Below are positions 1 through 64,000 of a stretch of DNA of 64,000 nucleotides, piece after piece. The stretch is from Luteimonas sp. S4-F44. Lineage in GTDB: Bacteria; Pseudomonadota; Gammaproteobacteria; Xanthomonadales; Xanthomonadaceae. The DNA is taken from the NCBI RefSeq assembly GCF_022637415.1, contig NZ_CP093340.1:1178001-1242000 (forward strand). The letters run 5' to 3'. Under the pieces are notes generated by a model. The model saw nothing but the letters and a program-made list of their open reading frames with translations, was not told the origin of the DNA and did not search any database. Each line of letters opens with the position of its first letter. Position 1 is the first letter of the stretch. Both the position numbers and the translations under genes were made by a program.

Positions 1-130
1 TGCGCGCATCGAACAGGCGCTCGCACTGCAGCGCGGTCCGGTCTTGCGCCTGCGCGGCTGGTGCGAGCAGGGTGACGGCGAGCAGGGCGAGTAACGCAGA
101 CGCTGCGGTGGGGCGGAAGCGGCTGGACAT
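1..130 (-). CDS. Secreted protein, N-terminal fragment (probable amidohydrolase)
   Basis: Reading leftward from an ATG at 130-128, the frame stays open to the window edge (43 codons), so only the N-terminus is present. It starts with a clear Sec signal peptide: a short basic n-region, a Leu/Ala-rich core and an A-Q-A end near residue 28. Then comes mature sequence of the form DRTALQCERLFDAR. That start (a strand followed by G/E-R-L-F-D) resembles exported metal-dependent amidohydrolases of the imidazolonepropionase type, but no catalytic residues are inside the window, so the family is a guess. The 73 bases between this start and the end of the neighbouring diguanylate cyclase gene hold nothing recognisable. 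Confidence 0.5.
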   Translation of the reverse strand, partial: MSSRFRPTAASALLALLAVTLLAPAAQAQDRTALQCERLFDAR

Positions 131-203
131 GCAATGGGCTCCGGACGGCCGAGACAGGAAGCCGGATTGAAGCACGGCGGCAGGGCGCGTGCCCGCGCGA
201 CGT

Positions 204-1898
204 TCAGTCGGTCTGCGAGGCGTGCAGCACGCGGTTGCGGCCTTCGGCTTTGGCGCGATACAGGGTGGCATCGGCGACCTGCAGCAGCAGTTCGGGCGTG
301 GTGCCGTTGGCGGGGAAGGTGGCGATGCCGATCGATAACGTCACCGGGCCCAGGGTCTGGCCCATGTGCTGCACGCTGGAGATCTCGATCGCACGGCGGA
401 TCTGCTCGGCGCGCATGCGCGCGTTCGCCGCGTCGAGCTCGGGCAGGACCACTGTGAACTCCTCGCCGCCGTAGCGGCAGGCGATGTCCTCGGTCCGCAC
501 GCCGGCCTGGATCAGCCGGCCGACCTGGCTGAGCACGGCGTCGCCGGCCGCATGGCCGTGGGTGTCGTTGAAGCGCTTGAAGTGGTCGACGTCGAGCATC
601 ATCAGTGACAGCGGCAGGTGGCGGCGCTCGCAGCGCTGGAGCTCTCGCGCCAAGCTCACCTCCAGGTAGCGGCGATTGAACAGCGAGGTCAGCGGATCGC
701 GCAGCGACTGCGTGCGCAGGGTCTCGCGCAATTGCAGGTTGGCCAGCGCCAGCGCCATCTGTTCCGACAGCGAGGCCAGGATCGCGGCATCGTTGTCGCT
801 GCTCGACGGATCGCTGGCCGCGCTGACGTGCAGCATACCCAGCGACTGGCCCTGCGCGATCAGCGGCACGCACAGTGTCGACACGCCATCCAGTGGCACG
901 TCCCGGTCGATGTGCGCGCAGCGCAGCCCGCCGCTGCGGCCGCGCAGGTAGTGCGGCTGACCGCGGCGCAGCGCCCAGCAATCATCCTGGGTGACAGTGT
1001 CTTCGTGGCTGATCGGGTGTTCGCCGAAGGTGCCGGCGCTTTCGAGAAAGTTCTGCGACGGCCGCGCGAGGTAGCAGCGCCCGCTGGCCTCGGGCACCAG
1101 TTCGACGACCGCGCGCGTGGTCAGCGCGACGATCTCCTCGCGGCTCTGGCAGCTTTGCAGCATGCCCGCGTACTCGCTCTGGGTGTGCCGCTGCTCCGAC
1201 AGCGCATGCAGGTCGCGCATCGCATTGCGCGCGTCGCGCTCGAGCCGTCGACTGCGCCGGTTCTCGCGCGACAGGCCCCACAGCATGAAGATCAGCAGAC
1301 CCAGCGCGACAACGAAGGCCAGCACGATGAACACCACCAGCCAGGTCGCGCGTTGCTGGCTGGTGACCTGGCGCTCGGCCAGCAGCCGGTTCTCCTCGTC
1401 CAGCAACTGCTGGCGCAATGCCGACATCGCGGTGGCGCGGCGGACGTTCTCGCTGATTCGCCGCTGGCCCTCGTCGTCGGGCAGGGCAGCCATCTGCGTT
1501 GGGTCGAGCAGGATCTCCATCGTGCTCAGATGCCGCTGCATGTCGGCGTCAAACGTGCGCGCCAGCGCCTGCTGCGCCGGATTGTCGGCGGTCAGTTCGA
1601 TCAGCCGGCGGCTGTACTGGCCGGCGCGCGCCACCGCATCGCCGTATTCGGGACGGAAACTCTCACGGCCGGTCAGGCGGTAGCCGCGCGCTTTGGATTC
1701 GGCCTCGTGCAGCGCCGCTTCCGAGGCGACCAGCAGGTTGATCACCGAGTAGCTGTGCTCAAGCGATCCGTTCGCCCGCTCCAGGCTGCGCACACCGACG
1801 ATCGCCGCAGCGGCGGCGCCCACCAGCAGCACGAACGCCAACAGGATCGTCGGCAGGCGCAAAGCTCGGGAGCGGGTGTGAGGTGATGTCCTAGACAT
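204..1898 (-). CDS. Membrane diguanylate cyclase, CHASE3-GAF-GGDEF
   Basis: This 564-residue inner-membrane protein should make cyclic di-GMP from two GTP. A transmembrane helix (about 14-34) is followed by a periplasmic CHASE3-like helical sensor (to about 180), a second membrane helix (about 185-207) and a short charged coil. A GAF domain (about 245-390) leads to a C-terminal GGDEF domain. The active-site signature is GGEEF at about 477-481. An RTED inhibitory site lies five residues before it, so product feedback is likely. I take the ATG at 1898 rather than the TTG one codon earlier. It is divergent from leuS across about 100 bp, so the two probably share a promoter region but not a function. 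The ligand of the CHASE3 sensor is unknown. Confidence 0.93.
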
Positions 1899-1999
1899 CA
1901 AGCGAGTCTAGCAGCCGGCTCGGCCGCGCCCGGCCCGCGTGGCGGACGCGCAGGCGCTGGGGTAGGCTTGCCGGCTGTCCTCTGCCGCCAGAACCGTCC

Positions 2000-4753
2000 G
2001 TGTCCAGCGATCCCACCGCTTCGTCCGTCAACGCCTACCAGCCCACCCGCGTCGAGGCCGATGCCCAGCGGTTCTGGACCGACACCCGCGCCTTCGAGGT
2101 CGTCGAGCGCACCGATCGACCCAAATACTACTGCCTGTCGATGCTGCCGTATCCGTCCGGCGCGCTGCACATGGGCCATGTGCGCAACTACACGCTCAGC
2201 GACGTCATCAGCCGCTACCAGCGCATGACCGGCAAGAACGTGCTGCAGCCGATGGCCTGGGACGCGTTTGGCCTGCCGGCCGAGAATGCCGCGATCAAGA
2301 ACGCGACCGCGCCGGCGAAGTGGACCTACACCAATATCGACCACATGCGCGGCCAGCTGCAGGCGCTGGGGTACGCGATCGACTGGAGCCGCGAGTTCGC
2401 CACCTGCAGCCCGGACTACTACGTGCACGAGCAGCGCATGTTCGTGCGGCTGATGAAGAAGGGCCTGGCCTACCGCCGCAACGCGGTTGTCAACTGGGAT
2501 CCGATCGATCAGACCGTGCTCGCCAACGAGCAGGTCATCGACGGCCGCGGCTGGCGTTCGGGCGCGGTGGTGGAGAAGCGTGAAATCCCGCAGTGGTTCC
2601 TCAAGATCACCGACTACGCGCAGGAACTGCTCGACGGCCTGGACACGCTCGAGGGCTGGCCGGACTCGGTCAAGACCATGCAGCGCAACTGGATCGGCCG
2701 CAGCGAGGGGCTGGAGATCACCTTCGCAGTCGACGGCGAAGCGACCCCGCTGACCGTCTACACCACGCGTCCCGACACGCTGATGGGCGTCACTTTCCTC
2801 AGCATCGCCGGCGAGCACCCGCTGGCACTCAAGGCCGCGCAGGACAATCCCGAGCTGGCCGCGTTCCTTGCCGACCTGCGCCAGGGCGGGGTGTCGGAGG
2901 CCGAGCTCGAGGCCCAGGACAAGCGCGGCATGGCGACCGGCCTGTGGGCGATCCATCCGGTCACCGGCGAGGACGTGCCGATCTACGTCGCCAACTTCGT
3001 GCTGATGGGCTATGGCACCGGCGCGGTGATGGCGGTGCCCGCGCACGACCAGCGCGACTGGGAGTTCGCCAAGGCCTACGGCCTGCCGGTGCGGCCGGTG
3101 GTCGTGCCGCTGGCGGTGCGCGATGCGCTGCGCGAGGTGGTCGGCGATGTCGCCCACGATGCCGACCCGTTCCAGGCGGCGCTGTCGGGCGGTTCGGTCG
3201 ATGCCTACGACACCTCGGCCGCCGTCGCGGTGGTCCGCGATTATCTCGACGGCATCGAGCAGCGCGGCGCCTACACCGAGCGCGGCGTGCTGATCAATTC
3301 CGGCCAGTACGACGGCCTGGATTTCGACGGCGCGTTCGATGCGCTGGCCGCGTACCTGGGCGCGCAGGGGCAGGGTGCACGCAAGGTCAACTTCCGGCTG
3401 CGCGACTGGGGCGTGAGCCGCCAGCGCTACTGGGGCTGCCCGATTCCGGTGATCTACTGCCAGGCCTGCGGCGCGGTGCCGGTGCCCGAGGACCAGTTGC
3501 CGGTCCTGTTGCCCGAGGATGTCGAGGATGCGTTCGCCAACCCGGGCGTGGTGCAGTCACCGATTAAGTCCGACCCGCAGTGGCGCAAGACCACCTGCCC
3601 GGACTGCGGCGGCCCCGCCGAACGCGAGACCGACACCTTCGACACCTTCATGGAGTCGAGCTGGTACACCGCGCGCTACACCTCGCCCGGTGCCGCGGAC
3701 ATGGTCGACGAGCGCGCCAATTACTGGATGCCGGTCGACCAGTACATCGGCGGTATCGAGCACGCGATCCTGCACCTGCTGTACTTCCGCTTCTACCATC
3801 GCCTGATGCGCGACGCGGGCCTGGTGCACGGCGACGAGCCGGTGCGCAACCTGCTGACCCAGGGCATGGTGATCGCCGAGACGTTCTATCGGGACCAGGA
3901 CAACGGCGGCAAGGACTGGATCCATCCGGCCGATGTCGAGGTCACTCGCGACGACAAGGGCCGCATCGTCGGCGCGGTGTGCAAGCGCGACGGCGCGCCT
4001 GTGCGGGTGGGCGGCGTGGAGAAGATGTCCAAGTCCAAGAACAACGGCATCGATCCGCAATCGATGATCGACAAGTACGGCGCCGACACCGTGCGCCTGT
4101 TCTCGATGTTCGCCGCCCCGCCCGAGCAGTCGCTGGAATGGAACGAGGCCGGCGTCGAGGGCATGGCGCGCTTCCTGCGCAGACTGTGGACGCAGGTCCA
4201 GCGGCATGTCGAGGCTGGTCCTGCCGGCGCCTTCGACGTCGCCGCCGCGACCCCGGCGCAGCGGACGCTGCGCCGTCAGCTGCACGAGGCGATCCAGAAG
4301 GTGGGCGACGACTACGGCCGCCGCCACAGCTTCAACACCGCGATCGCGGCGGTGATGGAACTGTTCAACCACGTACAGAAGTTCGAGGCCGACAACGCCA
4401 ACGCACGCGCGCTGCTGCAGGAGACCCTTTCGACGATCGTGCTGCTGCTCAATCCGATCACCCCGCACATCGCGCACGCGCTGTGGCAGCTGCTGGGCCA
4501 CCCCGAGACCCTGCTCGAGGACCAGCCGTTCCCGCGTGCCGACCCATCCGCGCTGGCACGCGATGCGTTGACCCTGGCCGTCCAGGTCAACGGCAAGCTG
4601 CGCGGCACGATCGAGGTCGCTGCCGACGCCGCCAAGGACGTGGTCGAGGCGCAGGCCTTGGCCGAGCCGAACGTGGCGCGGTTCCTCGCCCAGATGACCG
4701 TGCGCAAGGTCATCGTGGTGCCGGGCAAGATCGTCAACATCGTCGCCGCCTGA
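2000..4753 (+). CDS. leuS: Leucyl-tRNA synthetase
   Basis: This is the class I aminoacyl-tRNA synthetase that charges tRNA-Leu in the cytoplasm. The HIGH signature is HMGH at residues 57-60 and the KMSKS signature sits near residue 675. Between them lie the CP1 editing domain and the zinc-like Cys pairs (CQACG, CPDCGG) of bacterial LeuRS. At 917 residues it is about 40-55 longer than the E. coli enzyme (860). Some of the extra length is around residues 370-415 in the editing region, where an Asp/Ala-rich stretch sits between [10 protein letters not shown] and [10 protein letters not shown]. The start is GTG at 2000. It is the first gene of a conserved block, with lptE 65 bp downstream. A weak -10 (TAGGCT, 1963-1968) precedes it. 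Confidence 0.98.
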
Positions 4754-4818
4754 ACCTGCCGGGGCGGCGCGTCCGCGCGCCGCTTGCCGGCCAAGACCGC
4801 CTCGTCCAGACTCCGCCC

Positions 4819-5355
4819 ATGAGCATCCTCCGCCCGGTTTCCCTCCGTCTGGCCGCTGTCGCCACGGTCCTTGCGCTGACCCTGTCGGCTTGCGGCTTCC
4901 ATCTGCGCAACGCGCTGACGCTGCCGACGGAGCTGGGGCCGGTGGACATCGTCTCGTCCGATCCCTACAGCCGGCTCGCACGCTCGGTCGAGCGCGCGCT
5001 GGCCGCGGCCGGCGCGCAGATCGCCCCTGACGAGGCGGTCGATGTCGCCGTGCTCGACATCCGGTCCGAGCGTTGGGCGTCGCTGCCGGCCAGTCTCGAC
5101 GCCCAGGGCCGCGCGCAGGAGTACACGCTGCGCTACGCGGTGGTGTTCTCGATGCGCGATGCCGACGGCCGCGACATCGTGCCCCAGCAGGCGATCGAGC
5201 TGGCGCGTGACTACCTGGCGCTGCCGACCGATTCGATCGGCGCCGATTCCGAGCGCGAGTTGCTGTCGCGCGAGCTCGAGCGCGAAATGACCGCCTCGAT
5301 CATCCGCCGCATCGATGCGGTGTTCCGCAACCCGCAGGAACGCGAGCGCGGTTGA
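4819..5355 (+). CDS. lptE: LPS-assembly lipoprotein LptE
   Basis: This 178-residue outer-membrane lipoprotein plugs the LptD barrel and helps place lipopolysaccharide on the cell surface. A lipoprotein signal ends in the lipobox L-S-A-C with the acylated Cys at 25, and the mature start C-G-F-H-L-R is the family hallmark. The body (residues 45-170) matches LptE/RlpB in length and pattern: two long helices and strands. It lies between leuS and holA as in E. coli, and is probably cotranscribed with both. The ATG at 4819 is the only start that leaves the signal peptide intact. Confidence 0.95.
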   Translation: MSILRPVSLRLAAVATVLALTLSACGFHLRNALTLPTELGPVDIVSSDPYSRLARSVERALAAAGAQIAPDEAVDVAVLDIRSERWASLPASLDAQGRAQEYTLRYAVVFSMRDADGRDIVPQQAIELARDYLALPTDSIGADSERELLSRELEREMTASIIRRIDAVFRNPQERERG

Positions 5356-5389
5356 TGGCGACAGTCCCGGCCAGCGGCGCGTCCTCGCC

Positions 5390-6436
5390 GTGGAGCTGAC
5401 CCCCGAGCGCCTGGCTGCGCAACTGGCGCGCGAGCCGTTGCGGCCGGCCTACCTGATCGCCGGGCCCGAGCCGCTGCGCGTGCTCGAGGCCGCCGACGCG
5501 GTGCGGGCCGCGGCGCGCGCCCAAGGCGTGTCCGAGCGCGAGGTGTTCGAGCCCGAAGGCCGCGACGTGGACTGGAACGCGCTCGAGGCGACGTTCCGCG
5601 CGCCCAGCCTGTTCGCCAGCCGACGGCTGGTCGAGTTGCGCCTGCCCACGACCAAGCCCGGCAAGGAAGGCGCGCAGGTCATCGCCGGCTTCTGCGCCGA
5701 TCCGCCGGCCGACGTCACCTTGCTGATCACCGGCGGCGAATGGAGCCGGCAGCATGGCGGCAAGTGGAGCGAGGCGGTGGCCGCAGTCGGGCACCTGGTG
5801 ATCGCCTGGCAGGTCAAGCCGCACGAACTCGAAGGCTGGATGGAGGCGCGCCTGCGCAGTCGCGGCGTGCCCGCCGAGCGGGCGGCGGTGCAACTGCTGG
5901 CCGAGCGCGTCGACGGCAACCTGCTGGCCGCAGCGCAGGAGGTCGACAAGCTCGCGCTGCTGGCCGACGGTCAGCCGCTGGATGCGGCGCGGATGCAGGC
6001 GCTGGTCGCCGATGCCGCGCGCTACGACGTGTTCCGGCTGCTCGATGCGACGATGAACGGCCAGCCGGCGCAGGCCGCGCGAATGCTCGCCGGCCTGCGC
6101 GCCGAGGGCGCGGCGATTCCCGCGCTGATGGGCATGATCGTCATGGAACTCACGCGCGCGGCCAGTCTGGCGCAGGTCCAGGCGCGCGGCGGCAACATGG
6201 CCGCCGAATTCAAGGCCCAGCGCATCTGGGACGCGCGCCAGGCCGGCTACCGGCGTGCGCTGCAGCGGCACCCGGCCGCACGCTGGGACCGCTTCGTCGC
6301 CGAGGCCGGCCGGATCGACCGGATCGCCAAGGGGCGCGGCCGGCCGGGGATCGACCCGGCCGACGCCTGGCTTGCGCTGGAGCGGTTGCTGATCGCGGTC
6401 GCCGACGCCCGGGCCGGCGCGCTGCTGGCGGCCTGA
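5390..6436 (+). CDS. holA: DNA polymerase III subunit delta
   Basis: Delta subunit of the clamp-loader complex, which opens the beta clamp onto DNA. From a GTG at 5390 the product is 348 residues, close to the 343 of E. coli HolA. Its opening segment (L-R-P-A-Y-L-I-A-G-P-E-P-L) is the typical delta N-terminus and precedes the degenerate AAA+ fold; the helical collar domain occupies the C-terminal third. No good ribosome-binding site is visible before the GTG. The frame is open upstream to 5315 inside lptE, so a longer form cannot be excluded, but homologues begin near here. The stop is 8 bp before nadD. Confidence 0.94.
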   Translation: MELTPERLAAQLAREPLRPAYLIAGPEPLRVLEAADAVRAAARAQGVSEREVFEPEGRDVDWNALEATFRAPSLFASRRLVELRLPTTKPGKEGAQVIAGFCADPPADVTLLITGGEWSRQHGGKWSEAVAAVGHLVIAWQVKPHELEGWMEARLRSRGVPAERAAVQLLAERVDGNLLAAAQEVDKLALLADGQPLDAARMQALVADAARYDVFRLLDATMNGQPAQAARMLAGLRAEGAAIPALMGMIVMELTRAASLAQVQARGGNMAAEFKAQRIWDARQAGYRRALQRHPAARWDRFVAEAGRIDRIAKGRGRPGIDPADAWLALERLLIAVADARAGALLAA

Positions 6437-6444
6437 CCCCGGCG

Positions 6445-7101
6445 ATGCTCTATCTGGTCTACGGCGGCACCTTCGATCCAGTGCATTGCGGCCATCTGGC
6501 GATCGCGCGGGCCGCGCGCGACGCGCTGGGCTGCACCGTCCGGCTGATGCCCGCTGCCGATCCGCCGCATCGTGCGCCGCCCGGGGCCGATGCCACGCAG
6601 CGCGCGGCGATGATCGCGCTGGCGATCGACGGCGAGCCGGGCCTGCTGCTCGATCGCGAGGAACTGCGGCGTGGCGGCCGCAGTTACACCGTCGACACAT
6701 TGACTGCGCTACGCGCGCGCCTGGGCGATGCGCGGCCATTGGCGTGGCTGGTCGGCGCCGACAGCCTGCTCGGCCTGCCGCACTGGCATCGCTGGCAGGC
6801 GCTGTTCGCACTGGCGCATCTGGTGGTCGCCGAACGTCCGGGCAGTGGCTTGGACGGCGCGCTGGCCCCTGACCTGGCGGCCTGCCTGGCCGATCGCTGG
6901 ACCGACACGCCGGCCGCGTTGTCGGCGACCCCGGCCGGGCGGGTGCTGCGCTTGCGCCAGCCGCTGCATCCGGTCTCGGCCACGCAAGTCCGCGCGCAGG
7001 CGGCCGCCGGTGCGTCGCTGGCGGGGCTGGTGCCTGACGCGGTGGCCGCATTCATCGAGGAGAAGGGGCTGTACCGGCCGCAGCTGGGCGCTCCGCTATA
7101 A
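6445..7101 (+). CDS. nadD: Nicotinate-nucleotide adenylyltransferase
   Basis: Adenylates nicotinate mononucleotide with ATP to give deamido-NAD in NAD synthesis. The 218-residue protein starts with the GGTFDPVHCGH signature: residues 7-17, with the nucleotidyltransferase HxGH at 14-17. It has the SYTVDTL segment and ends with a VSATQVR motif (about 177-183), equivalent to the ISSTxIR signature of this fold. It follows holA by 8 bp. The perfect -10 hexamer for the next gene, rsfS, overlaps its last codons. Confidence 0.97.
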   Translation: MLYLVYGGTFDPVHCGHLAIARAARDALGCTVRLMPAADPPHRAPPGADATQRAAMIALAIDGEPGLLLDREELRRGGRSYTVDTLTALRARLGDARPLAWLVGADSLLGLPHWHRWQALFALAHLVVAERPGSGLDGALAPDLAACLADRWTDTPAALSATPAGRVLRLRQPLHPVSATQVRAQAAAGASLAGLVPDAVAAFIEEKGLYRPQLGAPL

Positions 7102-7102
7102 T
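7097..7102 (+). promoter_or_regulatory. -10 hexamer for rsfS-rlmH
   Basis: A perfect TATAAT lies 30 bases before the rsfS start, at the 3' end of nadD. The matching -35 position (about 7074-7079) is GC-rich and poor. Such an AT-rich hexamer is rare in this GC-rich sequence, so an internal promoter is likely. Confidence 0.5.
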
Positions 7103-7131
7103 CCACGCCGCACTTTTCGAGTCCCGATCCC

Positions 7132-7542
7132 TTGTCCGATACCGCTCGCGTCATCAAGACCCGTCTGCCCGAGCCGCCGCCGCCGGCAGATGTCCTGCTC
7201 CGAACCGCGCTCGATGCGGTCGATCACCTCAAGGCCGTCGACGTCGTCGATATCGATGTGCGCGGCCGCAGCAGCGTCTGCGACTTCATGGTCGTCGCCT
7301 CCGGGACCTCCAGCCGCCACGTGAAGTCGATCGCCGACGAGGTCGTCAAGCGCGCCAAGCAGCTCGACTGCCAGCCGCTCGGCGTCGAGGGCGAGCGCGA
7401 GGCCGAATGGGTGCTCGTGGACCTGGGCGATGTGGTCGTGCACGTCATGCTGCCGCGCGTGCGCGAGTTCTACGCGCTCGAGCGCCTGTGGACGGTCGGC
7501 GACCAGCCGCCGGGCGCCGGCGAGCCGCGCAGCGACGGGTGA
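7132..7542 (+). CDS. rsfS: Ribosomal silencing factor RsfS
   Basis: Binds uL14 on the 50S subunit and blocks subunit joining, lowering translation in starvation. The 136-residue product has the family core: a helix with ALDAVDHLKAVDV, then CDFMVVASGTSSRHVKSIAD and the GEREAEWVLVDLGDVVVHVM strand pair. The last 12 residues are a Gly/Pro-rich tail. The start is the TTG at 7132, the only in-frame start before the conserved core at the right distance; the promoter hexamer is about 30 bp upstream. It sits between nadD and rlmH as in most gammaproteobacteria. Confidence 0.95.
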   Translation: MSDTARVIKTRLPEPPPPADVLLRTALDAVDHLKAVDVVDIDVRGRSSVCDFMVVASGTSSRHVKSIADEVVKRAKQLDCQPLGVEGEREAEWVLVDLGDVVVHVMLPRVREFYALERLWTVGDQPPGAGEPRSDG

Positions 7543-7588
7543 AGCGGCATCCGGCCCCGGCCGATGCTTGTCAGTCACGCGTGACCGC

Positions 7589-8059
7589 ATGAAGGCCCGC
7601 CTGGTCGCAGTCGGCGAGCGCGCCCCCGCCTGGGTGGCCGATGGCTTCGGTGAGTACCGCAAGCGCCTGTCGCACTGGTTGCCGCTGGACCTGGTGGAGG
7701 TCGAGCCGGGCCTGCGTGGCAAGGGCCGCGACACGGTGCGTGCGATGGCCGACGAGGGCGCGCGCGTGCTCGCCGCGCTGCCGCGCAACGCCTGGGTGGT
7801 CGCGCTCGACGGGCGAGGACGGATGCATTCGTCCGAGGACCTCGCGCAGCGGCTGGAGCACTGGCGCGCGCAGGGGCGGGATCTGGCGTTTCTGATCGGC
7901 GGACCGGAAGGCCACGCCGACGCGGTGCTGGCGCGCGCCGATGAGCGCTGGTCGCTCGGCCCGTTGACGCTGCCGCACATGCTGGTGCGGCTGGTGCTGG
8001 CCGAACAGCTCTACCGCGCCGCGGCGATGCTGGCCAACCACCCCTACCACCGCGCCTGA
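7589..8059 (+). CDS. rlmH: 23S rRNA pseudouridine-1915 N3-methyltransferase
   Basis: SPOUT methyltransferase that methylates pseudouridine 1915 in helix 69 of 23S rRNA, using S-adenosylmethionine. The 156 residues match the usual 155. The SAM-binding knot is visible as LIGGPEGH (GGPEG at about 104-108), followed by the C-terminal trefoil LPHMLVRLVLAEQLYRA and the terminal HPYHRA that reaches the partner active site in the dimer. It is the last gene of the leuS block. After it a GGTGCCCG/CGGGCGCC hairpin (about 8062-8085), without a T-run, separates it from the convergent dehydrogenase gene. Confidence 0.97.
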   Translation: MKARLVAVGERAPAWVADGFGEYRKRLSHWLPLDLVEVEPGLRGKGRDTVRAMADEGARVLAALPRNAWVVALDGRGRMHSSEDLAQRLEHWRAQGRDLAFLIGGPEGHADAVLARADERWSLGPLTLPHMLVRLVLAEQLYRAAAMLANHPYHRA

Positions 8060-8107
8060 GGCCGGTGCCCGCGACGGCGACGGGCGCCGCGCGTGTGGGC
8101 CGCCGCG

Positions 8108-9397
8108 CTACAGCCGCGCGTCGACCTCGTCGGCCGGCAGGATCGCCTTGACGTCGAACAGCACCGCGCCGGGCTTGCCGTAGGCGCGGATGCCGGCGCT
8201 GCCGAGCTCGCGGAACTGGGTGTGCGCGACCGCCAGCACGATGGCGTCGTAGGCGCTCGCCTCGGGCGTGGCGACCGGGCGCAGCCCGTACTCGTGCTCG
8301 GCGTAGGCCGGGGCCACCCAGGGATCGTGCACGTCCACCTCGACGCCGTAGCTGCGCAGTTCGGCGACCACGTCGACCACGCGCGTGTTGCGCAGGTCCG
8401 GGCAATTCTCCTTGAACGCCAGGCCCAGCACCAGCACGCGTGCGCCGGCGGTCTGGATGCCGCGCTGCTGCATCAGCTTCACCAGCCGCTGCGCTACGTG
8501 CAGGCCCATACTGTCGTTGATGCGGCGCCCGGCGAGGATGACCTCCGGGTGGTAGCCGATCTGCTGGGCCTTGTGGGTGAGGTAGTAGGGATCGACGCCG
8601 ATGCAGTGGCCGCCGACCAGACCGGGGCGGAACGGCAGGAAGTTCCACTTCGTACCGGCCGCTTCGAGCACCTCGTGGGTGTCGATGCCGAGCCGTTCGA
8701 AGATCAGCGCCAGTTCGTTGACCAGCGCGATGTTGACGTCGCGCTGGGTGTTCTCGATGACCTTCGCAGCTTCGGCCACGCGGATGCTCGAGACCCGGTG
8801 CGTGCCGGCTTCGACGATGTCGCGGTAGAGCGCATCGACGAAGTCGGCCGCGGCCGGCGAGGAGCCGGCAGTGACCTTCAGCGTGTTCTCCAGGCGGTGC
8901 AGCTTGTCGCCCGGGTTGATCCGCTCGGGGCTGTAGCCGACATGGAAATCGTCGCGGTAGCGCAAGCCCGAGGCCTGCTCGAGGATCGGGACGCAGACCT
9001 CCTCGGTCGCGCCTGGATACACCGTGGATTCGTAGATCACCACGTCGCCGGCCGCGAGCGTGGCGCCGACCGCGCGGCTCGCGCGTTCCAGCGCCGACAG
9101 ATCCGGCCGGCGGTAGTCGTCGACCGGCGTCGGCACGGTGATCACATGCACGTTGCAGCGCGCGAGCGCTGCCGGGTCAGCGCTGTAGTGCAGGTGTGTC
9201 GCTGCGCGCAGTTCGTCTTCCGACAGCTCGCGGGTATGGTCATGGCCGGCCTGCAACTGCTCGATGCGCGCCTGGTCGATGTCGAAGCCCAGTGTGGGGT
9301 GGCGTCGCCCGAACGCGACCGCGAGCGGCAGGCCGACGTATCCCAGGCCGACGACGGAAATGCGGATGTCGTCGCGTGTGGGCAGCGTTGCGCTCAT
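8108..9397 (-). CDS. UDP-N-acetylhexosamine dehydrogenase (TviB/WbpA family)
   Basis: NAD-dependent four-electron oxidation of a UDP-HexNAc to the uronic acid, a precursor for surface polysaccharide. The 429-residue protein has the Rossmann signature GLGYVG (17-22), the central [26 protein letters not shown] region with the catalytic Cys at 265, and a C-terminal UDP-binding domain with [14 protein letters not shown]. These features place it with TviB/WbpA rather than UDP-glucose dehydrogenase. No epimerase, glycosyltransferase or polymerase gene lies nearby, so it acts with a polysaccharide locus elsewhere. Whether the substrate is UDP-GlcNAc or UDP-GalNAc cannot be read from sequence. Confidence 0.9.
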
Positions 9398-9460
9398 GGG
9401 CGAGGGGCATTCGGAAAAAGAGGACGGCGCAGTTTAGCGCAGCGTCCCGGGGCGGCCGGG

Positions 9461-10297
9461 TCAGCGCTGCGCGAGCCAGTCGGCGACCGTGTCGGGCTGC
9501 CGCATCCAGGCGAAGTGGTCGGCGGCGATGCCCAGCGCCTGGGCATCGAAGGTCGCGACCGTCAGCGCCGATGTGGCGAGCTTGCCGAGCAGGTAGCGCA
9601 GCGAGGACGCCGGGGCCAGCCAGTCGTCGGCCAGCACGGCAGCCGCGACCGGAACATCGACCCGATGCAGCGCGGTGTCCAGGTCCAGATCGAGGCCGGC
9701 GGCGCGATAGCGGCCCGACAGCCCGCTGCGCGTCCAGTCGGCGATGACGCCGCGGGCTTCATTGCCGCCGAAGCCGAGTCGGCGACCGGGCAGCACGCCG
9801 TTGACCCGCGACAGCCAGGCCATGAACCGGTACAGCGCCGGCAGTGCGAGCGCGCGCGGTCCGGGGAAGGCGCGCCAGTACGGTGCGCCGCTGGCGACCA
9901 GCCACAGCGCCTGTGCCGCATCGGGTCGGCAGGCCAGATGGCAGCATGCGAGCTGGCCGCCGAGGCTGTGGCCGCCGATGATGCGTCCGGCGTCGGGCAC
10001 GGCCGCGTGCATCGCCGCCTCGCTGCAAGCGATGTCGTCGAGCAGGTCGCGATAGCCCCAATCGATGTGGCGTCCGGCGCGCAGCCCGCTCGAACCGATG
10101 CCGCGCCATTCGTGCAGGAATACCGCGACCCCGTGCGCCGCCAGGCGTTCGGCGAACGGCAGGTAGTGCCGCGCCGGCACCCCCATCGCGGGCAGCCAGA
10201 GCAGGCTGCGCTGCGGCGAGGCCGGCACGCGCGCGATCAGCTCGTAGCGGTGGCCATCGCCTGCAACCAGGGCCAGGGGCGGCGACGGCGTGTTCAT
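9461..10297 (-). CDS. Alpha/beta hydrolase
   Basis: This 278-residue soluble hydrolase has the alpha/beta fold. The nucleophile elbow is GHSLGG with Ser at about 111. The oxyanion region is LPAMGVPARHY, an HEWRGIGSS stretch precedes the elbow, and the C-terminal acid/base pair is plausible at LADDWLAP and the DHFAW histidine. It looks like the MhpC/serine aminopeptidase-like group; the substrate is unknown. The start overlaps the thiD stop by 4 bp (ATGA arrangement), so the two are translationally coupled. That hints at a role with pyrimidine or thiamine metabolism, though this is only context. Confidence 0.85.
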   Translation of the reverse strand: MNTPSPPLALVAGDGHRYELIARVPASPQRSLLWLPAMGVPARHYLPFAERLAAHGVAVFLHEWRGIGSSGLRAGRHIDWGYRDLLDDIACSEAAMHAAVPDAGRIIGGHSLGGQLACCHLACRPDAAQALWLVASGAPYWRAFPGPRALALPALYRFMAWLSRVNGVLPGRRLGFGGNEARGVIADWTRSGLSGRYRAAGLDLDLDTALHRVDVPVAAAVLADDWLAPASSLRYLLGKLATSALTVATFDAQALGIAADHFAWMRQPDTVADWLAQR

Positions 10298-11103
10298 CGG
10301 GCGATTGGCCCCAGGTGGCCGAGCACGCTGACCGCGCTCCGGCCGGGCCGGTAGGCGTCGCGCATCGTCGCGTGCACATAGTCGATGCCCTGACGGCAGG
10401 CGTCCGGCGCCGATGCCCCCAGCGCCAGGTGCGCGGCGATCGCTGACGACAGCGTGCAGCCGGTGCCGTGGCCGTCGATCGCCAAGCGCGGCGCGGTGTG
10501 TTCGAACTGCACCTGCGCATCGGCATAGCGGTCCACCACGCGGTCGCCTTCGTCGAGGTGGCCGCCCTTGAGCAGCACGCCGCGCGCACCGAGCGCACGC
10601 AACGCGCCAAGTGCGGTACGGGCGTGATCGGCATCGGTGATCGGGGTGCCGAGCAGCAGTTCTGCCTCCGGGATGTTGGGGGTGAGCACGGTCGCGCGCG
10701 GCAGCAGCCGGGTGCGCAATGCTTCGAGCGCATCGTCGTCGAGCAGTTTGGCGCCGGAGGTCGCGATCATTACCGGGTCGAGCACCACCGGCACGTGCGG
10801 GTGCGCGGCGAGCGCGTCGGCCACCGCGACCACGATCGACGCGGTCGCAAGCATGCCGATCTTCACCGCGCGTACGTCGAAGTCGTCGAAGCAGGCGTCG
10901 ATCTGCGCCTGCAGGAACGCGACTGGCGGCGCGTGCACCGCGCTCACGCCGCGGGTGTGCTGCGCGGTCAGCGCGGCGATGGCCGACAGGCCATGGACGC
11001 GATGCGCGGCGAAGGTCTTCAGGTCGGCCTGGATACCCGCACCGCCACCCGAATCGGAGCCGGCGATGCTGAGCGCGGAAGGGGGGCGGGGGGTGTCGGA
11101 CAT
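10294..11103 (-). CDS. thiD: Hydroxymethylpyrimidine (phosphate) kinase
   Basis: Phosphorylates HMP and HMP-phosphate to HMP-diphosphate for thiamine synthesis. The 269-residue ribokinase-fold protein carries the N-terminal signature [14 protein letters not shown] (14-27), the pyrimidine-site stretch [11 protein letters not shown], and the C-terminal anion-hole motif [12 protein letters not shown]. The ATG at 11103 fits homologues; an open frame continues upstream inside the next gene but is not coding. No TPP riboswitch or other thi gene is adjacent. It overlaps the downstream hydrolase by 4 bp. Confidence 0.95.
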
Positions 11104-11144
11104 GGCGCTATTCTGCCGCAACGCCCGGCGCGCACGTGCCGGCG

Positions 11145-11828
11145 TCAGTGAACGCGGCGCGCATCGCGCACCAGCGTCCAATGCCGGTAGCCCACATAGC
11201 CCAGACCGGTCAGGCCGGTCAGCGCGGCTGGGATCAACAGCGCGCGGTAGTGCAGCGCGCGGAACAGCCAGGTGCCAAGCACGCCGCCACCGAGGAAGCC
11301 GGTGATGATCAGGCCGCTGAGCGTGAGCCGGCGCATCGGCAGCGGCTTGCCGCGGATCAGATGGCCCAGGCCGATCCCTAAGTCGGTGAACATGCCGCTG
11401 AGATGGGTCGTGCGCACGATCGCGCCGCTGTAGGTGGTCACCATCGCGTTCTGCAGGCCGCAGGCCATCGCTGCCAGCAGCGCGCCGTTGAGGGGCTGGG
11501 ACGAGAACAGCGGGACCGCGGCCAGCAGCAGCGCCGATTCGAGCGCAAGCGCGGCGCCGTAGCGCCGTCCCAGGCGCAGCGTACTGTCCTGGATGATCAG
11601 GCCGCTGAGCATCGCGCCGATGCTGAAGGCGATCAGGATCGCCCACAGATGGCGCACCGAGCGCCAGTCGCCGTCGGCGAGCGCGGCGCCGAGCAGACTG
11701 GTGGTGCCGGTGAGGTGGCTGACGGCCAGATGCTCGAAGCCCAGGTAGCCGGTCACATTGACCATGCCGGCAATGCACGCCAGCGTCACCGCGCCCACCC
11801 AGACCCAGCGTGGCAACTGCATCCCCAT
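11145..11828 (-). CDS. YoaK/DUF1275-family membrane protein
   Basis: A 227-residue integral membrane protein with six predicted helices. It has the family signature in the first helix pair (GMVNVTGYL, then VSHLTGTTS) and [16 protein letters not shown] in the middle. DUF1275/YoaK proteins are conserved but of unknown function; a small-molecule transport role is often guessed. It sits 36 bp after a small XRE regulator on the same strand, so the pair is probably one operon controlled by that regulator. Confidence 0.88.
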
Positions 11829-11864
11829 CGTCTCAGCGCATCGCCCGCGGTGGCCGTGCCTTGC

Positions 11865-12116
11865 TCATGCCGGATCCTTGAGCCGCACGCCGCGGCCGCG
11901 TCCATGACTGGCGCGGTCGTTGCCGATCAACTCAACGCCAGCGGTCTCCAGCGCGTCGACGATCTTGGTCAGCGTCGCGATCGAGCCGCGCACGTCGCCC
12001 GCGCTGGCCTCCATGCGCTGGATCGTCGGCAGCGAGACACCCGACAGCGCCGCCAGCGCGCGCTGGTCGAGCCCGAGTAATGCGCGCGCGGCACGCAACT
12101 GGGTGGCGGAAATCAC
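11865..12116 (-). CDS. Small XRE-family HTH regulator
   Basis: An 83-residue protein that is almost only a helix-turn-helix domain: the ALLGLDQRALAALSGVSLPTIQRMEAS core at about 11-37 matches Cro/C1-type HTH, with a short second helical segment (LTKIVDALETAGVELIG) and a basic tail. It is likely a dimeric repressor. The start codon is ATG at 12116. Two perfect inverted repeats and a recognisable promoter lie just upstream, which suggests autoregulation. The downstream YoaK-like gene is the probable target. Confidence 0.85.
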   Translation of the reverse strand: MISATQLRAARALLGLDQRALAALSGVSLPTIQRMEASAGDVRGSIATLTKIVDALETAGVELIGNDRASHGRGRGVRLKDPA

Positions 12117-12133
12117 GGGGACGGCCCTGGACG

Positions 12134-12171
12134 CATGCCGGCATGTTGCATCGCAGCGAATGCCGATGCAA
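12134..12171 (-). promoter_or_regulatory. Promoter with two operator-like palindromes before the XRE gene
   Basis: On the minus strand a -35 TTGCAT (12171-12166) and a -10 CAACAT (12148-12143) are 17 bp apart. The arms TTGCATCG/CGATGCAA (12164-12171 and 12046 plus 100, i.e. 12146-12153) form a perfect 8-bp inverted repeat with a 10-bp spacer across the promoter. A perfect 12-bp palindrome CATGCCGGCATG (12134-12145) follows the -10 directly. A repressor bound here would block polymerase; the small XRE protein is the obvious candidate. Confidence 0.5.
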
Positions 12172-12333
12172 GCCGGAGCAGTTCAAATCGATGGCTGATG
12201 CATCACTTTGGCCCGCCCAGCCTTGGGCGAGGTGGCGATGGGTCAGCCGCGCAGGGTGCGGGGCCGACACCCGCATGCGCGGGTGCCGGCGTTGTGTCGT
12301 CCCGTGATCAGGCTGCGGTAGCTGGCGCCGCGG

Positions 12334-13737
12334 TCAGAGCACTTCGGACGCGAAATCGGCCAGACGCGAGCGCTCGCCGCGGCGCAACGTGATGTGCGCA
12401 CTGTGCGCCCACTGTTTGAAGCGATCCACCGCGTAGGTCAGGCCCGAGGTCGTCTCGGTCAGGTAGGGCGTATCGATCTGCTCGACGTTGCCCAGGCACA
12501 CGATCTTGGTGCCCGGCCCGGCGCGGGTGATCAGCGTCTTCATCTGCTTGGGGGTGAGGTTCTGCGCCTCGTCGAGGATCAGATAGCGGCTGAGGAACGT
12601 GCGCCCGCGCATGAAGTTCAGCGAGCGGATCTTGATCCGCGACGCCAATAGGTCGTTGGTCGCCGCGCGCCCCCAACTGCCGCCGTCCTGGTTGTGGGTC
12701 AGCACCTCGAGGTTGTCGGTCAGCGCGCCCATCCACGGCGTCATCTTCTCTTCCTCGGTGCCGGGCAGAAAGCCGATATCCTCGCCGACGCTGACCGTCG
12801 CGCGGGTCATGATGATCTCGCGATAGCGCTGCTGGTCCATCGTCTGCGCCAGCCCCGCCGCCAGCGCGAGCAGGGTTTTGCCGGTGCCGGCGGTGCCCAG
12901 CAAGGTGACGAAGTCGACGTCCGGGTCCATCAGCGCATTGAGCGCGAAGTTCTGCTCGCGGTTGCGCGCCAGGATGCCCCAGACCGAATGCTGATTGTGG
13001 CGGAAATCGTCGACGATCTGCAGCGTCGCGCGGCCGTTCTCGACCGCCACGACCCGGAACTCCGACTCCTCGTCGCCGGGCAGGTACAGGAACTGGTTGG
13101 GATACCAGCCGTCCTCTTCGTCGGCGGCGAGTTCGTAGAACGTGCGGCCCTTATCGGTCCACGAGCGCAGGTCCTTGCCGTGCCGGGTCCAGAAATCCTC
13201 CGGCAATGCGGTCGCGCCGGTGTAAAGCAGGCTGAAATCGTCCAGCGCGCGATCGTTCTCGTAATCCTCGTTGGCGATGCCGGCGATCGCGGCCTTGATC
13301 CGCAGGTTGATGTCCTTGGAGATGAACACCACCGTGTCGTCGGGCTCGTCGCGCTTGAGGGCGAGGATCGCGCCGAGAATGCGGTTGTCGGGGGCGACCG
13401 CACCGAACGAGGTCTTGTCCTCCTTGGGCACCGTGGTCTGGAAGCGCAGGTGGCCGACGCTGGCGGCGCCGCGCAACTGCAGGCCCTGCGGATGGGCGAG
13501 CGGCAGACCCGAGGCGATGCGCTCGCTGCCCGAGGCTTCGATCAGTTCGTTGATGAACCGGCTGACCTGCCGGGCATTGCGGCTCGATTCGCTGGTGCCC
13601 TTCTTGGCGTTGTCGAGCTCCTCGATCACCTGCATCGGCAGGTAGACATCGTGCTCCTCGAACTTGAACAGCGCCGTGGGGTCGTGCATCAGCACGTTGG
13701 TGTCGAGGACGTAGACACGCTTGCCTTGGGTCATCAT
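12334..13737 (-). CDS. PhoH-family ATPase with N-terminal PIN domain
   Basis: This 467-residue cytoplasmic protein joins a PIN ribonuclease-like domain (residues 1-140; acidic start YVLDTNVLMHDP) to a PhoH ATPase (from about 250). The Walker A motif is GTAGTGKT with Lys at about 287, and the Walker B is LILDEAQN. This is the PhoH2/YlaK architecture, thought to be an RNA helicase-nuclease. Adjacent ATG codons at 13737 and 13734 follow an ACGGAG ribosome-binding sequence; an upstream open frame to 13851 is ignored. A CACCCGC/GCGGGTG hairpin (12268-12285) beyond the stop may end the transcript. Confidence 0.93.
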   Translation of the reverse strand: MMTQGKRVYVLDTNVLMHDPTALFKFEEHDVYLPMQVIEELDNAKKGTSESSRNARQVSRFINELIEASGSERIASGLPLAHPQGLQLRGAASVGHLRFQTTVPKEDKTSFGAVAPDNRILGAILALKRDEPDDTVVFISKDINLRIKAAIAGIANEDYENDRALDDFSLLYTGATALPEDFWTRHGKDLRSWTDKGRTFYELAADEEDGWYPNQFLYLPGDEESEFRVVAVENGRATLQIVDDFRHNQHSVWGILARNREQNFALNALMDPDVDFVTLLGTAGTGKTLLALAAGLAQTMDQQRYREIIMTRATVSVGEDIGFLPGTEEEKMTPWMGALTDNLEVLTHNQDGGSWGRAATNDLLASRIKIRSLNFMRGRTFLSRYLILDEAQNLTPKQMKTLITRAGPGTKIVCLGNVEQIDTPYLTETTSGLTYAVDRFKQWAHSAHITLRRGERSRLADFASEVL

Positions 13738-13909
13738 CGTGGTCGCGGCGCTCCGTGACAGGGCGGGGAGAGAAACACACTTGAAGCCAGCATCCGCGCC
13801 GGCAGTCGAGAACGGGTGAGGCCGGACAGCTGGCCGGGGTCGAGCGCCCACGGCAGCGCCGCCATGGCCCGGAATCCGGGACGGCGGCCGCCGGGGCGGG
13901 CGAGTGCGA

Positions 13910-14386
13910 TCACCTGGATTGCGCGGCCTGCAGCGCGTCGAACACGGCCTGGGCGTGGCCGGCGACGCGGACCTTGCGCCATTGGGCTGCGATGCAGCCC
14001 GACGGGTCGATCAGAAACGTGCTGCGCTCGATGCCCAGCACCTTGCGGCCGTACATGGTTTTTTCGCGGATGACGTCGAACGCGCGGCACAGCGCTTCAT
14101 CGGTATCGCTGACCAGCGGGAAGGCGAAGCCCTGCTTGGCGCAGAAGTTGTCGTGCGCGCGCACCGAATCGCGCGACACACCGAGCACGTCGGCGCCCAG
14201 TGCGTGCAGCCGTGGCAGCAGCGCATTGAACTCCAGGCCCTCGGTCGTGCAGCCGGGCGTGGCGTCCTTGGGATAGAAATACAGCACCAGCCAGCGGCCC
14301 GCGTAGGCGGCGAGCGTGGTGGTCGTGCCGCCGGACAGGGCCAGCGGCAGCTGCAGCGTCGAGGCGGCGAGAGGCGTGGCGCTCAT
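13910..14386 (-). CDS. bcp: Thioredoxin-dependent thiol peroxidase Bcp/PrxQ
   Basis: Reduces hydrogen peroxide and organic hydroperoxides with thioredoxin. In this 158-residue protein the peroxidatic Cys is 46 in the P-G-C-T-T-E motif. The E. coli-type resolving Cys five residues later is replaced by Leu (51), but Cys82 lies 36 residues after Cys46. That is the spacing known for the Xanthomonas campestris PrxQ (C48/C84), so it should work as an atypical two-Cys enzyme. The order bcp-gcvR, divergent from dapA-bamC, is the same as in E. coli. The ATG at 14386 gives the normal N-terminus. Confidence 0.95.
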   Translation of the reverse strand: MSATPLAASTLQLPLALSGGTTTTLAAYAGRWLVLYFYPKDATPGCTTEGLEFNALLPRLHALGADVLGVSRDSVRAHDNFCAKQGFAFPLVSDTDEALCRAFDVIREKTMYGRKVLGIERSTFLIDPSGCIAAQWRKVRVAGHAQAVFDALQAAQSR

Positions 14387-14471
14387 CGAACAGTCGGCCG
14401 TTCCATGCCGGTGGGGCTGCGCATCACGATGCGGCAAGGCGATGCGGGAGGCAAGCGGTGCGCCATCGGCA

Positions 14472-15038
14472 TCAGAACTTCATCGGGTCCATGATGGCAT
14501 CGAGATTGAGGTGGTCGCAGAACTCGAGGAAATCGTCCCGCAACGCCGCGATGTGCATGTTCGACGGAATACCAATGGTGACCTGGGCCGAGAACATGTC
14601 CGCGCCGGTCTGCATGGCGCGATAGCGCGAGGAGTGCAGGCTCTCGATGGTGATGCCTTGGCGGTCGAAGAAATCCGCCAACTGGTACAGGATGCCCGGC
14701 TTGTCGGCCGCGACGACCTCCACCACGTAGGGCAGCAGGTTCGATTGCACTGGCTTGGGGCCGGTGCGGTACCAGATCAGCTTCAGGCCTTCCTCGCGCT
14801 CCAGGCGTGTGAGCATCGCCTCGAGCTTGGCAACCGCGTCCCAGGGGCCATTGGCCAGCGCGGTGACCGAGACATCGCGGCCCACAGTGGACAGGCGGGT
14901 GTCGACGAGGTTGCAGCCGCTGTCTGCGATCCGGCGCGACACCGACAGCAGCGGCGAGGCCGGATGCGTGGTGTAGGCATTGATGAGCAGGTAGTTCTCG
15001 TTCGGCGCAGGCCGTGAAGCGGTATCGGAATCAGTCAA
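14472..15038 (-). CDS. gcvR: Glycine cleavage system transcriptional repressor-like ACT protein
   Basis: A two-ACT-domain protein of the GcvR family, which in E. coli binds GcvA and represses the glycine cleavage operon when glycine is low. The first ACT domain spans about residues 12-85 (NYLLINAYT onward) and the second about 100-180 ([21 protein letters not shown]). I chose a TTG at 15038 because the conserved sequence begins about 10 residues later. ATG codons at 15137 and 15179 would add a Pro/Ala-rich extension. It is divergent from dapA. No gcv genes are in the window, so the target is inferred from the family. Confidence 0.88.
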
Positions 15039-15266
15039 GGCGGCGTCCGCGGCGGGAATCTGGTCGACGGCAAGCGCGTCGGGGGGCGACTGGAGGGTGA
15101 ACGGCAACCCGGCCGGGGCCGGTGCTGCGGTCAGCATACTTGCCCGCGCTTCGCGGCCGCAAGTAACATCGACCGGCATTTTCCGCGTGTTTCCGCCGCT
15201 CGTGCGCCCATCGGGCGGGTTCCGGCGAGCACGCCCGTCCCGTCCTCACGCCTTGGATGCCTCATC

Positions 15267-16169
15267 TTGCGACTCTCCGGCAGCATCACCGCTCTCGCCA
15301 CCCCGTTCTCGCCCTCCGGCGCGCTCGACCGGTCGGCGTGGAAACGCCTGGTGGATGCGCAGCTGGCAGCGGGGACGCAGGGGCTGGTGGTCGCCGGCTC
15401 GACCGGCGAGGCGGCGACGCTGGAGGACGAGGAGTACGACTGGCTGATCGCCGATACCGTGGCGCGGGTCGCCGGCCGTGTGCCGGTGCTGGCCGGGACC
15501 GGGCAGCCGGGCACGTCGAAAACGGTCGCACTGACCCGTCGCGCGGCGGCGCTCGGCATCGATGCGGCGCTGGTCGTGGTGCCGGCCTACGTGCGCCCGA
15601 CCCAGACGGGCCTGGATGCCCACTTCCGCGCGGTTGCCGATGACGGCGATGTGCCGGTGGTGCTGTACAACGTGCCGGGGCGGACCGGCACCGACCTGCT
15701 GCCCGAGACCGTCGCCGGCCTGGCGGCGCATCCGCGCATCGTCGGCATCAAAGAGGCGCACAACGGACAGGCGCGCATGCAGGCGCTGCTGGCGCTGCAG
15801 GGCGAGGAATTCTCGGTGCTCAGCGGCGACGATCCCACGGCCGCGCGCGCGATGCTGGCCGGTGCCGACGGCACGATCTCGGTGATCTCCAACATCGTGC
15901 CGGCTGCGTTCCGGCGCCTGTGCGATCTGGCGCGCGCCGGACGTGTGGACGAGGCCGTGGCCTGGGATGCGCAACTGCAGCCGATCCATGCGTTTTCGGG
16001 CATCGAGCCCAATCCGATCCCGGTCAAGGCAGTACTGGCGCGCCAGGGCTTCGGCCACGGGCTGCGTCTGCCGTTGACCCCACTGGCCGAGGCGCATCGC
16101 GCGCAGGCCGACGACGCGACGCGACTGGCGGCAGACCTCGAAGGGTCCTGCCGCGCGCGCGCCGCCTGA
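15267..16169 (+). CDS. dapA: 4-hydroxy-tetrahydrodipicolinate synthase
   Basis: Condenses pyruvate with aspartate semialdehyde, the first step of lysine and diaminopimelate synthesis. The 300-residue aldolase-fold enzyme has the Schiff-base Lys at 162 (GIKEA) and the catalytic Tyr at 134 (YNVPGRT), the same relative positions as E. coli K161/Y133. [10 protein letters not shown] forms the substrate loop. The start is TTG at 15267, right before the conserved [12 protein letters not shown]. bamC follows 21 bp downstream, as in enterobacteria. Confidence 0.97.
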
Positions 16170-16190
16170 TTTCCCAGGAGAACTCCACCC

Positions 16191-16700
16191 ATGCGTCGAT
16201 CCCATTCCCCCATCCGTTACGTCGCCATCGCCGTCCTGGCCGTCGCGGTCGTGGGCGCCAGCGGCTGCCGCTGGTTCAAGAAGGACAACGCGCTGTATGC
16301 GCAGAGTCCCGAGAGCCGGCCGCTGGAAGTGCCGCCCGACCTCGACCAGCCGCGTACTGACGGCGCGATGGCGTTGCCGCAGACCGGCGGCTCGGCGACC
16401 CAGTCGGCGACGGTCGCGGCCGCCTCGTCAAATGTCGCCTTCACCGTGGCCGGCGAGCGCGACGCGGTGTTCGCCCGCGTCGGTCAGGCACTGGCCGGGA
16501 TTGAGGGCGTGGCCGTCAACAGCCAGTCGCAGGCCCTGGGCACCTACGAGGTCAGCTATGCGGGCAGCCAGTTCCTGGTGCGCGTGGGCGCCGGGCAGGG
16601 CGGGGCAACGGTGTCGGCGGTCGATCCGCGCGGTGTCGCGGCGAGCGGCGCAGGCCCCGAGCGCGTGATCGCGGCGTTGCGCGCGGCACTGGCCAACTGA
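16191..16700 (+). CDS. bamC: BamC-like outer-membrane lipoprotein (short form)
   Basis: A lipoprotein signal ends in A-S-G-C with the acylated Cys at 26. A stretch of the type YAQSPESRPLEVPPDLD follows, the mark of the unstructured BamC lasso that contacts BamD, and then one small alpha/beta domain (about 82-169). E. coli BamC is 344 residues with two such domains; here the product is 169 and holds only one, as in other xanthomonads. The ribosome-binding site CCAGGAG is well placed. Location after dapA supports the assignment; the function in the Bam complex is inferred. Confidence 0.8.
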   Translation: MRRSHSPIRYVAIAVLAVAVVGASGCRWFKKDNALYAQSPESRPLEVPPDLDQPRTDGAMALPQTGGSATQSATVAAASSNVAFTVAGERDAVFARVGQALAGIEGVAVNSQSQALGTYEVSYAGSQFLVRVGAGQGGATVSAVDPRGVAASGAGPERVIAALRAALAN

Positions 16701-16750
16701 GGGCAGGGCGCCGGTCGGTTCGGACCGGCGTCGGGCCGCAAACGCAGAAC

Positions 16751-16772
16751 GGGCGCCTCGCGGCGCCCGTTT
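16751..16772 (+). terminator. Rho-independent terminator after bamC
   Basis: A GGGCGCC stem with a TCGC loop and GGCGCCC return arm is followed by GTTTTCG. The T-run is only on the plus strand, so it ends the dapA-bamC transcript and not the convergent fdxA. Confidence 0.75.
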
Positions 16773-16795
16773 TCGTTGCAATACCCGGTCTGGCC

Positions 16796-17119
16796 TCAGC
16801 GCTCGAGCAGCGGCAGCTTGCCCGGCTTGCCTTCCCAGTCCTTGGCGTCGGGCAGCGGGTCCTTGCGCGTGGTGATCACCGGCCAGACCTGGGCCAGTTC
16901 GGCGTTCAGCGCGACGTACTGTTCCTGGCCGGCGGGGACGTCGTCCTCGGGGTAGATCGCGTTGATCGGGCACTCGGGCTCGCACAGGGTGCAGTCGATG
17001 CACTCGTCCGGGTCGATGACCAGGAAGTTCGGGCCCTCATGGAAGCAGTCCACCGGGCAGACTTCGACGCAGTCGGTGTACTTGCACTTGATGCAGTTTT
17101 CGGTGACGACGAAAGGCAT
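16796..17119 (-). CDS. fdxA: Seven-iron ferredoxin FdxA
   Basis: A 107-residue electron carrier with one [3Fe-4S] and one [4Fe-4S] cluster. Cys at 9, 12, 17, 21 and 25 precede the second group [12 protein letters not shown], which is the Azotobacter FdI-like arrangement; the C-terminal 45 residues are the typical extension with PEDDVP and a W-P segment. It is transcribed alone, away from tRNA-Glu, with an upstream TTGACG that could be a -35 but no convincing -10. The redox partners cannot be told from the context. Confidence 0.95.
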
Positions 17120-17324
17120 GGAGATCTTCGAGCGCGCGGCAATACGTCAAGTTTAAGGCAGCGCTCCGCGCTCCGGTGGAAAGGATTCGCATTTGCGCGC
17201 CCGGCCGTGATGTTGGACGAGCGAGAAAGCGCTTGTCCTGCGGGGCGGTGGTGCGCCTTTCCGCGAAACCGAACCCCGGTTTCGGGCGATGGCTGGCGTT
17301 GCGCTGCGCGTCGGCGGAGCCAAG

Positions 17325-17353
17325 AAAAGGCCCGCTTGCGCGGGCCTTTTTTT
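17325..17353. terminator. Bidirectional terminator between fdxA region and tRNA-Glu
   Basis: A perfect GGCCCGC/GCGGGCC stem (17329-17335 and 17340-17346) has seven T on the plus side and four A before it, so the minus strand reads TTTTCTT. The minus-strand reading ends the tRNA-Glu transcript six bases past its CCA. Confidence 0.85.
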
Positions 17354-17358
17354 GAAGA

Positions 17359-17434
17359 TGGCGCTCCCTACGGGATTCGAACCCGTGTTTTAGCCTTGAG
17401 AGGGCCACGTCCTAGGCCTCTAGACGAAGGGAGC
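17359..17434 (-). tRNA. tRNA-Glu (anticodon CTC)
   Basis: The 76-nt cloverleaf reads GCTCCC...GGGAGC with an encoded CCA end at 17361-17359. The D-arm GTCTAGAGGCCTAGGAC and the T-loop GTTCGAATC are those of tRNA-Glu. The anticodon loop CTCTCAA gives CTC, the less common Glu isoacceptor that reads GAG, the dominant Glu codon in this GC-rich genome. The anticodon stem TGGCC/GGCTA includes one G-U pair. Confidence 0.95.
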
Positions 17435-17562
17435 TGGGTGTACCGCCGAAGCGGCGACCGGTTGGACGACCGGTCTGCAGTCCGTCGGAAGACGTGTGCA
17501 GCTTGCTAGTATAGCAGGCTTGCGGGCCCCGTAACGGGTCGCCCACGGAAAAATTTCATTTG

Positions 17563-18885
17563 ATGCACGACGACATTTCGACTCCGGGCTCCGCGCTGCG
17601 GACCATCCCTCGCGACCAGCACATCATCTCGCGCCGGCAGATCAGCCAGAGCGCGCTGCGTGTGCTGTACCGGCTGCACGAGGCCGGGCATGCCGCCTAT
17701 CTGGTCGGCGGTGCGGTGCGCGACATCCTTGTCGGCCTGGCGCCCAAGGATTTCGATGTCGCGACCGACGCGACGCCCGAGCAGGTCAAGGCGCTGTTCC
17801 GCAACTGCCGGCTGATCGGGCGGCGATTCCGGCTGGCGCACGTGGTGTTTGGCCGCGAGATCATCGAAGTCGCCACCTTCCGCGCCAACGTCGACGACGG
17901 CAGCGGCGACCGCGAGGTCCACGACGATGGCCGCCTGCTGCGCGACAACGTCTACGGCACGATCGAGGACGATGCGATCCGCCGCGACTTCACCGCCAAC
18001 GCGCTCTATTACGCGATCGCCGATTTCTCGGTGCGCGACTACGTTGGCGGTTTCGAGGACGTCGAGAACCGCGTGCTGCGGCTGATCGGCGATCCGGACA
18101 CGCGCTACCGCGAGGACCCGGTGCGGATGCTGCGCGCGGTGCGGTTGGCGGCCAAGCTGGGCTTTTCGATCGCGCCTGAGACCGCAGCGCCGATCCCGCA
18201 ACTCGCCGGGCTGCTGTCCGAAGCGGCGCCCGCGCGGCTGTTCGAGGAATGCCTGAAGCTGTTCCTGTCGGGGCACGCGGTGGCGAGCTTCGAGGGGCTG
18301 GAGCGGCACGGCCTGCTGGGTGCGCTGTTTCCCGAGACCGCCAAGGCGTTGGCGAGCAATCGCAGCGGCGCGTTGCGCACGATGGTGATCGCGGGCCTGC
18401 GCTCGACCGATACCCGCATCGCCGCCGGCGATCCAGTGTCGCCGGCGTTCTTGTTCGCGACCCTGCTGTGGCCGGCGTACTGCCGCACGTTGATGAAGTT
18501 GCAGGCCGAGGGCGTACAGCCGGTGGATGCGCAGCGTCGGGCCGCGGATCGGGTGACGCTGCACCAGTTGTCGACCGTCGCGCTGCCGCGCCGGTTCTCG
18601 TTGCCGATGCAGGAGATCTGGCTGCTGCAGGCGCGCTTCCCGCAGCGCCAGCGCAAGCGCGTGACCCGGATGCTGTCGCACCCGCGCTTTCGCGCCGCCT
18701 TCGATTTTCTGGTGTTGCGCAGCGCCGCGTCCGATGCCCATGCCGCCGATGTCGCGTTCTGGGAGGAAGCTCAGCGCGATCCCGACCATGCGCTCGCGCT
18801 GTTCCCCGGCGACGAGGACGGCGACAGCGAGGGGCAGGCCCCGCGCCGCAAGCGCCGCCGTCGGCGCGCGCCCGCAGCCGGGTGA
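17563..18885 (+). CDS. pcnB: Poly(A) polymerase I
   Basis: Adds 3' poly(A) tails that mark RNA for decay. The 440-residue class II nucleotidyltransferase has the GGAVRD motif (49-54) and the catalytic DFD (63-65), then the neck region RRDFTANALYY. The C-terminal tail is very basic (RRKRRRRR), typical of PAP and distinguishing it from CCA-adding enzymes. ATG at 17563 is preferred to the TTG one codon earlier. Its TGA overlaps the folK GTG by 4 bp, and the two are followed by panBCD as in E. coli. Confidence 0.96.
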   Translation: MHDDISTPGSALRTIPRDQHIISRRQISQSALRVLYRLHEAGHAAYLVGGAVRDILVGLAPKDFDVATDATPEQVKALFRNCRLIGRRFRLAHVVFGREIIEVATFRANVDDGSGDREVHDDGRLLRDNVYGTIEDDAIRRDFTANALYYAIADFSVRDYVGGFEDVENRVLRLIGDPDTRYREDPVRMLRAVRLAAKLGFSIAPETAAPIPQLAGLLSEAAPARLFEECLKLFLSGHAVASFEGLERHGLLGALFPETAKALASNRSGALRTMVIAGLRSTDTRIAAGDPVSPAFLFATLLWPAYCRTLMKLQAEGVQPVDAQRRAADRVTLHQLSTVALPRRFSLPMQEIWLLQARFPQRQRKRVTRMLSHPRFRAAFDFLVLRSAASDAHAADVAFWEEAQRDPDHALALFPGDEDGDSEGQAPRRKRRRRRAPAAG

Positions 18886-19399
18886 GCGCCAGGCCGTCGG
18901 CGCCGCGCGTGCGCGCCTGCGTCGGGTTGGGCGCCAATCTCGGCGACGCCGTGGCGACGTTGCATGAGGCGGCGCGCGCGCGCTGGCGGCCTTGCCCGGT
19001 ATTTCGGGGTTTGCGCTGTCGCGCTTCTATCGCACACCCGCGTGGGGCGTGACCGACCAGCCGGCCTTCGTCAACGCCGCGGCGGCGTTCGAGACCGACT
19101 TGCCTCCGGCGGCGCTGCTCGAAGCGCTGTTGTCGATCGAAACCGCGCTGGGGCGACGCCGCGCGTCCGATGGCAGCGACCGCTGGGGGCCGCGCACACT
19201 CGACCTCGATCTGCTGCTATATGGCGATGCCGTGCTCGCATTGCCGGGACTCACCGTGCCGCATCCGCATCTGCATGCGCGCGCGTTTGCGCTGGTGCCG
19301 CTGCTCGATGTTGCGCCCGATGCGCAGATTCCGGGCATCGGCGCAGCCGCCGATGTCCTCGCAGGCATGGATCGAAACGGCATCGAAGCGATACCCTAG
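18882..19399 (+). pseudogene. folK: folK (HPPK) interrupted by a frameshift in a GC repeat
   Basis: Transfers diphosphate from ATP to 6-hydroxymethyl-dihydropterin in folate synthesis. From the GTG at 18882 one frame encodes the conserved N-terminus (CVGLGANLGDAVATLHEAARA) up to a (GC)6 tract at 18972-18983. The rest of the enzyme, from LAALPGISGF through FYRTPAWG, the catalytic loop [20 protein letters not shown] and the C-terminus, is in a different frame that is open to 19399. Removing one CG pair in the tract restores a normal protein of about 171 residues. The gene is normally essential, so a read or assembly error, or slippage, is as likely as a true mutation. A TTG at 18992 would give only a fragment without the GLGANLGD motif. 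Confidence 0.85.
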
Positions 19400-19403
19400 G
19401 GCG

Positions 19404-20222
19404 ATGACCACTCCCCACACGTCCGCGCCGGTGACCGTGCCCGCGCTGTTCGAGGCCCGCGCCGCGGGTCGCCGGCTCTCGATGCTCACCGCCTACGACG
19501 CCGGATTCGCGCGCACATTCGATGCGGCGGGGGTCGAACTGCTGCTGGTCGGTGATTCGCTGGGCATGGTGGTGCAGGGGCACGGCTCGACGTTGCCGGT
19601 CACCACCGACGACATGGTCTATCACACCGCCTGCGTGGCGCGGGCGACCCGGCGCGCACTCGTCATCTCCGACCTGTCGTTCCAGGCCGATGCGACGCCC
19701 GAGCGTGCGCTCGAGGCGTCAACCCGGTTGCTGCAGGCCGGTGCCGGCATGGTCAAGCTCGAAGGCGCGACGGCGAACAAGCGCGAGGTCGTGCGCTTCC
19801 TGGTCGAGCGCGAGATCCCGGTCTGCGCGCACTTGGGGCTGACCCCGCAGTCGGTGCTGCGCTTCGGCGGATTCAAGGTGCAGGGCCGCGACGAGGCCGC
19901 CGCGCAGGCGCTGCGCGAGGACGCACTCGCGATCGCCGAGGCCGGCGCCTCGCTGATCGTGCTCGAGGGCGTGCCGGCCGCGCTGGCCGCCGAGATCACT
20001 GCCGCGTCGCCGGTGCCGACGATCGGCATCGGCGCCGGCCCAGGCTGCGACGGCCAGGTGCTGGTGCTGCACGACATGCTCGGCCTGGACAGCGGCCATC
20101 GCCGGCCGAAGTTCGTCCGCGACTTCCTGGCCGAGGGCGGCTCGGTCGCCGGCGCGGCGCGCGCGTACGTCGCCGCGGTGCGTGACGGCAGCTTCCCCGG
20201 TCCCGAACATTCCTACAGCTGA
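19404..20222 (+). CDS. panB: 3-methyl-2-oxobutanoate hydroxymethyltransferase
   Basis: First committed step of pantothenate synthesis: transfers a hydroxymethyl group from methylene-tetrahydrofolate to ketoisovalerate to give ketopantoate. The 272-residue TIM-barrel has [13 protein letters not shown], the metal-site [12 protein letters not shown], the KLEGA stretch, [10 protein letters not shown] and [15 protein letters not shown], all PanB signatures. It starts five bases after folK, so folate and pantothenate genes are cotranscribed; panC follows 41 bp on. Confidence 0.97.
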
Positions 20223-20263
20223 GCGCCGCGCCGCCGGCCTTCGCCTCCCAGTCCGCACGCCCC

Positions 20264-21130
20264 ATGATCGAAACCGTCGACCGCCTGACCGTCCTGCGCG
20301 CCCGCATCGCGGCGTGGAAGCGCGCGGGCCTGCGCGTGGGCCTGGTGCCGACGATGGGCAATCTGCACGCGGGACACTTTTCGCTGGTCGCGGCCTTGCG
20401 CGCGCAGGTCGATCGCGTCGTCGCCAGCGTGTTTGTCAACCCCACGCAGTTCGGGCCCAACGAGGATTTCGCGCGCTACCCGCGCACGCCCGAGCAGGAT
20501 GCGCAGGGGCTGGACGCCGCGGGCTGCGACCTGCTGTGGCAGCCATCGGTGGAGACGATGTATCCGCTGGGGCTGGCGAATACGGTCACCGTGCGCGTGC
20601 CCGGCATCACCGAGGTGCTCGACGGCGCGCATCGGCCGGGGCACTTCGATGGCGTGGCGACGGTCGTCACGCGCCTGTTCAATCAGGTGCAGCCCGACGT
20701 CGCCGCGTTCGGACGTAAGGATTACCAGCAACTGGCGGTAATCGCCCACTTGGTCGCCGAACTCGCGTTCCCGGTGGAGGTGCTGCCGGTCGCGATCGCT
20801 CGCGATGCCGACGGGCTGGCGCTGAGCTCGCGCAACCAGTATCTGGACGCCGACCAACGCGCACTGGCGCCGCAGCTGTATCGCACCTTGCAGGCGATGC
20901 GCGACGGCCTGCGCGCCGGTCGCGCGCCGGCCAAGGTCGAGGCCGACGCGCAGGCGCAGCTCAGTGCGCTGGGTTTCGCAGTCGACTACGCGGTCGTGCG
21001 CACGCCCACGCTCGGGTCGCTGGCACCGGGCGATGGCGAGGCGGTCGCATTGCTCGCGGCCCGGCTGGGCGCGACCCGGTTGATCGACAACCTCGAATTC
21101 AGCCTGGCGCCGGCGTCCACGGCCAGCTGA
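20264..21130 (+). CDS. panC: Pantothenate synthetase
   Basis: Joins pantoate and beta-alanine using ATP. The 288-residue class I nucleotidyltransferase has the HIGH-type motif LHAGH at 34-38, the Q/N-rich pantoate site [13 protein letters not shown], the GRKDYQQL segment and the KMSKS-like LSSRNQYL. Length and motif order are normal. The partner beta-alanine is made by PanD, encoded next. Confidence 0.97.
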
Positions 21131-21158
21131 ATCGCCGCCCGCGCGGCCGGGGCGCATG

Positions 21159-21186
21159 TTGCGATGCCGCACGCGGCGCCTATACT
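21159..21186 (+). promoter_or_regulatory. Probable promoter for panD-pgi
   Basis: TTGCGA (21159-21164) and TATACT (21181-21186) are 16 bp apart in the 110-bp gap between panC and panD. Transcription would start about 50 bases before panD. It would allow panD and pgi to be expressed apart from the upstream genes. Confidence 0.55.
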
Positions 21187-21240
21187 TGCCGACTCCTGCG
21201 GAACGCCCGCGTCTGCCAAAGGCCGCACCCGGCCGCCGCC

Positions 21241-21621
21241 ATGCAACTGACCCTGCTCAAAGCCAAGATCCACCGCGCGTCCGTGACCCACGCCGAGCTG
21301 CACTACGAAGGCTCGTGCGCGATCGACGGCCATCTGCTCGACCTGTCGGGCATCCGCGAATACGAGCGCATCGAAATCTACAACATCAACAACGGCGAGC
21401 GGTTCGCGACCTACGCGATCCGCGCCGAGGCCGGCAGCGGCATCATCTCGGTCAACGGCGCTGCCGCGCACAAGGCCGGCGTCGGCGACCTGGTGATCAT
21501 CTGCGCCTACGGCGTGCTCGACGAGGCACAGGCGGCCCAGTTCAAGCCGACCCTGGTCTACGTCGACCGGCAGAACCGGATGACCCACACCAACGATTCG
21601 ATCCCGGCGCAGGCGGCCTGA
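21241..21621 (+). CDS. panD: Aspartate 1-decarboxylase
   Basis: Makes beta-alanine from aspartate. The 126-residue proenzyme self-cleaves between Gly24 and Ser25 (YEGSCAID) to form the pyruvoyl cofactor; the ligands [15 protein letters not shown] and [14 protein letters not shown] are conserved, with Tyr and Asn of the maturation site. The stop TGA shares its last base with the pgi ATG (TGATG), so translation is coupled. Confidence 0.97.
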
Positions 21622-23150
21622 TGACGACGGCGGCGCAGCGGATCGAGGACACGCTGGCGCCGCACGCGCGGCGCCTGGACGCGGCGCGCATCGCCGACCT
21701 CGTCGCTGCCGATGCCGCGCGCCCGCGCGACTTCGCGCTGCGCGTGGGCGGGCTCTACGCCAGCTTCGCGCGCCAGCGCTTCGATCGCGATGCGCGCGAT
21801 GCGCTGCTCGCGCTCGGCGCGTCGGCCGAACTGGCGACCGCGATGCGCGCGCTGTTCGACGGCGCCATCGTCAACACGTCCGAGCAGCGCCCGGCGCTGC
21901 ACGTCGCACTGCGCTCGGCGCTGTCGCAGGCACCGGCGGCGCGCGATGCACGCGAGCAGGCGCTCGCAGCGCGCACGCGCATGCGCGAACTGGTCGCGCA
22001 GCTCGAGGCCTCCGGAGTCACCGACATCGTCAATGTCGGCATCGGCGGGTCCGATCTCGGCCCGCGGCTGGTGGTCGATGCGCTCAAGGACTTCGGCACC
22101 GGTCGCTTCCGTGTGCATTTCCTGACCAACGTCGATGGCAGCGACGCCCAGCACCGCCTGGCGAAGCTGGATCCGGCGAAGACCGCGGCGATCCTCGTCT
22201 CCAAAACCTTCGGCACCCAGGAGACCTTACTCAACGGCGCGGTCGTGCGCGACTGGTTGGGCGGCAGCGAGCGGCTGTATGCGGTCAGTGCCAACGTGCC
22301 GCGCGCGCAGGCCTTCGGCGTCGCGTCCGAGCGCGTGCTGCCGATGTGGGACTGGGTCGGCGGTCGCTACTCGCTGTGGTCGGCGGTGGGCTTCTCGATC
22401 GCGCTGGCGATCGGTGCCGACGGTTTCGATGCCTTGCTCGATGGCGCGGCCGAGATGGACGCGCACGCCCTGCAGACGCCGCTGGCCGGCAACCTGCCAT
22501 TGCTGCACGCGCTGACCGCCATCTGGAACCGCAATGCGCTGGGCCTGGCCACGCACGCCGTGCTGCCCTACGACGAGCGGCTGGCGCTGCTGCCGGCCTA
22601 CCTGCAGCAGTTGGTGATGGAGAGCCTGGGCAAGTCGGTCACGCCCGAGGGCGAGCCGGTCGGGCTCGACACCGTGCCGGTGCTCTGGGGCGGGCCGGGC
22701 ACCAACTCGCAGCACAGTTTTTTCCAGGCGCTGCACCAGGGCACGCAGACGGTGCCGGCCGATTTCATCGGCGTGGTGAATCCGGCGCACCCGCATGCAG
22801 ACAACCACGCCGCGCTGCTGTCGAATCTGCTGGCTCAGACCGAAGCGCTGGCCAATGGCTATGCCGCCGAGGACCCGCAGAAGGCGTATCCGGGCAACCG
22901 GCCGTCGACCTTGTTGCTGCTCGACCGGCTCGACCCGCGCAGCCTGGGCGCGCTGATCGCGCTCTACGAGCACAGCGTCTACGCGCAGTCGGTGCTGTGG
23001 GGCATCAACGCGTTCGACCAATGGGGCGTCGAGCTGGGCAAGCGCATCGCCGGCGAACTGCTGCCCGCGGTCCAGGGCCAGGACGTCGAGATCGCCGACC
23101 CGGTCACCCGCGCCGTGCTCGACGAACTGCGCGCACGCCGCAACGCCTGA
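21621..23150 (+). CDS. pgi: Glucose-6-phosphate isomerase
   Basis: Interconverts glucose 6-phosphate and fructose 6-phosphate. The 509-residue protein has the PGI signature regions [14 protein letters not shown] (sugar-phosphate loop), SKTFGTQET and the C-terminal [27 protein letters not shown] that holds the catalytic Lys. The length fits the proteobacterial form. Coupling to panD is unusual outside this group and has no obvious metabolic reason. The 280 bp after it contains palindromic repeats and no T-rich terminator. Confidence 0.97.
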
Positions 23151-23160
23151 TCCGTCGTGA

Positions 23161-23330
23161 TCACCTCCCCGCATGCGGGGAGGGCGACGTGCGTAGCGCG
23201 CCTGGTGGGGCATGGGCTTGTCGCGCAAAGCGCCCCCGATCCCAACCTTCCACCCGTGAAGGGCGCAATGCCCCGTAAACGGGGGAAGGGGCAAAAAGCC
23301 ATCATCGCGCGCCGGGTGGGGGCAAGGGCG
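23161..23330. repeat. REP-like palindromic intergenic repeat (two units)
   Basis: Between the convergent pgi and queG genes are two units of one pattern: a CCTCCCCGC/GCGGGGAGG palindrome (23164-23183), then a GTGCG/CGCGC hairpin and CTGGTGGGGC; further on CCCCGT/ACGGGG (about 23272-23285) and GGGTGGGGGC. The same pattern recurs at 35411-35465 after asnB. It looks like a REP family of mobile palindromes common in this group. Confidence 0.6.
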
Positions 23331-23429
23331 TCCGGCCCTGTCATTGCGCCGACGCTCGCCTGCCGCAGGGCAACCGTCGTTCGTGCCAAGCCGTGATCGA
23401 CCGAACGCCACACGCGACGTGCGGCGTCG

Positions 23430-24530
23430 TCAGCGCGCGTCGTGCCGCGCCAGTGCCCATTCGACGTGCTCGTCGACCAGCGCGTCGCCCGAGTGCCGGC
23501 GCGTGCGCAGGGCGGCGATGGTGTCGGGGGCAGTGGGCGCGTTGCCCAGCGCGACAGCGATGTTGCGCAGCCAGCGACGATGGCCACTGCGGCGCAGCGG
23601 TGAACCTTCGGTGCGCTGCAGGAATTCGGCCTCGTCCCAGGCGAACAGGTCGGCCAGAGTCGCGGTGTCCAGGCCGTTGCGTGCGCGGAAGTCGGGTTCG
23701 TTGTGGCGCTTGGCGAACTTGTTCCATGGGCAGACAAGCTGGCAGTCGTCGCAGCCGAAGATGCGGTTGCCGATCGGCGCGCGCAGCGGTTCGGGAATTG
23801 CGCCGTCATGTTCGATCGTCAGATAGGAGATGCAGCGGCGCGCATCGAGCCGGTAGGGCGCGACGATGGCCTGGGTCGGGCAGACATCGATGCAGCGCGT
23901 GCAGGTGCCGCAGTGCGCGCTCGCCGGTGGGTCGATCGGCAGCGGCACGTCGACGTAGATCTCGCCGAGGAAGAACCACGAGCCGCCGCGCTTGTCGATC
24001 AGGCAGGTGTGCTTGCCGATCCAGCCCAGGCCGGCGTTGCGCGCGAGTGCGCGCTCGAGCACTGGCGCCGAATCGACGAACACCCGATGACCGAACGGGC
24101 CGATCTCCTCGGCGATGCGGTGCGCGAACGTCTGCAGCCGGTTGCGCATGAGCTTGTGGTAATCGCGGCCGAGCGCGTAGCGCGCGACATAGGCGCGGCG
24201 GCCGTCGGCCAGCGTGTCCCAGGCGCTGTCGTCGTCGTTGCGGCCGTAGTCGAGCCCCACCGAGATCACCCGCACGGTGCCGGGCAGCAGTTCGGCGGGA
24301 CGTGCGCGCAGCGTGCCGTGGCGCGCCATCCAGTGCATCGTGCCGTACAGCCCCTGGGCCAGCCAATCGCGCAGGTGGGCCTCGTCCTCGGCGAGTTCGA
24401 TGCCGGCGATGCCGCAGCGCTGGAATCCCATCTCGGCCGCGATCGCGCGGATGCGCGCGGCCACCTGCTGCGGCTCGGGCGGGCGGCGCGCCGGTGGCGC
24501 AGCGTCGGGGATGTCGGGGCAGGGACTCAC
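23430..24530 (-). CDS. queG: Epoxyqueuosine reductase
   Basis: Last step of queuosine synthesis in tRNA: cobalamin-dependent reduction of epoxyqueuosine. The 366-residue protein has two ferredoxin-like cluster sites, CGTCTRCIDVCPTQAI and CDDCQLVCPWN, a conserved DSAPVLERALARNAGLGWIGK segment that binds cobalamin and substrate, and a C-terminal HEAT-like helical part. The start is a GTG at 24530; later starts are possible since the first 15 residues are Pro-rich and not conserved. It is divergent from nnr-tsaE-amiC-mutL, the neighbourhood seen in E. coli (yjeS-yjeF-tsaE-amiB-mutL). Confidence 0.95.
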   Translation of the reverse strand: MSPCPDIPDAAPPARRPPEPQQVAARIRAIAAEMGFQRCGIAGIELAEDEAHLRDWLAQGLYGTMHWMARHGTLRARPAELLPGTVRVISVGLDYGRNDDDSAWDTLADGRRAYVARYALGRDYHKLMRNRLQTFAHRIAEEIGPFGHRVFVDSAPVLERALARNAGLGWIGKHTCLIDKRGGSWFFLGEIYVDVPLPIDPPASAHCGTCTRCIDVCPTQAIVAPYRLDARRCISYLTIEHDGAIPEPLRAPIGNRIFGCDDCQLVCPWNKFAKRHNEPDFRARNGLDTATLADLFAWDEAEFLQRTEGSPLRRSGHRRWLRNIAVALGNAPTAPDTIAALRTRRHSGDALVDEHVEWALARHDAR

Positions 24531-24556
24531 GATGCCTGAAGTATAGAATCGACGCG

Positions 24557-26089
24557 ATGAGCCCCCCCTGTGCCTCGACTGCGGCGTCTATGCCGGGAAC
24601 CCTGCTGTACGACGCGGCGGCGTTGCGCGCACTCGAGACCGCGGCAATCGCAGCCGAGGGCGGCGATGCCGGCGTGCTGATGGCGCGCGCCGGGCAGGCC
24701 GCGTGGCGTCTGATGCAGCAGCGCTGGCCGCAGGTGCGCACCCTCGTCGTGGTCTGCGGACCGGGCAACAACGGCGGCGACGGCTACGTGCTCGCGCGCC
24801 ACGCGCAGTCGGCCGGCTGCGAGGTGCAGGTGGTCCGGCTCGACACGCACGCGCCACGGACCGACCTGGCGCGCGCCGCTTGCGCGGCCTTCGTCGAGGC
24901 CGGCGGTCGTATCGCGACGTTTGGTGGCGGCCCGCTCCCGTCGGCCGGGCTGGTCGTCGATGCCGTGTTCGGCATCGGCCTGTCGCGTGCGCCCCAGGCC
25001 GACGCCGCAGCCTTGATCGCCGCGATCGATGCGGCGCCCGCGCCGGTGCTGGCGCTCGACGTCCCCAGCGGCCTGGACGGCGATCGCGGTAGCGTGCCCG
25101 GCGTCGCAGTGCATGCCGAGGTCACGCTGCAGTTCCTCGCCGCGCGCGTCGGTCTGCAGACCGGCGACGGTCCAGATCATGCCGGCGAGCTCGCACTCGA
25201 TACGCTCGGCGTCGATCCGGCCCTGATGGCAGCCGCCGGGCCCGGTGTCGCGCGCCGGATCGAGGCCGGCGATCTCGCGCACTGGCTGCGCCCGCGTCCG
25301 CGCAACAGCCACAAGGGGATCTCCGGCCGCGTACTGGTCGTCGGCGGAGACCACGGCATGGGCGGGGCGGTGATGCTGGCCACCGAGGCCGCGCTACGCG
25401 CCGGGGCCGGGCTGGTGTCGGTCGCGACCCAGGCGGCGCATGTCGCCCCGCTGCTGGTGCGCAGTCCGGAGGCGATGGCCCGCCGCATCGACAACACGTC
25501 CACCCTCGCGCATCTGCTCGATGCCGCCGACGTCGTCGCGCTCGGTCCGGGGCTGGGGCGCGGTGCCTGGGGCCACGGGGTGTACGACGAGGTGCTGGGC
25601 AGCGGCCGGCCGCTGGTGCTCGACGCCGATGCGCTGCGCCTGCTGGCGGCCATGCCCCGCGCGCTGCCGCCCGGCACCGTGCTGACCCCGCACCCGGGCG
25701 AGGCCGGGCGCCTGCTCGGCGCCGCGGCCGCCGACATCCAGCGCGACCGGCCCGCTGCGGTGCGTCGACTCGCCGCCCAGACCGGCGCAGTCGTCGTGCT
25801 CAAGGGCGCGGGCACGCTGGTCTGTGCGCCGGGCGGCACGCCGTGGCTGATCGCCGCCGGCAACCCGGGCATGGCGACCGGCGGCATGGGCGACGCGCTG
25901 ACCGGTGTGATCGCCGCGCTGCGCGCGCAGGGGCTCGACCCCGAATCCGCCGCGGCCTGCGGCGCGCTGCTGCATGCCGCTGCCGGCGACGTCGCAGCGC
26001 GCAGCGGGGGCGAGCGCGGCCTGTTGCCGGTCGACCTGGTCGCCGCACTGCGTCCGTTGGCCAATCCGGCGCCCCGGGAGGCGTGGTGA
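24557..26089 (+). CDS. nnr: Bifunctional NAD(P)H-hydrate epimerase / dehydratase
   Basis: Repairs hydrated NADH and NADPH. The N-terminal YjeF_N epimerase (about 12-220) has VVCGPGNNGGDGYVLAR and ALDVPSGLDGDRG. The C-terminal carbohydrate-kinase-like dehydratase (about 235-500) has KGISGRVLVVGGD, ALGPGLG, VLTPHPGEAGRLLG and the nucleotide motif NPGMATGGMGDALTG. The 510-residue fusion is the usual bacterial length. ATG at 24557 follows a TATAGAAT hexamer by 7 bases; a second ATG at 24590 (MPGTLLYDAAALR) is an equally good start. Its stop shares one base with the tsaE ATG. Confidence 0.95.
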   Translation: MSPPCASTAASMPGTLLYDAAALRALETAAIAAEGGDAGVLMARAGQAAWRLMQQRWPQVRTLVVVCGPGNNGGDGYVLARHAQSAGCEVQVVRLDTHAPRTDLARAACAAFVEAGGRIATFGGGPLPSAGLVVDAVFGIGLSRAPQADAAALIAAIDAAPAPVLALDVPSGLDGDRGSVPGVAVHAEVTLQFLAARVGLQTGDGPDHAGELALDTLGVDPALMAAAGPGVARRIEAGDLAHWLRPRPRNSHKGISGRVLVVGGDHGMGGAVMLATEAALRAGAGLVSVATQAAHVAPLLVRSPEAMARRIDNTSTLAHLLDAADVVALGPGLGRGAWGHGVYDEVLGSGRPLVLDADALRLLAAMPRALPPGTVLTPHPGEAGRLLGAAAADIQRDRPAAVRRLAAQTGAVVVLKGAGTLVCAPGGTPWLIAAGNPGMATGGMGDALTGVIAALRAQGLDPESAAACGALLHAAAGDVAARSGGERGLLPVDLVAALRPLANPAPREAW

Positions 26090-26574
26090 TGAGCCTGTGG
26101 CAACTCGACGGCGAGGCCGCGACGCAGGCCTTCGCGCAGGCGCTCGCCGCCACGGCCCCCACACCGGCGGTGGTGCATCTGCAAGGCGATCTGGGTGCCG
26201 GCAAGTCCACGCTGGCGCGCGCCTGGCTGCGCGCACTGGGCGTGACTGGCACGGTGCGCAGTCCCACCTACACCCTGGTCGAGCGCTACCCGGTGGCAGG
26301 CGGCGAGGCGCTGCACCTGGACCTGTACCGCATCGGCGACATCAGCGAGCTGGAATTTCTCGGCCTGGACGACGTCGCGGCGCGGCTGTGGCTGATCGAG
26401 TGGCCCGAACGCGGTGCCGACGCGTTGCCGCGGCCAGACCTGCGGGTCACGCTGGCGTTGTCGGGCCATGGCCGCAGCGTCCGCCTGGATGCCCTCTCGG
26501 ATGCCGGCCGGGGCTGGTGCGAGACAGTCGCCGCGACCGTCCGTTTGCCAACTGTTGCTGAACCGAAACCGTAG
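26089..26574 (+). CDS. tsaE: tRNA threonylcarbamoyladenosine ATPase TsaE
   Basis: ATPase partner of TsaB-TsaD in forming t6A37 of ANN-decoding tRNAs. The 161-residue P-loop protein has Walker A GDLGAGKS, the switch SPTYTLVE, HLDLYRI and the LIEWPERG segment characteristic of the family. It overlaps nnr by one base (TGATG), so translation is coupled. The last 25 residues are not conserved. Confidence 0.96.
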   Translation: MSLWQLDGEAATQAFAQALAATAPTPAVVHLQGDLGAGKSTLARAWLRALGVTGTVRSPTYTLVERYPVAGGEALHLDLYRIGDISELEFLGLDDVAARLWLIEWPERGADALPRPDLRVTLALSGHGRSVRLDALSDAGRGWCETVAATVRLPTVAEPKP

Positions 26575-26648
26575 GAAGGACACGCAGGCTGCGGATTTGC
26601 AAGGGAAAACGGCTTGCATTGTCCTGGCGGCGATGATTGACTAGCCGC

Positions 26649-28127
26649 ATGCGTATCCGGGGGATCAATCTGTCTCAGGCCTTGCTGGCGCTCGCGCTGC
26701 TCGCGGCGCTGTGCTGGAACCTGGCTTACGGCGCTGAATTGCGCGGCGTCGACCTGCAGACCGGCGCGACCGGAACGCGGGCCGAACTGCGGCTCGACGG
26801 CAAGGCCGAGTTCTCGGTGATCTCGCTGGCCAACCCCGACCGCCTCGTGGTCGACCTGCCCGGTACCAAGCTCCGCGGCGGCCTGGCGCTCCCGGCCGCG
26901 CGCGGCGTCGTGCGCAGTGTCCGGACCGGCCAGCCGGTGGCCGGCACCACCCGGATCGTGTTCGATCTCGCCAGCCCGATCGTGGCGATGACGCCGCGCC
27001 TGGAAGAGGGCGGCGACGGGGCCCGCCTGGTCGTCGAGTGGCCGGGCGACGGCGATGCGGATCCGATCGCGCGGGTCGCCGCGCAGACCGCGACACCGCC
27101 GCCGGCCGCCGCCGGCGTGGCGCCCGCCGGCAGTGCCCCGGCCGCCAGCACGCCACCGGCCGATCCTGCGCTCGCCTCCAACGATGCCACCTCGCGGCTG
27201 ATCGCCGAGATGGCGCGAGCCCGTGCACCGGCCACGCCTGCACCGCAGCCCGCCGCGCCGACCCCGGTGCCGGCATCGTCTGCGGCCGCGCCCGTCGCGC
27301 AGGCGCCCGCGCCGACCCCCGAGGCCGCCGCACCGGCGCCGCGCAGCGCCGCCCCGCCACTGCCGACCACGGTCGGGCCGGGCATGCGTCCGCTGGTGAT
27401 CGCGATCGACCCGGGCCACGGCGGCCAGGATCCCGGGGCGATCGGACCGGGCGGCACCTACGAGAAGCACGTCGTGCTGGCGATCTCGCGCGAGCTCGCG
27501 CGCCAGATCAACGCCACGCCCGGCATGCGCGCGCACCTGATCCGCGACAACGACAGCTACGTCGAACTGCCGCAGCGCGCACGTCGCGCACGCCAGGCCA
27601 AGGCCGATATGTTCGTGTCGATCCATGCCGACGCCGCGCTCAACCGCGCTGCCTACGGCTCTTCGGTCTACACCCTGTCGCTGCGCGGGGCATCCTCGCA
27701 GCAGGCGCGCTGGCTGGCCGACCGCGAGAACAGCGCCGACCTCGTCGGCGGCGTGCGCCTGGAGAAGGACACGCTGTCGAACGTTCTGCTCGAGATGGCG
27801 CAAAGCGGCCATATGCGCGCATCGCAGGAGGCCGCGACGCATGTGCTGACCGGGCTGCGCGATGTCGGCAAGACCCACAAGTCGAATGTCGAGTACGCGA
27901 ACTTCTCGGTGCTGCGCAACGCCGATATGCCGGCGATGCTGGTCGAGACCGGCTTCATCTCCAATCCCGATGAAGAAAAGCGGCTGCTCGATCCCGGGCA
28001 CCAGAGGCGCGTCGCCGCCGCCGTGCTGCAGGGGATCAATGCCTTCTTCACCAGCCAGCCGCCCCCGGGCACGCTCTACGCGGCGCGCGCCGCCGCGGCC
28101 GCGGCCGGTGGCGGCGGCAGCCCCTGA
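26649..28127 (+). CDS. amiC: N-acetylmuramoyl-L-alanine amidase, AMIN plus Amidase_3
   Basis: Periplasmic zinc amidase that splits septal peptidoglycan during cell separation. A signal peptide (residues 1-32, ending A-Y-G-A) precedes an AMIN domain (about 33-135) that targets the septum. A long Ala/Pro-rich linker (about 140-245) follows, then the Amidase_3 domain (about 250-475) with the zinc ligands in [15 protein letters not shown] and SIHAD and the catalytic Glu in [10 protein letters not shown]. In this genomic position the E. coli gene is amiB; activation by an EnvC/NlpD-type LytM partner is expected. The ATG at 26649 is preferred over an upstream TTG. Confidence 0.93.
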
Positions 28128-28216
28128 ATCGGCCGGATCGCGCTGTCGGGCAGGCCCACCCCGCGCCCGCTATCATCCCCATCCCCTTGCTGAAAGCGCC
28201 TTGGCGCCGTCGTGCC

Positions 28217-30130
<1,914 letters not shown>

Positions 30131-30225
30131 GCGCGCGTCCGCTCGCAGCGCCTGGGCACGTGTCAGAAGACGCGCGCGCGACGACGACTGTCCGCGTTCC
30201 GAACCGTTTTCATTCTGGAGTCCGC

Positions 30226-31404
30226 ATGCGTTTGCTCCCTGTATTGCGCGCCGCCCGTGTCGCCGCGCTCGCATTCGTGTTCCTTGGCCTGGCGCCGACG
30301 GCATGGGCGCAGTCGCCCGCCGCCGTGGACGAGGTCGCGCCGTCCGCGGTGCCCCACATCGCCGAGGTGCCGGCGCCGGCGCCGCCGGTCCCGCTGCTGT
30401 GGAAGGTCTCGGGCGATCACGGTGCGCTGTACCTGCTGGGCTCGTTCCATTTCCTGCAGCCCGCGGACTATCCGCTCTCCGAGGACGTCGCCCGGACGCT
30501 GGCTGCGGCAGGCGAGGTGGTCTTCGAGCTGTCTCCCGAGGAACTGGAGTCGCCGACGCTGGCGATGCAGATGATGCAGGCCGGGCTGCGCAGCGATGGC
30601 AGCCGCCTCGACGACGACCTGCCGCCGGCGCTCGCCGCCGACCTGGCGGCCTGGGGCCAGGCGAACCTCGCCGCGCAACCGACCGGCGGCATGAGCGCGC
30701 AGAGCCTGCAGTTGTTCAAGCCGTGGTTCGCCTCGCTGCTGGTGACCACGACCGAACTGGGCCGCTATGGCCTGCAGGCGCAACTGGGCATGGATGCGTA
30801 TCTGGCGCGGCAGGCGCGCGAGGCGGGCAAGGCGACCGCGGGGCTGGAGACTGCGTCCGAGCAGATTGGCTTTCTCGACGGCCTGGGCCAGGTCGAGCAG
30901 GTGGAGATGCTGCGCGAGGCGCTGGATCAGGCGCAGGGCGGGCAGGCGTCGATCGAGACGCTGCATGGCGCCTGGCGTGCGGGCGACGCGGCGCAGCTGT
31001 GGAACGGCATGGCGCTGGACATGCGTGCGCGCTTTCCCGCGCTGTATCGGCGGATCAACACCGAGCGCAACGATGCCTGGTTGCCCAAGCTCGAGCAGAT
31101 GCTGCAGCAGGACGGCGAGATCCTGGTCGTCGTCGGCACGCTGCACCTGCTGGGTGAGGACGGCGTGGTCGAGAAGCTGGCGGCCAAGGGCTACGAAGTC
31201 GAGCGCATCTGCAGCGCCTGCGCGCCCCCGCCGACGATCGAGATCGGCGACGGCACCGCGCCGTTGCCCGAGGAGCGCACGCCTGCCTCGTCGCCGATGA
31301 CCGCGCCGAAGGACGAAGCGCCCGTACCGCCGGCCGATGCAGACGACGCACCGCCGCCGCAGCCCGATCTGCCCGCGCGCGACCCCGCCCCGCCGGAACG
31401 GTGA
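30226..31404 (+). CDS. TraB/GumN-family exported protein
   Basis: A Sec signal peptide (cleavage after A-W-A, residue 28) precedes a TraB/GumN domain (about 55-330) with the start LLWKVSGDHGALYLLGSFHFLQ and the paired VVVGTLHLLGEDGVVEKL near the end; these are the conserved GxxH motifs of the Tiki/TraB fold, a metalloprotease-like superfamily. The last 60 residues are a Pro/Asp-rich disordered tail. The ribosome site TCTGGAG is good. GumN in Xanthomonas sits by the xanthan cluster, but no gum genes are here, so the role is unknown. Confidence 0.85.
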   Translation: MRLLPVLRAARVAALAFVFLGLAPTAWAQSPAAVDEVAPSAVPHIAEVPAPAPPVPLLWKVSGDHGALYLLGSFHFLQPADYPLSEDVARTLAAAGEVVFELSPEELESPTLAMQMMQAGLRSDGSRLDDDLPPALAADLAAWGQANLAAQPTGGMSAQSLQLFKPWFASLLVTTTELGRYGLQAQLGMDAYLARQAREAGKATAGLETASEQIGFLDGLGQVEQVEMLREALDQAQGGQASIETLHGAWRAGDAAQLWNGMALDMRARFPALYRRINTERNDAWLPKLEQMLQQDGEILVVVGTLHLLGEDGVVEKLAAKGYEVERICSACAPPPTIEIGDGTAPLPEERTPASSPMTAPKDEAPVPPADADDAPPPQPDLPARDPAPPER

Positions 31405-31415
31405 ACCTGGCGGCC

Positions 31416-31835
31416 TCAGGCCGCCTCGACCATGACGATACAGTCGACCGGACACGCCGGGACGCACAGGGCGCAGCCGGTGCACAGCGGTTCGACGACC
31501 GTATGCATCAGCTTGGAAGCGCCGACGATCGCGTCGACCGGGCAGGCCTGGATGCACTTGGTGCAGCCGATGCAGTCCGCTTCGATGACCAGCGCGACCG
31601 GCGGGTGTGGGTGGTGCGGGCCGCGGCTGCGATCGAACGGCCGCGCCGGCACGCCGAGCAGGGTCGCGAGCGCGCGCGCGCCGGCATCGCCGCCTGGCGG
31701 ACACCGGTCGATGTCCGCCTCGCCGCGCGCCATCGCCTCGGCATAGGGGCGGCAACCGTCGAAACCGCACTGGCCGCACTGGGTCTGCGGCAGCAGGCGA
31801 TCGAGGCGTTCGACGAGATCGGGAGCGGGGGACAT
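31416..31835 (-). CDS. RnfB/RsxB-like ferredoxin, orphan short form
   Basis: A 139-residue iron-sulfur protein: an N-terminal four-Cys region CGQCGFDGC with a later CPPGG (as in the [4Fe-4S] domain of RnfB), followed by two ferredoxin motifs [12 protein letters not shown] and [12 protein letters not shown]. RnfB proper has an N-terminal membrane anchor, which is absent, and no other rnf/rsx gene is nearby. Orphans like this occur in many xanthomonads; the partner is unknown. ATG at 31835 is chosen by similarity; one at 31862 would add nine residues. It ends 12 bases from the convergent GumN-like gene. Confidence 0.82.
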
Positions 31836-31942
31836 GCGGCTGGGGTGAGGCGGGCGGCGCACAGGGTAGCGCGCCGCGCCCGCATGCGCTGCGCTGTGTC
31901 GTCAATGGCGGGCCCGACAACACGCCTGCAGGCTATTCCTGA

Positions 31943-31976
31943 CTGCGCGGTCTAGTTCGAATGTATGACCGCGCAG
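31943..31976. promoter_or_regulatory. Inverted repeat upstream of dctA
   Basis: CTGCGCGGTC (31943-31952) and GACCGCGCAG (31967-31976) form a perfect 10-bp inverted repeat with a 14-bp AT-richer spacer. It lies 28-61 bp before the dctA ATG and could be an operator for a dimeric regulator or an mRNA hairpin. Confidence 0.4.
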
Positions 31977-32003
31977 GACGGCGCGGTCTGGCAGGCTCGC
32001 CTC

Positions 32004-33416
32004 ATGCCTACCGATATCACGCCTCCGATCGCGCCCGACGCGACGCTCCGCACCGCCGTCCGCCCCCGCAAACCGCTGTGGCACCACCTCTACTTCTGGG
32101 TCCTGCTGGGGATTGCCGCCGGCATCGTCATCGGCCTGGCCGCGCCGCAGGTCGGCGCACAGATGAAATGGCTGGCCGACCTGTTCATCAAGCTGGTCAA
32201 GGTCGTCATCGCACCGACGATCTTCGCCACCGTGGCGGTCGGCATCGCCGGCCTGGGCAATCTCGCCAAGGCCGGCGGGCTGGCGCTCAAGACCGTGGTC
32301 TACTTCAACGTCACCACGGTGTTTGCGCTGGGCATCGGCCTGGTCGTGGTCAACCTGCTCGGACCCGGCCGCAACCTCGGCCTCGACATCGAGACCTTCG
32401 ACGCCTCGGCCGCGCAGGGCACGCTCGCCAGCGCAGGGGCTGCGGCCGGCGACGGCATCACCGGCTTCCTATTGCATCTGGTGCCCAGTTCGTTCTTCGC
32501 GGCCTTCGTCGAGGGCCAGCTGATCCAGGTCCTGGTGATGGCGATCCTGGTCGCCTGTGCGATCACGATGCTCGGCGAGCGCGGCAAGCCGGCGGTCGCC
32601 GCGCTCGACACGATCGCCCAGGTGATGTTCGGCGTGATCAAGATCGTGATGTGGTTCGCGCCGCTGGGCGCGATGGGCGGCATGGCGTTCACGATCGGCG
32701 AGTACGGCGGGGCGATCCTCGGCTCGCTCGGCTACTTCATGCTCAGCTTCTGGCTGACCTGTCTGCTGTTCCTGTTGCTGGTGCTCGGGCCGATCTGCTG
32801 GTGGTCGGGCTTCAGCGTATTCAAGTACATCCGCATGATCCGCGACGAACTGCTGATCGTGCTCGGCACCTCGTCGTCGGAAACCGTGCTGCCGCGCATG
32901 CTGGCCAAGCTCGAAGCAGCCGGTGTGCCCAAGTCGGTGGTCGGCCTGACGATTCCCACCGGGTACTCGTTCAACCTCGACGGCACCGCGATCTACATGG
33001 CGATGGGCGCGATCTTCATCGCGCAGGCCTTCGGGATCGAGGTGCCGATCGGCACGCAGATCGCGCTGCTGGTGTTCATGCTGATCTCCTCCAACGGCGC
33101 GGCGGGCGTGTCGGGCGCCGGACTGGTGACGCTGGCCGCCTCGCTGGCAGCGTTCGAAAGCGTGATTCCGCTGGCCGGCATCGCGCTGATCGTCGGCATC
33201 GACCGCTTTATGTCCGAAGGCCGCGCGCTGACCAACCTGACCGGCAACGGCATCGGTACCCTGGTGATCGCGCGCTGGACCGGCCAGCTCGACCGCGAGC
33301 GACTGGCGACGGTGCTCGACAACCCGCAGCTGGTCGACCCGGATCGGGTGCTGGCCGAGCAGGCGGCGCGCGATGCCGGCCCGTCGGTCGAGACGGCGCC
33401 GGCGCGGCCGGCCTGA
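32004..33416 (+). CDS. dctA: C4-dicarboxylate:cation symporter DctA
   Basis: Imports succinate, fumarate, malate and aspartate with protons or sodium. The 470-residue protein has the DAACS family layout: eight membrane segments and two re-entrant loops, LGTSSSETVLPRM (Ser-rich hairpin 1), PTGYSFNLDGTAIYM and SSNGAAGVSGAG. I use the ATG at 32004, since an earlier ATG (31965) lies inside the inverted repeat and adds an unconserved extension. It ends 260 bp before asnB. Aspartate uptake and asparagine synthesis would be a sensible pairing, but the asnB promoter is separate. Confidence 0.94.
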   Translation: MPTDITPPIAPDATLRTAVRPRKPLWHHLYFWVLLGIAAGIVIGLAAPQVGAQMKWLADLFIKLVKVVIAPTIFATVAVGIAGLGNLAKAGGLALKTVVYFNVTTVFALGIGLVVVNLLGPGRNLGLDIETFDASAAQGTLASAGAAAGDGITGFLLHLVPSSFFAAFVEGQLIQVLVMAILVACAITMLGERGKPAVAALDTIAQVMFGVIKIVMWFAPLGAMGGMAFTIGEYGGAILGSLGYFMLSFWLTCLLFLLLVLGPICWWSGFSVFKYIRMIRDELLIVLGTSSSETVLPRMLAKLEAAGVPKSVVGLTIPTGYSFNLDGTAIYMAMGAIFIAQAFGIEVPIGTQIALLVFMLISSNGAAGVSGAGLVTLAASLAAFESVIPLAGIALIVGIDRFMSEGRALTNLTGNGIGTLVIARWTGQLDRERLATVLDNPQLVDPDRVLAEQAARDAGPSVETAPARPA

Positions 33417-33447
33417 CGCACGGGGCGGGCGGTTGCGCACGCAACCG

Positions 33448-33476
33448 TTGCGCGGCGCGCGCGCACCGGGTAGGGT
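33448..33476 (+). promoter_or_regulatory. Promoter of the asnB leader
   Basis: TTGCGC (33448-33453) and TAGGGT (33471-33476) are 17 bp apart. Transcription would start about 33483, right at the leader ATG (33484), so the leader peptide may be translated from a leaderless or nearly leaderless RNA. If the real start is further upstream, AGGG at 33472-33475 could be its ribosome site. Confidence 0.5.
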
Positions 33477-33483
33477 CGATCCC

Positions 33484-33579
33484 ATGTCGCGCCTGTCCGC
33501 CCGCAATACCAACCGCAACGCCCCGCGCACGAATAATCATGCGCGGCCGAGGCGGGTGTGGGAGCGGGCGCAGGGATAA
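33484..33579 (+). CDS. Asparagine-rich leader peptide of asnB
   Basis: A 31-codon frame starts with ATG at 33484 and stops with TAA at 33577. Its first half reads M-S-R-L-S-A-R-N-T-N-R-N-A-P-R-T-N-N-H, with Asn at positions 8, 10, 12, 17 and 18, the last two in tandem (AAT AAT, 33532-33537). The second half is Arg-rich. Five Asn in 18 residues is far more than in the neighbouring proteins. A terminator follows 29 bases after the stop and asnB starts 97 bases after it. I read it as the sensor of an attenuator: ribosomes that stall on Asn codons when charged tRNA-Asn is scarce. Confidence 0.72.
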   Translation: MSRLSARNTNRNAPRTNNHARPRRVWERAQG

Positions 33580-33614
33580 GGCAACACGCGCAAGGCACCA
33601 GACACACCACCCGC
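33523..33614 (+). promoter_or_regulatory. Attenuator: pause hairpin and antiterminator pairing
   Basis: CCGCGCA (33523-33529) and TGCGCGG (33540-33546) form a 7-bp hairpin whose loop holds the tandem Asn codons. Downstream, GCGGGTG (33552-33558) can pair over 7 bp with CACCCGC (33608-33614), and two more pairs form past a one-base bulge. That pairing takes away the 5' arm of the terminator (33609-33618), so the two structures exclude each other. A ribosome stalled at the tandem Asn codons would cover up to about 33550 and leave 33552-33560 free; one that reaches the stop codon would cover it. Confidence 0.6.
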
Positions 33615-33637
33615 ATCGGCCGCGATGCGGGTTTTTT
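33609..33637 (+). terminator. Rho-independent terminator in the asnB leader
   Basis: A perfect 10-bp stem (ACCCGCATCG / CGATGCGGGT, 33609-33618 and 33623-33632) with a GCCG loop runs into TTTTTT (33632-33637). It lies after the leader peptide and 40 bases before asnB, so it must be read through for asnB to be expressed from this promoter. Confidence 0.9.
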
Positions 33638-33676
33638 GTGGCCCGCGCGCGGCTCCTCACCCCAAGGAGCCTCACC

Positions 33677-35383
33677 ATGTGTTCGATCTTCGGCATCTTC
33701 GGCCTGCAGCCCGGCGATGACATCGCCTCTCTGCGCCGGCAGGCGCTCGCCTGTTCGCAACGCCAGCGCCATCGCGGTCCCGACTGGAGCGGCGTGCACG
33801 CCGACGACCGGGCGATCCTCGTGCACGAGCGCCTGGCGATCGTCGATCCGGCCGGCGGCGCCCAGCCACTGCGCTCGGCCGATGGCGCACTGGTGCTGGC
33901 GGTCAACGGCGAGATCTACAACCATCAGGCATTGCGCGCCGACCTGCCTGCGCCCTATGCGTTCACGACCGCGTCCGACTGCGAGGTGATCAACGCGCTG
34001 TATCGCGAGCATGCGGCCGACCCTGCGGGCCCAACGACCTGGCTCGAACAGCTCAACGGCATCTTCGCGTTCGCGCTGTGGGACCGCACCTCCGGCCGCG
34101 CGATCATCGCCCGCGATCCGATCGGCGTGGTGCCGCTGTACTGGGGCCACGACCGCGAGGGCCGGCTGCGTGTGGCCTCGGAGATGAAGGCGCTGGTCGA
34201 CAGCTGCGCCGATGTCGCGCAATTTCCGCCCGGCCACTGGTACGACAGCGCGACCGGCACGCTGACGCGCTACTACGCGCGCCCCTGGCGCGAGCACGAC
34301 GCGGTGGCCGGGCACGCGCCGTCGTTGCCGGCGCTGCGCGAGGCCTTCGAGGCCGCCGTGCATCGGCAGCTGATGACCGACGTGCCGTACGGCGTGCTGT
34401 TGTCGGGCGGGCTGGATTCCTCGCTGGTCGCCGCGGTCGCCGCGCGCTATGCGCGCCATCGCATCGAGGACGGCGACCGCAGCGAGGCCTGGTGGCCGCG
34501 GTTGCATTCGTTCGCGATCGGCCTGACTGGCTCGCCGGACCTTGCCGCCGCCGCGGTCGCGGCTGAGGCGCTGGGCACCGTGCACCACGGCTTCGAGTAC
34601 ACGTTCGAAGAAGGCCTTGACGCGTTGCCGGACGTGATCCGGCACATCGAGACCTTCGACGTGACCACGATCCGCGCGTCCACGCCGATGTTCCTGCTCG
34701 CGCGGCGGATCAAGGCCATGGGCGTGAAGATGGTGCTGTCGGGCGAGGGCTCTGATGAGATCTTCGGCGGCTACCTGTACTTCCACAAGGCGCCCGATGC
34801 GCGGCAGTTCCACGAGGAACTGGTGCGCAAGCTCGACGCCCTGCATGGCTACGACTGCCTGCGCGCGAACAAGGCGATGATGGCCTGGGGCGTCGAGCCG
34901 CGCGTGCCATTCCTCGACCGTGAGTTCCTCGACGTGGCGATGGACATCGACGCCGCGTACAAGATGATCGACCGCGGCAGCGAGGAGTATCAGCGCATGG
35001 AGAAGGGCCTGCTGCGCGCCGCATTCGACGGGGCATTGCCCGACGAGATCCTGTGGCGGCAGAAGGAGCAGTTCAGCGACGGCGTGGGCTACGGCTGGAT
35101 CGACGGCCTCAAGGCACACGCCGAGGCCCAGGTCAGCGACCGCGAGCTGGCGGCCGCCGCGAGCCGCTTCCCGCACGCGCCGCCGCAGACCAAGGAGGCG
35201 TATCTGTATCGCAGCCTGTTCGAACAGGCGTTCCCGACGCCGGCCGCAGCGGCGACCGTGCCGGGCGGCAAGTCGATCGCGTGTTCGTCGCCCGCCGCGA
35301 TCGCCTGGGACGCCGCGTTCGCGAACGCCGCCGACCCGTCGGGCCGCGCGGTCGCCGGCGTGCACAACGCCGCGGTGGCCTAA
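33677..35383 (+). CDS. asnB: Glutamine-hydrolysing asparagine synthetase B
   Basis: Makes asparagine from aspartate, glutamine and ATP. The 568-residue protein begins M-C-S-I-F, exposing the catalytic Cys after Met removal. The N-terminal amidotransferase (about 2-190) has RHRGPDWSG, ERLAIVDP and AVNGEIYNH. The synthetase half has the PP-loop LLSGGLDSSL, then LSGEGSDEIFGGY and the VEPRVPFLDREFL substrate loop. Length and order match E. coli AsnB (554). The AAGGAG ribosome site (33664-33669) is the strongest in the area. An Asn-codon leader with terminator precedes it, so expression should fall when asparagine is plentiful. Confidence 0.97.
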   Translation: MCSIFGIFGLQPGDDIASLRRQALACSQRQRHRGPDWSGVHADDRAILVHERLAIVDPAGGAQPLRSADGALVLAVNGEIYNHQALRADLPAPYAFTTASDCEVINALYREHAADPAGPTTWLEQLNGIFAFALWDRTSGRAIIARDPIGVVPLYWGHDREGRLRVASEMKALVDSCADVAQFPPGHWYDSATGTLTRYYARPWREHDAVAGHAPSLPALREAFEAAVHRQLMTDVPYGVLLSGGLDSSLVAAVAARYARHRIEDGDRSEAWWPRLHSFAIGLTGSPDLAAAAVAAEALGTVHHGFEYTFEEGLDALPDVIRHIETFDVTTIRASTPMFLLARRIKAMGVKMVLSGEGSDEIFGGYLYFHKAPDARQFHEELVRKLDALHGYDCLRANKAMMAWGVEPRVPFLDREFLDVAMDIDAAYKMIDRGSEEYQRMEKGLLRAAFDGALPDEILWRQKEQFSDGVGYGWIDGLKAHAEAQVSDRELAAAASRFPHAPPQTKEAYLYRSLFEQAFPTPAAAATVPGGKSIACSSPAAIAWDAAFANAADPSGRAVAGVHNAAVA

Positions 35384-35410
35384 GGCCACGTCACCGTCAC
35401 CGCATGGATC

Positions 35411-35465
35411 ACCTTCCCCGCAACGCGGGGGAGATCGGTCCGCATCGCGGACCGGGTGGGGGCCG
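35411..35465. repeat. REP-like palindromic repeat after asnB
   Basis: CCCCGC/GCGGGG (35416-35430) and GGTCCGC/GCGGACC (35437-35453) hairpins followed by GGGTGGGGGC repeat the pattern found at 23161-23330. Located between the convergent asnB and cytochrome b561 genes. Confidence 0.6.
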
Positions 35466-35485
35466 GGACGGCGCAGCCCGCGCGT

Positions 35486-36034
35486 CTACAGCCGGCCGGC
35501 CATCCGTGCGAGCGTGGTGTCGCGCCAGAGCAGATGGTGCAGCGCGACCATCAGCACGTGACCGAGCACCAGCGCGAGCAGCGTCCAGGCGAGTACGCCG
35601 TGCGACAGGTTGGCCGGCGCCATCAACGCCGCCTGCTTCACGCCGGTGGCCGGGAACAGCGGGATCCCCCACGGCGCGAAGCCCTTGCCCGAGCCGTACT
35701 CGCGCAGCAACGCCACGGTCGGCACCCAGGCCATCAGCGCGTACAGCGCCGCATGCCCAGCCAGTGCCGCGCGTCCCACCCAGGTCGGCGGGTGCGGCGG
35801 CCGGCGCCGCCATTGCGACAGGCCCCAGACGCCGCGCGCGAGGATCAGCAGCATCAGCAGCGTGCCGACCGGCTTGTGGGTGCCGACCAGGAACGCGGTC
35901 AAGGCGTGGCGCCCGAGCGCCAGCTTCACGCCCATGCCGAAGAACTGCCACGCCAACAGCGCAGCCATGCCCCAGTGCAGCAGGCGGGTGACTAGGCCAT
36001 AACGGGCGGGAGAATCGAGCCAACGGGAAGACAT
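35486..36034 (-). CDS. Cytochrome b561
   Basis: A 182-residue inner-membrane diheme cytochrome of the CybB/YodB type. Four hydrophobic helices are visible, with candidate heme His residues in LLHWGMAAL (helix 1), GTHKPVGTL (helix 2), AGHAALYAL (helix 3) and SHGVLAW / LGHVLMVALHH (helix 4). E. coli CybB moves electrons from superoxide to ubiquinone; related proteins act in other redox chains. It is transcribed alone, divergent from fabV. The C-terminal HHLLWRDTTL is a common ending of the family. Confidence 0.9.
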   Translation of the reverse strand: MSSRWLDSPARYGLVTRLLHWGMAALLAWQFFGMGVKLALGRHALTAFLVGTHKPVGTLLMLLILARGVWGLSQWRRRPPHPPTWVGRAALAGHAALYALMAWVPTVALLREYGSGKGFAPWGIPLFPATGVKQAALMAPANLSHGVLAWTLLALVLGHVLMVALHHLLWRDTTLARMAGRL

Positions 36035-36221
36035 CGGGAGCGGGATCCGCAGCAGGGCGCGTACGCCCGGGCCCCCAGTTCAGCCGGCAGCTGGCGTGCT
36101 GTCAATCGCGTCGACGCAATGCAGCATCCGTCGCCCTGACGCACCATTGCCCCCCGTACGGGACCGGGACCGCAGCACGCCTTAAACTGGCGCCCGATTT
36201 CCACGACAACCGGGCAGCACA

Positions 36222-37433
36222 GTGATCATCCATCCCAAGGTCCGCGGCTTCATCTGCACCACCACGCACCCCACCGGATGCGCCAACAACGTGCGCGACC
36301 AGATCGAGGCCACGCAGGCGCGCGGCGTGCGCGACGACGGCCCGAAGAAGGTGCTGGTGATCGGTGCATCGAGCGGCTACGGACTGGCGGCGCGCATCAG
36401 CGCGGCCTTTGGCTTCGGCGCCGACACGCTGGGTGTGTTCTTCGAAAAGCCCGGCACCGAGAAGAAGCCCGGCACCGCCGGCTGGTACAACGCTGCGGCG
36501 TTCGACAAAGCCGCCAAGCAGGCGGGTCTGTACAGCCGCTCGATCAATGGCGACGCGTTCTCCGACGCCGCGCGCGAGCAGGCGATCGCGCTGATCCGCG
36601 ACGAGATGGGCGGGCAGGTGGACCTGGTGGTCTATTCGCTGGCCTCGCCGGTGCGCAAGCTGCCCGACACCGGCGAGCTCAAGCGCTCGGCGCTCAAGCC
36701 GATCGGCGAGGCCTACACCTCGACCGCGATCGACACCAACAAGGATCAGGTGATCCAGGCGACCGTCGAGCCGGCGACCGAGCAGGAGATCGAAGACACC
36801 GTGACCGTCATGGGCGGTCAGGACTGGCAGCTGTGGATCGACGCGCTGCGCGATGCCGGGGTGCTCGCCGATGGCGCGAAGACGGTCGCCTTCAGCTACA
36901 TCGGCACCGAGATCACCTGGCCGATCTACTGGCACGGTGCGCTGGGCCGGGCCAAGGCCGACCTCGATGCGACCGCGCGCCGTCTTGATGCGCAGCTCAA
37001 GCCCAGCGGCGGCAGTGCCAACGTCGCCGTGCTCAAGTCGGTGGTCACCCAGGCCAGTGCTGCGATCCCGGTGCTGCCGCTGTACATCGCGATCGTCTTC
37101 AAGGTCATGAAGGAGCTCGGCCTGCACGAGGGCACGCTCGACCAGCTCGACCGTCTGTTCCGCGAGCGCATGTACCGCACCGACGGCGCCCCGGCCGAGC
37201 TCGACGACGAACACCGTCTGCGTCTGGACGACTGGGAGCTGCGCGACGACGTGCAGGCGCAGTGCAAGGCGTTGTGGCCGCAGATCACGACCGAGAACCT
37301 GACCGCGCTGACCGATTACGCGGGCTACAAGCATGAGTTCCTGAAGCTCTTCGGCTTCGAGCGCGACGACGTCGACTACGACGCGGACGTCGATCCGGTG
37401 GTCGATTTCGACGTGATCGAACTGCGCGACTGA
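36222..37433 (+). CDS. fabV: Trans-2-enoyl-ACP reductase FabV
   Basis: NADH-dependent enoyl reductase of fatty-acid elongation, the triclosan-insensitive alternative to FabI found in Xanthomonas, Pseudomonas and Vibrio. The 403-residue single-chain enzyme has the start [19 protein letters not shown], the NAD loop [13 protein letters not shown], and the catalytic Y-X8-K as Tyr236...Lys245 ([10 protein letters not shown]). The GTG at 36222 fits homologues exactly. It is monocistronic and convergent with the Cys-rich peptide gene, with a strong hairpin between them. No fabI is in the window. Confidence 0.97.
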
Positions 37434-37453
37434 GCGCGCGCGACCGCAGCGCG

Positions 37454-37485
37454 TGCCCGGCGCCGGCATTGGCCGGCACCGGGCA
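37454..37485. other. Long hairpin between convergent fabV and the Cys-rich gene
   Basis: TGCCCGG-C-GCCGGC / GCCGGC-A-CCGGGCA forms a 14-position stem with one C/A mismatch and an ATTG loop. No T-run follows on either strand, so it is terminator-like but unproven. Confidence 0.5.
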
Positions 37486-37494
37486 TGTCCGCAC

Positions 37495-37710
37495 TCAGCC
37501 GCAACAGTAGCACTGCAGCGGCTGGCCTGGGCCGCCTGGCCCGAGCTGTCCGCCGAATGGCGCGCATTCCTGCGCGCAGGCCCACGCGCTGCACGAGGCC
37601 TCGCGGTCCTCGCCGTCGTCGGCCATCGCCTGCATCGCACCGAAGCCCATGCAGCCCACGAACAGGGCAGCAACCGCGGCATTGCGCATCGTCTTCCAGT
37701 ACCGTGTCAT
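37495..37710 (-). CDS. Secreted Cys-rich mini-protein, family unknown
   Basis: A 71-residue product with a Sec signal peptide (basic MTRYWKTMRN, then a hydrophobic core ending A-M-A near residue 30) and a mature part of about 41 residues. That part begins with acidic DDGEDRE and holds six Cys in the pattern C-x5-C-x3-C, a Gly/Pro-rich loop, then C-x-C-C near the end. The start lies one base after the stop of the thioredoxin-like gene, so the two are coupled; an upstream open frame to 37749 is ignored. The Cys pattern suggests disulfides or a bound metal. I do not recognise the family. Confidence 0.65.
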   Translation of the reverse strand: MTRYWKTMRNAAVAALFVGCMGFGAMQAMADDGEDREASCSAWACAQECAPFGGQLGPGGPGQPLQCYCCG

Positions 37711-37711
37711 T

Positions 37712-38305
37712 TCATCGCTCCTCGACAGTGGCCAGGGCCGGCGACGCATCCGTGCGTTGCAGCGCGGCCAGAAGGTCCTGCATCCGCTCCTTGGTATCGA
37801 AGGTGCCCACGCGCGCGTAGCGCAGCCGGCCGTCGCGATCGAGCGCCAGCAGCGCCGGCACGTTGCGCGCGCGGAACAGCATCACGTGGCGCCGGTCGGT
37901 CAGCGTGGTCACCGCAAACGGCAGGCGATGGGCGTCCGCGTAGGCACGCGCCTGGGCCGGCGTGCAATGGCACACGCCCAGCACCTCGACGTTCTGGCCG
38001 TGCGCCTCGGCGATGCGCCGCGCGGCTTCGGCCACGCGCGGCAGCGAGCGCCGCGAGTACGGGCAGGTCGGGGTGAAGAAGTACAGCACCTGGAACGCGC
38101 CGGACGGCGCGCCGAGCACGTGCGCGGCCCCGTCGAGCGTGGTCGCGTCGACCTGCGGCACGTACATGCCCAGATAAGGTTCGGTGGTGCGTGTCACGAA
38201 CCAGCGCCGCTCCTCGCGCAGTTCGCGGTTCTGCCAGGCGAGCACCGCCACCAGCGCGCAGGCGCCCAACAGGCCCAACCAAATCCATGGCATGCGACGT
38301 GGCAT
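37712..38305 (-). CDS. Membrane-anchored thioredoxin-like protein
   Basis: A 197-residue protein with one N-terminal membrane helix (about 6-24) and a periplasmic thioredoxin fold. The active-site position reads FFTPTCPYSRRSLP, that is C-P-Y-S: the second Cys of the usual CxxC is Ser. A later GVCHCTPAQ adds a C-x-C pair. The cis-Pro loop is RNVPALLALDRDGRLRYARVG, as in TlpA/redoxin proteins. Start ATG 38305 follows GGAGG by seven bases. It is coupled to the Cys-rich secreted peptide, so a role in forming or reducing its disulfides is a reasonable inference. Confidence 0.8.
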   Translation of the reverse strand: MPRRMPWIWLGLLGACALVAVLAWQNRELREERRWFVTRTTEPYLGMYVPQVDATTLDGAAHVLGAPSGAFQVLYFFTPTCPYSRRSLPRVAEAARRIAEAHGQNVEVLGVCHCTPAQARAYADAHRLPFAVTTLTDRRHVMLFRARNVPALLALDRDGRLRYARVGTFDTKERMQDLLAALQRTDASPALATVEER

Positions 38306-38658
38306 GCGACCGCCTCCTGCATTCGATCGTGCCTCAACCCTGCGCATGCGGCGGGCCGGGGTCAATCGGCGGCAGGGCGATTGACCGCGCAAAGGCGCGA
38401 ACTGCACAGGCAGTCACAGTTCCGATGCAATGGCGTTGGCGGCCTTGCGGCACGGGTGCGGCAGTGCGTCACGGCCTGGCGCTTCGCCACGGGGGGGCGC
38501 GTGTTCCAGGTGACGATGGATCGCATGGCGATGGCGCACCGGCCCGCGCCGGGGATTGGTCGGATGCCGATGTCGCATGGCGCTTGATCCGATGCGATCG
38601 CCCCCGCGGCGGCCCGAGGCGGCTTGCCCGACGTGTCGGACGGCCCCATTTCGGGACC
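38306..38658. other. 353-bp gap between divergent genes
   Basis: This region separates the thioredoxin-like gene (leftward) from alkB (rightward). It holds the GGAGG of the former and probably both promoters. No convincing small gene, repeat, terminator or RNA is visible; open frames across it have no ribosome site or recognisable sequence. Confidence 0.5.
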
Positions 38659-39285
38659 ATGGATCTGTTTCCCACCGCCGCGCCGCGGATCCTCGTCGAC
38701 GACGACGAGGGCGGTATCCGCTACTGGACCGATGCCGTCGATCCGGCGACCGCGGCGGCGTGGTTCGAGGCGCTGCGCGACGGGGCGCATTGGGAGACCC
38801 AGAATCGGCCGATGTACGACCGCGTGGTCGCCGTCCCGCGCTTGCTGGCGTCCTATCGGCTTGATGCGCTGCCACCCGAGCTGCCGCTGGCTCAGATGGG
38901 CCGTCTCGTGCAGCGACTGGTGCCTGCGCCGTACACCGCAGTCGGGCTCAATCTCTACCGCGACGGCCGCGACAGCGTGGCCATGCATCACGACAAGTTG
39001 CATACGTTGGTGCCGGGTCAGCCGATCACATTGCTGTCGCTGGGCGGTGCGCGGCGGATGTCGATCCGCGCGAAGAATGGGCGCGGCAAGTCGATCGCGA
39101 TCGAACTCGCGCCCGGCAGCGTGCTGGCGATGAGCCATGCCTCGCAGCTGACCCACGTGCACGGGATCGCGAAGACCACGCGCCCGGTCGGGCCACGGAT
39201 CAGCGCGGTATTCCGCGCGCGCCCGGCGGAGAAGATGGCCGCCGGGCTTTACGGCACCCATTGGCAGGGGGCGCTGGACCGCTAG
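38659..39285 (+). CDS. alkB: AlkB-like 2-oxoglutarate/Fe(II) dioxygenase
   Basis: Oxidative demethylase that repairs alkylated bases in DNA or RNA. The 208-residue protein has the family pattern: NLYRDGRDSVAMHHDK with the iron HxD as His110/Asp112, a distal His in the THVHG stretch, and the 2-oxoglutarate Arg in RISAVFR. It resembles the ALKBH2/3-like bacterial group more than E. coli AlkB (WHADD versus MHHDK). No ada gene is adjacent. Its last 4 bp overlap the end of the convergent acylase gene. Confidence 0.9.
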   Translation: MDLFPTAAPRILVDDDEGGIRYWTDAVDPATAAAWFEALRDGAHWETQNRPMYDRVVAVPRLLASYRLDALPPELPLAQMGRLVQRLVPAPYTAVGLNLYRDGRDSVAMHHDKLHTLVPGQPITLLSLGGARRMSIRAKNGRGKSIAIELAPGSVLAMSHASQLTHVHGIAKTTRPVGPRISAVFRARPAEKMAAGLYGTHWQGALDR

Positions 39286-41819
39286 TCGCGGCGCGCCGAG
39301 TCGGTGGGCGCCGCGCGGTGTGCGGGCTGCAACTGCAGCACGTGTGTGGCCGTGCCCGGCAGGAACGGCGAGGCGCGGCCCTGCACCCAATCGTCGTGAC
39401 CGGCGCCCCAGAACGGTGACAGGGGATGGCCGCTCTGGCCGCCGGGCATGTGCGCGATACCGTCGGCTTCATGCCCGGGCGCGACCACCATGCGCTGCGA
39501 GGCGCCGAACGCCGGGGCCTGCACGCGCGGCACGGTGCCGTCGCCGGGCAGCGGCTGCGCCGGCATACACAGGGCGCGCCGGCCGACGAACGGGATCGCG
39601 GCCGCGAGCGGGTGGCAGATCGCCGCGGTGTTGTGCTCGCCCCAGGTCCGTTGCGCCAAGGCCCCCTCAGCCTGCAGCGTGTCGCGGACCTCGCGCGCAG
39701 CGTCTTCGAGCAACGCGGTCCAGCCGTCGGCGACCGGCGCGCAGCGCCCCTGCTGGGTCTGCGGGGTGCAGGCGAAGCGGCGCGGCAGCAGGTGCTCGGG
39801 GCGCTGGCTCACCAGCGGCCAGACCACGCCTTCGAAGTTCGGCGGGTCCGGCCAGGCGATCGCGTCGCCGGCCGTTGTGCGTGCGGGTGCGAGCAGGCCG
39901 TCGGCGATGCGCGCATGCACCGCCAGCCGCCATGCGCGGACGATGCGGTAGGCGACCGAATCGACCGCGGCGCGGCCGCGCCAGTCGGCGGCGGCATCGG
40001 CGAGCGCGCGCAGGGCGGTGGCGTCGGTACCGGCCGCGTCGGCCGCTCGGACGAGCAGACCCTGCCATTGCGTCAGCAGCAGCGCGCGGTCGTCGAGCTG
40101 GATCGCGAGCAGGTCGCGTTCGCCGAAGCGCACGCGGGCATCGAGTCCCTGGCGGATCTGCCAGGCGCGGATGCCCAGCGCCGCACCGCCATCGCCGAGC
40201 CGGGCGAAGTCCGCGCCATCGACGACGCGGCTGTTCGCGGTCCACAGCCGCATCGCGTCGGGCGTGCGCACGATCGGCGAGGCGTCTGTGGCGATCGGCC
40301 ATGGTGCGCAAACGTTGCCGGCATCGCCTGACATGGCGCCAGCCCGGGGTGAATGCGAGACGGTGCGCCCGTTGCAGCCGGGCGCACGCACCGGGACCGG
40401 CCCGAGCAGGCGCCAGGCGACCGCGCCGTGCAGGTCGCCGATCACCAGGTTCTGGGTCGGGGTCGCGGTGCGGTCGGCGATCGCGAGCGCGTCGTCGAGG
40501 TCGCGGGCGTGGGCGAAGTCCGCCAGCCCGAAGTTCAGTGCACTTGGCAGGTGTGCGGTCCAGCGCAGCGCCAGCGCGCCGCCGTCGACTTCGCGATGGA
40601 CGACCGGTCCCCAATCGCTGTCGTCCACGGTCAGCACCTCCGCCGCGCGCCCGGCGACGGCGATGGTCTCGGTGTGGCGTCGCAGCGGCGTGCAGCCGGG
40701 CGCCTGCGCGGCGGCCGCGTCGCAGGGCACGATGCGTTGCCAATCCAGCGTATCGATGTAGCTGTTGGTGAAGCCCCAGGCGATATGTCCGTTGCTGCCG
40801 ACGATGACGGCAGGCAGGCCCGGCAGCGTGAACCCGGTGATGTCGACGCGGCCGCCCGGCGCGCGGGCATCGGGATAGCGCAAGCGCGCACGGAACCAGA
40901 GGTTGGGCGCGCGCAGACCCAGATGCATGTCGTCGGCGACCAAGGCGCGGCCGTCGGTGGTCAGTGCGCCGCCGACCGCGAAGTTGTTGCTCCCCCAACC
41001 AAGATCGGCCGCCGCAGGCGCAAGCGGTGGAGAGGGGGCCTCCCAAGCCATCGCCGCGGGCGGCCCACCGACGTCGCCCGCGTCCGTCACATCCAAGCGG
41101 CGCAGGTCCACTGCGTCGGCATCCGGCAAGGTCGCATCGCCGCGCGCTGCGCCCTCGAGCGGGGCATCCCAGCGGCTGCCGTCGTGGGCCACCAGTGCAA
41201 GCAGCGCCGGCGGCAGGCGCGGGCCCAGCCGGTGCATCGTCAGTTCGCGAGCATTGCCGGCGTCCTGCAGGTCGAAGTACATCGAGAAGCCGACCAGGGC
41301 CGAGTCGGCCGGCGTCCACGGCGCCGGCGGCTGGCGCAGCAGTAGATACGGCCAGGGCCGGGCCCGCAACGCGGCGAGCCCGGCGTTCGCGCCCTCGGCG
41401 TAGGCGCGCAGCTGCGGCATGCGCGCGCCGGCGACCTCGGCCAGCGTGGCATCGACGCGGGCGCGCATGCGGTGCAGGCGATGGCGGCGATCGGTATCGA
41501 GCGCCCGCTCGCCGAACAGCGCCGAGAGCTCGCCTGCGGGCAGGCGCCGCATCAGATCCATCTCGAAATAGCGCTCCTGGGCATGCACCCAGCCCAGCGC
41601 GCGCATCGCATCGGTTTCGCTGTCGGCGGTGATCGTCACCGTCCCCAAGGCGTCGCGCTGGATCGTCGCCGGCGCCTCGAGCCCCGGCAGCGTCCGCGTG
41701 CCCGCCAGGTCCGGCAGGCTGCCGCGCAGTTGCCACCACAGCATCGCGACGATCGCCAGCGCGACAACCGCCAGTGCGAGCAGTGCCCGCAGGCTCCAAG
41801 CGCGCCACCGATTGCGCAT
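39282..41819 (-). CDS. Penicillin acylase-family N-terminal nucleophile hydrolase
   Basis: An 845-residue exported amidase. A membrane/signal helix (about 10-30) leads to the alpha-chain region, a spacer, and the beta-chain start at Gly-Ser in [10 protein letters not shown] with the nucleophile Ser at about 277, where autoproteolysis should occur. [25 protein letters not shown] and the [10 protein letters not shown] segment are typical of the family, which includes penicillin G acylases and acyl-homoserine lactone acylases. The substrate cannot be told; quorum-signal degradation is one possibility. It is transcribed toward alkB and overlaps it tail to tail by 4 bp. Confidence 0.9.
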
Positions 41820-41892
41820 TGCCGAGCTCCCCCTCGCCGCGGCCGCCTGCCGCCGCCCGATTGTTTCAGGTTCCGTGCGCGCCCGCCGACGC

Positions 41893-43269
41893 TCAGTCCG
41901 CGGCGGCGGGCGCGTTGTACGCGTGCTCGGCCAGGCCCGAGACCACGCCCAGCGACGGGTCGCCGCGGACGACCCGGGCTTGCGGGAACCGCGCCCGCGC
42001 GGCGGCCTGCACGTACGGTGCGCCGGACATGCCGCCGGTCAGGAACAGGCTGTCGGGCGGCTGCGGCAGGTCGGCGCGGACCGCATCGAGCAATCCACCG
42101 ATCTGGTCGAGGAAGCGCGCGGCGGCCGTCTCGAGATCGGCGCGCTCGGCGTCCACGCGCAGGCCGTGCTCGATGAAGTCGAGCGGCTGCATCGCCGTGG
42201 CGTCGTCGCTGAGCCGGACCTTCATCGCCTCGATCCCGCGGTAGAGCCGGGTGGTGCCGCCCTCGTCCTGCAGCGCCTGAAGACGCGCGCCGTACGGCGC
42301 CACGACGTCGCGGTAGTCGTGGCGGTGGAACTCGCGTTGGCGCGGCAGGTCCTGCACGGTGGCGGCCTCGACGAAGTGGTGGACCGGCGTGCGCGTGATG
42401 CCCTTGCCGAACAGCGGCATCGCGCGGGCCAGGCTCAGCGCGATGTCGACATCGGTGCCGCCATTGGCGATGCCCCAGGCGCGGTGCACCTGCGGCGCAT
42501 CGCGGCCCCCGATGCTCGCCAGCGCGATGTCGGTGGTGCCGCCGCCGACGTCGACGACCAGGGTGGTCTGGCGCTGCGGGCTGATCGCGTGGTGGTGCAG
42601 CGCGGCCGCAGCCGGTTCTTCGAGAAAGTGCACGGTGTCGAAACCGGCGATGCCCGCGGCCTCGCGCAGGATCGCCAGCGCCTGCGCGCCGCCGGCCTCG
42701 CCCATCGAGCTGCGGAAGCGCACCGGGCGGCCCAGTGTGGCCTCGCGCACCACGGTGCCCAGCTGACGGCTCGCGGTGAGCCGGATGTGCTCGAGGATGT
42801 GCGCGGCGATCCCGGCGATGGTGGCGCGGGCACGCGGATGCAGATTGAAACCCAGCATCGACTTGGGCGATTGCACCAGGTTGCCGGTGCCGTCCTCGAG
42901 GTAGCGTTCGATCGCCTCCTCGCCGAACACCGCGTCCTGCAGGTCGGCGACCGAGGTCTCGGCATCGCGCATCTGCTGCTCCATCCATTGCCGGCGCACG
43001 ATGCGCACCGCGTCGCCACGCAGCTGCGCCTCGCTGCGTGCCGCGGTGCCGGCGCGGGTCTGCGCAGCTTTGAGGTCGCGCACGATCTCGGCGACCTGCG
43101 CCTCCATCGCGTCGGTCAGGGCGAAGTCGGCCACGTCGGGCACGGTGCGCGGGAAGTACACCGCGGTGCGGAACTGCGCCTGCCCACCGAAGCGGATGTG
43201 TTCGAGGCGGTCGCCGATGCGCGCGGCGGCGGCCGAATAGCTGGTGCCGAAGTCGATACCGATCTTCAT
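41893..43269 (-). CDS. yegD: Hsp70-family protein YegD-like
   Basis: A 458-residue actin-like ATPase of the Hsp70 superfamily lacking the peptide-binding half. Phosphate loop 1 is [10 protein letters not shown] at the very start, phosphate 2 is [13 protein letters not shown], and the adenosine motif is [13 protein letters not shown]. coli YegD (450 residues) matches in length and layout; it is an uncharacterised chaperone-like protein. It is divergent from bacterioferritin with an AT-rich palindrome between them. Confidence 0.9.
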
Positions 43270-43323
43270 CTGCGCGGGCCGGGAGGCGGAGGGGCGGGCG
43301 AGTCTACGTGGCTGGCCCTGAGA

Positions 43324-43346
43324 ATGCGAAATGCATGCATTTGCAT
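43324..43346. promoter_or_regulatory. AT-rich palindrome between yegD and bfr
   Basis: AAATGCATGCATTT (43329-43342) is a perfect 14-bp palindrome, flanked by ATGC on the left (43324-43327) and GCAT on the right (43343-43346) with one extra G. It stands out in the GC-rich surroundings, 62 bp before bfr and 55 bp before yegD, and looks like an operator. It does not match the classic Fur box. Confidence 0.45.
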
Positions 43347-43407
43347 CCGATCATCGTCGCGCACGACTGGGCATACTGCGCTCATTCCCGGACCTGCGAG
43401 CCCCCCG

Positions 43408-43905
43408 ATGAAAGGCCATCCCGAAGTCGTCGACTACCTGAAGTTCCTGTTGCGCGGTGAACTCGCCGCACGCGACCAGTACTTCATCCATTCGCGCCGC
43501 TACGAGGACCTGGGCCTGCACCACCTCTACGCGCGGATCAACCACGAGATGGAGGAGGAGACCCAGCATGCCGATGCGCTGCTGCGTCGCATCCTGTTCC
43601 TGGAGGGCGATCCGGACATGCGCCCCGAGGCGTTCGAGCCCGGTCGTACGGTCGAGGAGATGCTGCGCAAGGACCTGGCGCTCGAGTACGCCGTACGCGA
43701 CCACCTCGCTCAGGGTATCGCCCTGTGTGAGCGTCATGGCGACTTCGTCAGCCGTCAGGTGCTGGTGACCCAGCTCTCGGACACCGAGGAAGACCATACC
43801 TACTGGCTGGAGAAGCAGCTGCGCCTGATCGAGATGATCGGCCTGCAGAACTACCAGCAAAGCCGGATGGGCGAAGCGGAAGGCACGCACGCCGGCGTGG
43901 GCTAA
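43408..43905 (+). CDS. bfr: Bacterioferritin, heme-ligand-less subunit
   Basis: Iron-storage 24-mer subunit, 165 residues. It aligns with E. coli Bfr without gaps over the first 67 residues. The ferroxidase ligands are all present: Glu18, Glu51, His54, Glu94 and the E-x2-H pair near 128-131. The heme-binding Met52 is Thr, so this chain should not bind the inter-subunit heme by itself, as in heme-free or mixed bacterioferritins with a second subunit elsewhere. ATG 43408 gives the normal M-K-G start. Iron control through the upstream palindrome is possible but unproven. Confidence 0.95.
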
Positions 43906-43936
43906 AGCCCCGCGCATGCGCGCGCCGCGCTGCGCG

Positions 43937-44587
43937 TCAGTCGCGGCGCGCGACCTGCCAGACCGCGGTCGACAGCGCGGTCGTGCCGAAACCCGGCTCG
44001 CTGGCGAGGATGTCGCGGTGCTCGACAAGATCCATGTGCCAATCGGCATCGAGCAGCGCATGGACCTCGTCGGCGTCCACCGAGAACGGCGGCCCGGCCT
44101 TCTCGTGCTGTGGATACACCAGCGTGACCAGCAGTCCGCGGCAGCCGGCCGGCAACCGGCGCCACGCGGTCGCGGCGTAGGTCGCACGCAGGTCCGGTGG
44201 CAGCGCGATCAGCGCCGCCCGATCGTAGACCGCCGTGCAATCGGCCAGGACCGCCGCATCGAGTGCGAAGGCATCGCCGACGATCAGCTCGAACGGGCCG
44301 GCGGTGTAGTGCCGGCCGGCCGCGGTGTCGTGGATCTGCGGCGTCAGCCCGAGGCCGTCGAAGAACGCACGGACGGCCAGTTCCGACAGCTCGACCCCGA
44401 GCACGCGGTGGCCTTGTTCGGCCAGCCACACCATGTCCAGCGACTTGCCGCACAGCGGCACGAAGACGCGGGCATCGGCCGGCACGCGCAGGGTCGGCCA
44501 GTGCGCGACCAGCAGCGGCAGTGGCGCGTCGCGGTGGAAACCGATGCGCTGCGTGCGCCAGCGCTCGTGCCAGAACTCGGGTTGCAT
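43937..44587 (-). CDS. tpm: Thiopurine S-methyltransferase
   Basis: SAM-dependent methyltransferase of the TPMT family, which in gammaproteobacteria also methylates selenium and tellurium compounds. The 216-residue protein has the signature start FWHERWRTQRIGFH, motif I VFVPLCGKSLDMVWLAEQGHRVLGVELSE, and VYDRAALIALPP in the middle. Length is normal (about 218). It is convergent with bfr and lies just downstream of parC on the same strand, 43 bp apart. Confidence 0.95.
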   Translation of the reverse strand: MQPEFWHERWRTQRIGFHRDAPLPLLVAHWPTLRVPADARVFVPLCGKSLDMVWLAEQGHRVLGVELSELAVRAFFDGLGLTPQIHDTAAGRHYTAGPFELIVGDAFALDAAVLADCTAVYDRAALIALPPDLRATYAATAWRRLPAGCRGLLVTLVYPQHEKAGPPFSVDADEVHALLDADWHMDLVEHRDILASEPGFGTTALSTAVWQVARRD

Positions 44588-44630
44588 GTCGGTCTTCCGA
44601 ATAATCGACGGTGGGTGGCGGCGCAGGCCG

Positions 44631-46874
44631 TCACTCCACCGACAGGCCCTCGACCTTCTGCCAGCCGCGCGGCAGCAGGCCGCCGCGGCTGGCGCGCGCG
44701 CCGATGTAAGCATCGAGGTCCTTGAACGCCAGGGTCATCGTGCGCGCGCCCGACTGCACCAGCAGGGCGCCGCCCGGCGACACCACGGCCAGTGCGACGA
44801 CCTGCTCGGTGCCGCGTTTGGCCTTGGGAATCTCGATGATCTTGTTGCCTTTGCCCTTGTCGAGTTCCGGCAGCTCGGCGACCGGGAACGCGAGCAGGTG
44901 ACCGGCGCTGGTGACCACCACCAGCCGATCGGCCTGGGCGTCGCGGACCGCCGCCGGCTGCAGCACGGCCGCGCCCGGCGAGAGCGAGAGCATCGCCTTG
45001 CCGGCCTTGTTGCGGCCGGTGAGGTTTTCGAACCGAGTCACGAAGCCGTAGCCGTGCGAGGACGCGACGACGAAGCGGCTGTCGTTGTCGCCGGTGGCGA
45101 TCGTCTGGAACGCAGCGCCCGCGGCCGGCGAGAAGCGGCCGGTCAACGGCTCGCCGTTGCCGCGCGCCGACGGCAGCGAATGGGCGATCGTCGAATAGCT
45201 GCGGCCATTCGAATCGAGGAATGCGACCTGCTGGGTGCTGCGTCCGCGGGCGAACGCCAGCAGGCGGTCGCCCTCGCGGTACGACAGCCCGGCCGGGTCG
45301 ACATCGTGCCCCTTGGCCGCGCGCACCCAGCCCTTCTCGCTGACGACGATCGTCACCGGCTCGCTGGGCACCAGGTCGGTCTCGGCCAGCGCCTGCGCAC
45401 TGCCGCGCACGACCAGCGGCGAACGGCGGGCGTCGCCAAACTTCTTGGCGTCGGCCAGCAACTCGTCCTTGATCAGCTTGCGCAGCTTGGCCTTGCTGGC
45501 GAGCGTGGCGATCAGGCGATCGCGTTCGGCCTCGAGCTCGGCCTGCTCGCCGCGGATCTTCATCTCCTCCAGCCGCGCCAACTGGCGCAGGCGGGTCTCG
45601 AGGATGTAGTCGACCTGCTCGTCGCTCAGGCCGAAGCGCGCCTGCAGCACCGCGCGCGGCTCGTCCTCGGTGCGGATGATGCGGATCACCTCGTCAAGGT
45701 TGAGGAACGCGATCAACAGGCCATCGAGCAGATGCAAGCGGCGCTCGACCTTCTCCAGCCGATGGGTGAGCCGGCGGGTGACGGTGTCGGTGCGGAACTG
45801 CAGCCATTCGCTCAGCAGCGCCTTCAGATTCTTGACCTGCGGCTTGCCGTCGAGCCCGATGACGTTGAGGTTGACCCGGTAGCTCTTCTCCAGGTCCGTG
45901 GTCGCGAACAGGTGACCCATCAGCTGCTCGGCATCGACCCGGTTCGAGCGCGGCACCAGCACCACGCGCACCGGGTTGGCGTGGTCGGACTCGTCGCGGA
46001 TGTCCTCCAGCCACGGCAGCTTCTTGGCACGCATCTGCGCGGCGATCTGCTCGATCACCTTCGACGGCGAGACCTGGTAGGGCAGGGCGGTGATGACGAT
46101 GTTCGCGTGTTCCTTCTCGAACGTCGCGCGGGCACGCACGCTGCCGTGGCCGGTCTCGTACATCTGCAGCAGGTCGGACGCCGGGGTGATGATCTCGGCG
46201 CTGGTCGGATAGTCGGGCCCGCGCACGTGCTCGCACAGGTCACGCACGCTGGCGTCGGGATCGTCGATCAGGCGCACGCAGGCGCTGACGATCTCGCCCA
46301 GGTTGTGCGGCGGCACGTCGGTGGCCATGCCGACTGCGATGCCGGTGGTGCCGTTGAGCAGTAGATGCGGCAGCCGCGCCGGCAGCCACGAGGGCTCCTC
46401 GAGCGTGCCGTCGAAATTGTCGGTCCAGTCGACCGTGCCGTGGCCGAGCTCGGAGAGCAGCATCTCGGCGATCGGAGTCAGCTTGGACTCGGTGTAGCGC
46501 ATCGCCGCGAACGACTTGGGGTCGTCGCTGGAGCCGAAGTTGCCCTGGCCGTCGATCAGCGGATAGCGGTACGAGAACGGCTGGGCCATCAGCACCAACG
46601 CCTCGTAGCAGGCGCTGTCGCCATGCGGGTGGTACTTGCCGATCACATCGCCGACGGTGCGGGCGGACTTCTTGGGCTTGGCGGACGCGCCCAGGCCCAG
46701 CTCGCTCATCGCGTAGACGATACGGCGCTGGACCGGCTTGAGGCCGTCGCCGATGAACGGCAGCGCACGGTCGAGCACCACGTACATCGAGTAATCGAGG
46801 TAGGCGCGCTCGGCGAATTCGCGCAGCGGCAGCTGCTCGAAGCCATGGAAGGCGGGGCGGACGGACTCGGTCAT
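44631..46874 (-). CDS. parC: DNA topoisomerase IV subunit A
   Basis: Decatenates replicated chromosomes together with ParE. The 747-residue protein has the catalytic Tyr at 127 (AMRYTE) and a quinolone-determining region [15 protein letters not shown] with Ser87 and Glu91, the susceptible residues. The C-terminal six-bladed beta-pinwheel is present (about 490-740). ATG 46874 fits homologues; the frame open to 47213 upstream is not coding. A -10-like TAGAAT lies about 30 bases before the start. parE is not in the window. Confidence 0.98.
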
Positions 46875-47004
46875 CGGGACTGCGGCTGCGGGGGAGCCGG
46901 GGATTCTAGCGGGTGCCGGTCGCAGGGGACGAGCCACCGCCCGGGGCGGGGCCGAAGGGGCATGAATGCGGGAATTGCACCCGGCCACGCTATGATGCCG
47001 TCCC

Positions 47005-47781
47005 ATGGATACCAAGCTGCGCGCGCGCGGAGTCTCCGATCCCACCTCCTCTGGCGCCCGCCATCCGGTGTCGGGCGCGCCCCGACGTGCCTCCCACTCG
47101 GGCTGCGAAGCCTGCCTGAGCCGGCATCTGGCGGTCTGCGCCGCACTGCCGGCCTCCGAGACCCATGCCCTGGAGGCCGCAGCCGGCGAGGTTGTGCTGC
47201 CGGCCGGCGCCACGCTGGTCCACGAGGGCGGTCCGCGTCGGGACGTCTACACCGTGACCCGCGGCATGCTGCGTCGGGTGCGGCTGCTGCCCGATGGCCG
47301 CCGGCTGGTCGCCGGGTTCCTGATGGAAGGCGATTTCATCGGCTTCAGCAGCGCCGCGCACTACAAGCACACGATCGAGGCGATCACCGAGTGCGTGCTG
47401 TGCGTGTTCCCGATGCAGAACATGCGCCGGCTGTGCGAGCGCTATCCCGAGCTCGAGGCCGGCATGCTCGCGCAGGCCTGCACCGAGCTCGATGCCACCC
47501 GCGCCAGCCTGATGCTGTTGGGCCGGTTGGGCCCGAGCGAACGGCTGGCAGGCTTCCTGGTCGACATGGCCGAGCGCCAGCAGCGCCGCGGCGGCCGCGT
47601 CGATCGCGTCGATCTGCCGATGACCCGCGCCGACATCGCCGACCACCTCGGTCTGACGATCGAAACCGTCAGCCGCAGCTTCACCAAGCTGCGCCAGACC
47701 GGCGCGCTTGCCTTCGACGATCCGCGCCGCATCGATCTGGTCGACCTGGCGACGCTGCGCACCACCGCCGGGCTGTCATAG
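47005..47781 (+). CDS. FNR/CRP-family regulator with [4Fe-4S] cysteines
   Basis: A 258-residue oxygen-sensing type regulator. An N-terminal extension holds Cys34, Cys37 and Cys45 (C-x2-C-x7-C), with a fourth candidate at Cys130 (or 133) in ITECVLCVF. The CAP-like beta-roll (about 65-150), dimer helix and HTH follow. The recognition helix has ETVSR, as in FNR, so the target should be TTGAT-N4-ATCAA. The C-x2-C-x7-C spacing is that of FnrN/FixK types rather than E. coli FNR (x5). A TATGAT hexamer at 46991-46996 lies only eight bases before the ATG, suggesting a leaderless mRNA. Confidence 0.92.
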
Positions 47782-47884
47782 TCCGCAGGCGCCGTGAAGG
47801 CGCCGCATGGCAACGGCCGCGTGTTGGATTTTGACCGGCCCGGCAGCGCATGATGCCGGCCATGACGATCCGGCGTGATCCACG

Positions 47885-50800
47885 ATGACCGACCGCTACA
47901 CCGGCGTGCCGTACGGGCAGGACGCCGCACTGCGCAGCCATTTGACCTTTCCGGTGGTGGGTATTGGCGCCTCGGCCGGCGGCCTGGTTGCGTTGCGCCG
48001 CCTGTTCGAGCAGGCGCCGGCGACCGGCGGCATGGCCTACGTGGTCATCCTGCATCTGTCGCCGCGGCACGAAAGCCAGGCCGATCAGGTGCTGCAGCGT
48101 TGCACGCGGATGCCGGTGATCCAGGTCAATACGCCGACCCCGGTCGAGCCCAACCACGTCTATGTGATCTCGCCGTCCAAGTCGTTGACGATGAACGACG
48201 GCTACCTGCGGGTGAGCGATGTCGAGCGCCCGCCGGGGCGGCACATCGCGATCGATCGGTTCTTCCGCACGCTGGCCGATGCGCATATGGACCGGGCGAT
48301 CGGCATCGTGCTGTCGGGCACCGGCAGCGATGGCACCGTCGGCCTGGCGCGCCTGAAGGAGCAGGGCGGGGTGGCGATCGCGCAACTGCCCGAGGATGCC
48401 GAATACGAGGACATGCCGCGCAGCGCGATCGCCAGCGGTCGGGTGGATTTCGTGCTGCCGGCGGTCGAGATCCCGGGCAAGCTCGTGGAACTGTGGCGCA
48501 ACGCCAGCCGGATCCAACTGCCGCGACCCGAGCCGCAGGCCGAGCACATCCTGGAGACGGCGCCGATCACCGGCGAGGCGCCCGAGCAGGCGATCCGCGA
48601 CATCCTGGAGATCCTGCACAGCCGCACCGGGCACGATTTCCGCCACTACAAACGCGCCACCGTGCTGCGCCGGATCGAACGGCGCCTGCAGGTCAGCCTG
48701 CTGAGCGACCTGTCGGCCTATTGCGAGCACCTGCGCCGGGACATCGACGAGCCGCGGGCGCTGCTCGACGACATGCTGATCGGCGTGACCAACTTCTTCC
48801 GCGATCGCGAGGCCTTCGAAGCACTCGAACGCGACATCGTGCCCAGCCTGTTCGACGACGGTGAGAACGGGCCACGGGTCTGGGTGCCCGGTTGCGCCAC
48901 CGGCGAGGAGGCCTACTCGATCGCGATCCTGCTGGCCGACCATGCCGACCGCCTGGCGTCGCCGCGGGGCTTCCAGGTCTTCGCCAGCGACATCGACGAA
49001 CACGCGATCGCGATCGGCCGGACAGGGCTCTACCCCGAGGCGATTCTGACCGACGTGCCGCCCGCGCGGCTGCGGCAGTTCTTTTCCAAGGAACAGAACC
49101 GCTACCGGGTCAACAAGGCAGTCCGCGACCGGGTGCTGTTCGCGCTGCACAACGCGTTGCGCGATCCGCCGTTCTCGCGGGTGGACCTGATCAGTTGCCG
49201 CAATCTGCTGATCTATCTGGATCGCGAGATTCAGATGCGGCTGCTGGAGATGTTCCACTTCGCACTGCGCCCCGGCGGGCTGTTGTTCCTGGGCAGCTCC
49301 GAATCGGCCGACGCGGCGGCGCAGTACTTCGAGGTCGTGGACAAGCGCAACCGGATCTTCCGCGCGCGGGCCCAGGCCCGCGGCACGCGACCGTTGGCGA
49401 TGCCGTCTTCGCGGGTGTTCGAGGCCGGCCCGTTGCAGGCGCCGCCGCCACGCACCCCGCGCAAGGAGTTCTCATTCGTCGATGTGCACCAGCGTGTGCT
49501 CGAGGCCTATGCGCCGCCGAGCCTGATCGTCGATGCCGAGTCCAACATCCTGCACATCTCGCCTGGTGCGGGCCGCTACCTGCGCTTCTCGGGCGGTGAG
49601 CCCAGCCGCAACCTGATGGCGGTGATCGACCCGGCGCTGCGCCTGGATCTGCGCACGACGGTCTATCAGGCCCTGCACACGAACGGTCGCGCCGAAACGC
49701 GGGTGCGGCTCGACGCGGGCGAGACCGGCGATCCGCCGGCGCGACAGTTGCGCCTGTCCGCGCAACCGTTCCGCGACCAGGCCGCGGGCGCGGATTTCCT
49801 GCTGGTCATGTTCGACGAACGCGAGGCCGCGCCAGCGCAGCCGCCCGCTCCCGATCGACGCGCCGGCGACAGCGAGGCGCTGCTGCATCTGGAGCAGGAA
49901 TTGCAGCGCACCCGTGACCGGCTGCAGGCCACGATCGAGCAGTCGGAGGCTTCGAACGAGGAGCTCAAGGCCTCCAACGAGGAATTGCAGTCGATCAACG
50001 AAGAATTGCGCTCGGCGACCGAGGAACTGGAGACCAGCAAGGAGGAGCTGCAGTCGGTCAACGAGGAGTTGATCACCGTCAACCACGAACTGAAGTCGAA
50101 GGTCGAGGAAACGGCGAAGATCAACGACGACCTACAGAACTTCATCAGCTCCACCGACATTGCCACCGTGTTCGTCGATGCCGGGCTGCGCATCAAGCGC
50201 TACACGCCCAAGGCCGAGCTGATCTTCAACATCATCCCCGGAGATGTCGGCCGCTGCCTGCTCGATATCACCCACCGGCTGGAGTATCCGGAACTGGCCG
50301 ACGATGCCGGCAACGCGTTCGAGACCCTGCAACTGATCGAACGCGAGATCCGCAGCACCGACGGCAAGTGGTACGTCGCGCGCGCGGTGCCTTACCGCAC
50401 CGCCGAGAACCGGATCGATGGCGCGGTGCTCACTTTCGTCGACACCACCAGCCTGCGCCCCGCCGACGAACGGCGCGGTCAGGCCGACGCCAGTGTCCTG
50501 GCCCCGACAGATGTTGCGGTGCTGGTCGCCGACAGCCAGCGGCAGGTGATCTCCGCCAGCGGTGGCGTCGTCGACCTGCTGGGCTATGGCGAGCGCGACC
50601 TGCTGGGCATGCGAGTGGACGCGCTCTACGGCGAGGAGGAGCGCGACAGCGGGCAGCCCGCGCACGACTTCGCCCAGGCCGGGGCCGGCATGGCGGTCGA
50701 GGGCTTGCGCTGGTACCGCAATCGCCGCGGCGACCGGACCCAGTGCCGGGTCGCGCTGTCGGCGATTCGCGCGCAGGACGAGGTCGTCGCGTACGTGCTT

Positions 50801-51994
50801 CTGCTCGGCGCCAGGCGCAAGGGCGGCGCGCGCTCGTGGGCGGGGCGCTACGAGGCTGAGGCGTCGGTCACCTTGCGCGACGAGTTCCTCGCGGTGATGT
50901 CGCACGAGCTGAAGAATCCGCTGAACCTGATCAGCGTCAATACCGAACTGATGGCCCGGCTGCCGGGCGTGCGCGAGTCGTCGAGCGCGATCGCCTCGAT
51001 CGAGACCGTGCGGCGTGCGATCCGCAGCCAGACCAAGATCATCGACGACCTGCTCGACATGTCGCGCATCCGCACCGGCAAGCTCGCGCTCAAGCCCGAG
51101 CCGGTCGATGTGGGCATGGTCGTCACCGAGCTGGTGGAGGTCGCGCGGCTCGATTCGGCATCGGTGGGCATCGAGTTCCGGATGCAGATCCCCGACGCGC
51201 CGATCATGGTGCGCGGCGATGCGTCGCGGATCGAGCAGATCGTCTGGAACCTGCTCAGCAACGCGATCAAGTTCACCCCGCAGGGCGGACGGATCTCGCT
51301 GATGGTCGGGGTCGAGGAGAACTACGTGCGCCTGCGTGTGCAGGACACCGGGCAGGGCATCGATGCGCAGTCGCTGCCGCGGATCTTCGACCTGTTCGGC
51401 CAGGGCACCGGGCGCGCGGTCGGCGGGCGCGGCGGCCTGGGCATCGGGCTGTCGCTGGTGCGGCAGCTGGTGGACCTGCACGGCGGCCGGATCGAGGCCC
51501 ATTCCGACGGTCCCGGTCGGGGCGCCATGTTCACGCTGTGGCTGCCGCGTTTCACCTACCCGCTGTTCGGGCCGGGCGAATCGGATGGCCGGCACGAGGC
51601 GATGCGCTGGGACGGGCTGCGGATCCTGGTCGTCGACGACGATGTCGGCACGGCCGACGGGCTGGCGCAGTTGCTGGAACTGCAGGGCGCCGCGGTCGTG
51701 GTCTGCCACGACGCGGCCCATGCGCTCGATCGGCTGGGAGTGCAGGCGTTCGATGTCGTGTTGTCGGACATCGGCATGGACGGCATGGACGGCTACGCCT
51801 TCGCTCGCAAGGCGCGCGCGCTGGCCGGCGCCGACCGGCTCGCGCTGGTGGCGCTGAGTGGCTACGCCCGGCCCAGCGACATCCAGGAGGCGAGCGCATC
51901 GGGGTTCGACGCGCACCTGAGCAAGCCGCTGTCGATGGATGCGCTGGCGGCGGCGATGCGCGACGTACTGGCCAAGCGCCAGCCGCAGGCCTGA
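47885..51994 (+). CDS. CheB-CheR-PAS hybrid histidine kinase with receiver
   Basis: A 1369-residue cytoplasmic signalling protein. Order: CheB methylesterase (about 22-205; Ser30 in GASAGG, catalytic Asp region SGTGSDGT), CheR methyltransferase (about 225-495; VWVPGCATGEEAYS, ISCRNLLIYL), a PAS-like segment (505-630), a long coiled coil of repeated S/N-E-E-L (663-752), two PAS domains (to about 965), HisKA with phospho-His1007 (MSHELKNPL), HATPase (WNLLSNAIKF, DTGQGI, GLGIGLSL) and a receiver with Asp1295 (SDIGMDG). No N-terminal receiver is attached to CheB, and no chemoreceptor or other che gene is nearby. Fusions of this type are known but their stimuli are not. Confidence 0.93.
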   Translation: MTDRYTGVPYGQDAALRSHLTFPVVGIGASAGGLVALRRLFEQAPATGGMAYVVILHLSPRHESQADQVLQRCTRMPVIQVNTPTPVEPNHVYVISPSKSLTMNDGYLRVSDVERPPGRHIAIDRFFRTLADAHMDRAIGIVLSGTGSDGTVGLARLKEQGGVAIAQLPEDAEYEDMPRSAIASGRVDFVLPAVEIPGKLVELWRNASRIQLPRPEPQAEHILETAPITGEAPEQAIRDILEILHSRTGHDFRHYKRATVLRRIERRLQVSLLSDLSAYCEHLRRDIDEPRALLDDMLIGVTNFFRDREAFEALERDIVPSLFDDGENGPRVWVPGCATGEEAYSIAILLADHADRLASPRGFQVFASDIDEHAIAIGRTGLYPEAILTDVPPARLRQFFSKEQNRYRVNKAVRDRVLFALHNALRDPPFSRVDLISCRNLLIYLDREIQMRLLEMFHFALRPGGLLFLGSSESADAAAQYFEVVDKRNRIFRARAQARGTRPLAMPSSRVFEAGPLQAPPPRTPRKEFSFVDVHQRVLEAYAPPSLIVDAESNILHISPGAGRYLRFSGGEPSRNLMAVIDPALRLDLRTTVYQALHTNGRAETRVRLDAGETGDPPARQLRLSAQPFRDQAAGADFLLVMFDEREAAPAQPPAPDRRAGDSEALLHLEQELQRTRDRLQATIEQSEASNEELKASNEELQSINEELRSATEELETSKEELQSVNEELITVNHELKSKVEETAKINDDLQNFISSTDIATVFVDAGLRIKRYTPKAELIFNIIPGDVGRCLLDITHRLEYPELADDAGNAFETLQLIEREIRSTDGKWYVARAVPYRTAENRIDGAVLTFVDTTSLRPADERRGQADASVLAPTDVAVLVADSQRQVISASGGVVDLLGYGERDLLGMRVDALYGEEERDSGQPAHDFAQAGAGMAVEGLRWYRNRRGDRTQCRVALSAIRAQDEVVAYVLLLGARRKGGARSWAGRYEAEASVTLRDEFLAVMSHELKNPLNLISVNTELMARLPGVRESSSAIASIETVRRAIRSQTKIIDDLLDMSRIRTGKLALKPEPVDVGMVVTELVEVARLDSASVGIEFRMQIPDAPIMVRGDASRIEQIVWNLLSNAIKFTPQGGRISLMVGVEENYVRLRVQDTGQGIDAQSLPRIFDLFGQGTGRAVGGRGGLGIGLSLVRQLVDLHGGRIEAHSDGPGRGAMFTLWLPRFTYPLFGPGESDGRHEAMRWDGLRILVVDDDVGTADGLAQLLELQGAAVVVCHDAAHALDRLGVQAFDVVLSDIGMDGMDGYAFARKARALAGADRLALVALSGYARPSDIQEASASGFDAHLSKPLSMDALAAAMRDVLAKRQPQA

Positions 51995-52099
51995 GTCCAC
52001 GCAGCAATTGCAGCCTGCGGGGCGAATCGGTGGCGCCCTTGTCACTTGCGCTCGCGTCGCTTGCCCGACGATGTCGGTTCTTGCCGATGGAGCCGAATC

Positions 52100-52315
52100 A
52101 TGGGCCACAGCGAATCGAACGACGACCGGCGCGGGCCGCGGGAACGCGAGCGCACGCCGGACGGGCCGCGCGCGCCCGGCGAGTCGCCGGCCAAGCGCGA
52201 TCAGGACGACCACAACGACCCGGCGGTGCAGCCCGGTGCGGCCGACGGCGCGCCGCCTCGGGGCGATGTGGGCGCTGCACGCGGCCTGCGCAAGTCGACG
52301 CGCGCCGCCGACTGA
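52100..52315 (+). CDS. Small charged disordered protein
   Basis: A 71-residue product, rich in Asp, Arg, Gly and Pro, with no hydrophobic core and so probably disordered. A GGAG ribosome site (52089-52092) is eight bases before the ATG. It follows the hybrid kinase by 105 bp on the same strand. I do not recognise it; the good ribosome site is the main reason to accept it. Confidence 0.5.
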   Translation: MGHSESNDDRRGPRERERTPDGPRAPGESPAKRDQDDHNDPAVQPGAADGAPPRGDVGAARGLRKSTRAAD

Positions 52316-52341
52316 GCCCTCACGTCCCCGCCTGGCGCCGG

Positions 52342-52569
52342 CTACGACGCCTCGTCGGTCTCGCCGTCGATCGACGCGCGCACCAGGGCGAGTAGGTGTG
52401 CGCAGCCACGTTGCGCGCGCGCGATACTGCGGGCGACGGCGGGGCGATCGTCGTGCTGGAGCAGCAACTCGATCATCTCCAGCGCAATGCCGACGCCGTT
52501 GGCCGCATTGCGCAGGTCGTGGAGCCAGGCGGCGTGCCTGGCTCGGGCATCCATCTGCGGCGACGCCAT
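52342..52569 (-). CDS. Small histidine-kinase DHp-like helical protein
   Basis: A 75-residue protein that looks like a stand-alone two-helix dimerisation/phosphotransfer domain: WLHDLRNAANGVGIALEMIELLL resembles the H-box (H-D/E-L-R-N) of HisKA, followed by a second helix RPAVARSIARAQRGCAHLLALV. There is no ATPase domain. AGGA lies eight bases before the ATG. It is convergent with the small charged gene beside the hybrid kinase. A role as an accessory or decoy in phosphotransfer is a guess. Confidence 0.65.
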   Translation of the reverse strand: MASPQMDARARHAAWLHDLRNAANGVGIALEMIELLLQHDDRPAVARSIARAQRGCAHLLALVRASIDGETDEAS

Positions 52570-52773
52570 CGGTCAGGTCCTGTGGGTGGGGGAGGGTGCG
52601 TCGCCAACGGGCGACGGCGCATCCACAGGTCCGGTGTAGCCACAGCCATGTCGCCGGTGCGTGCAGCACCGGCCGCGAGCGCGACGATGGCCGGAAGCCG
52701 TTGCCAATCGGCCTTCCGCGCGCGCCGTGCAGCGGGCCTGCGCGATCGCGCTCGGACGCCGCGCTCAAACGCG

Positions 52774-52802
52774 TTGACAAGCCGTGCACGGATCGACAAC
52801 AT
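52774..52802 (+). promoter_or_regulatory. Promoter of first tRNA-Leu
   Basis: A perfect TTGACA (52774-52779) is 17 bp before CAACAT (52797-52802), 15 bases before the tRNA. The second tRNA-Leu copy has the same arrangement. Confidence 0.7.
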
Positions 52803-52816
52803 ACGCGCCCTGACCT

Positions 52817-52903
52817 GCCCAGGTGGCGGAATTGGTAGACGCACTAGCTTCAGGTGCTAGCGGGGGCAACTCCGTGGAGGTTCGAGTCCTCTCCTGGGCA
52901 CCA
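52817..52903 (+). tRNA. tRNA-Leu (anticodon CAG), copy 1
   Basis: An 87-nt class II tRNA with a long variable arm (GGGGGCAACTCC), acceptor GCCCAGG/CCTGGGC, encoded CCA and anticodon stem-loop CTAGC-TTCAGGT-GCTAG, which reads CTG, the main Leu codon here. Identical to the copy at 54455-54541. Confidence 0.97.
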
Positions 52904-52934
52904 GGTCATCGCAGCCTTACCGACTGCGACAACG

Positions 52935-52958
52935 AACCCGCCGCGTGCGGGTTTTTTT
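52935..52958 (+). terminator. Terminator of tRNA-Leu copy 1
   Basis: AACCCGC/GCGGGTT stem with a CGCGT loop and a seven-T run. Confidence 0.85.
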
Positions 52959-53089
52959 GTCCCTGCCATTCCTGACCCGCCGCCGTGGTCGGGAATGGCG
53001 TCGCGACACGCGCCGGGCGTGTCCGACGGCGATCGTCCTGCCGACCGGTCCGCACGGTCCCGGCACCCGCGGGCAGGAGCGCGCGTGTC

Positions 53090-54382
53090 GTGTCCCGAGA
53101 ACTGCTGAAGCTGGTCCTGGGTCCGCTGCTGGGCTTGTTCATCGTTTGCCTCGGCAACGGCTTCGTCTCGTCGCTGACGGCGTTGCGGCTGGACGCGGCC
53201 GGCGTGTCGGACACGATGATCGGCATCGTGTCTTCGTCGTACTTCGTCGGCTTGGCGCTGGGCGCGATGTTCAGCGACCGACTGATCGTACGGATCGGGC
53301 ACATCCGTGCCTACAGCAGCTTCGCCTCGCTGACGGCGGTGACGTTCCTGCTGCAAGGACTGGTGTTCGATCCCTGGGCCTGGTTCGTGTTCCGGTTGAT
53401 CAACGGCTGGGCGATCGTCGGCATCTTCCTGGTGGTCGAGAGCTGGCTGCTGCTCGCGGGCGATTCGCGCATGCGCGGGCGCCTGCTCGCGGTCTACATG
53501 ATCGCGCTGTACGGCTCGGGCATGCTCGGCCAGCTGCAGTTGGGGGTGATCGATGGCTGGGGCGCGATGGCGCCGTTCATGGTCGCGGGCATGCTCGGCT
53601 CGCTGTCGGTGTTGCCGGTGGTGATCCTGCCGCGGGTCTCGCCCGAAGCCGGGGCGATCGAACCGCTGACGCCGCGCGATCTGCTGCGGGTGACACCCTC
53701 GGGCGTGCTCGGCTGTTTCGGCTCGGGCGTGGCGATCGCGGCGATCTACACCCTGCTGCCGATCTACCTGCAGCGCGTGGGCATGGATGTGGCCGAGGTC
53801 GGCCAGTTGATGGCCTGCACGATCCTCGGCGCGATGGTGCTGCAATACCCGGTTGGCCGCTGGTCGGACCGGCAGAACAGGCAGGTGGTGTTGCTGGTGC
53901 TCAGCCTGGCGTGTGCGGCACTGGCGCTGGCGATCCTGTGGCTGCCCGATGAGCGCTGGTTGCTGGCGGCCTTGCTGTTCCTGCTCGGCGGCGGAGTGTT
54001 CGCGATCTATCCGGTCGCGGTCAGCCACTCGGCCGACCGCGCCGCATCCGACGAACTGGTGCGGCTGATCCAGGGCCTGCTGCTGGTCAATTCCGTCGGT
54101 GCCGCGCTCAGCCCGCTGGTGATTGCGCCGGTCATGAACCAGGTCGGCGCGCAGGGGTTGTTCTGGTCGTTCCTGGTGCTCAACCTGCTGCTGGCCTGTG
54201 TGTTCCTGTGGCGACGCAGCACGTCGCCGGCGCCGCTGCCGGCCGCGCCGTTCGAGCCTGTGGTGCAGGTCTCGCCGATCGGTGCGGAGTTCCGGGTCAG
54301 CGAGGCGATGGTGCAGGCCTCGCTCGATCGCGAGCAGCAGGAGGAGGATGCGCTGCACACCGACGATGCACCGCGCGCCTGA
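53090..54382 (+). CDS. MFS transporter, YcaD-like
   Basis: A 430-residue major facilitator with about 12 membrane helices. The loop 2-3 motif is present as GAMFSDRLIVRIGHIR, and a second-half equivalent as GRWSDRQNRQ. It groups with the YcaD/DHA1 type of uncertain substrate; the last 50 residues are a soluble acidic tail. GTG 53090 follows AGGAG by ten bases; the frame is open further upstream into the tRNA terminator region but that part has no conserved sequence. It lies alone between two identical tRNA-Leu genes, so it may have been inserted or be prone to loss by recombination. Confidence 0.88.
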   Translation: MSRELLKLVLGPLLGLFIVCLGNGFVSSLTALRLDAAGVSDTMIGIVSSSYFVGLALGAMFSDRLIVRIGHIRAYSSFASLTAVTFLLQGLVFDPWAWFVFRLINGWAIVGIFLVVESWLLLAGDSRMRGRLLAVYMIALYGSGMLGQLQLGVIDGWGAMAPFMVAGMLGSLSVLPVVILPRVSPEAGAIEPLTPRDLLRVTPSGVLGCFGSGVAIAAIYTLLPIYLQRVGMDVAEVGQLMACTILGAMVLQYPVGRWSDRQNRQVVLLVLSLACAALALAILWLPDERWLLAALLFLLGGGVFAIYPVAVSHSADRAASDELVRLIQGLLLVNSVGAALSPLVIAPVMNQVGAQGLFWSFLVLNLLLACVFLWRRSTSPAPLPAAPFEPVVQVSPIGAEFRVSEAMVQASLDREQQEEDALHTDDAPRA

Positions 54383-54412
54383 CGCCGCCGCCGAATGGGC
54401 CGCGACGGCGCG

Positions 54413-54441
54413 TTGACAGCAGCGCACGCGCACCGCAAAAT
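54413..54441 (+). promoter_or_regulatory. Promoter of second tRNA-Leu
   Basis: Perfect TTGACA (54413-54418), 17-bp spacer, CAAAAT (54436-54441), 14 bases before the tRNA. Confidence 0.75.
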
Positions 54442-54454
54442 GCGCGTCTGACCT

Positions 54455-54541
54455 GCCCAGGTGGCGGAATTGGTAGACGCACTAGCTTCAGGTGCTAGCG
54501 GGGGCAACTCCGTGGAGGTTCGAGTCCTCTCCTGGGCACCA
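54455..54541 (+). tRNA. tRNA-Leu (anticodon CAG), copy 2
   Basis: Identical in all 87 bases to the copy at 52817-52903, with its own promoter and terminator, so both should be expressed. Confidence 0.97.
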
Positions 54542-54571
54542 GGTCACGCAGCCTTACCGACTGCGACAACA

Positions 54572-54595
54572 AACCCGCCGAGCGCGGGTTTTTTT
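54572..54595 (+). terminator. Terminator of tRNA-Leu copy 2
   Basis: AACCCGC/GCGGGTT stem, CGAGC loop, followed by five further T. Confidence 0.85.
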
Positions 54596-54597
54596 GT

Positions 54598-54996
54598 GCC
54601 TATCGCCCGCGTTGTAAGGCGCGTTCGGTGTCGTGCGAGGAGCGTTCTTCGCTCTTCTGCTGCCCGCTACGCAGTCCCTGCCCAGCACAGTGGCCGAAAG
54701 CGCGTGAAGTTCCGCTGCACGCCATGGTTCATCAACCCGAAGTCGGGTGGCAGCCGTCCTGAGCTGCAGACTGACGGCCGGTGGCCGCGTTAAGCGCGCC
54801 AGGGATGGCGCGCGCCCGAGTCAAGGCAGGACGCCTTGACCGAGGGGAGAGCGGCTTCCGGCCGACAGGCGGCTGCCCATCCGAAGTGAACCCCCTCCCG
54901 CACTCAAGAGCGGAAATTCACGTCTGTCCTTAATCGTATTCCCGCGCGCAGCGGCGAGGCCACTCTCGACGCGGGCCTCGCAGCGCCGGGTGTACC
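54598..54996. other. Non-coding gap with palindromes before rnr
   Basis: About 400 bp without a credible gene and with lower GC than its surroundings. It holds a GCGCGCCA-GGGA-TGGCGCGC hairpin (about 54796-54815), a GTCAAGGC-AGGAC-GCCTTGAC hairpin (about 54822-54842), and a stretch (about 54850-54890) that recurs inverted at 59208-59250. The GGGA-loop palindrome is also like one at 62246-62267. The rnr promoter should be near its right end. Confidence 0.5.
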
Positions 54997-57486
54997 ATGG
55001 CCGCAATGGCAAAACCTCCCAGCAAGCGCGGCAGCCGCCGCGATTCCGAACGTCCCGCCCCAGCCGCCAAGCGCGGCGAAGCCGGCGGATCCTCCCGCAG
55101 CGGCAAACCGGCGGCCTCGCTGCCGCCGTGGATGCCCGATCCCGGTCTGCAGCGTGCGCTGCGGTCCGGTGCGCGCTCCGGAGCGCGCCCGCCTGCCGAA
55201 CCCACCCCGGCGGCTCCACGCCCGCCGGCGTCGCGTGGCGGGCGGATCGACGACCCGCACGCAAACCGCGAAGCGGCCCGCTACGCCAATCCGATCGCCA
55301 GCCGCGAGGCGATCCTGCAACTGCTCGCCGACGCCCCCGGGCCGCAGACCGCGACCGAACTGGCCCAGGCGCTCGATCTGACCGATCCGGAGCGCTTCGA
55401 CGCGCTCGGCAAGCGGCTCGCCGCGATGCTGCGCGAGGGCCAGTTGCTGCAGAACCGCCGCGGTGGGCTGGTGCCGGCCAAGCGGCTGGACCTGATCCCC
55501 GGCACGGTGATCGCCAATCCCGAGGGCTTCGGCTTCCTGCGCCCCGATAGCGGCAGCGGCGACGACCTGTTCCTGCCGCCGGCCGAAATGCGCAAGGTCA
55601 TGCACGGCGACCGCGCCATGGCCAGCCTGACCAACGTCGACGCACGCGGCCGCCGCGCCGGTGTCATCGTCGAAGTGCTCGAACGCCGCACAACCCGGCT
55701 GATCGGCCGGTTCTCGGTGGAGTCGGGGATCAGTTTCGTGGTGCCCGACGACCGCCGGATCCAGCGCAATGTGCAGATCCCGCAGGACGCGCGGCTCGAC
55801 GCGCAGGACGGCCAGTTGGTCGTCTGCGAGATCGTCGCCCCGGGCGACGCGCGCCGACCGCCGATCGGCAAGGTGCTCGCGGTGCTGGGCGATGCGCTGA
55901 CCCCGTCGCTGGTGGTCGAGGCGGCGATCCACGGCCACCATCTGCCGCACGAGTTCCCGCAGCCGGTGCTCGAGGAGGCCGCGGCGGTCCCACTGACGGT
56001 CGAGGAACGCATGCTCGGCGATCGTGTCGATCTGCGCGCATTGCCGCTGGTGACGATCGACGGCGAGGACGCCAAGGACTTCGACGACGCGGTGTACTGC
56101 GAGCCCAACCGGGACGGCTTCCGTCTGGTGGTGGCGATCGCCGACGTCTCGAACTATGTGCGGCCGGGCACGCCGCTCGATGACGAAGCGCAGCTGCGCG
56201 CGACCAGCGTGTACTTCCCCGGTTTCGTCGTGCCGATGCTGCCCGAGACGCTGTCCAACGGCATCTGCTCGCTGATGCCGCGGGTCGACCGCATGTGCTT
56301 CGTCTGCGACATGCAGGTCGGTCGCGACGGCGAGGTGAGCGGCGCGAAGTTCTACGAGGCGGTGATGAACTCACACGCCCGACTGACCTACACCCAGGTG
56401 TGGAAGGCGGTGGGCGAGCAGGACGAGGACGCGCGCGCGTCGATCGGCGCGCTGCTGCTGCCGCAGGTCGAGCATCTGCACCAGTTGTTCCGCGTGCTGG
56501 CCAAGGCGCGGGCCAAGCGCGGCGCGATCGAGTTCGAGAGCTCGGAGGTGCGCTTCGTGCTCGACAATCGCGGCGAGGTCACCCAGGCGGGCATGCTGGT
56601 GCGCAACGACGCGCACAAGCTGATCGAGGAATGCATGATCGCCGCGAATGTGGAGGCTGCGCGCTTCCTGCTCGAGGCGGGCATTCCCGCGCCGTACCGC
56701 GTGCACGACAAGCCGCCGGAGTCCAAGTACACCGACCTGCTGGAATTCCTGAAGGAATTCGCGCTGCGCATGCCGCCTTGGGCGAAGGTGCAGCCCAAGG
56801 ACTTCACCAATCTGCTCAAGAAGATCCGCGATCGCAGCGATGCGACGCTGCTCGAGTCGGTGCTGCTGCGCAGCCAGAGCCAGGCGGTCTACTCGACCGA
56901 GAACCTGGGCCACTTCGGCCTGGCGCTCGCAGCCTACGCCCACTTCACCTCGCCGATCCGCCGCTATCCCGACCTGCTGGTCCATCGCGCGATCAAGCAT
57001 GTGCTCTCGGGCAAGCCGCTGGCGAAGTTCGACTACACCCCGCGGATGATGGAGAGCCTGGCGCTGCAGTGCTCTGAGCGCGAGCGCCGTGCCGACGAGG
57101 CCGAGCGCGAGGTCGACGAGCGTTACCGCGCGGCATGGATGGAGCAGCACGTCGGCGGCCAGTTCGACGGCGTCATCAGCGGCGTGACCAGCTTCGGGCT
57201 GTTCGTCGAGCTCGACCAGTCGAAGGTCAACGGCCTGGTGCACGTGACCCAGCTGCCGAACGATTTCTACCGCTTCGACCCCATCCGCCGGATGCTGACC
57301 GGCGAGCGTGCCGGCCGCGAGTTCCGGCTCGGCGACCGGGTGCGCATCCTGGTGCTCAAGGCCAGCCTGGAAGACCGCAAGATCGACTTCCGTCTGGTCG
57401 AGGAGGGCGCGCCGCAGCCCGGTGAGCCGAAGCCACCGCCGCCGCGCGGCAAACCGGCGAAGCGCGAGAAGGCGCCCTACCGGTAG
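54997..57486 (+). CDS. rnr: Ribonuclease R
   Basis: Processive 3'-5' exoribonuclease that degrades structured RNA and helps ribosome quality control. The 829-residue protein has a basic N-terminal tail, an HTH-like segment (about 95-155), two cold-shock OB folds, the RNB catalytic domain with IDGEDAKDFDDAVY (the Asp cluster) and TSPIRRYPDLLVHR, a C-terminal S1 domain (QFDGVISGVTSFGLFVELD) and a Lys/Pro-rich tail. Start ATG 54997 (or 55006). It is followed by rlmB across a 78-bp gap with a strong hairpin, the same gene pair as in E. coli. Confidence 0.97.
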   Translation: MAAMAKPPSKRGSRRDSERPAPAAKRGEAGGSSRSGKPAASLPPWMPDPGLQRALRSGARSGARPPAEPTPAAPRPPASRGGRIDDPHANREAARYANPIASREAILQLLADAPGPQTATELAQALDLTDPERFDALGKRLAAMLREGQLLQNRRGGLVPAKRLDLIPGTVIANPEGFGFLRPDSGSGDDLFLPPAEMRKVMHGDRAMASLTNVDARGRRAGVIVEVLERRTTRLIGRFSVESGISFVVPDDRRIQRNVQIPQDARLDAQDGQLVVCEIVAPGDARRPPIGKVLAVLGDALTPSLVVEAAIHGHHLPHEFPQPVLEEAAAVPLTVEERMLGDRVDLRALPLVTIDGEDAKDFDDAVYCEPNRDGFRLVVAIADVSNYVRPGTPLDDEAQLRATSVYFPGFVVPMLPETLSNGICSLMPRVDRMCFVCDMQVGRDGEVSGAKFYEAVMNSHARLTYTQVWKAVGEQDEDARASIGALLLPQVEHLHQLFRVLAKARAKRGAIEFESSEVRFVLDNRGEVTQAGMLVRNDAHKLIEECMIAANVEAARFLLEAGIPAPYRVHDKPPESKYTDLLEFLKEFALRMPPWAKVQPKDFTNLLKKIRDRSDATLLESVLLRSQSQAVYSTENLGHFGLALAAYAHFTSPIRRYPDLLVHRAIKHVLSGKPLAKFDYTPRMMESLALQCSERERRADEAEREVDERYRAAWMEQHVGGQFDGVISGVTSFGLFVELDQSKVNGLVHVTQLPNDFYRFDPIRRMLTGERAGREFRLGDRVRILVLKASLEDRKIDFRLVEEGAPQPGEPKPPPPRGKPAKREKAPYR

Positions 57487-57498
57487 AATGGATGCCCC

Positions 57499-57530
57499 TT
57501 CGGGGCCGGGGCCCGGGTCCCGGCCCCGAA
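57499..57530 (+). other. 12-bp perfect hairpin between rnr and rlmB
   Basis: TTCGGGGCCGGG / CCCGGCCCCGAA with an 8-base loop GCCCGGGT. A TAGAAT hexamer (57484-57489) lies ten bases upstream, so the hairpin could be the very 5' end of an rlmB mRNA, or an RNA-end stabiliser for rnr. No T-run follows. Confidence 0.6.
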
Positions 57531-57564
57531 ACGTTTGAGCCCTCCTGAGCCCGAAGCCCGACGC

Positions 57565-58329
57565 ATGAGCAGCAAACAGAACCAGTGGATCGTCGGCATC
57601 AATGCCGTCGCCGCGGCCGTCGAACACGACGCCGAGAACGTACGCGAAGTGCTGCTCGAGGCGGGGGCCAAGAACCCGCGGATCGTGGAGATCGAGACCG
57701 CCGCGCGCCGCCGCGACATCGACGTGCGCCGGGTCGCACAGCAGGCGCTCGACGGCGTCGCTGGTGGCCTGCGCCACCAGGGTGCGGTCGCGCGCTACGC
57801 AGCGGCCCGGACCTGGGACGAGCACGAACTCGAAGGCCTGGTGGAAGCGGCGGAAGGCCGCGCGCTGCTGCTGGTGCTCGACGGCGTGCAGGACCCGCAC
57901 AACCTGGGCGCCTGCCTGCGCAGTGCCGCGGCGGCCGGGGTCACGGCGGTGCTGATCCCCAAGGACAAGGCCGTGCAGGTCAACGCGACGGTGCGCAAGA
58001 CCTCGGCCGGCGCCGCCGACCATGTCCCGGTCGTGCGCGTGACCAATCTCTCGCGCAGCCTGCGCGACCTGCAGAAGCTCGGCGTGTGGATCTACGGCCT
58101 GGCCGGCGAGGCGAGCGCCTCGCTGTATGGCCTGGATCTGCGCGGCAACGTCGCGCTGGTGCTCGGCGGCGAGGCCGACGGCCTGCGCCGGCTCACCCGC
58201 GAGCATTGCGACCAGTTGGTGACGATCCCGATGCCTGGCGCCGATGCCGCCGGGGGCGTGGAGAGCCTCAATGTCTCGGTCGCCTCGGGCGTGGTGCTGT
58301 TCGAAGCCGTGCGCCAGCGGCTGGGCTGA
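57565..58329 (+). CDS. rlmB: 23S rRNA Gm2251 2'-O-methyltransferase
   Basis: SpoU-type SPOUT methyltransferase of 23S rRNA. The 254-residue protein has an N-terminal L30e-like RNA-binding domain (about 8-90) and the three SpoU motifs: DGVQDPHNLGACLRSA, ALVLGGEADGLRRL and IPMPGADAAGGVESLNVSVA. ATG 57565 gives the family length. It follows rnr as in E. coli and probably shares its transcript. Confidence 0.95.
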   Translation: MSSKQNQWIVGINAVAAAVEHDAENVREVLLEAGAKNPRIVEIETAARRRDIDVRRVAQQALDGVAGGLRHQGAVARYAAARTWDEHELEGLVEAAEGRALLLVLDGVQDPHNLGACLRSAAAAGVTAVLIPKDKAVQVNATVRKTSAGAADHVPVVRVTNLSRSLRDLQKLGVWIYGLAGEASASLYGLDLRGNVALVLGGEADGLRRLTREHCDQLVTIPMPGADAAGGVESLNVSVASGVVLFEAVRQRLG

Positions 58330-58395
58330 GCCGTGCTTGCCCGCCGGGGCGGGCGGGCGGATGATGCGATCGGCTTCCGCGTAGAGGAGAACGGA

Positions 58396-58662
58396 ATGGA
58401 CCTGCTCTGGCACCAATGGTGCGGCATCGTCGGCGCGTCGCTGATCGTGCTGGCTTACTTCCTGCTCCAAGTCACACGGCTATCGGGCGCTGGCCTGCCG
58501 TATCTGCTGCTGAATCTGTTCGGCGCCATCGGCGTGGTGCTCTCGCTCTATGGCGGCTTCGATGTCACCGTGCTGGCGATGCAGCTGGCCTGGATCGCGA
58601 TCAGCCTGTTCGGCATCGTCCGGACGCTGAGCGCCCGCAGTCGGGCGACCAGTCCGCACTGA
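58396..58662 (+). CDS. CBU_0592-like small membrane protein
   Basis: An 88-residue protein with three hydrophobic helices. The pattern GIVGASLIVLAYFLLQ, then LLNLFGAIGVVLSLYGGF, then WIAISLFGIVRTL matches the CBU_0592 domain family of unknown function. GAGGAGAACGGA before the ATG is a good ribosome site. It is 66 bp after rlmB and 114 bp before the sugE riboswitch. Confidence 0.8.
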   Translation: MDLLWHQWCGIVGASLIVLAYFLLQVTRLSGAGLPYLLLNLFGAIGVVLSLYGGFDVTVLAMQLAWIAISLFGIVRTLSARSRATSPH

Positions 58663-58776
58663 CGGCGACGCGTCCGACACGGCGCGTCCGACTACAGCGC
58701 GTCCGATCACGGCCGCGGCGGGTCAGGCCGCGGTCATCCCTCGCGTCATGGCCTGCGCCAGAATGCCGCGCAGGAA

Positions 58777-58820
58777 GCGGGGACGACCCCGCCGCTCCAT
58801 CCACATCCGGGGACGGCCCC
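58777..58820 (+). promoter_or_regulatory. Guanidine-II (mini-ykkC) riboswitch
   Basis: Two small hairpins with the diagnostic ACGR loops stand in tandem: GCGGGG-ACGA-CCCCGC (58777-58792) and GGGG-ACGG-CCCC (58809-58820), 16 bases apart. The GGAGG ribosome site of sugE (58832-58836) follows 12 bases later. In the known class, guanidinium binds both loops and exposes the ribosome site. The gene downstream is the expected target, a guanidinium exporter. Confidence 0.9.
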
Positions 58821-58842
58821 ATCGCCACGATGGAGGTGCGTC

Positions 58843-59157
58843 ATGTCCTGGATCATTCTCGTACTGGCCGGTCTGTTCGAGATCGCATGGGCGATCGGCC
58901 TGAAATACACCGAAGGCTTCACGCGGTTCTGGCCCACGGTCGGCACGGTGGCATCAATGGTGATCAGCGTCGGCCTGCTGGGGATCGCGATGCGCACGTT
59001 GCCGGTCGGCACCGCGTACGCGGTCTGGGTCGGCATCGGCGCGGTCGGCACTGTGATCCTGGGCATCGTGCTGATGGGCGATGCGGCCAGTCCCGGGCGC
59101 CTGATCAGCCTCGCGTTGATCGTTGCCGGCATCATTGGGCTCAAGCTCGCCAGCTGA
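58843..59157 (+). CDS. sugE: Guanidinium exporter SugE/Gdx
   Basis: A 104-residue SMR-family protein with four membrane helices that exports guanidinium in exchange for protons, acting as a dimer. The essential Glu13 is in helix 1 ([16 protein letters not shown]), which with the G/A-W-x-x-G-L-K-Y pattern marks the Gdx subtype rather than EmrE. The upstream guanidine-II riboswitch confirms the assignment. The ribosome site GGAGG is six bases before the ATG. Confidence 0.96.
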
Positions 59158-59584
59158 TCTGCGGGGCTCGCGTCGAAGTGAAGGCGCTGCTCCCTAATGC
59201 GTGAATGGGCGTTTCACTTCGGACGGGCAGCCGCCTGCCATCCCGAAGCCGCTCTCCAACGGTCGAGATCCAGCCCTCGCGAAATTGCACTCTGACCCTG
59301 GTTCTGCCCCAAGCCGGTTTCGGGTGGATGCAGCACCGCATGCCGGGACAAGTCGCGCCCCGGAGAAGAGCTCTGGATCGAGTGAGCAGAAGCTGGTGTC
59401 CCCTGACGTCGGCGAAGCACCAAGAGACCGCAGCCGGCCGCGGTTCAGTGCCCGGTGCGCGCTGCGTGCCAGGTGAATCGCCGCCATCGCGATGCTGGCA
59501 CCGGCGCGCCGCATCGAACACCATAGCCGGCCCCCACGTCGGCACGTCGCGCACGCGCCGGCCGATTGCTGCCTGGAATCCGTC
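59158..59584. other. Non-coding gap with an inverted copy of the pre-rnr element
   Basis: About 430 bp with no credible gene. The stretch TTCACTTCGG-A-CGGGCAGCCGCCTG (about 59211-59238), followed by GAAGCCGCTCTCC, repeats the element at 54850-54890 in inverse orientation. The rest is unrecognised; an open frame reading into the metallophosphoesterase gene from 59492 is Arg/His-rich and probably not translated. Confidence 0.5.
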
Positions 59585-60715
59585 GTGCTCAGTGTCGTCG
59601 CCCTCGTGCTCGCGTCCTATCTCGCCCTGCGTCTGGTGCTGCCATTGCGTTGCGCGTGGCCGCTGCGCGTCGCACTGGCAGCGCTGATCTACGGACTGGC
59701 GCTGCATCACCGCATCGTCGCGCGCTTCGCCGGCAGCATGGCCTCACCCGAGTTGCCAAAGCTGGTCATTGCCGCGCTTGGCACCGGGTTCGTGGCGCTG
59801 CTGCTCACCGCGCTGCTGGTGCTGCTGCTCGATCTCGCGACGCTCGCGGCCTGGGCGCTGCGCCGGCCGGGGGCGTTGTCGGCCTTGCGCGCGCGGTGGC
59901 TGCGGCCGGGTGCGGCCGCGCTGGCGTTGCTGCTGTCGCTGTACGGCACCTGGCAGGCGATGGTGGTGCCCAAGGTGCGTCAGATCGAGATTGCGATCGC
60001 CGATCTGCCGCCGGCGTTCGAAGGCTATCGCGTGCTGCAGCTGACCGATATCCACACCAGCCGGTTGCTGACCGGCGACTGGGTCGCCGAGGTCGTCGCG
60101 CGTGCGAACGCGCAGCACCCGGACCTGATCGTCATCACCGGCGATCTGGTCGATGGCAGCGTGCGTGCGCGCAGGGACGATGTGCGTCCGCTCGCCGAGC
60201 TCCGCGCGCCCGACGGGGTCGTCGCGATCACCGGCAACCACGAGTACTACGGCCAGTACCGCGACTGGATGGATGCGTTCGCCGCGCTGGGCATGACGGT
60301 GCTCGAGAACGCGCATCTGCGCATCGCACGCGGGGACGCCGCGCTGACCGTGGCCGGCGTCACCGATCCGGTCGCCGCGCGTTACGGCCTGCCGTTGCCC
60401 GATGCCGCGGCGGCGCTGGCCGGCGCCGATCCGGACGCGCCGGTGATCCTGCTCGACCACCGTCCGGGCGAGGCCCGCGTGCATGCTGCGCGCGGGGTCG
60501 CGCTGCAGCTCTCGGGCCACACCCACGGCGGCCACATCATCGGGATGGATCGCCTGGTCGCGCGCGCGAACGGCGGTTTCGTGTCCGGGCTCTATCCGGT
60601 CGACGGCATGCAGTTGTATGTCGGCAACGGCGCCGGCCTGTGGCCGGGCTTTGCGACCCGGATCGGCGTGCCGTCCGAGATCGCGCTGATCACACTGCGT
60701 CGGGCGGCGGACTGA
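59585..60715 (+). CDS. Membrane metallophosphoesterase (YkuE/YaeI-like)
   Basis: A 376-residue protein with four N-terminal hydrophobic helices (about 1-130) and a calcineurin-like phosphoesterase domain (about 140-375). The metal motifs are in order: LTDIHTS, TGDLVDG, GNHEYY, and GHTHGGHI. Relatives such as YaeI and YkuE act on lipid-linked phosphates (lipid A or phosphatidylglycerol-phosphate types), but the substrate here is unknown. I choose the GTG at 59585, where the hydrophobic sequence begins. The 3' end overlaps the convergent rnt gene by 26 bp. Confidence 0.85.
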
Positions 60716-61385
60716 GCACTGTTGATGCGTCGGCCTCGGCGGGCGCGGCCATCGCCGGCCAGGCATTGGCGATCCGGCAGAACAACTGCGCGGTCAGCGT
60801 GGTGTCGTACAACGCCGAGTGCGCCTGCGACTGGTCCCAGGTCAGGCCGGCGGCCTGCACCGCGCGCGCCAACACGGTCTGGCCGTAGGCCACGCCGGCA
60901 AGGGTCACGGTGTCGAATACGCTGAAAGGGTGGAACGGGTTGCGCTTGTGGCCGCTGCGCTCGACCGCGGCATTGACGAACCCCAGATCGAAATGGGCGT
61001 TGTGGCCGACCAGGATCGCGCGCTGGCACTGGTGCCGCCGCACCGCTGCACGCACGTGGGCGAACACGTGCTCGAGCGCATCGCGCTCGGGCTTGGCGAA
61101 GCGGAACGGATGATGGATGTCGATTCCGGTCACTTCGAGCGACTTGGGATCGATCGTCATGCCTGGCGCCGGCTCGACGTGCGCATGCGCTGACTCGCCA
61201 GCGACCAGGCGGCCGTCGGCGTCGAGATCGAGCGGGATCGCGGCGATCTCCAGCAGCGCGTGACGGCGCGCGTCGAAGCCGCCGGTCTCGACGTCGACTA
61301 CGACGGGCAGAAAGCCGCGGAAGCGGCGGGCCATCGGCGGAAGGGCAGTGGGGGCGGCAGTGGCCGGCGCGTCGATCTCTGGCAT
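60690..61385 (-). CDS. rnt: Ribonuclease T
   Basis: DEDDh exonuclease that trims 3' ends of tRNA and 5S/23S rRNA. The 231-residue protein has Exo[12 protein letters not shown], Exo[20 protein letters not shown], and Exo[14 protein letters not shown], and the RNase T-specific [10 protein letters not shown] and [11 protein letters not shown] short unconserved N-terminal tail precedes the core. Its tail overlaps the metallophosphoesterase gene by 26 bp. Confidence 0.96.
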
Positions 61386-61449
61386 GCGCGCAAGCCTAGC
61401 AGAGCGCCGCCCGCGGCTCGGCCGCGGTGGCGGTCGCGCCGTCGACCGT

Positions 61450-62154
61450 TCAGACGACCGTGTTGGTGCCGTCGCGCTTCTCGCGCGGCGGCAGGCCATC
61501 GTCGCCGTGCTCCAGAAACCAGATGTTCTCGGCGATATTGGTCGCGTGGTCGCCGATGCGCTCGATGTTCTTGGCCATGAACAGCAGATGGGTGCTCGGC
61601 GTGATCGCGCGCGGGTCTTCCATCATGTAGGTCAGCAGCTCGCGGAACAGACTGGTGTAGACCGTGTCGATTTCCACGTCCTGAGCGCGCACGCGCTGCG
61701 CCGCCTCGGCATCGGTGTCGCGGAACGCGGCCAGCACTTCGCGCACCTGGCGCACGGCCAGCTCGCCCAGCACCGCCAGGCCGCGGGTATGCGGCAGCGG
61801 CGGAGCGAGGTTGAGCGCGGTCGAGCGCTTGGCCACGTTCGCCGCGTAGTCGCCGATGCGCTCGATGTCGGCGGCGATGCGCAGTGCGGCGAGGATCTCG
61901 CGCAGGTCGCGCGCCATCGGCCCGCGCAGCGCGAGCTTCATCACGTCCTGGCTGATCTCGCGCTCGAGGATGTCGATCGCATCGTCGTTGGCGACGATCC
62001 GGTCAGCGGCGCGGTCGTCGCGGCGTTCGACGACGTCGAGCGCCGATTCGAGCTGCGCGGCCGCCATCTCGCCCATGCGCAGGATCTCGCCGGTCAGCCG
62101 GCTGCGTTCTTCGTCGTAGCTCTTGACGATGTGGTCGTGCGGTTGGGTGGGCAT
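61450..62154 (-). CDS. phoU: Phosphate transport regulator PhoU
   Basis: Negative regulator of the Pho response; it binds PstB and the PhoR kinase when phosphate is ample. The 234-residue helical protein has two PhoU repeats, each with the metal-binding E/D-x3-D signature: [17 protein letters not shown] and [17 protein letters not shown]. It is the last gene of the pst cluster read leftward, separated from pstB by a 160-bp gap with three palindromes. Confidence 0.97.
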
Positions 62155-62205
62155 GATGGTTACCTGGAAGGAAAGGCGCGGAAGCGTTCGTCTTGGGAAG
62201 GGCGT

Positions 62206-62306
62206 CGCCATCCATGGCGGGGTGTCGCCGGCTTCGGATCGACCGGCCCGGCCATCCCTGGCCGGGCGTTCGGGGGCGCGGTCGAGGCCGGATGGCCTCG
62301 ACCGCG
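62206..62306. repeat. Three tandem palindromes between pstB and phoU
   Basis: CGCCAT-CC-ATGGCG (62206-62219), GCCCGGCCA-TCCC-TGGCCGGGC (62246-62267) and a 13-bp perfect stem CGCGGTCGAGGCC-GGAT-GGCCTCGACCGCG (62277-62306). The last ends eight bases after the pstB stop on the transcribed strand. They could be REP-type elements or RNA stems that lower phoU expression or protect the pstB end. Confidence 0.65.
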
Positions 62307-62314
62307 CGCGCCCC

Positions 62315-63142
62315 TCACCCAAACCGTCCGGTGATGTAGTCCTCGGTCTGCCGCTTGGAGGGGTTGGAGAAGATCGTCTCGGTGGTGTCGTGTTCGATCA
62401 GGTCGCCCAGGTACATGAAGGCGGTGTAATCGGACACGCGGGCGGCCTGCTGCATGTTGTGGGTGACGATGACGATCGTGTAGTCGACCTTCAGTTCCTC
62501 GACCAGTTGCTCGATGCGGCTGGTGGAGATCGGATCGAGTGCCGAGGTCGGCTCGTCGAGCAGCAGCACGTCGGGGCGCAATGCGACCGCGCGTGCGATG
62601 CACAGGCGCTGCTGCTGGCCACCCGACAAGCCCAATGCGTTCTGGCCGAGCTTGTCCTTGACCTCGGTCCACAGCGCGGCCTGGGTCAGGGCCTGCTCGA
62701 CACGGTCGGCGAGCTGGCCCTTGGAGAGCTTTTCGTGGTGGCGGATCGCATAGGCGACGTTCTCGAAGATCGTCATCGGAAACGGCACCGGCTTCTGGAA
62801 CACCATGCCGACCTTGGAGCGCAGCCGGTTCATCGGGTAGCGCGGCGAGAGGATGTTCTCGCCGTCGAGCAGCACGTCGCCGCTGGCCACCAGCTTGGGG
62901 TACAGCGCATAGATGCGGTTGAGAATGCGCAGCAGCGTCGACTTGCCGCAGCCCGAAGGCCCGATCAGCGCGGTCACGCGCTTTTCGGGAATCTCCAGGT
63001 CGATGCTTTTGAGCGCGTGGAAGTCGCCGTAGTGGAAGTCCAGGCCGCGCGCGGCGATCTTGACCGGCCGCGGGGCCAGCGCTTCGCGGGCGTGGGTCGC
63101 CAGCTGGATGCGTTGCGACGGCGCGGTATGCAGGTCGTTCAT
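62315..63142 (-). CDS. pstB: Phosphate ABC transporter ATP-binding protein
   Basis: ATPase of the high-affinity phosphate importer PstSCAB. In the 275-residue protein the Walker A is GPSGCGKST, the Q-loop QKPVPFPMT (the F-P-M-(T/S)-I is PstB-specific), the signature LSGGQQQR and the Walker [13 protein letters not shown] with switch [15 protein letters not shown] at 63142 gives a short disordered N-terminus; an ATG at 63202 would overlap pstA. It is cotranscribed with pstA. Confidence 0.97.
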
Positions 63143-63194
63143 GGCCGGATCCGGTCGAAAGGAAGGAGTGGGGTGGGGAAGGCGGGGCGCGGCG

Positions 63195-64000
63195 TCAGTC
63201 ATGCGGCACCCGGTTGCGCAGCAGGATCGCGCGGGCGCCCAGGCTCACCAGCAATACGAAGCAGGTCAGCACCAGCGCGCCGGCCCAGGCCAGCTGCTGC
63301 CAGGATTCGTAGGGGCTGCCGGCGTACTGGTACATCACCACCGGCACGCTCGCCATCGGGCGCAGCACGTCACTGTTCCAGTACTGGTTGCCGAACGCGG
63401 TGAACAGCAACGGCGCGGTCTCGCCGCTGATGCGTGCCAGCGCCAGCAGCACGCCGGTGACGATGCCGGCCGATGCGCTGCGGTAGAGCACTTGCACCAC
63501 GACCTTCCAGTGCGGCACGCCCAGCGACAGCGCGGCCTCGCGCATCTGCGTGGGCACCAACTGCAGCATCTCGTCGGTGGTGCGCACCACGACCGGCAGC
63601 ACGATAAACGCCAGCGCGATCGCACCGGCCAGCGCCGAGAAGCGACCGCCAGTCTGCATCACGAACAGGGTGTAGACGAACAGGCCGAGCACGATCGACG
63701 GCGCCGACAGCAGGATGTCGTTGATGAAGCGCACGACCACGCCGGCCTTGCGCGCCCGGCCGTATTCCGACAGCCAGGTGCCGGCGGCCACGCCCAGCGG
63801 CGTGCCGATCGCGATCGCCAGCGCGCACATCACCGCGCTGCCGAAGAACGCGTTGAGCAGGCCGCCTTCCTGCATCGGCGGGGGTGTCATTTGCGTGAAC
63901 AACGGCAGGTTGATGCCGCCGGCGGCCTTGCTGACCAGCGTCCACAGGATCCAGCCCAGGAAGAACAGGCCGAACGCGGCGGTCAGGCAGCCCATGAGAA
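63195..64000 (-). CDS. pstA: Phosphate ABC transporter permease PstA (5' end missing)
   Basis: Inner-membrane permease subunit of the phosphate importer. At least 267 codons are visible. Six hydrophobic helices and the EAA loop ([28 protein letters not shown] region, with the conserved G) are present, plus [20 protein letters not shown] typical of PstA. The ATG at 63995 falls within the first membrane helix, so the true start is probably beyond the window. pstC and pstS are expected further right. Confidence 0.95.

Follow-up and report, generated by a model that had tools for sequence, protein, structure and literature searches.

A predicted asparagine-responsive transcription attenuator upstream of asnB in Luteimonas and its relatives

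The asparagine synthase gene asnB of Luteimonas sp. S4-F44 is preceded by a short open reading frame rich in asparagine codons and by an intrinsic terminator, which raises the question of whether translation of the frame decides whether the gene is transcribed. We approached this question in the window (the whole stretch of 64,000 nucleotides that was analysed, positions 1,178,001 to 1,242,000 of contig NZ_CP093340.1) and through comparison with the regions upstream of asnB in related genomes. Judged from this comparison, the region very probably forms a ribosome-mediated transcription attenuator through which asparaginyl-tRNA supply governs asnB. Asparagine synthesis would probably be switched on by ribosomes stalling for lack of asparagine, since the leader and the terminator recur before asnB in most close relatives.

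Layout of the asnB leader region

The features of the region are as follows, with the basis of each in brackets.

33448..33453, plus strand: candidate -35 element, TTGCGC (sequence; TTG spacing common to relatives)
33471..33476, plus strand: candidate -10 element, TAGGGT, 7 bases 5' of the leader ATG (sequence; spacing in relatives)
33484..33579, plus strand: leader open reading frame, 31 codons plus TAA, probably leaderless (sequence and relatives)
33523..33546, plus strand: hairpin 1, 33523-33529 paired with 33540-33546 (fold; covariation in the same register)
33544..33558, plus strand: segment 2, which provides the antiterminator's 5' strand, within the last leader codons (pairing, recoding, covariation)
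33608..33622, plus strand: segment 3, which serves both as the antiterminator's 3' strand and as the terminator's 5' arm (pairing, recoding, covariation)
33609..33637, plus strand: intrinsic terminator, stem 33609-33618/33623-33632 and T run 33632-33637 (terminator scan, covariation)
33664..33669, plus strand: Shine-Dalgarno sequence of asnB, AAGGAG, outside the terminator (sequence)
33677..35383, plus strand: asnB, full-length asparagine synthase B of the glutamine-hydrolysing type, 568 aa (NF006949, 845.1 bits, cut-off 499; TIGR01536, 414.7 bits, cut-off 267.1)

The initial annotation of this DNA had picked out a promoter-like pair (TTGCGC and TAGGGT, separated by 17 bases), a frame of 31 codons with its stop at 33577, a perfect 10-bp terminator with six T and the start of asnB at 33677, and all four are confirmed by the sequence. 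The leader frame runs from the ATG at 33484 to the TAA at 33577-33579 and encodes the peptide MSRLSARNTNRNAPRTNNHARPRRVWERAQG, with asparagine at codons 8, 10, 12, 17 and 18; codons 17-18 are a tandem AAT AAT held in the loop of hairpin 1, which in turn shares 33544-33546 with the antiterminator. The terminator, with a stem of 10 pairs and the loop GCCG, is the stronger of two terminator-like sites found in 701 bases, as compared with 0.2 in shuffled sequences. The annotation had also proposed that GCGGGTG (33552-33558) pairs with CACCCGC (33608-33614); the two are indeed complementary, but the helix is longer than described and joins 33544-33558 to 33608-33622 through 14 of 15 possible pairs with one G-A mismatch at 33551/33615, as read by hand, an ungapped pairing scan having returned only the 7-pair half. 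This is above chance: when the codons at the end of the leader were recoded synonymously 200 times, 1% of the versions paired as strongly with the terminator arm.

The genomic context is consistent with a control of this kind. By its relatives the window falls within the Lysobacteraceae, and the closest named asnB is that of Luteimonas sp. FCS-9 (96%). The genome of the organism itself holds a single asnB match, no match to asnA and an asparaginyl-tRNA synthetase (AsnRS) scoring above its family cut-off. With AsnRS present and asnA not found, charging of tRNA-Asn should proceed from free asparagine in this organism, and with one asnB it should depend on that gene absent asparagine uptake. The gene under the predicted control would thus supply the very amino acid that is sensed.

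A sigma-70 scan found no promoter before the leader, and the promoter is called because its spacing is common to relatives. Of 98 distinct loci, 97 have TTG at positions -37 to -35 from the leader ATG, and TANNNT lies 6-8 bases from the ATG in 54 of the 55 loci having such a site (102 scanned; the site nearest to 7 chosen), or in 50 of 51 occurrences among the 98 distinct loci, evidence that is partly circular as leader start codons were picked partly by TTG (within -40 to -28) and by -10-like marks upstream. A gap of 6-8 bases is the usual distance from a -10 element to the transcription start. Less circular are the narrow positions of these elements, the C immediately before the A of the ATG (97% of 98 loci) and the rarity of a Shine-Dalgarno-like motif before the leader, found at 3 of 98 loci as against 84 of 98 before asnB. 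Promoter spacing and the missing Shine-Dalgarno motif together suggest that the leader is leaderless, with a predicted transcript from A33484 or an adjacent base. A palindrome, CGCAACCGTTGCG (33440-33452), overlaps the candidate -35 element and could be a regulator site; AACNGTT occurs somewhere upstream in 50 of 102 loci, in some of them as TTTGCAACCGTTGCAAA.

Conservation of the leader and of the RNA pairings

The initial annotation had called for an alignment of Lysobacter, Luteimonas, Xanthomonas and Stenotrophomonas; in an extended version of this comparison the asparagine codons, the terminator and the two mutually exclusive pairings are conserved. The set comprised 330-500 bases 5' of asnB at 132 loci whose asnB is at least 72% identical, some species being present twice. 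An Asn-rich short frame was recognised by eye in 126 of these 132 upstream regions (near-duplicates included). Scored as the number of asparagines plus tandem asparagines within 16 residues, 120 of 132 loci reach at least 5, a value attained by 23 of 2640 dinucleotide shuffles and by none of the 132 reverse strands. The leaders of 102 loci devote 613 of 3385 codons to asparagine, as against 1.48% in asnB bodies, and AAT makes up 283 of these 613 codons but 105 of 776 asparagine codons in asnB itself. These loci share a short leader frame enriched in codons for the cognate amino acid, examples being those of Pseudoxanthomonas kalamensis (MFANNANNANRNNPCANNRARPMRVRD) and Rhodanobacter glycinis (...NNNRANNNANRWRARA). 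Six of the 132 loci lack a leader: three (L093, L094, L102) belong to the same genus by kinship, and the other three (L029, L042, L070) carry titles of other groups. At L093 and L094 the region 5' of asnB is filled by GC-rich repeated and inverted stretches, e.g. GCCGGCCATGGATGGCCGGC.

Covariation was assessed in two alignments, A1 (52 of the 98 leaders) and A2 (46 of 98), against shuffles that do not keep relatedness. A permissive scan places an intrinsic terminator between leader and asnB at 99 of 102 loci, and the remaining three show one by eye, two of those missed (L054, L060) having weak T runs. None of 500 shuffles attains the covariation of the terminator in A1, nor in A2, where one slid version covaries slightly higher (0.155 vs 0.143). 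Hairpin 1, within the coding region, covaries in A1 beyond all 500 shuffles, a result that covers the 52 leaders of that alignment.

The antiterminator, which would exclude the terminator, appears to be selected as a pairing, with covariation in A1 not above shuffles (259 of 500 reach the value). Across 98 distinct loci its mean energy is -24.4 kcal/mol, compared with -19.1 kcal/mol for synonymous recodings and -20.1 kcal/mol when partners are randomly swapped; z is below zero in 85 of 98 loci, and the recoding test falls below 5% in only 39 of 98. In A1, 82.7% of alignment cells pair, as against 31-47% when the register is slid, and in A2 none of 500 shuffles covaries as strongly, the count of pairs with a change in both partners being not unusual there (138 of 500). 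The helix is unbroken over 14 pairs in L085, L086, L087 and L089 and over 13 in several Xanthomonas; L001 and L082-L084 share the interruption seen in the window.

The coupling between peptide and pairing is visible in 17 loci whose leader end matches one pattern. Where segment 2 carries CAG (LPQAGD-like), the terminator reads GGCCTGC in 6 of 6 loci, two of which are perhaps one species, and where it carries CGG (LPRAGD-like), the terminator contains CCCGC in 10 of 11 loci, the eleventh having no match. Through this base change the terminator keeps a U-G pair while the antiterminator exchanges G-C for A-U, and the amino acid is changed. About a hundred diverged natural variants show the antiterminator pairing shaping the leader peptide (Arg vs Gln).

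A metabolite-binding riboswitch, for asparagine or another ligand, could in principle control such a terminator with no need for leader translation, and RNA structure kept 5' of a biosynthetic gene would fit it. What is conserved, however, is the open frame, within which the asparagine codons vary in order and number between leaders; a search of the region against Rfam gave no family above its gathering score (six lax matches fall far below), and no aptamer-like core was seen beyond the attenuator stems. We regard this explanation as very unlikely.

Predicted mechanism of attenuation

The start site, translation, stalling, termination and asparagine response of the leader are inferred here from sequence and comparison, and the attenuator would operate as follows. 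The transcript would begin with the leader ATG (33484) or immediately beside it, and the ribosome would load on a bare 5' end. When charged tRNA-Asn is plentiful, it would pass the asparagine codons and segment 2, and hairpin 1 would re-form behind it; the terminator (segments 3:4) could then fold, stopping RNA polymerase near 33637. With asparagine scarce, the ribosome would stall at asparagine codons 17-18 and prevent hairpin 1, leaving segment 2 (33544-33558) mostly free to pair with segment 3 (33608-33622) while segment 4 is still to be synthesised. With segments 2:3 paired the terminator would not fold, and asnB would be transcribed.

The weak point of this scheme lies in how the RNA folds and in what the ribosome covers. 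The initial annotation had a ribosome at the stop codon cover the segment, a detail that does not hold well: the antiterminator ends 18 bases before the stop codon and would be poorly covered by such a ribosome, so that the re-forming of hairpin 1 must do part of the work. Equilibrium folding with blocked ribosome footprints did not reproduce the switch; the terminator persists even with a ribosome on the asparagine codons, and an antiterminator-like fold appears when only the stop-codon footprint is blocked. Since equilibrium folds keep the terminator, the mechanism must be kinetic, and the order of synthesis (segment 2 meeting 3 before 4), combined with hairpin 1 re-forming behind the ribosome, is the likely answer.

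The leader might instead report slow ribosomes or poor leaderless initiation, sensing translation speed in general rather than asparagine. A leaderless start is probable and AAT is the rarer codon, as this reading would have it; the enriched amino acid is nonetheless asparagine and the product of the gene makes asparagine, and we consider general speed sensing very unlikely.

Range of the element and relation to known systems

The upstream neighbour varies between genomes, whereas the element stays with asnB. In the window a DctA-like gene (31965-33416) stands directly 5' of the leader on the same strand, so that the terminator might belong to that gene and the Asn frame be a chance occurrence. 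A DctA-like gene is however found upstream in just 10 of 89 loci chosen for a leader and at least 1400 bases upstream, all 10 being close relatives, and the asparagine score of the leader is far above that of shuffles, which makes this account scarcely credible.

Among 53 upstream regions of asnB genes below 72% identity, one (L158, genome G118, family f7) carries a leader, which together with its promoter looks different from those of the close relatives and may reflect inheritance or a second origin. This leader, MFAIYNTINTTNNRLLRSAGSF, does not have a leaderless look and is accompanied by a strong terminator, the two together lying about 144 to 20 bases before asnB. At L157 the start of asnB is uncertain, and at L076 a stretch scoring 6 within a long upstream frame was judged to be no leader. 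A survey of family f7 (39 genomes, 32 with asnB, 30 fetched including G118) yielded no further leader. A class-wide draw of 185 genomes gave four asnB at threshold, three from the organism's own family and one with no leader, and with so few genes the range outside the order is poorly sampled. Seven upstream regions of asnS contained no Asn leader (highest score 3). An RNA model returned 31 matches of at least 66 bits in 61 genomes, each 5' of asnB, with the next score at 44.7 bits; inspection of seven second-tier sites gave a top asparagine score of 3 and no leader. This model was built from Lysobacteraceae leaders, several of them from the searched genomes, and is weak on the known leaders of other families (G037, G048, G056, G057), so that differently formed copies could be missed.

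Asparagine genes are controlled elsewhere by T-box leaders, which in Firmicutes sense tRNA-Asn charging by binding the tRNA directly to RNA with no open reading frame; a T-box here is extremely unlikely, as the T-box covariance model gave no match at E values up to 5 and the asparagine codons sit in an open frame with a stop.

In proteobacteria, ribosome-mediated attenuation is established for the his, trp, leu, thr, ilv and phe operons. The initial annotation had recognised in this leader the logic of the his, leu, thr and trp systems, a prediction that the comparison strongly supports. The known attenuators (see also PMC1183508 and PMC7298713) likewise have a leader rich in codons for the amino acid of the operon and mutually exclusive hairpin 1, antiterminator and terminator. 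Unlike them, the window leader is predicted to sense asparagine and to control a single asparagine synthase, it has its segment 2 within the final codons of the frame, and it appears to be leaderless. A parallel for the last property is the trpL attenuator of Sinorhizobium meliloti, whose RNA has the leader ATG at its very 5' end and is a small leaderless mRNA (PMC7298713), as is predicted from spacing for the asnB leader. The trpL system differs in concerning tryptophan, in belonging to an alphaproteobacterium and in trans action, both its RNA (rnTrpL) and its peptide (peTrpL) being reported to act in trans. By analogy, the terminated asnB leader RNA (about 150 bases) and the Asn-rich peptide might also act in trans on other mRNAs, an extension that we consider unlikely; if true, Lysobacteraceae and Rhodanobacteraceae would share a molecule that signals asparagine starvation.

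The best reading of the sequence evidence is that the asnB leader represents a new specificity, in amino acid and gene, of a known attenuator type. The expectation of the initial annotation that an asparagine leader would be new or little described is in line with our literature search, in which no report of an attenuator for asparagine came up; it may have been predicted before, one attenuation survey (Lopatovskaya 2010) lying outside that search. The available parts of PMC2965389 and PMC4833913 do not mention asnB, and neither Rfam, NCBIfam nor Pfam (three leader peptides) holds a family for the leader or its region, the best Pfam match (E 0.29) being below cut-off. Asparagine would thereby be added to the amino acids that ribosome-mediated attenuation can sense, and in Xanthomonas, Stenotrophomonas, Lysobacter, Luteimonas, Rhodanobacter and Dyella asnB gains a predicted control that is directly testable. 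The probable leaderless start also offers a natural test of how RNA polymerase is kept up with by a ribosome that loads on a bare 5' end.

Elsewhere in the window, a Guanidine-II riboswitch (58775-58821, 50.2 bits) lies upstream of a frame of 104 aa (58843-59157), which by eye resembles a small multidrug-resistance transporter of the Gdx type. Two tRNA-Leu(CAG) genes (52817-52903 and 54455-54541), whose downstream sequences and terminators are nearly identical, flank a coding stretch that is transporter-like by eye, and the paired genes with their near-identical flanks suggest that a segment was duplicated or that DNA was inserted at a tRNA.
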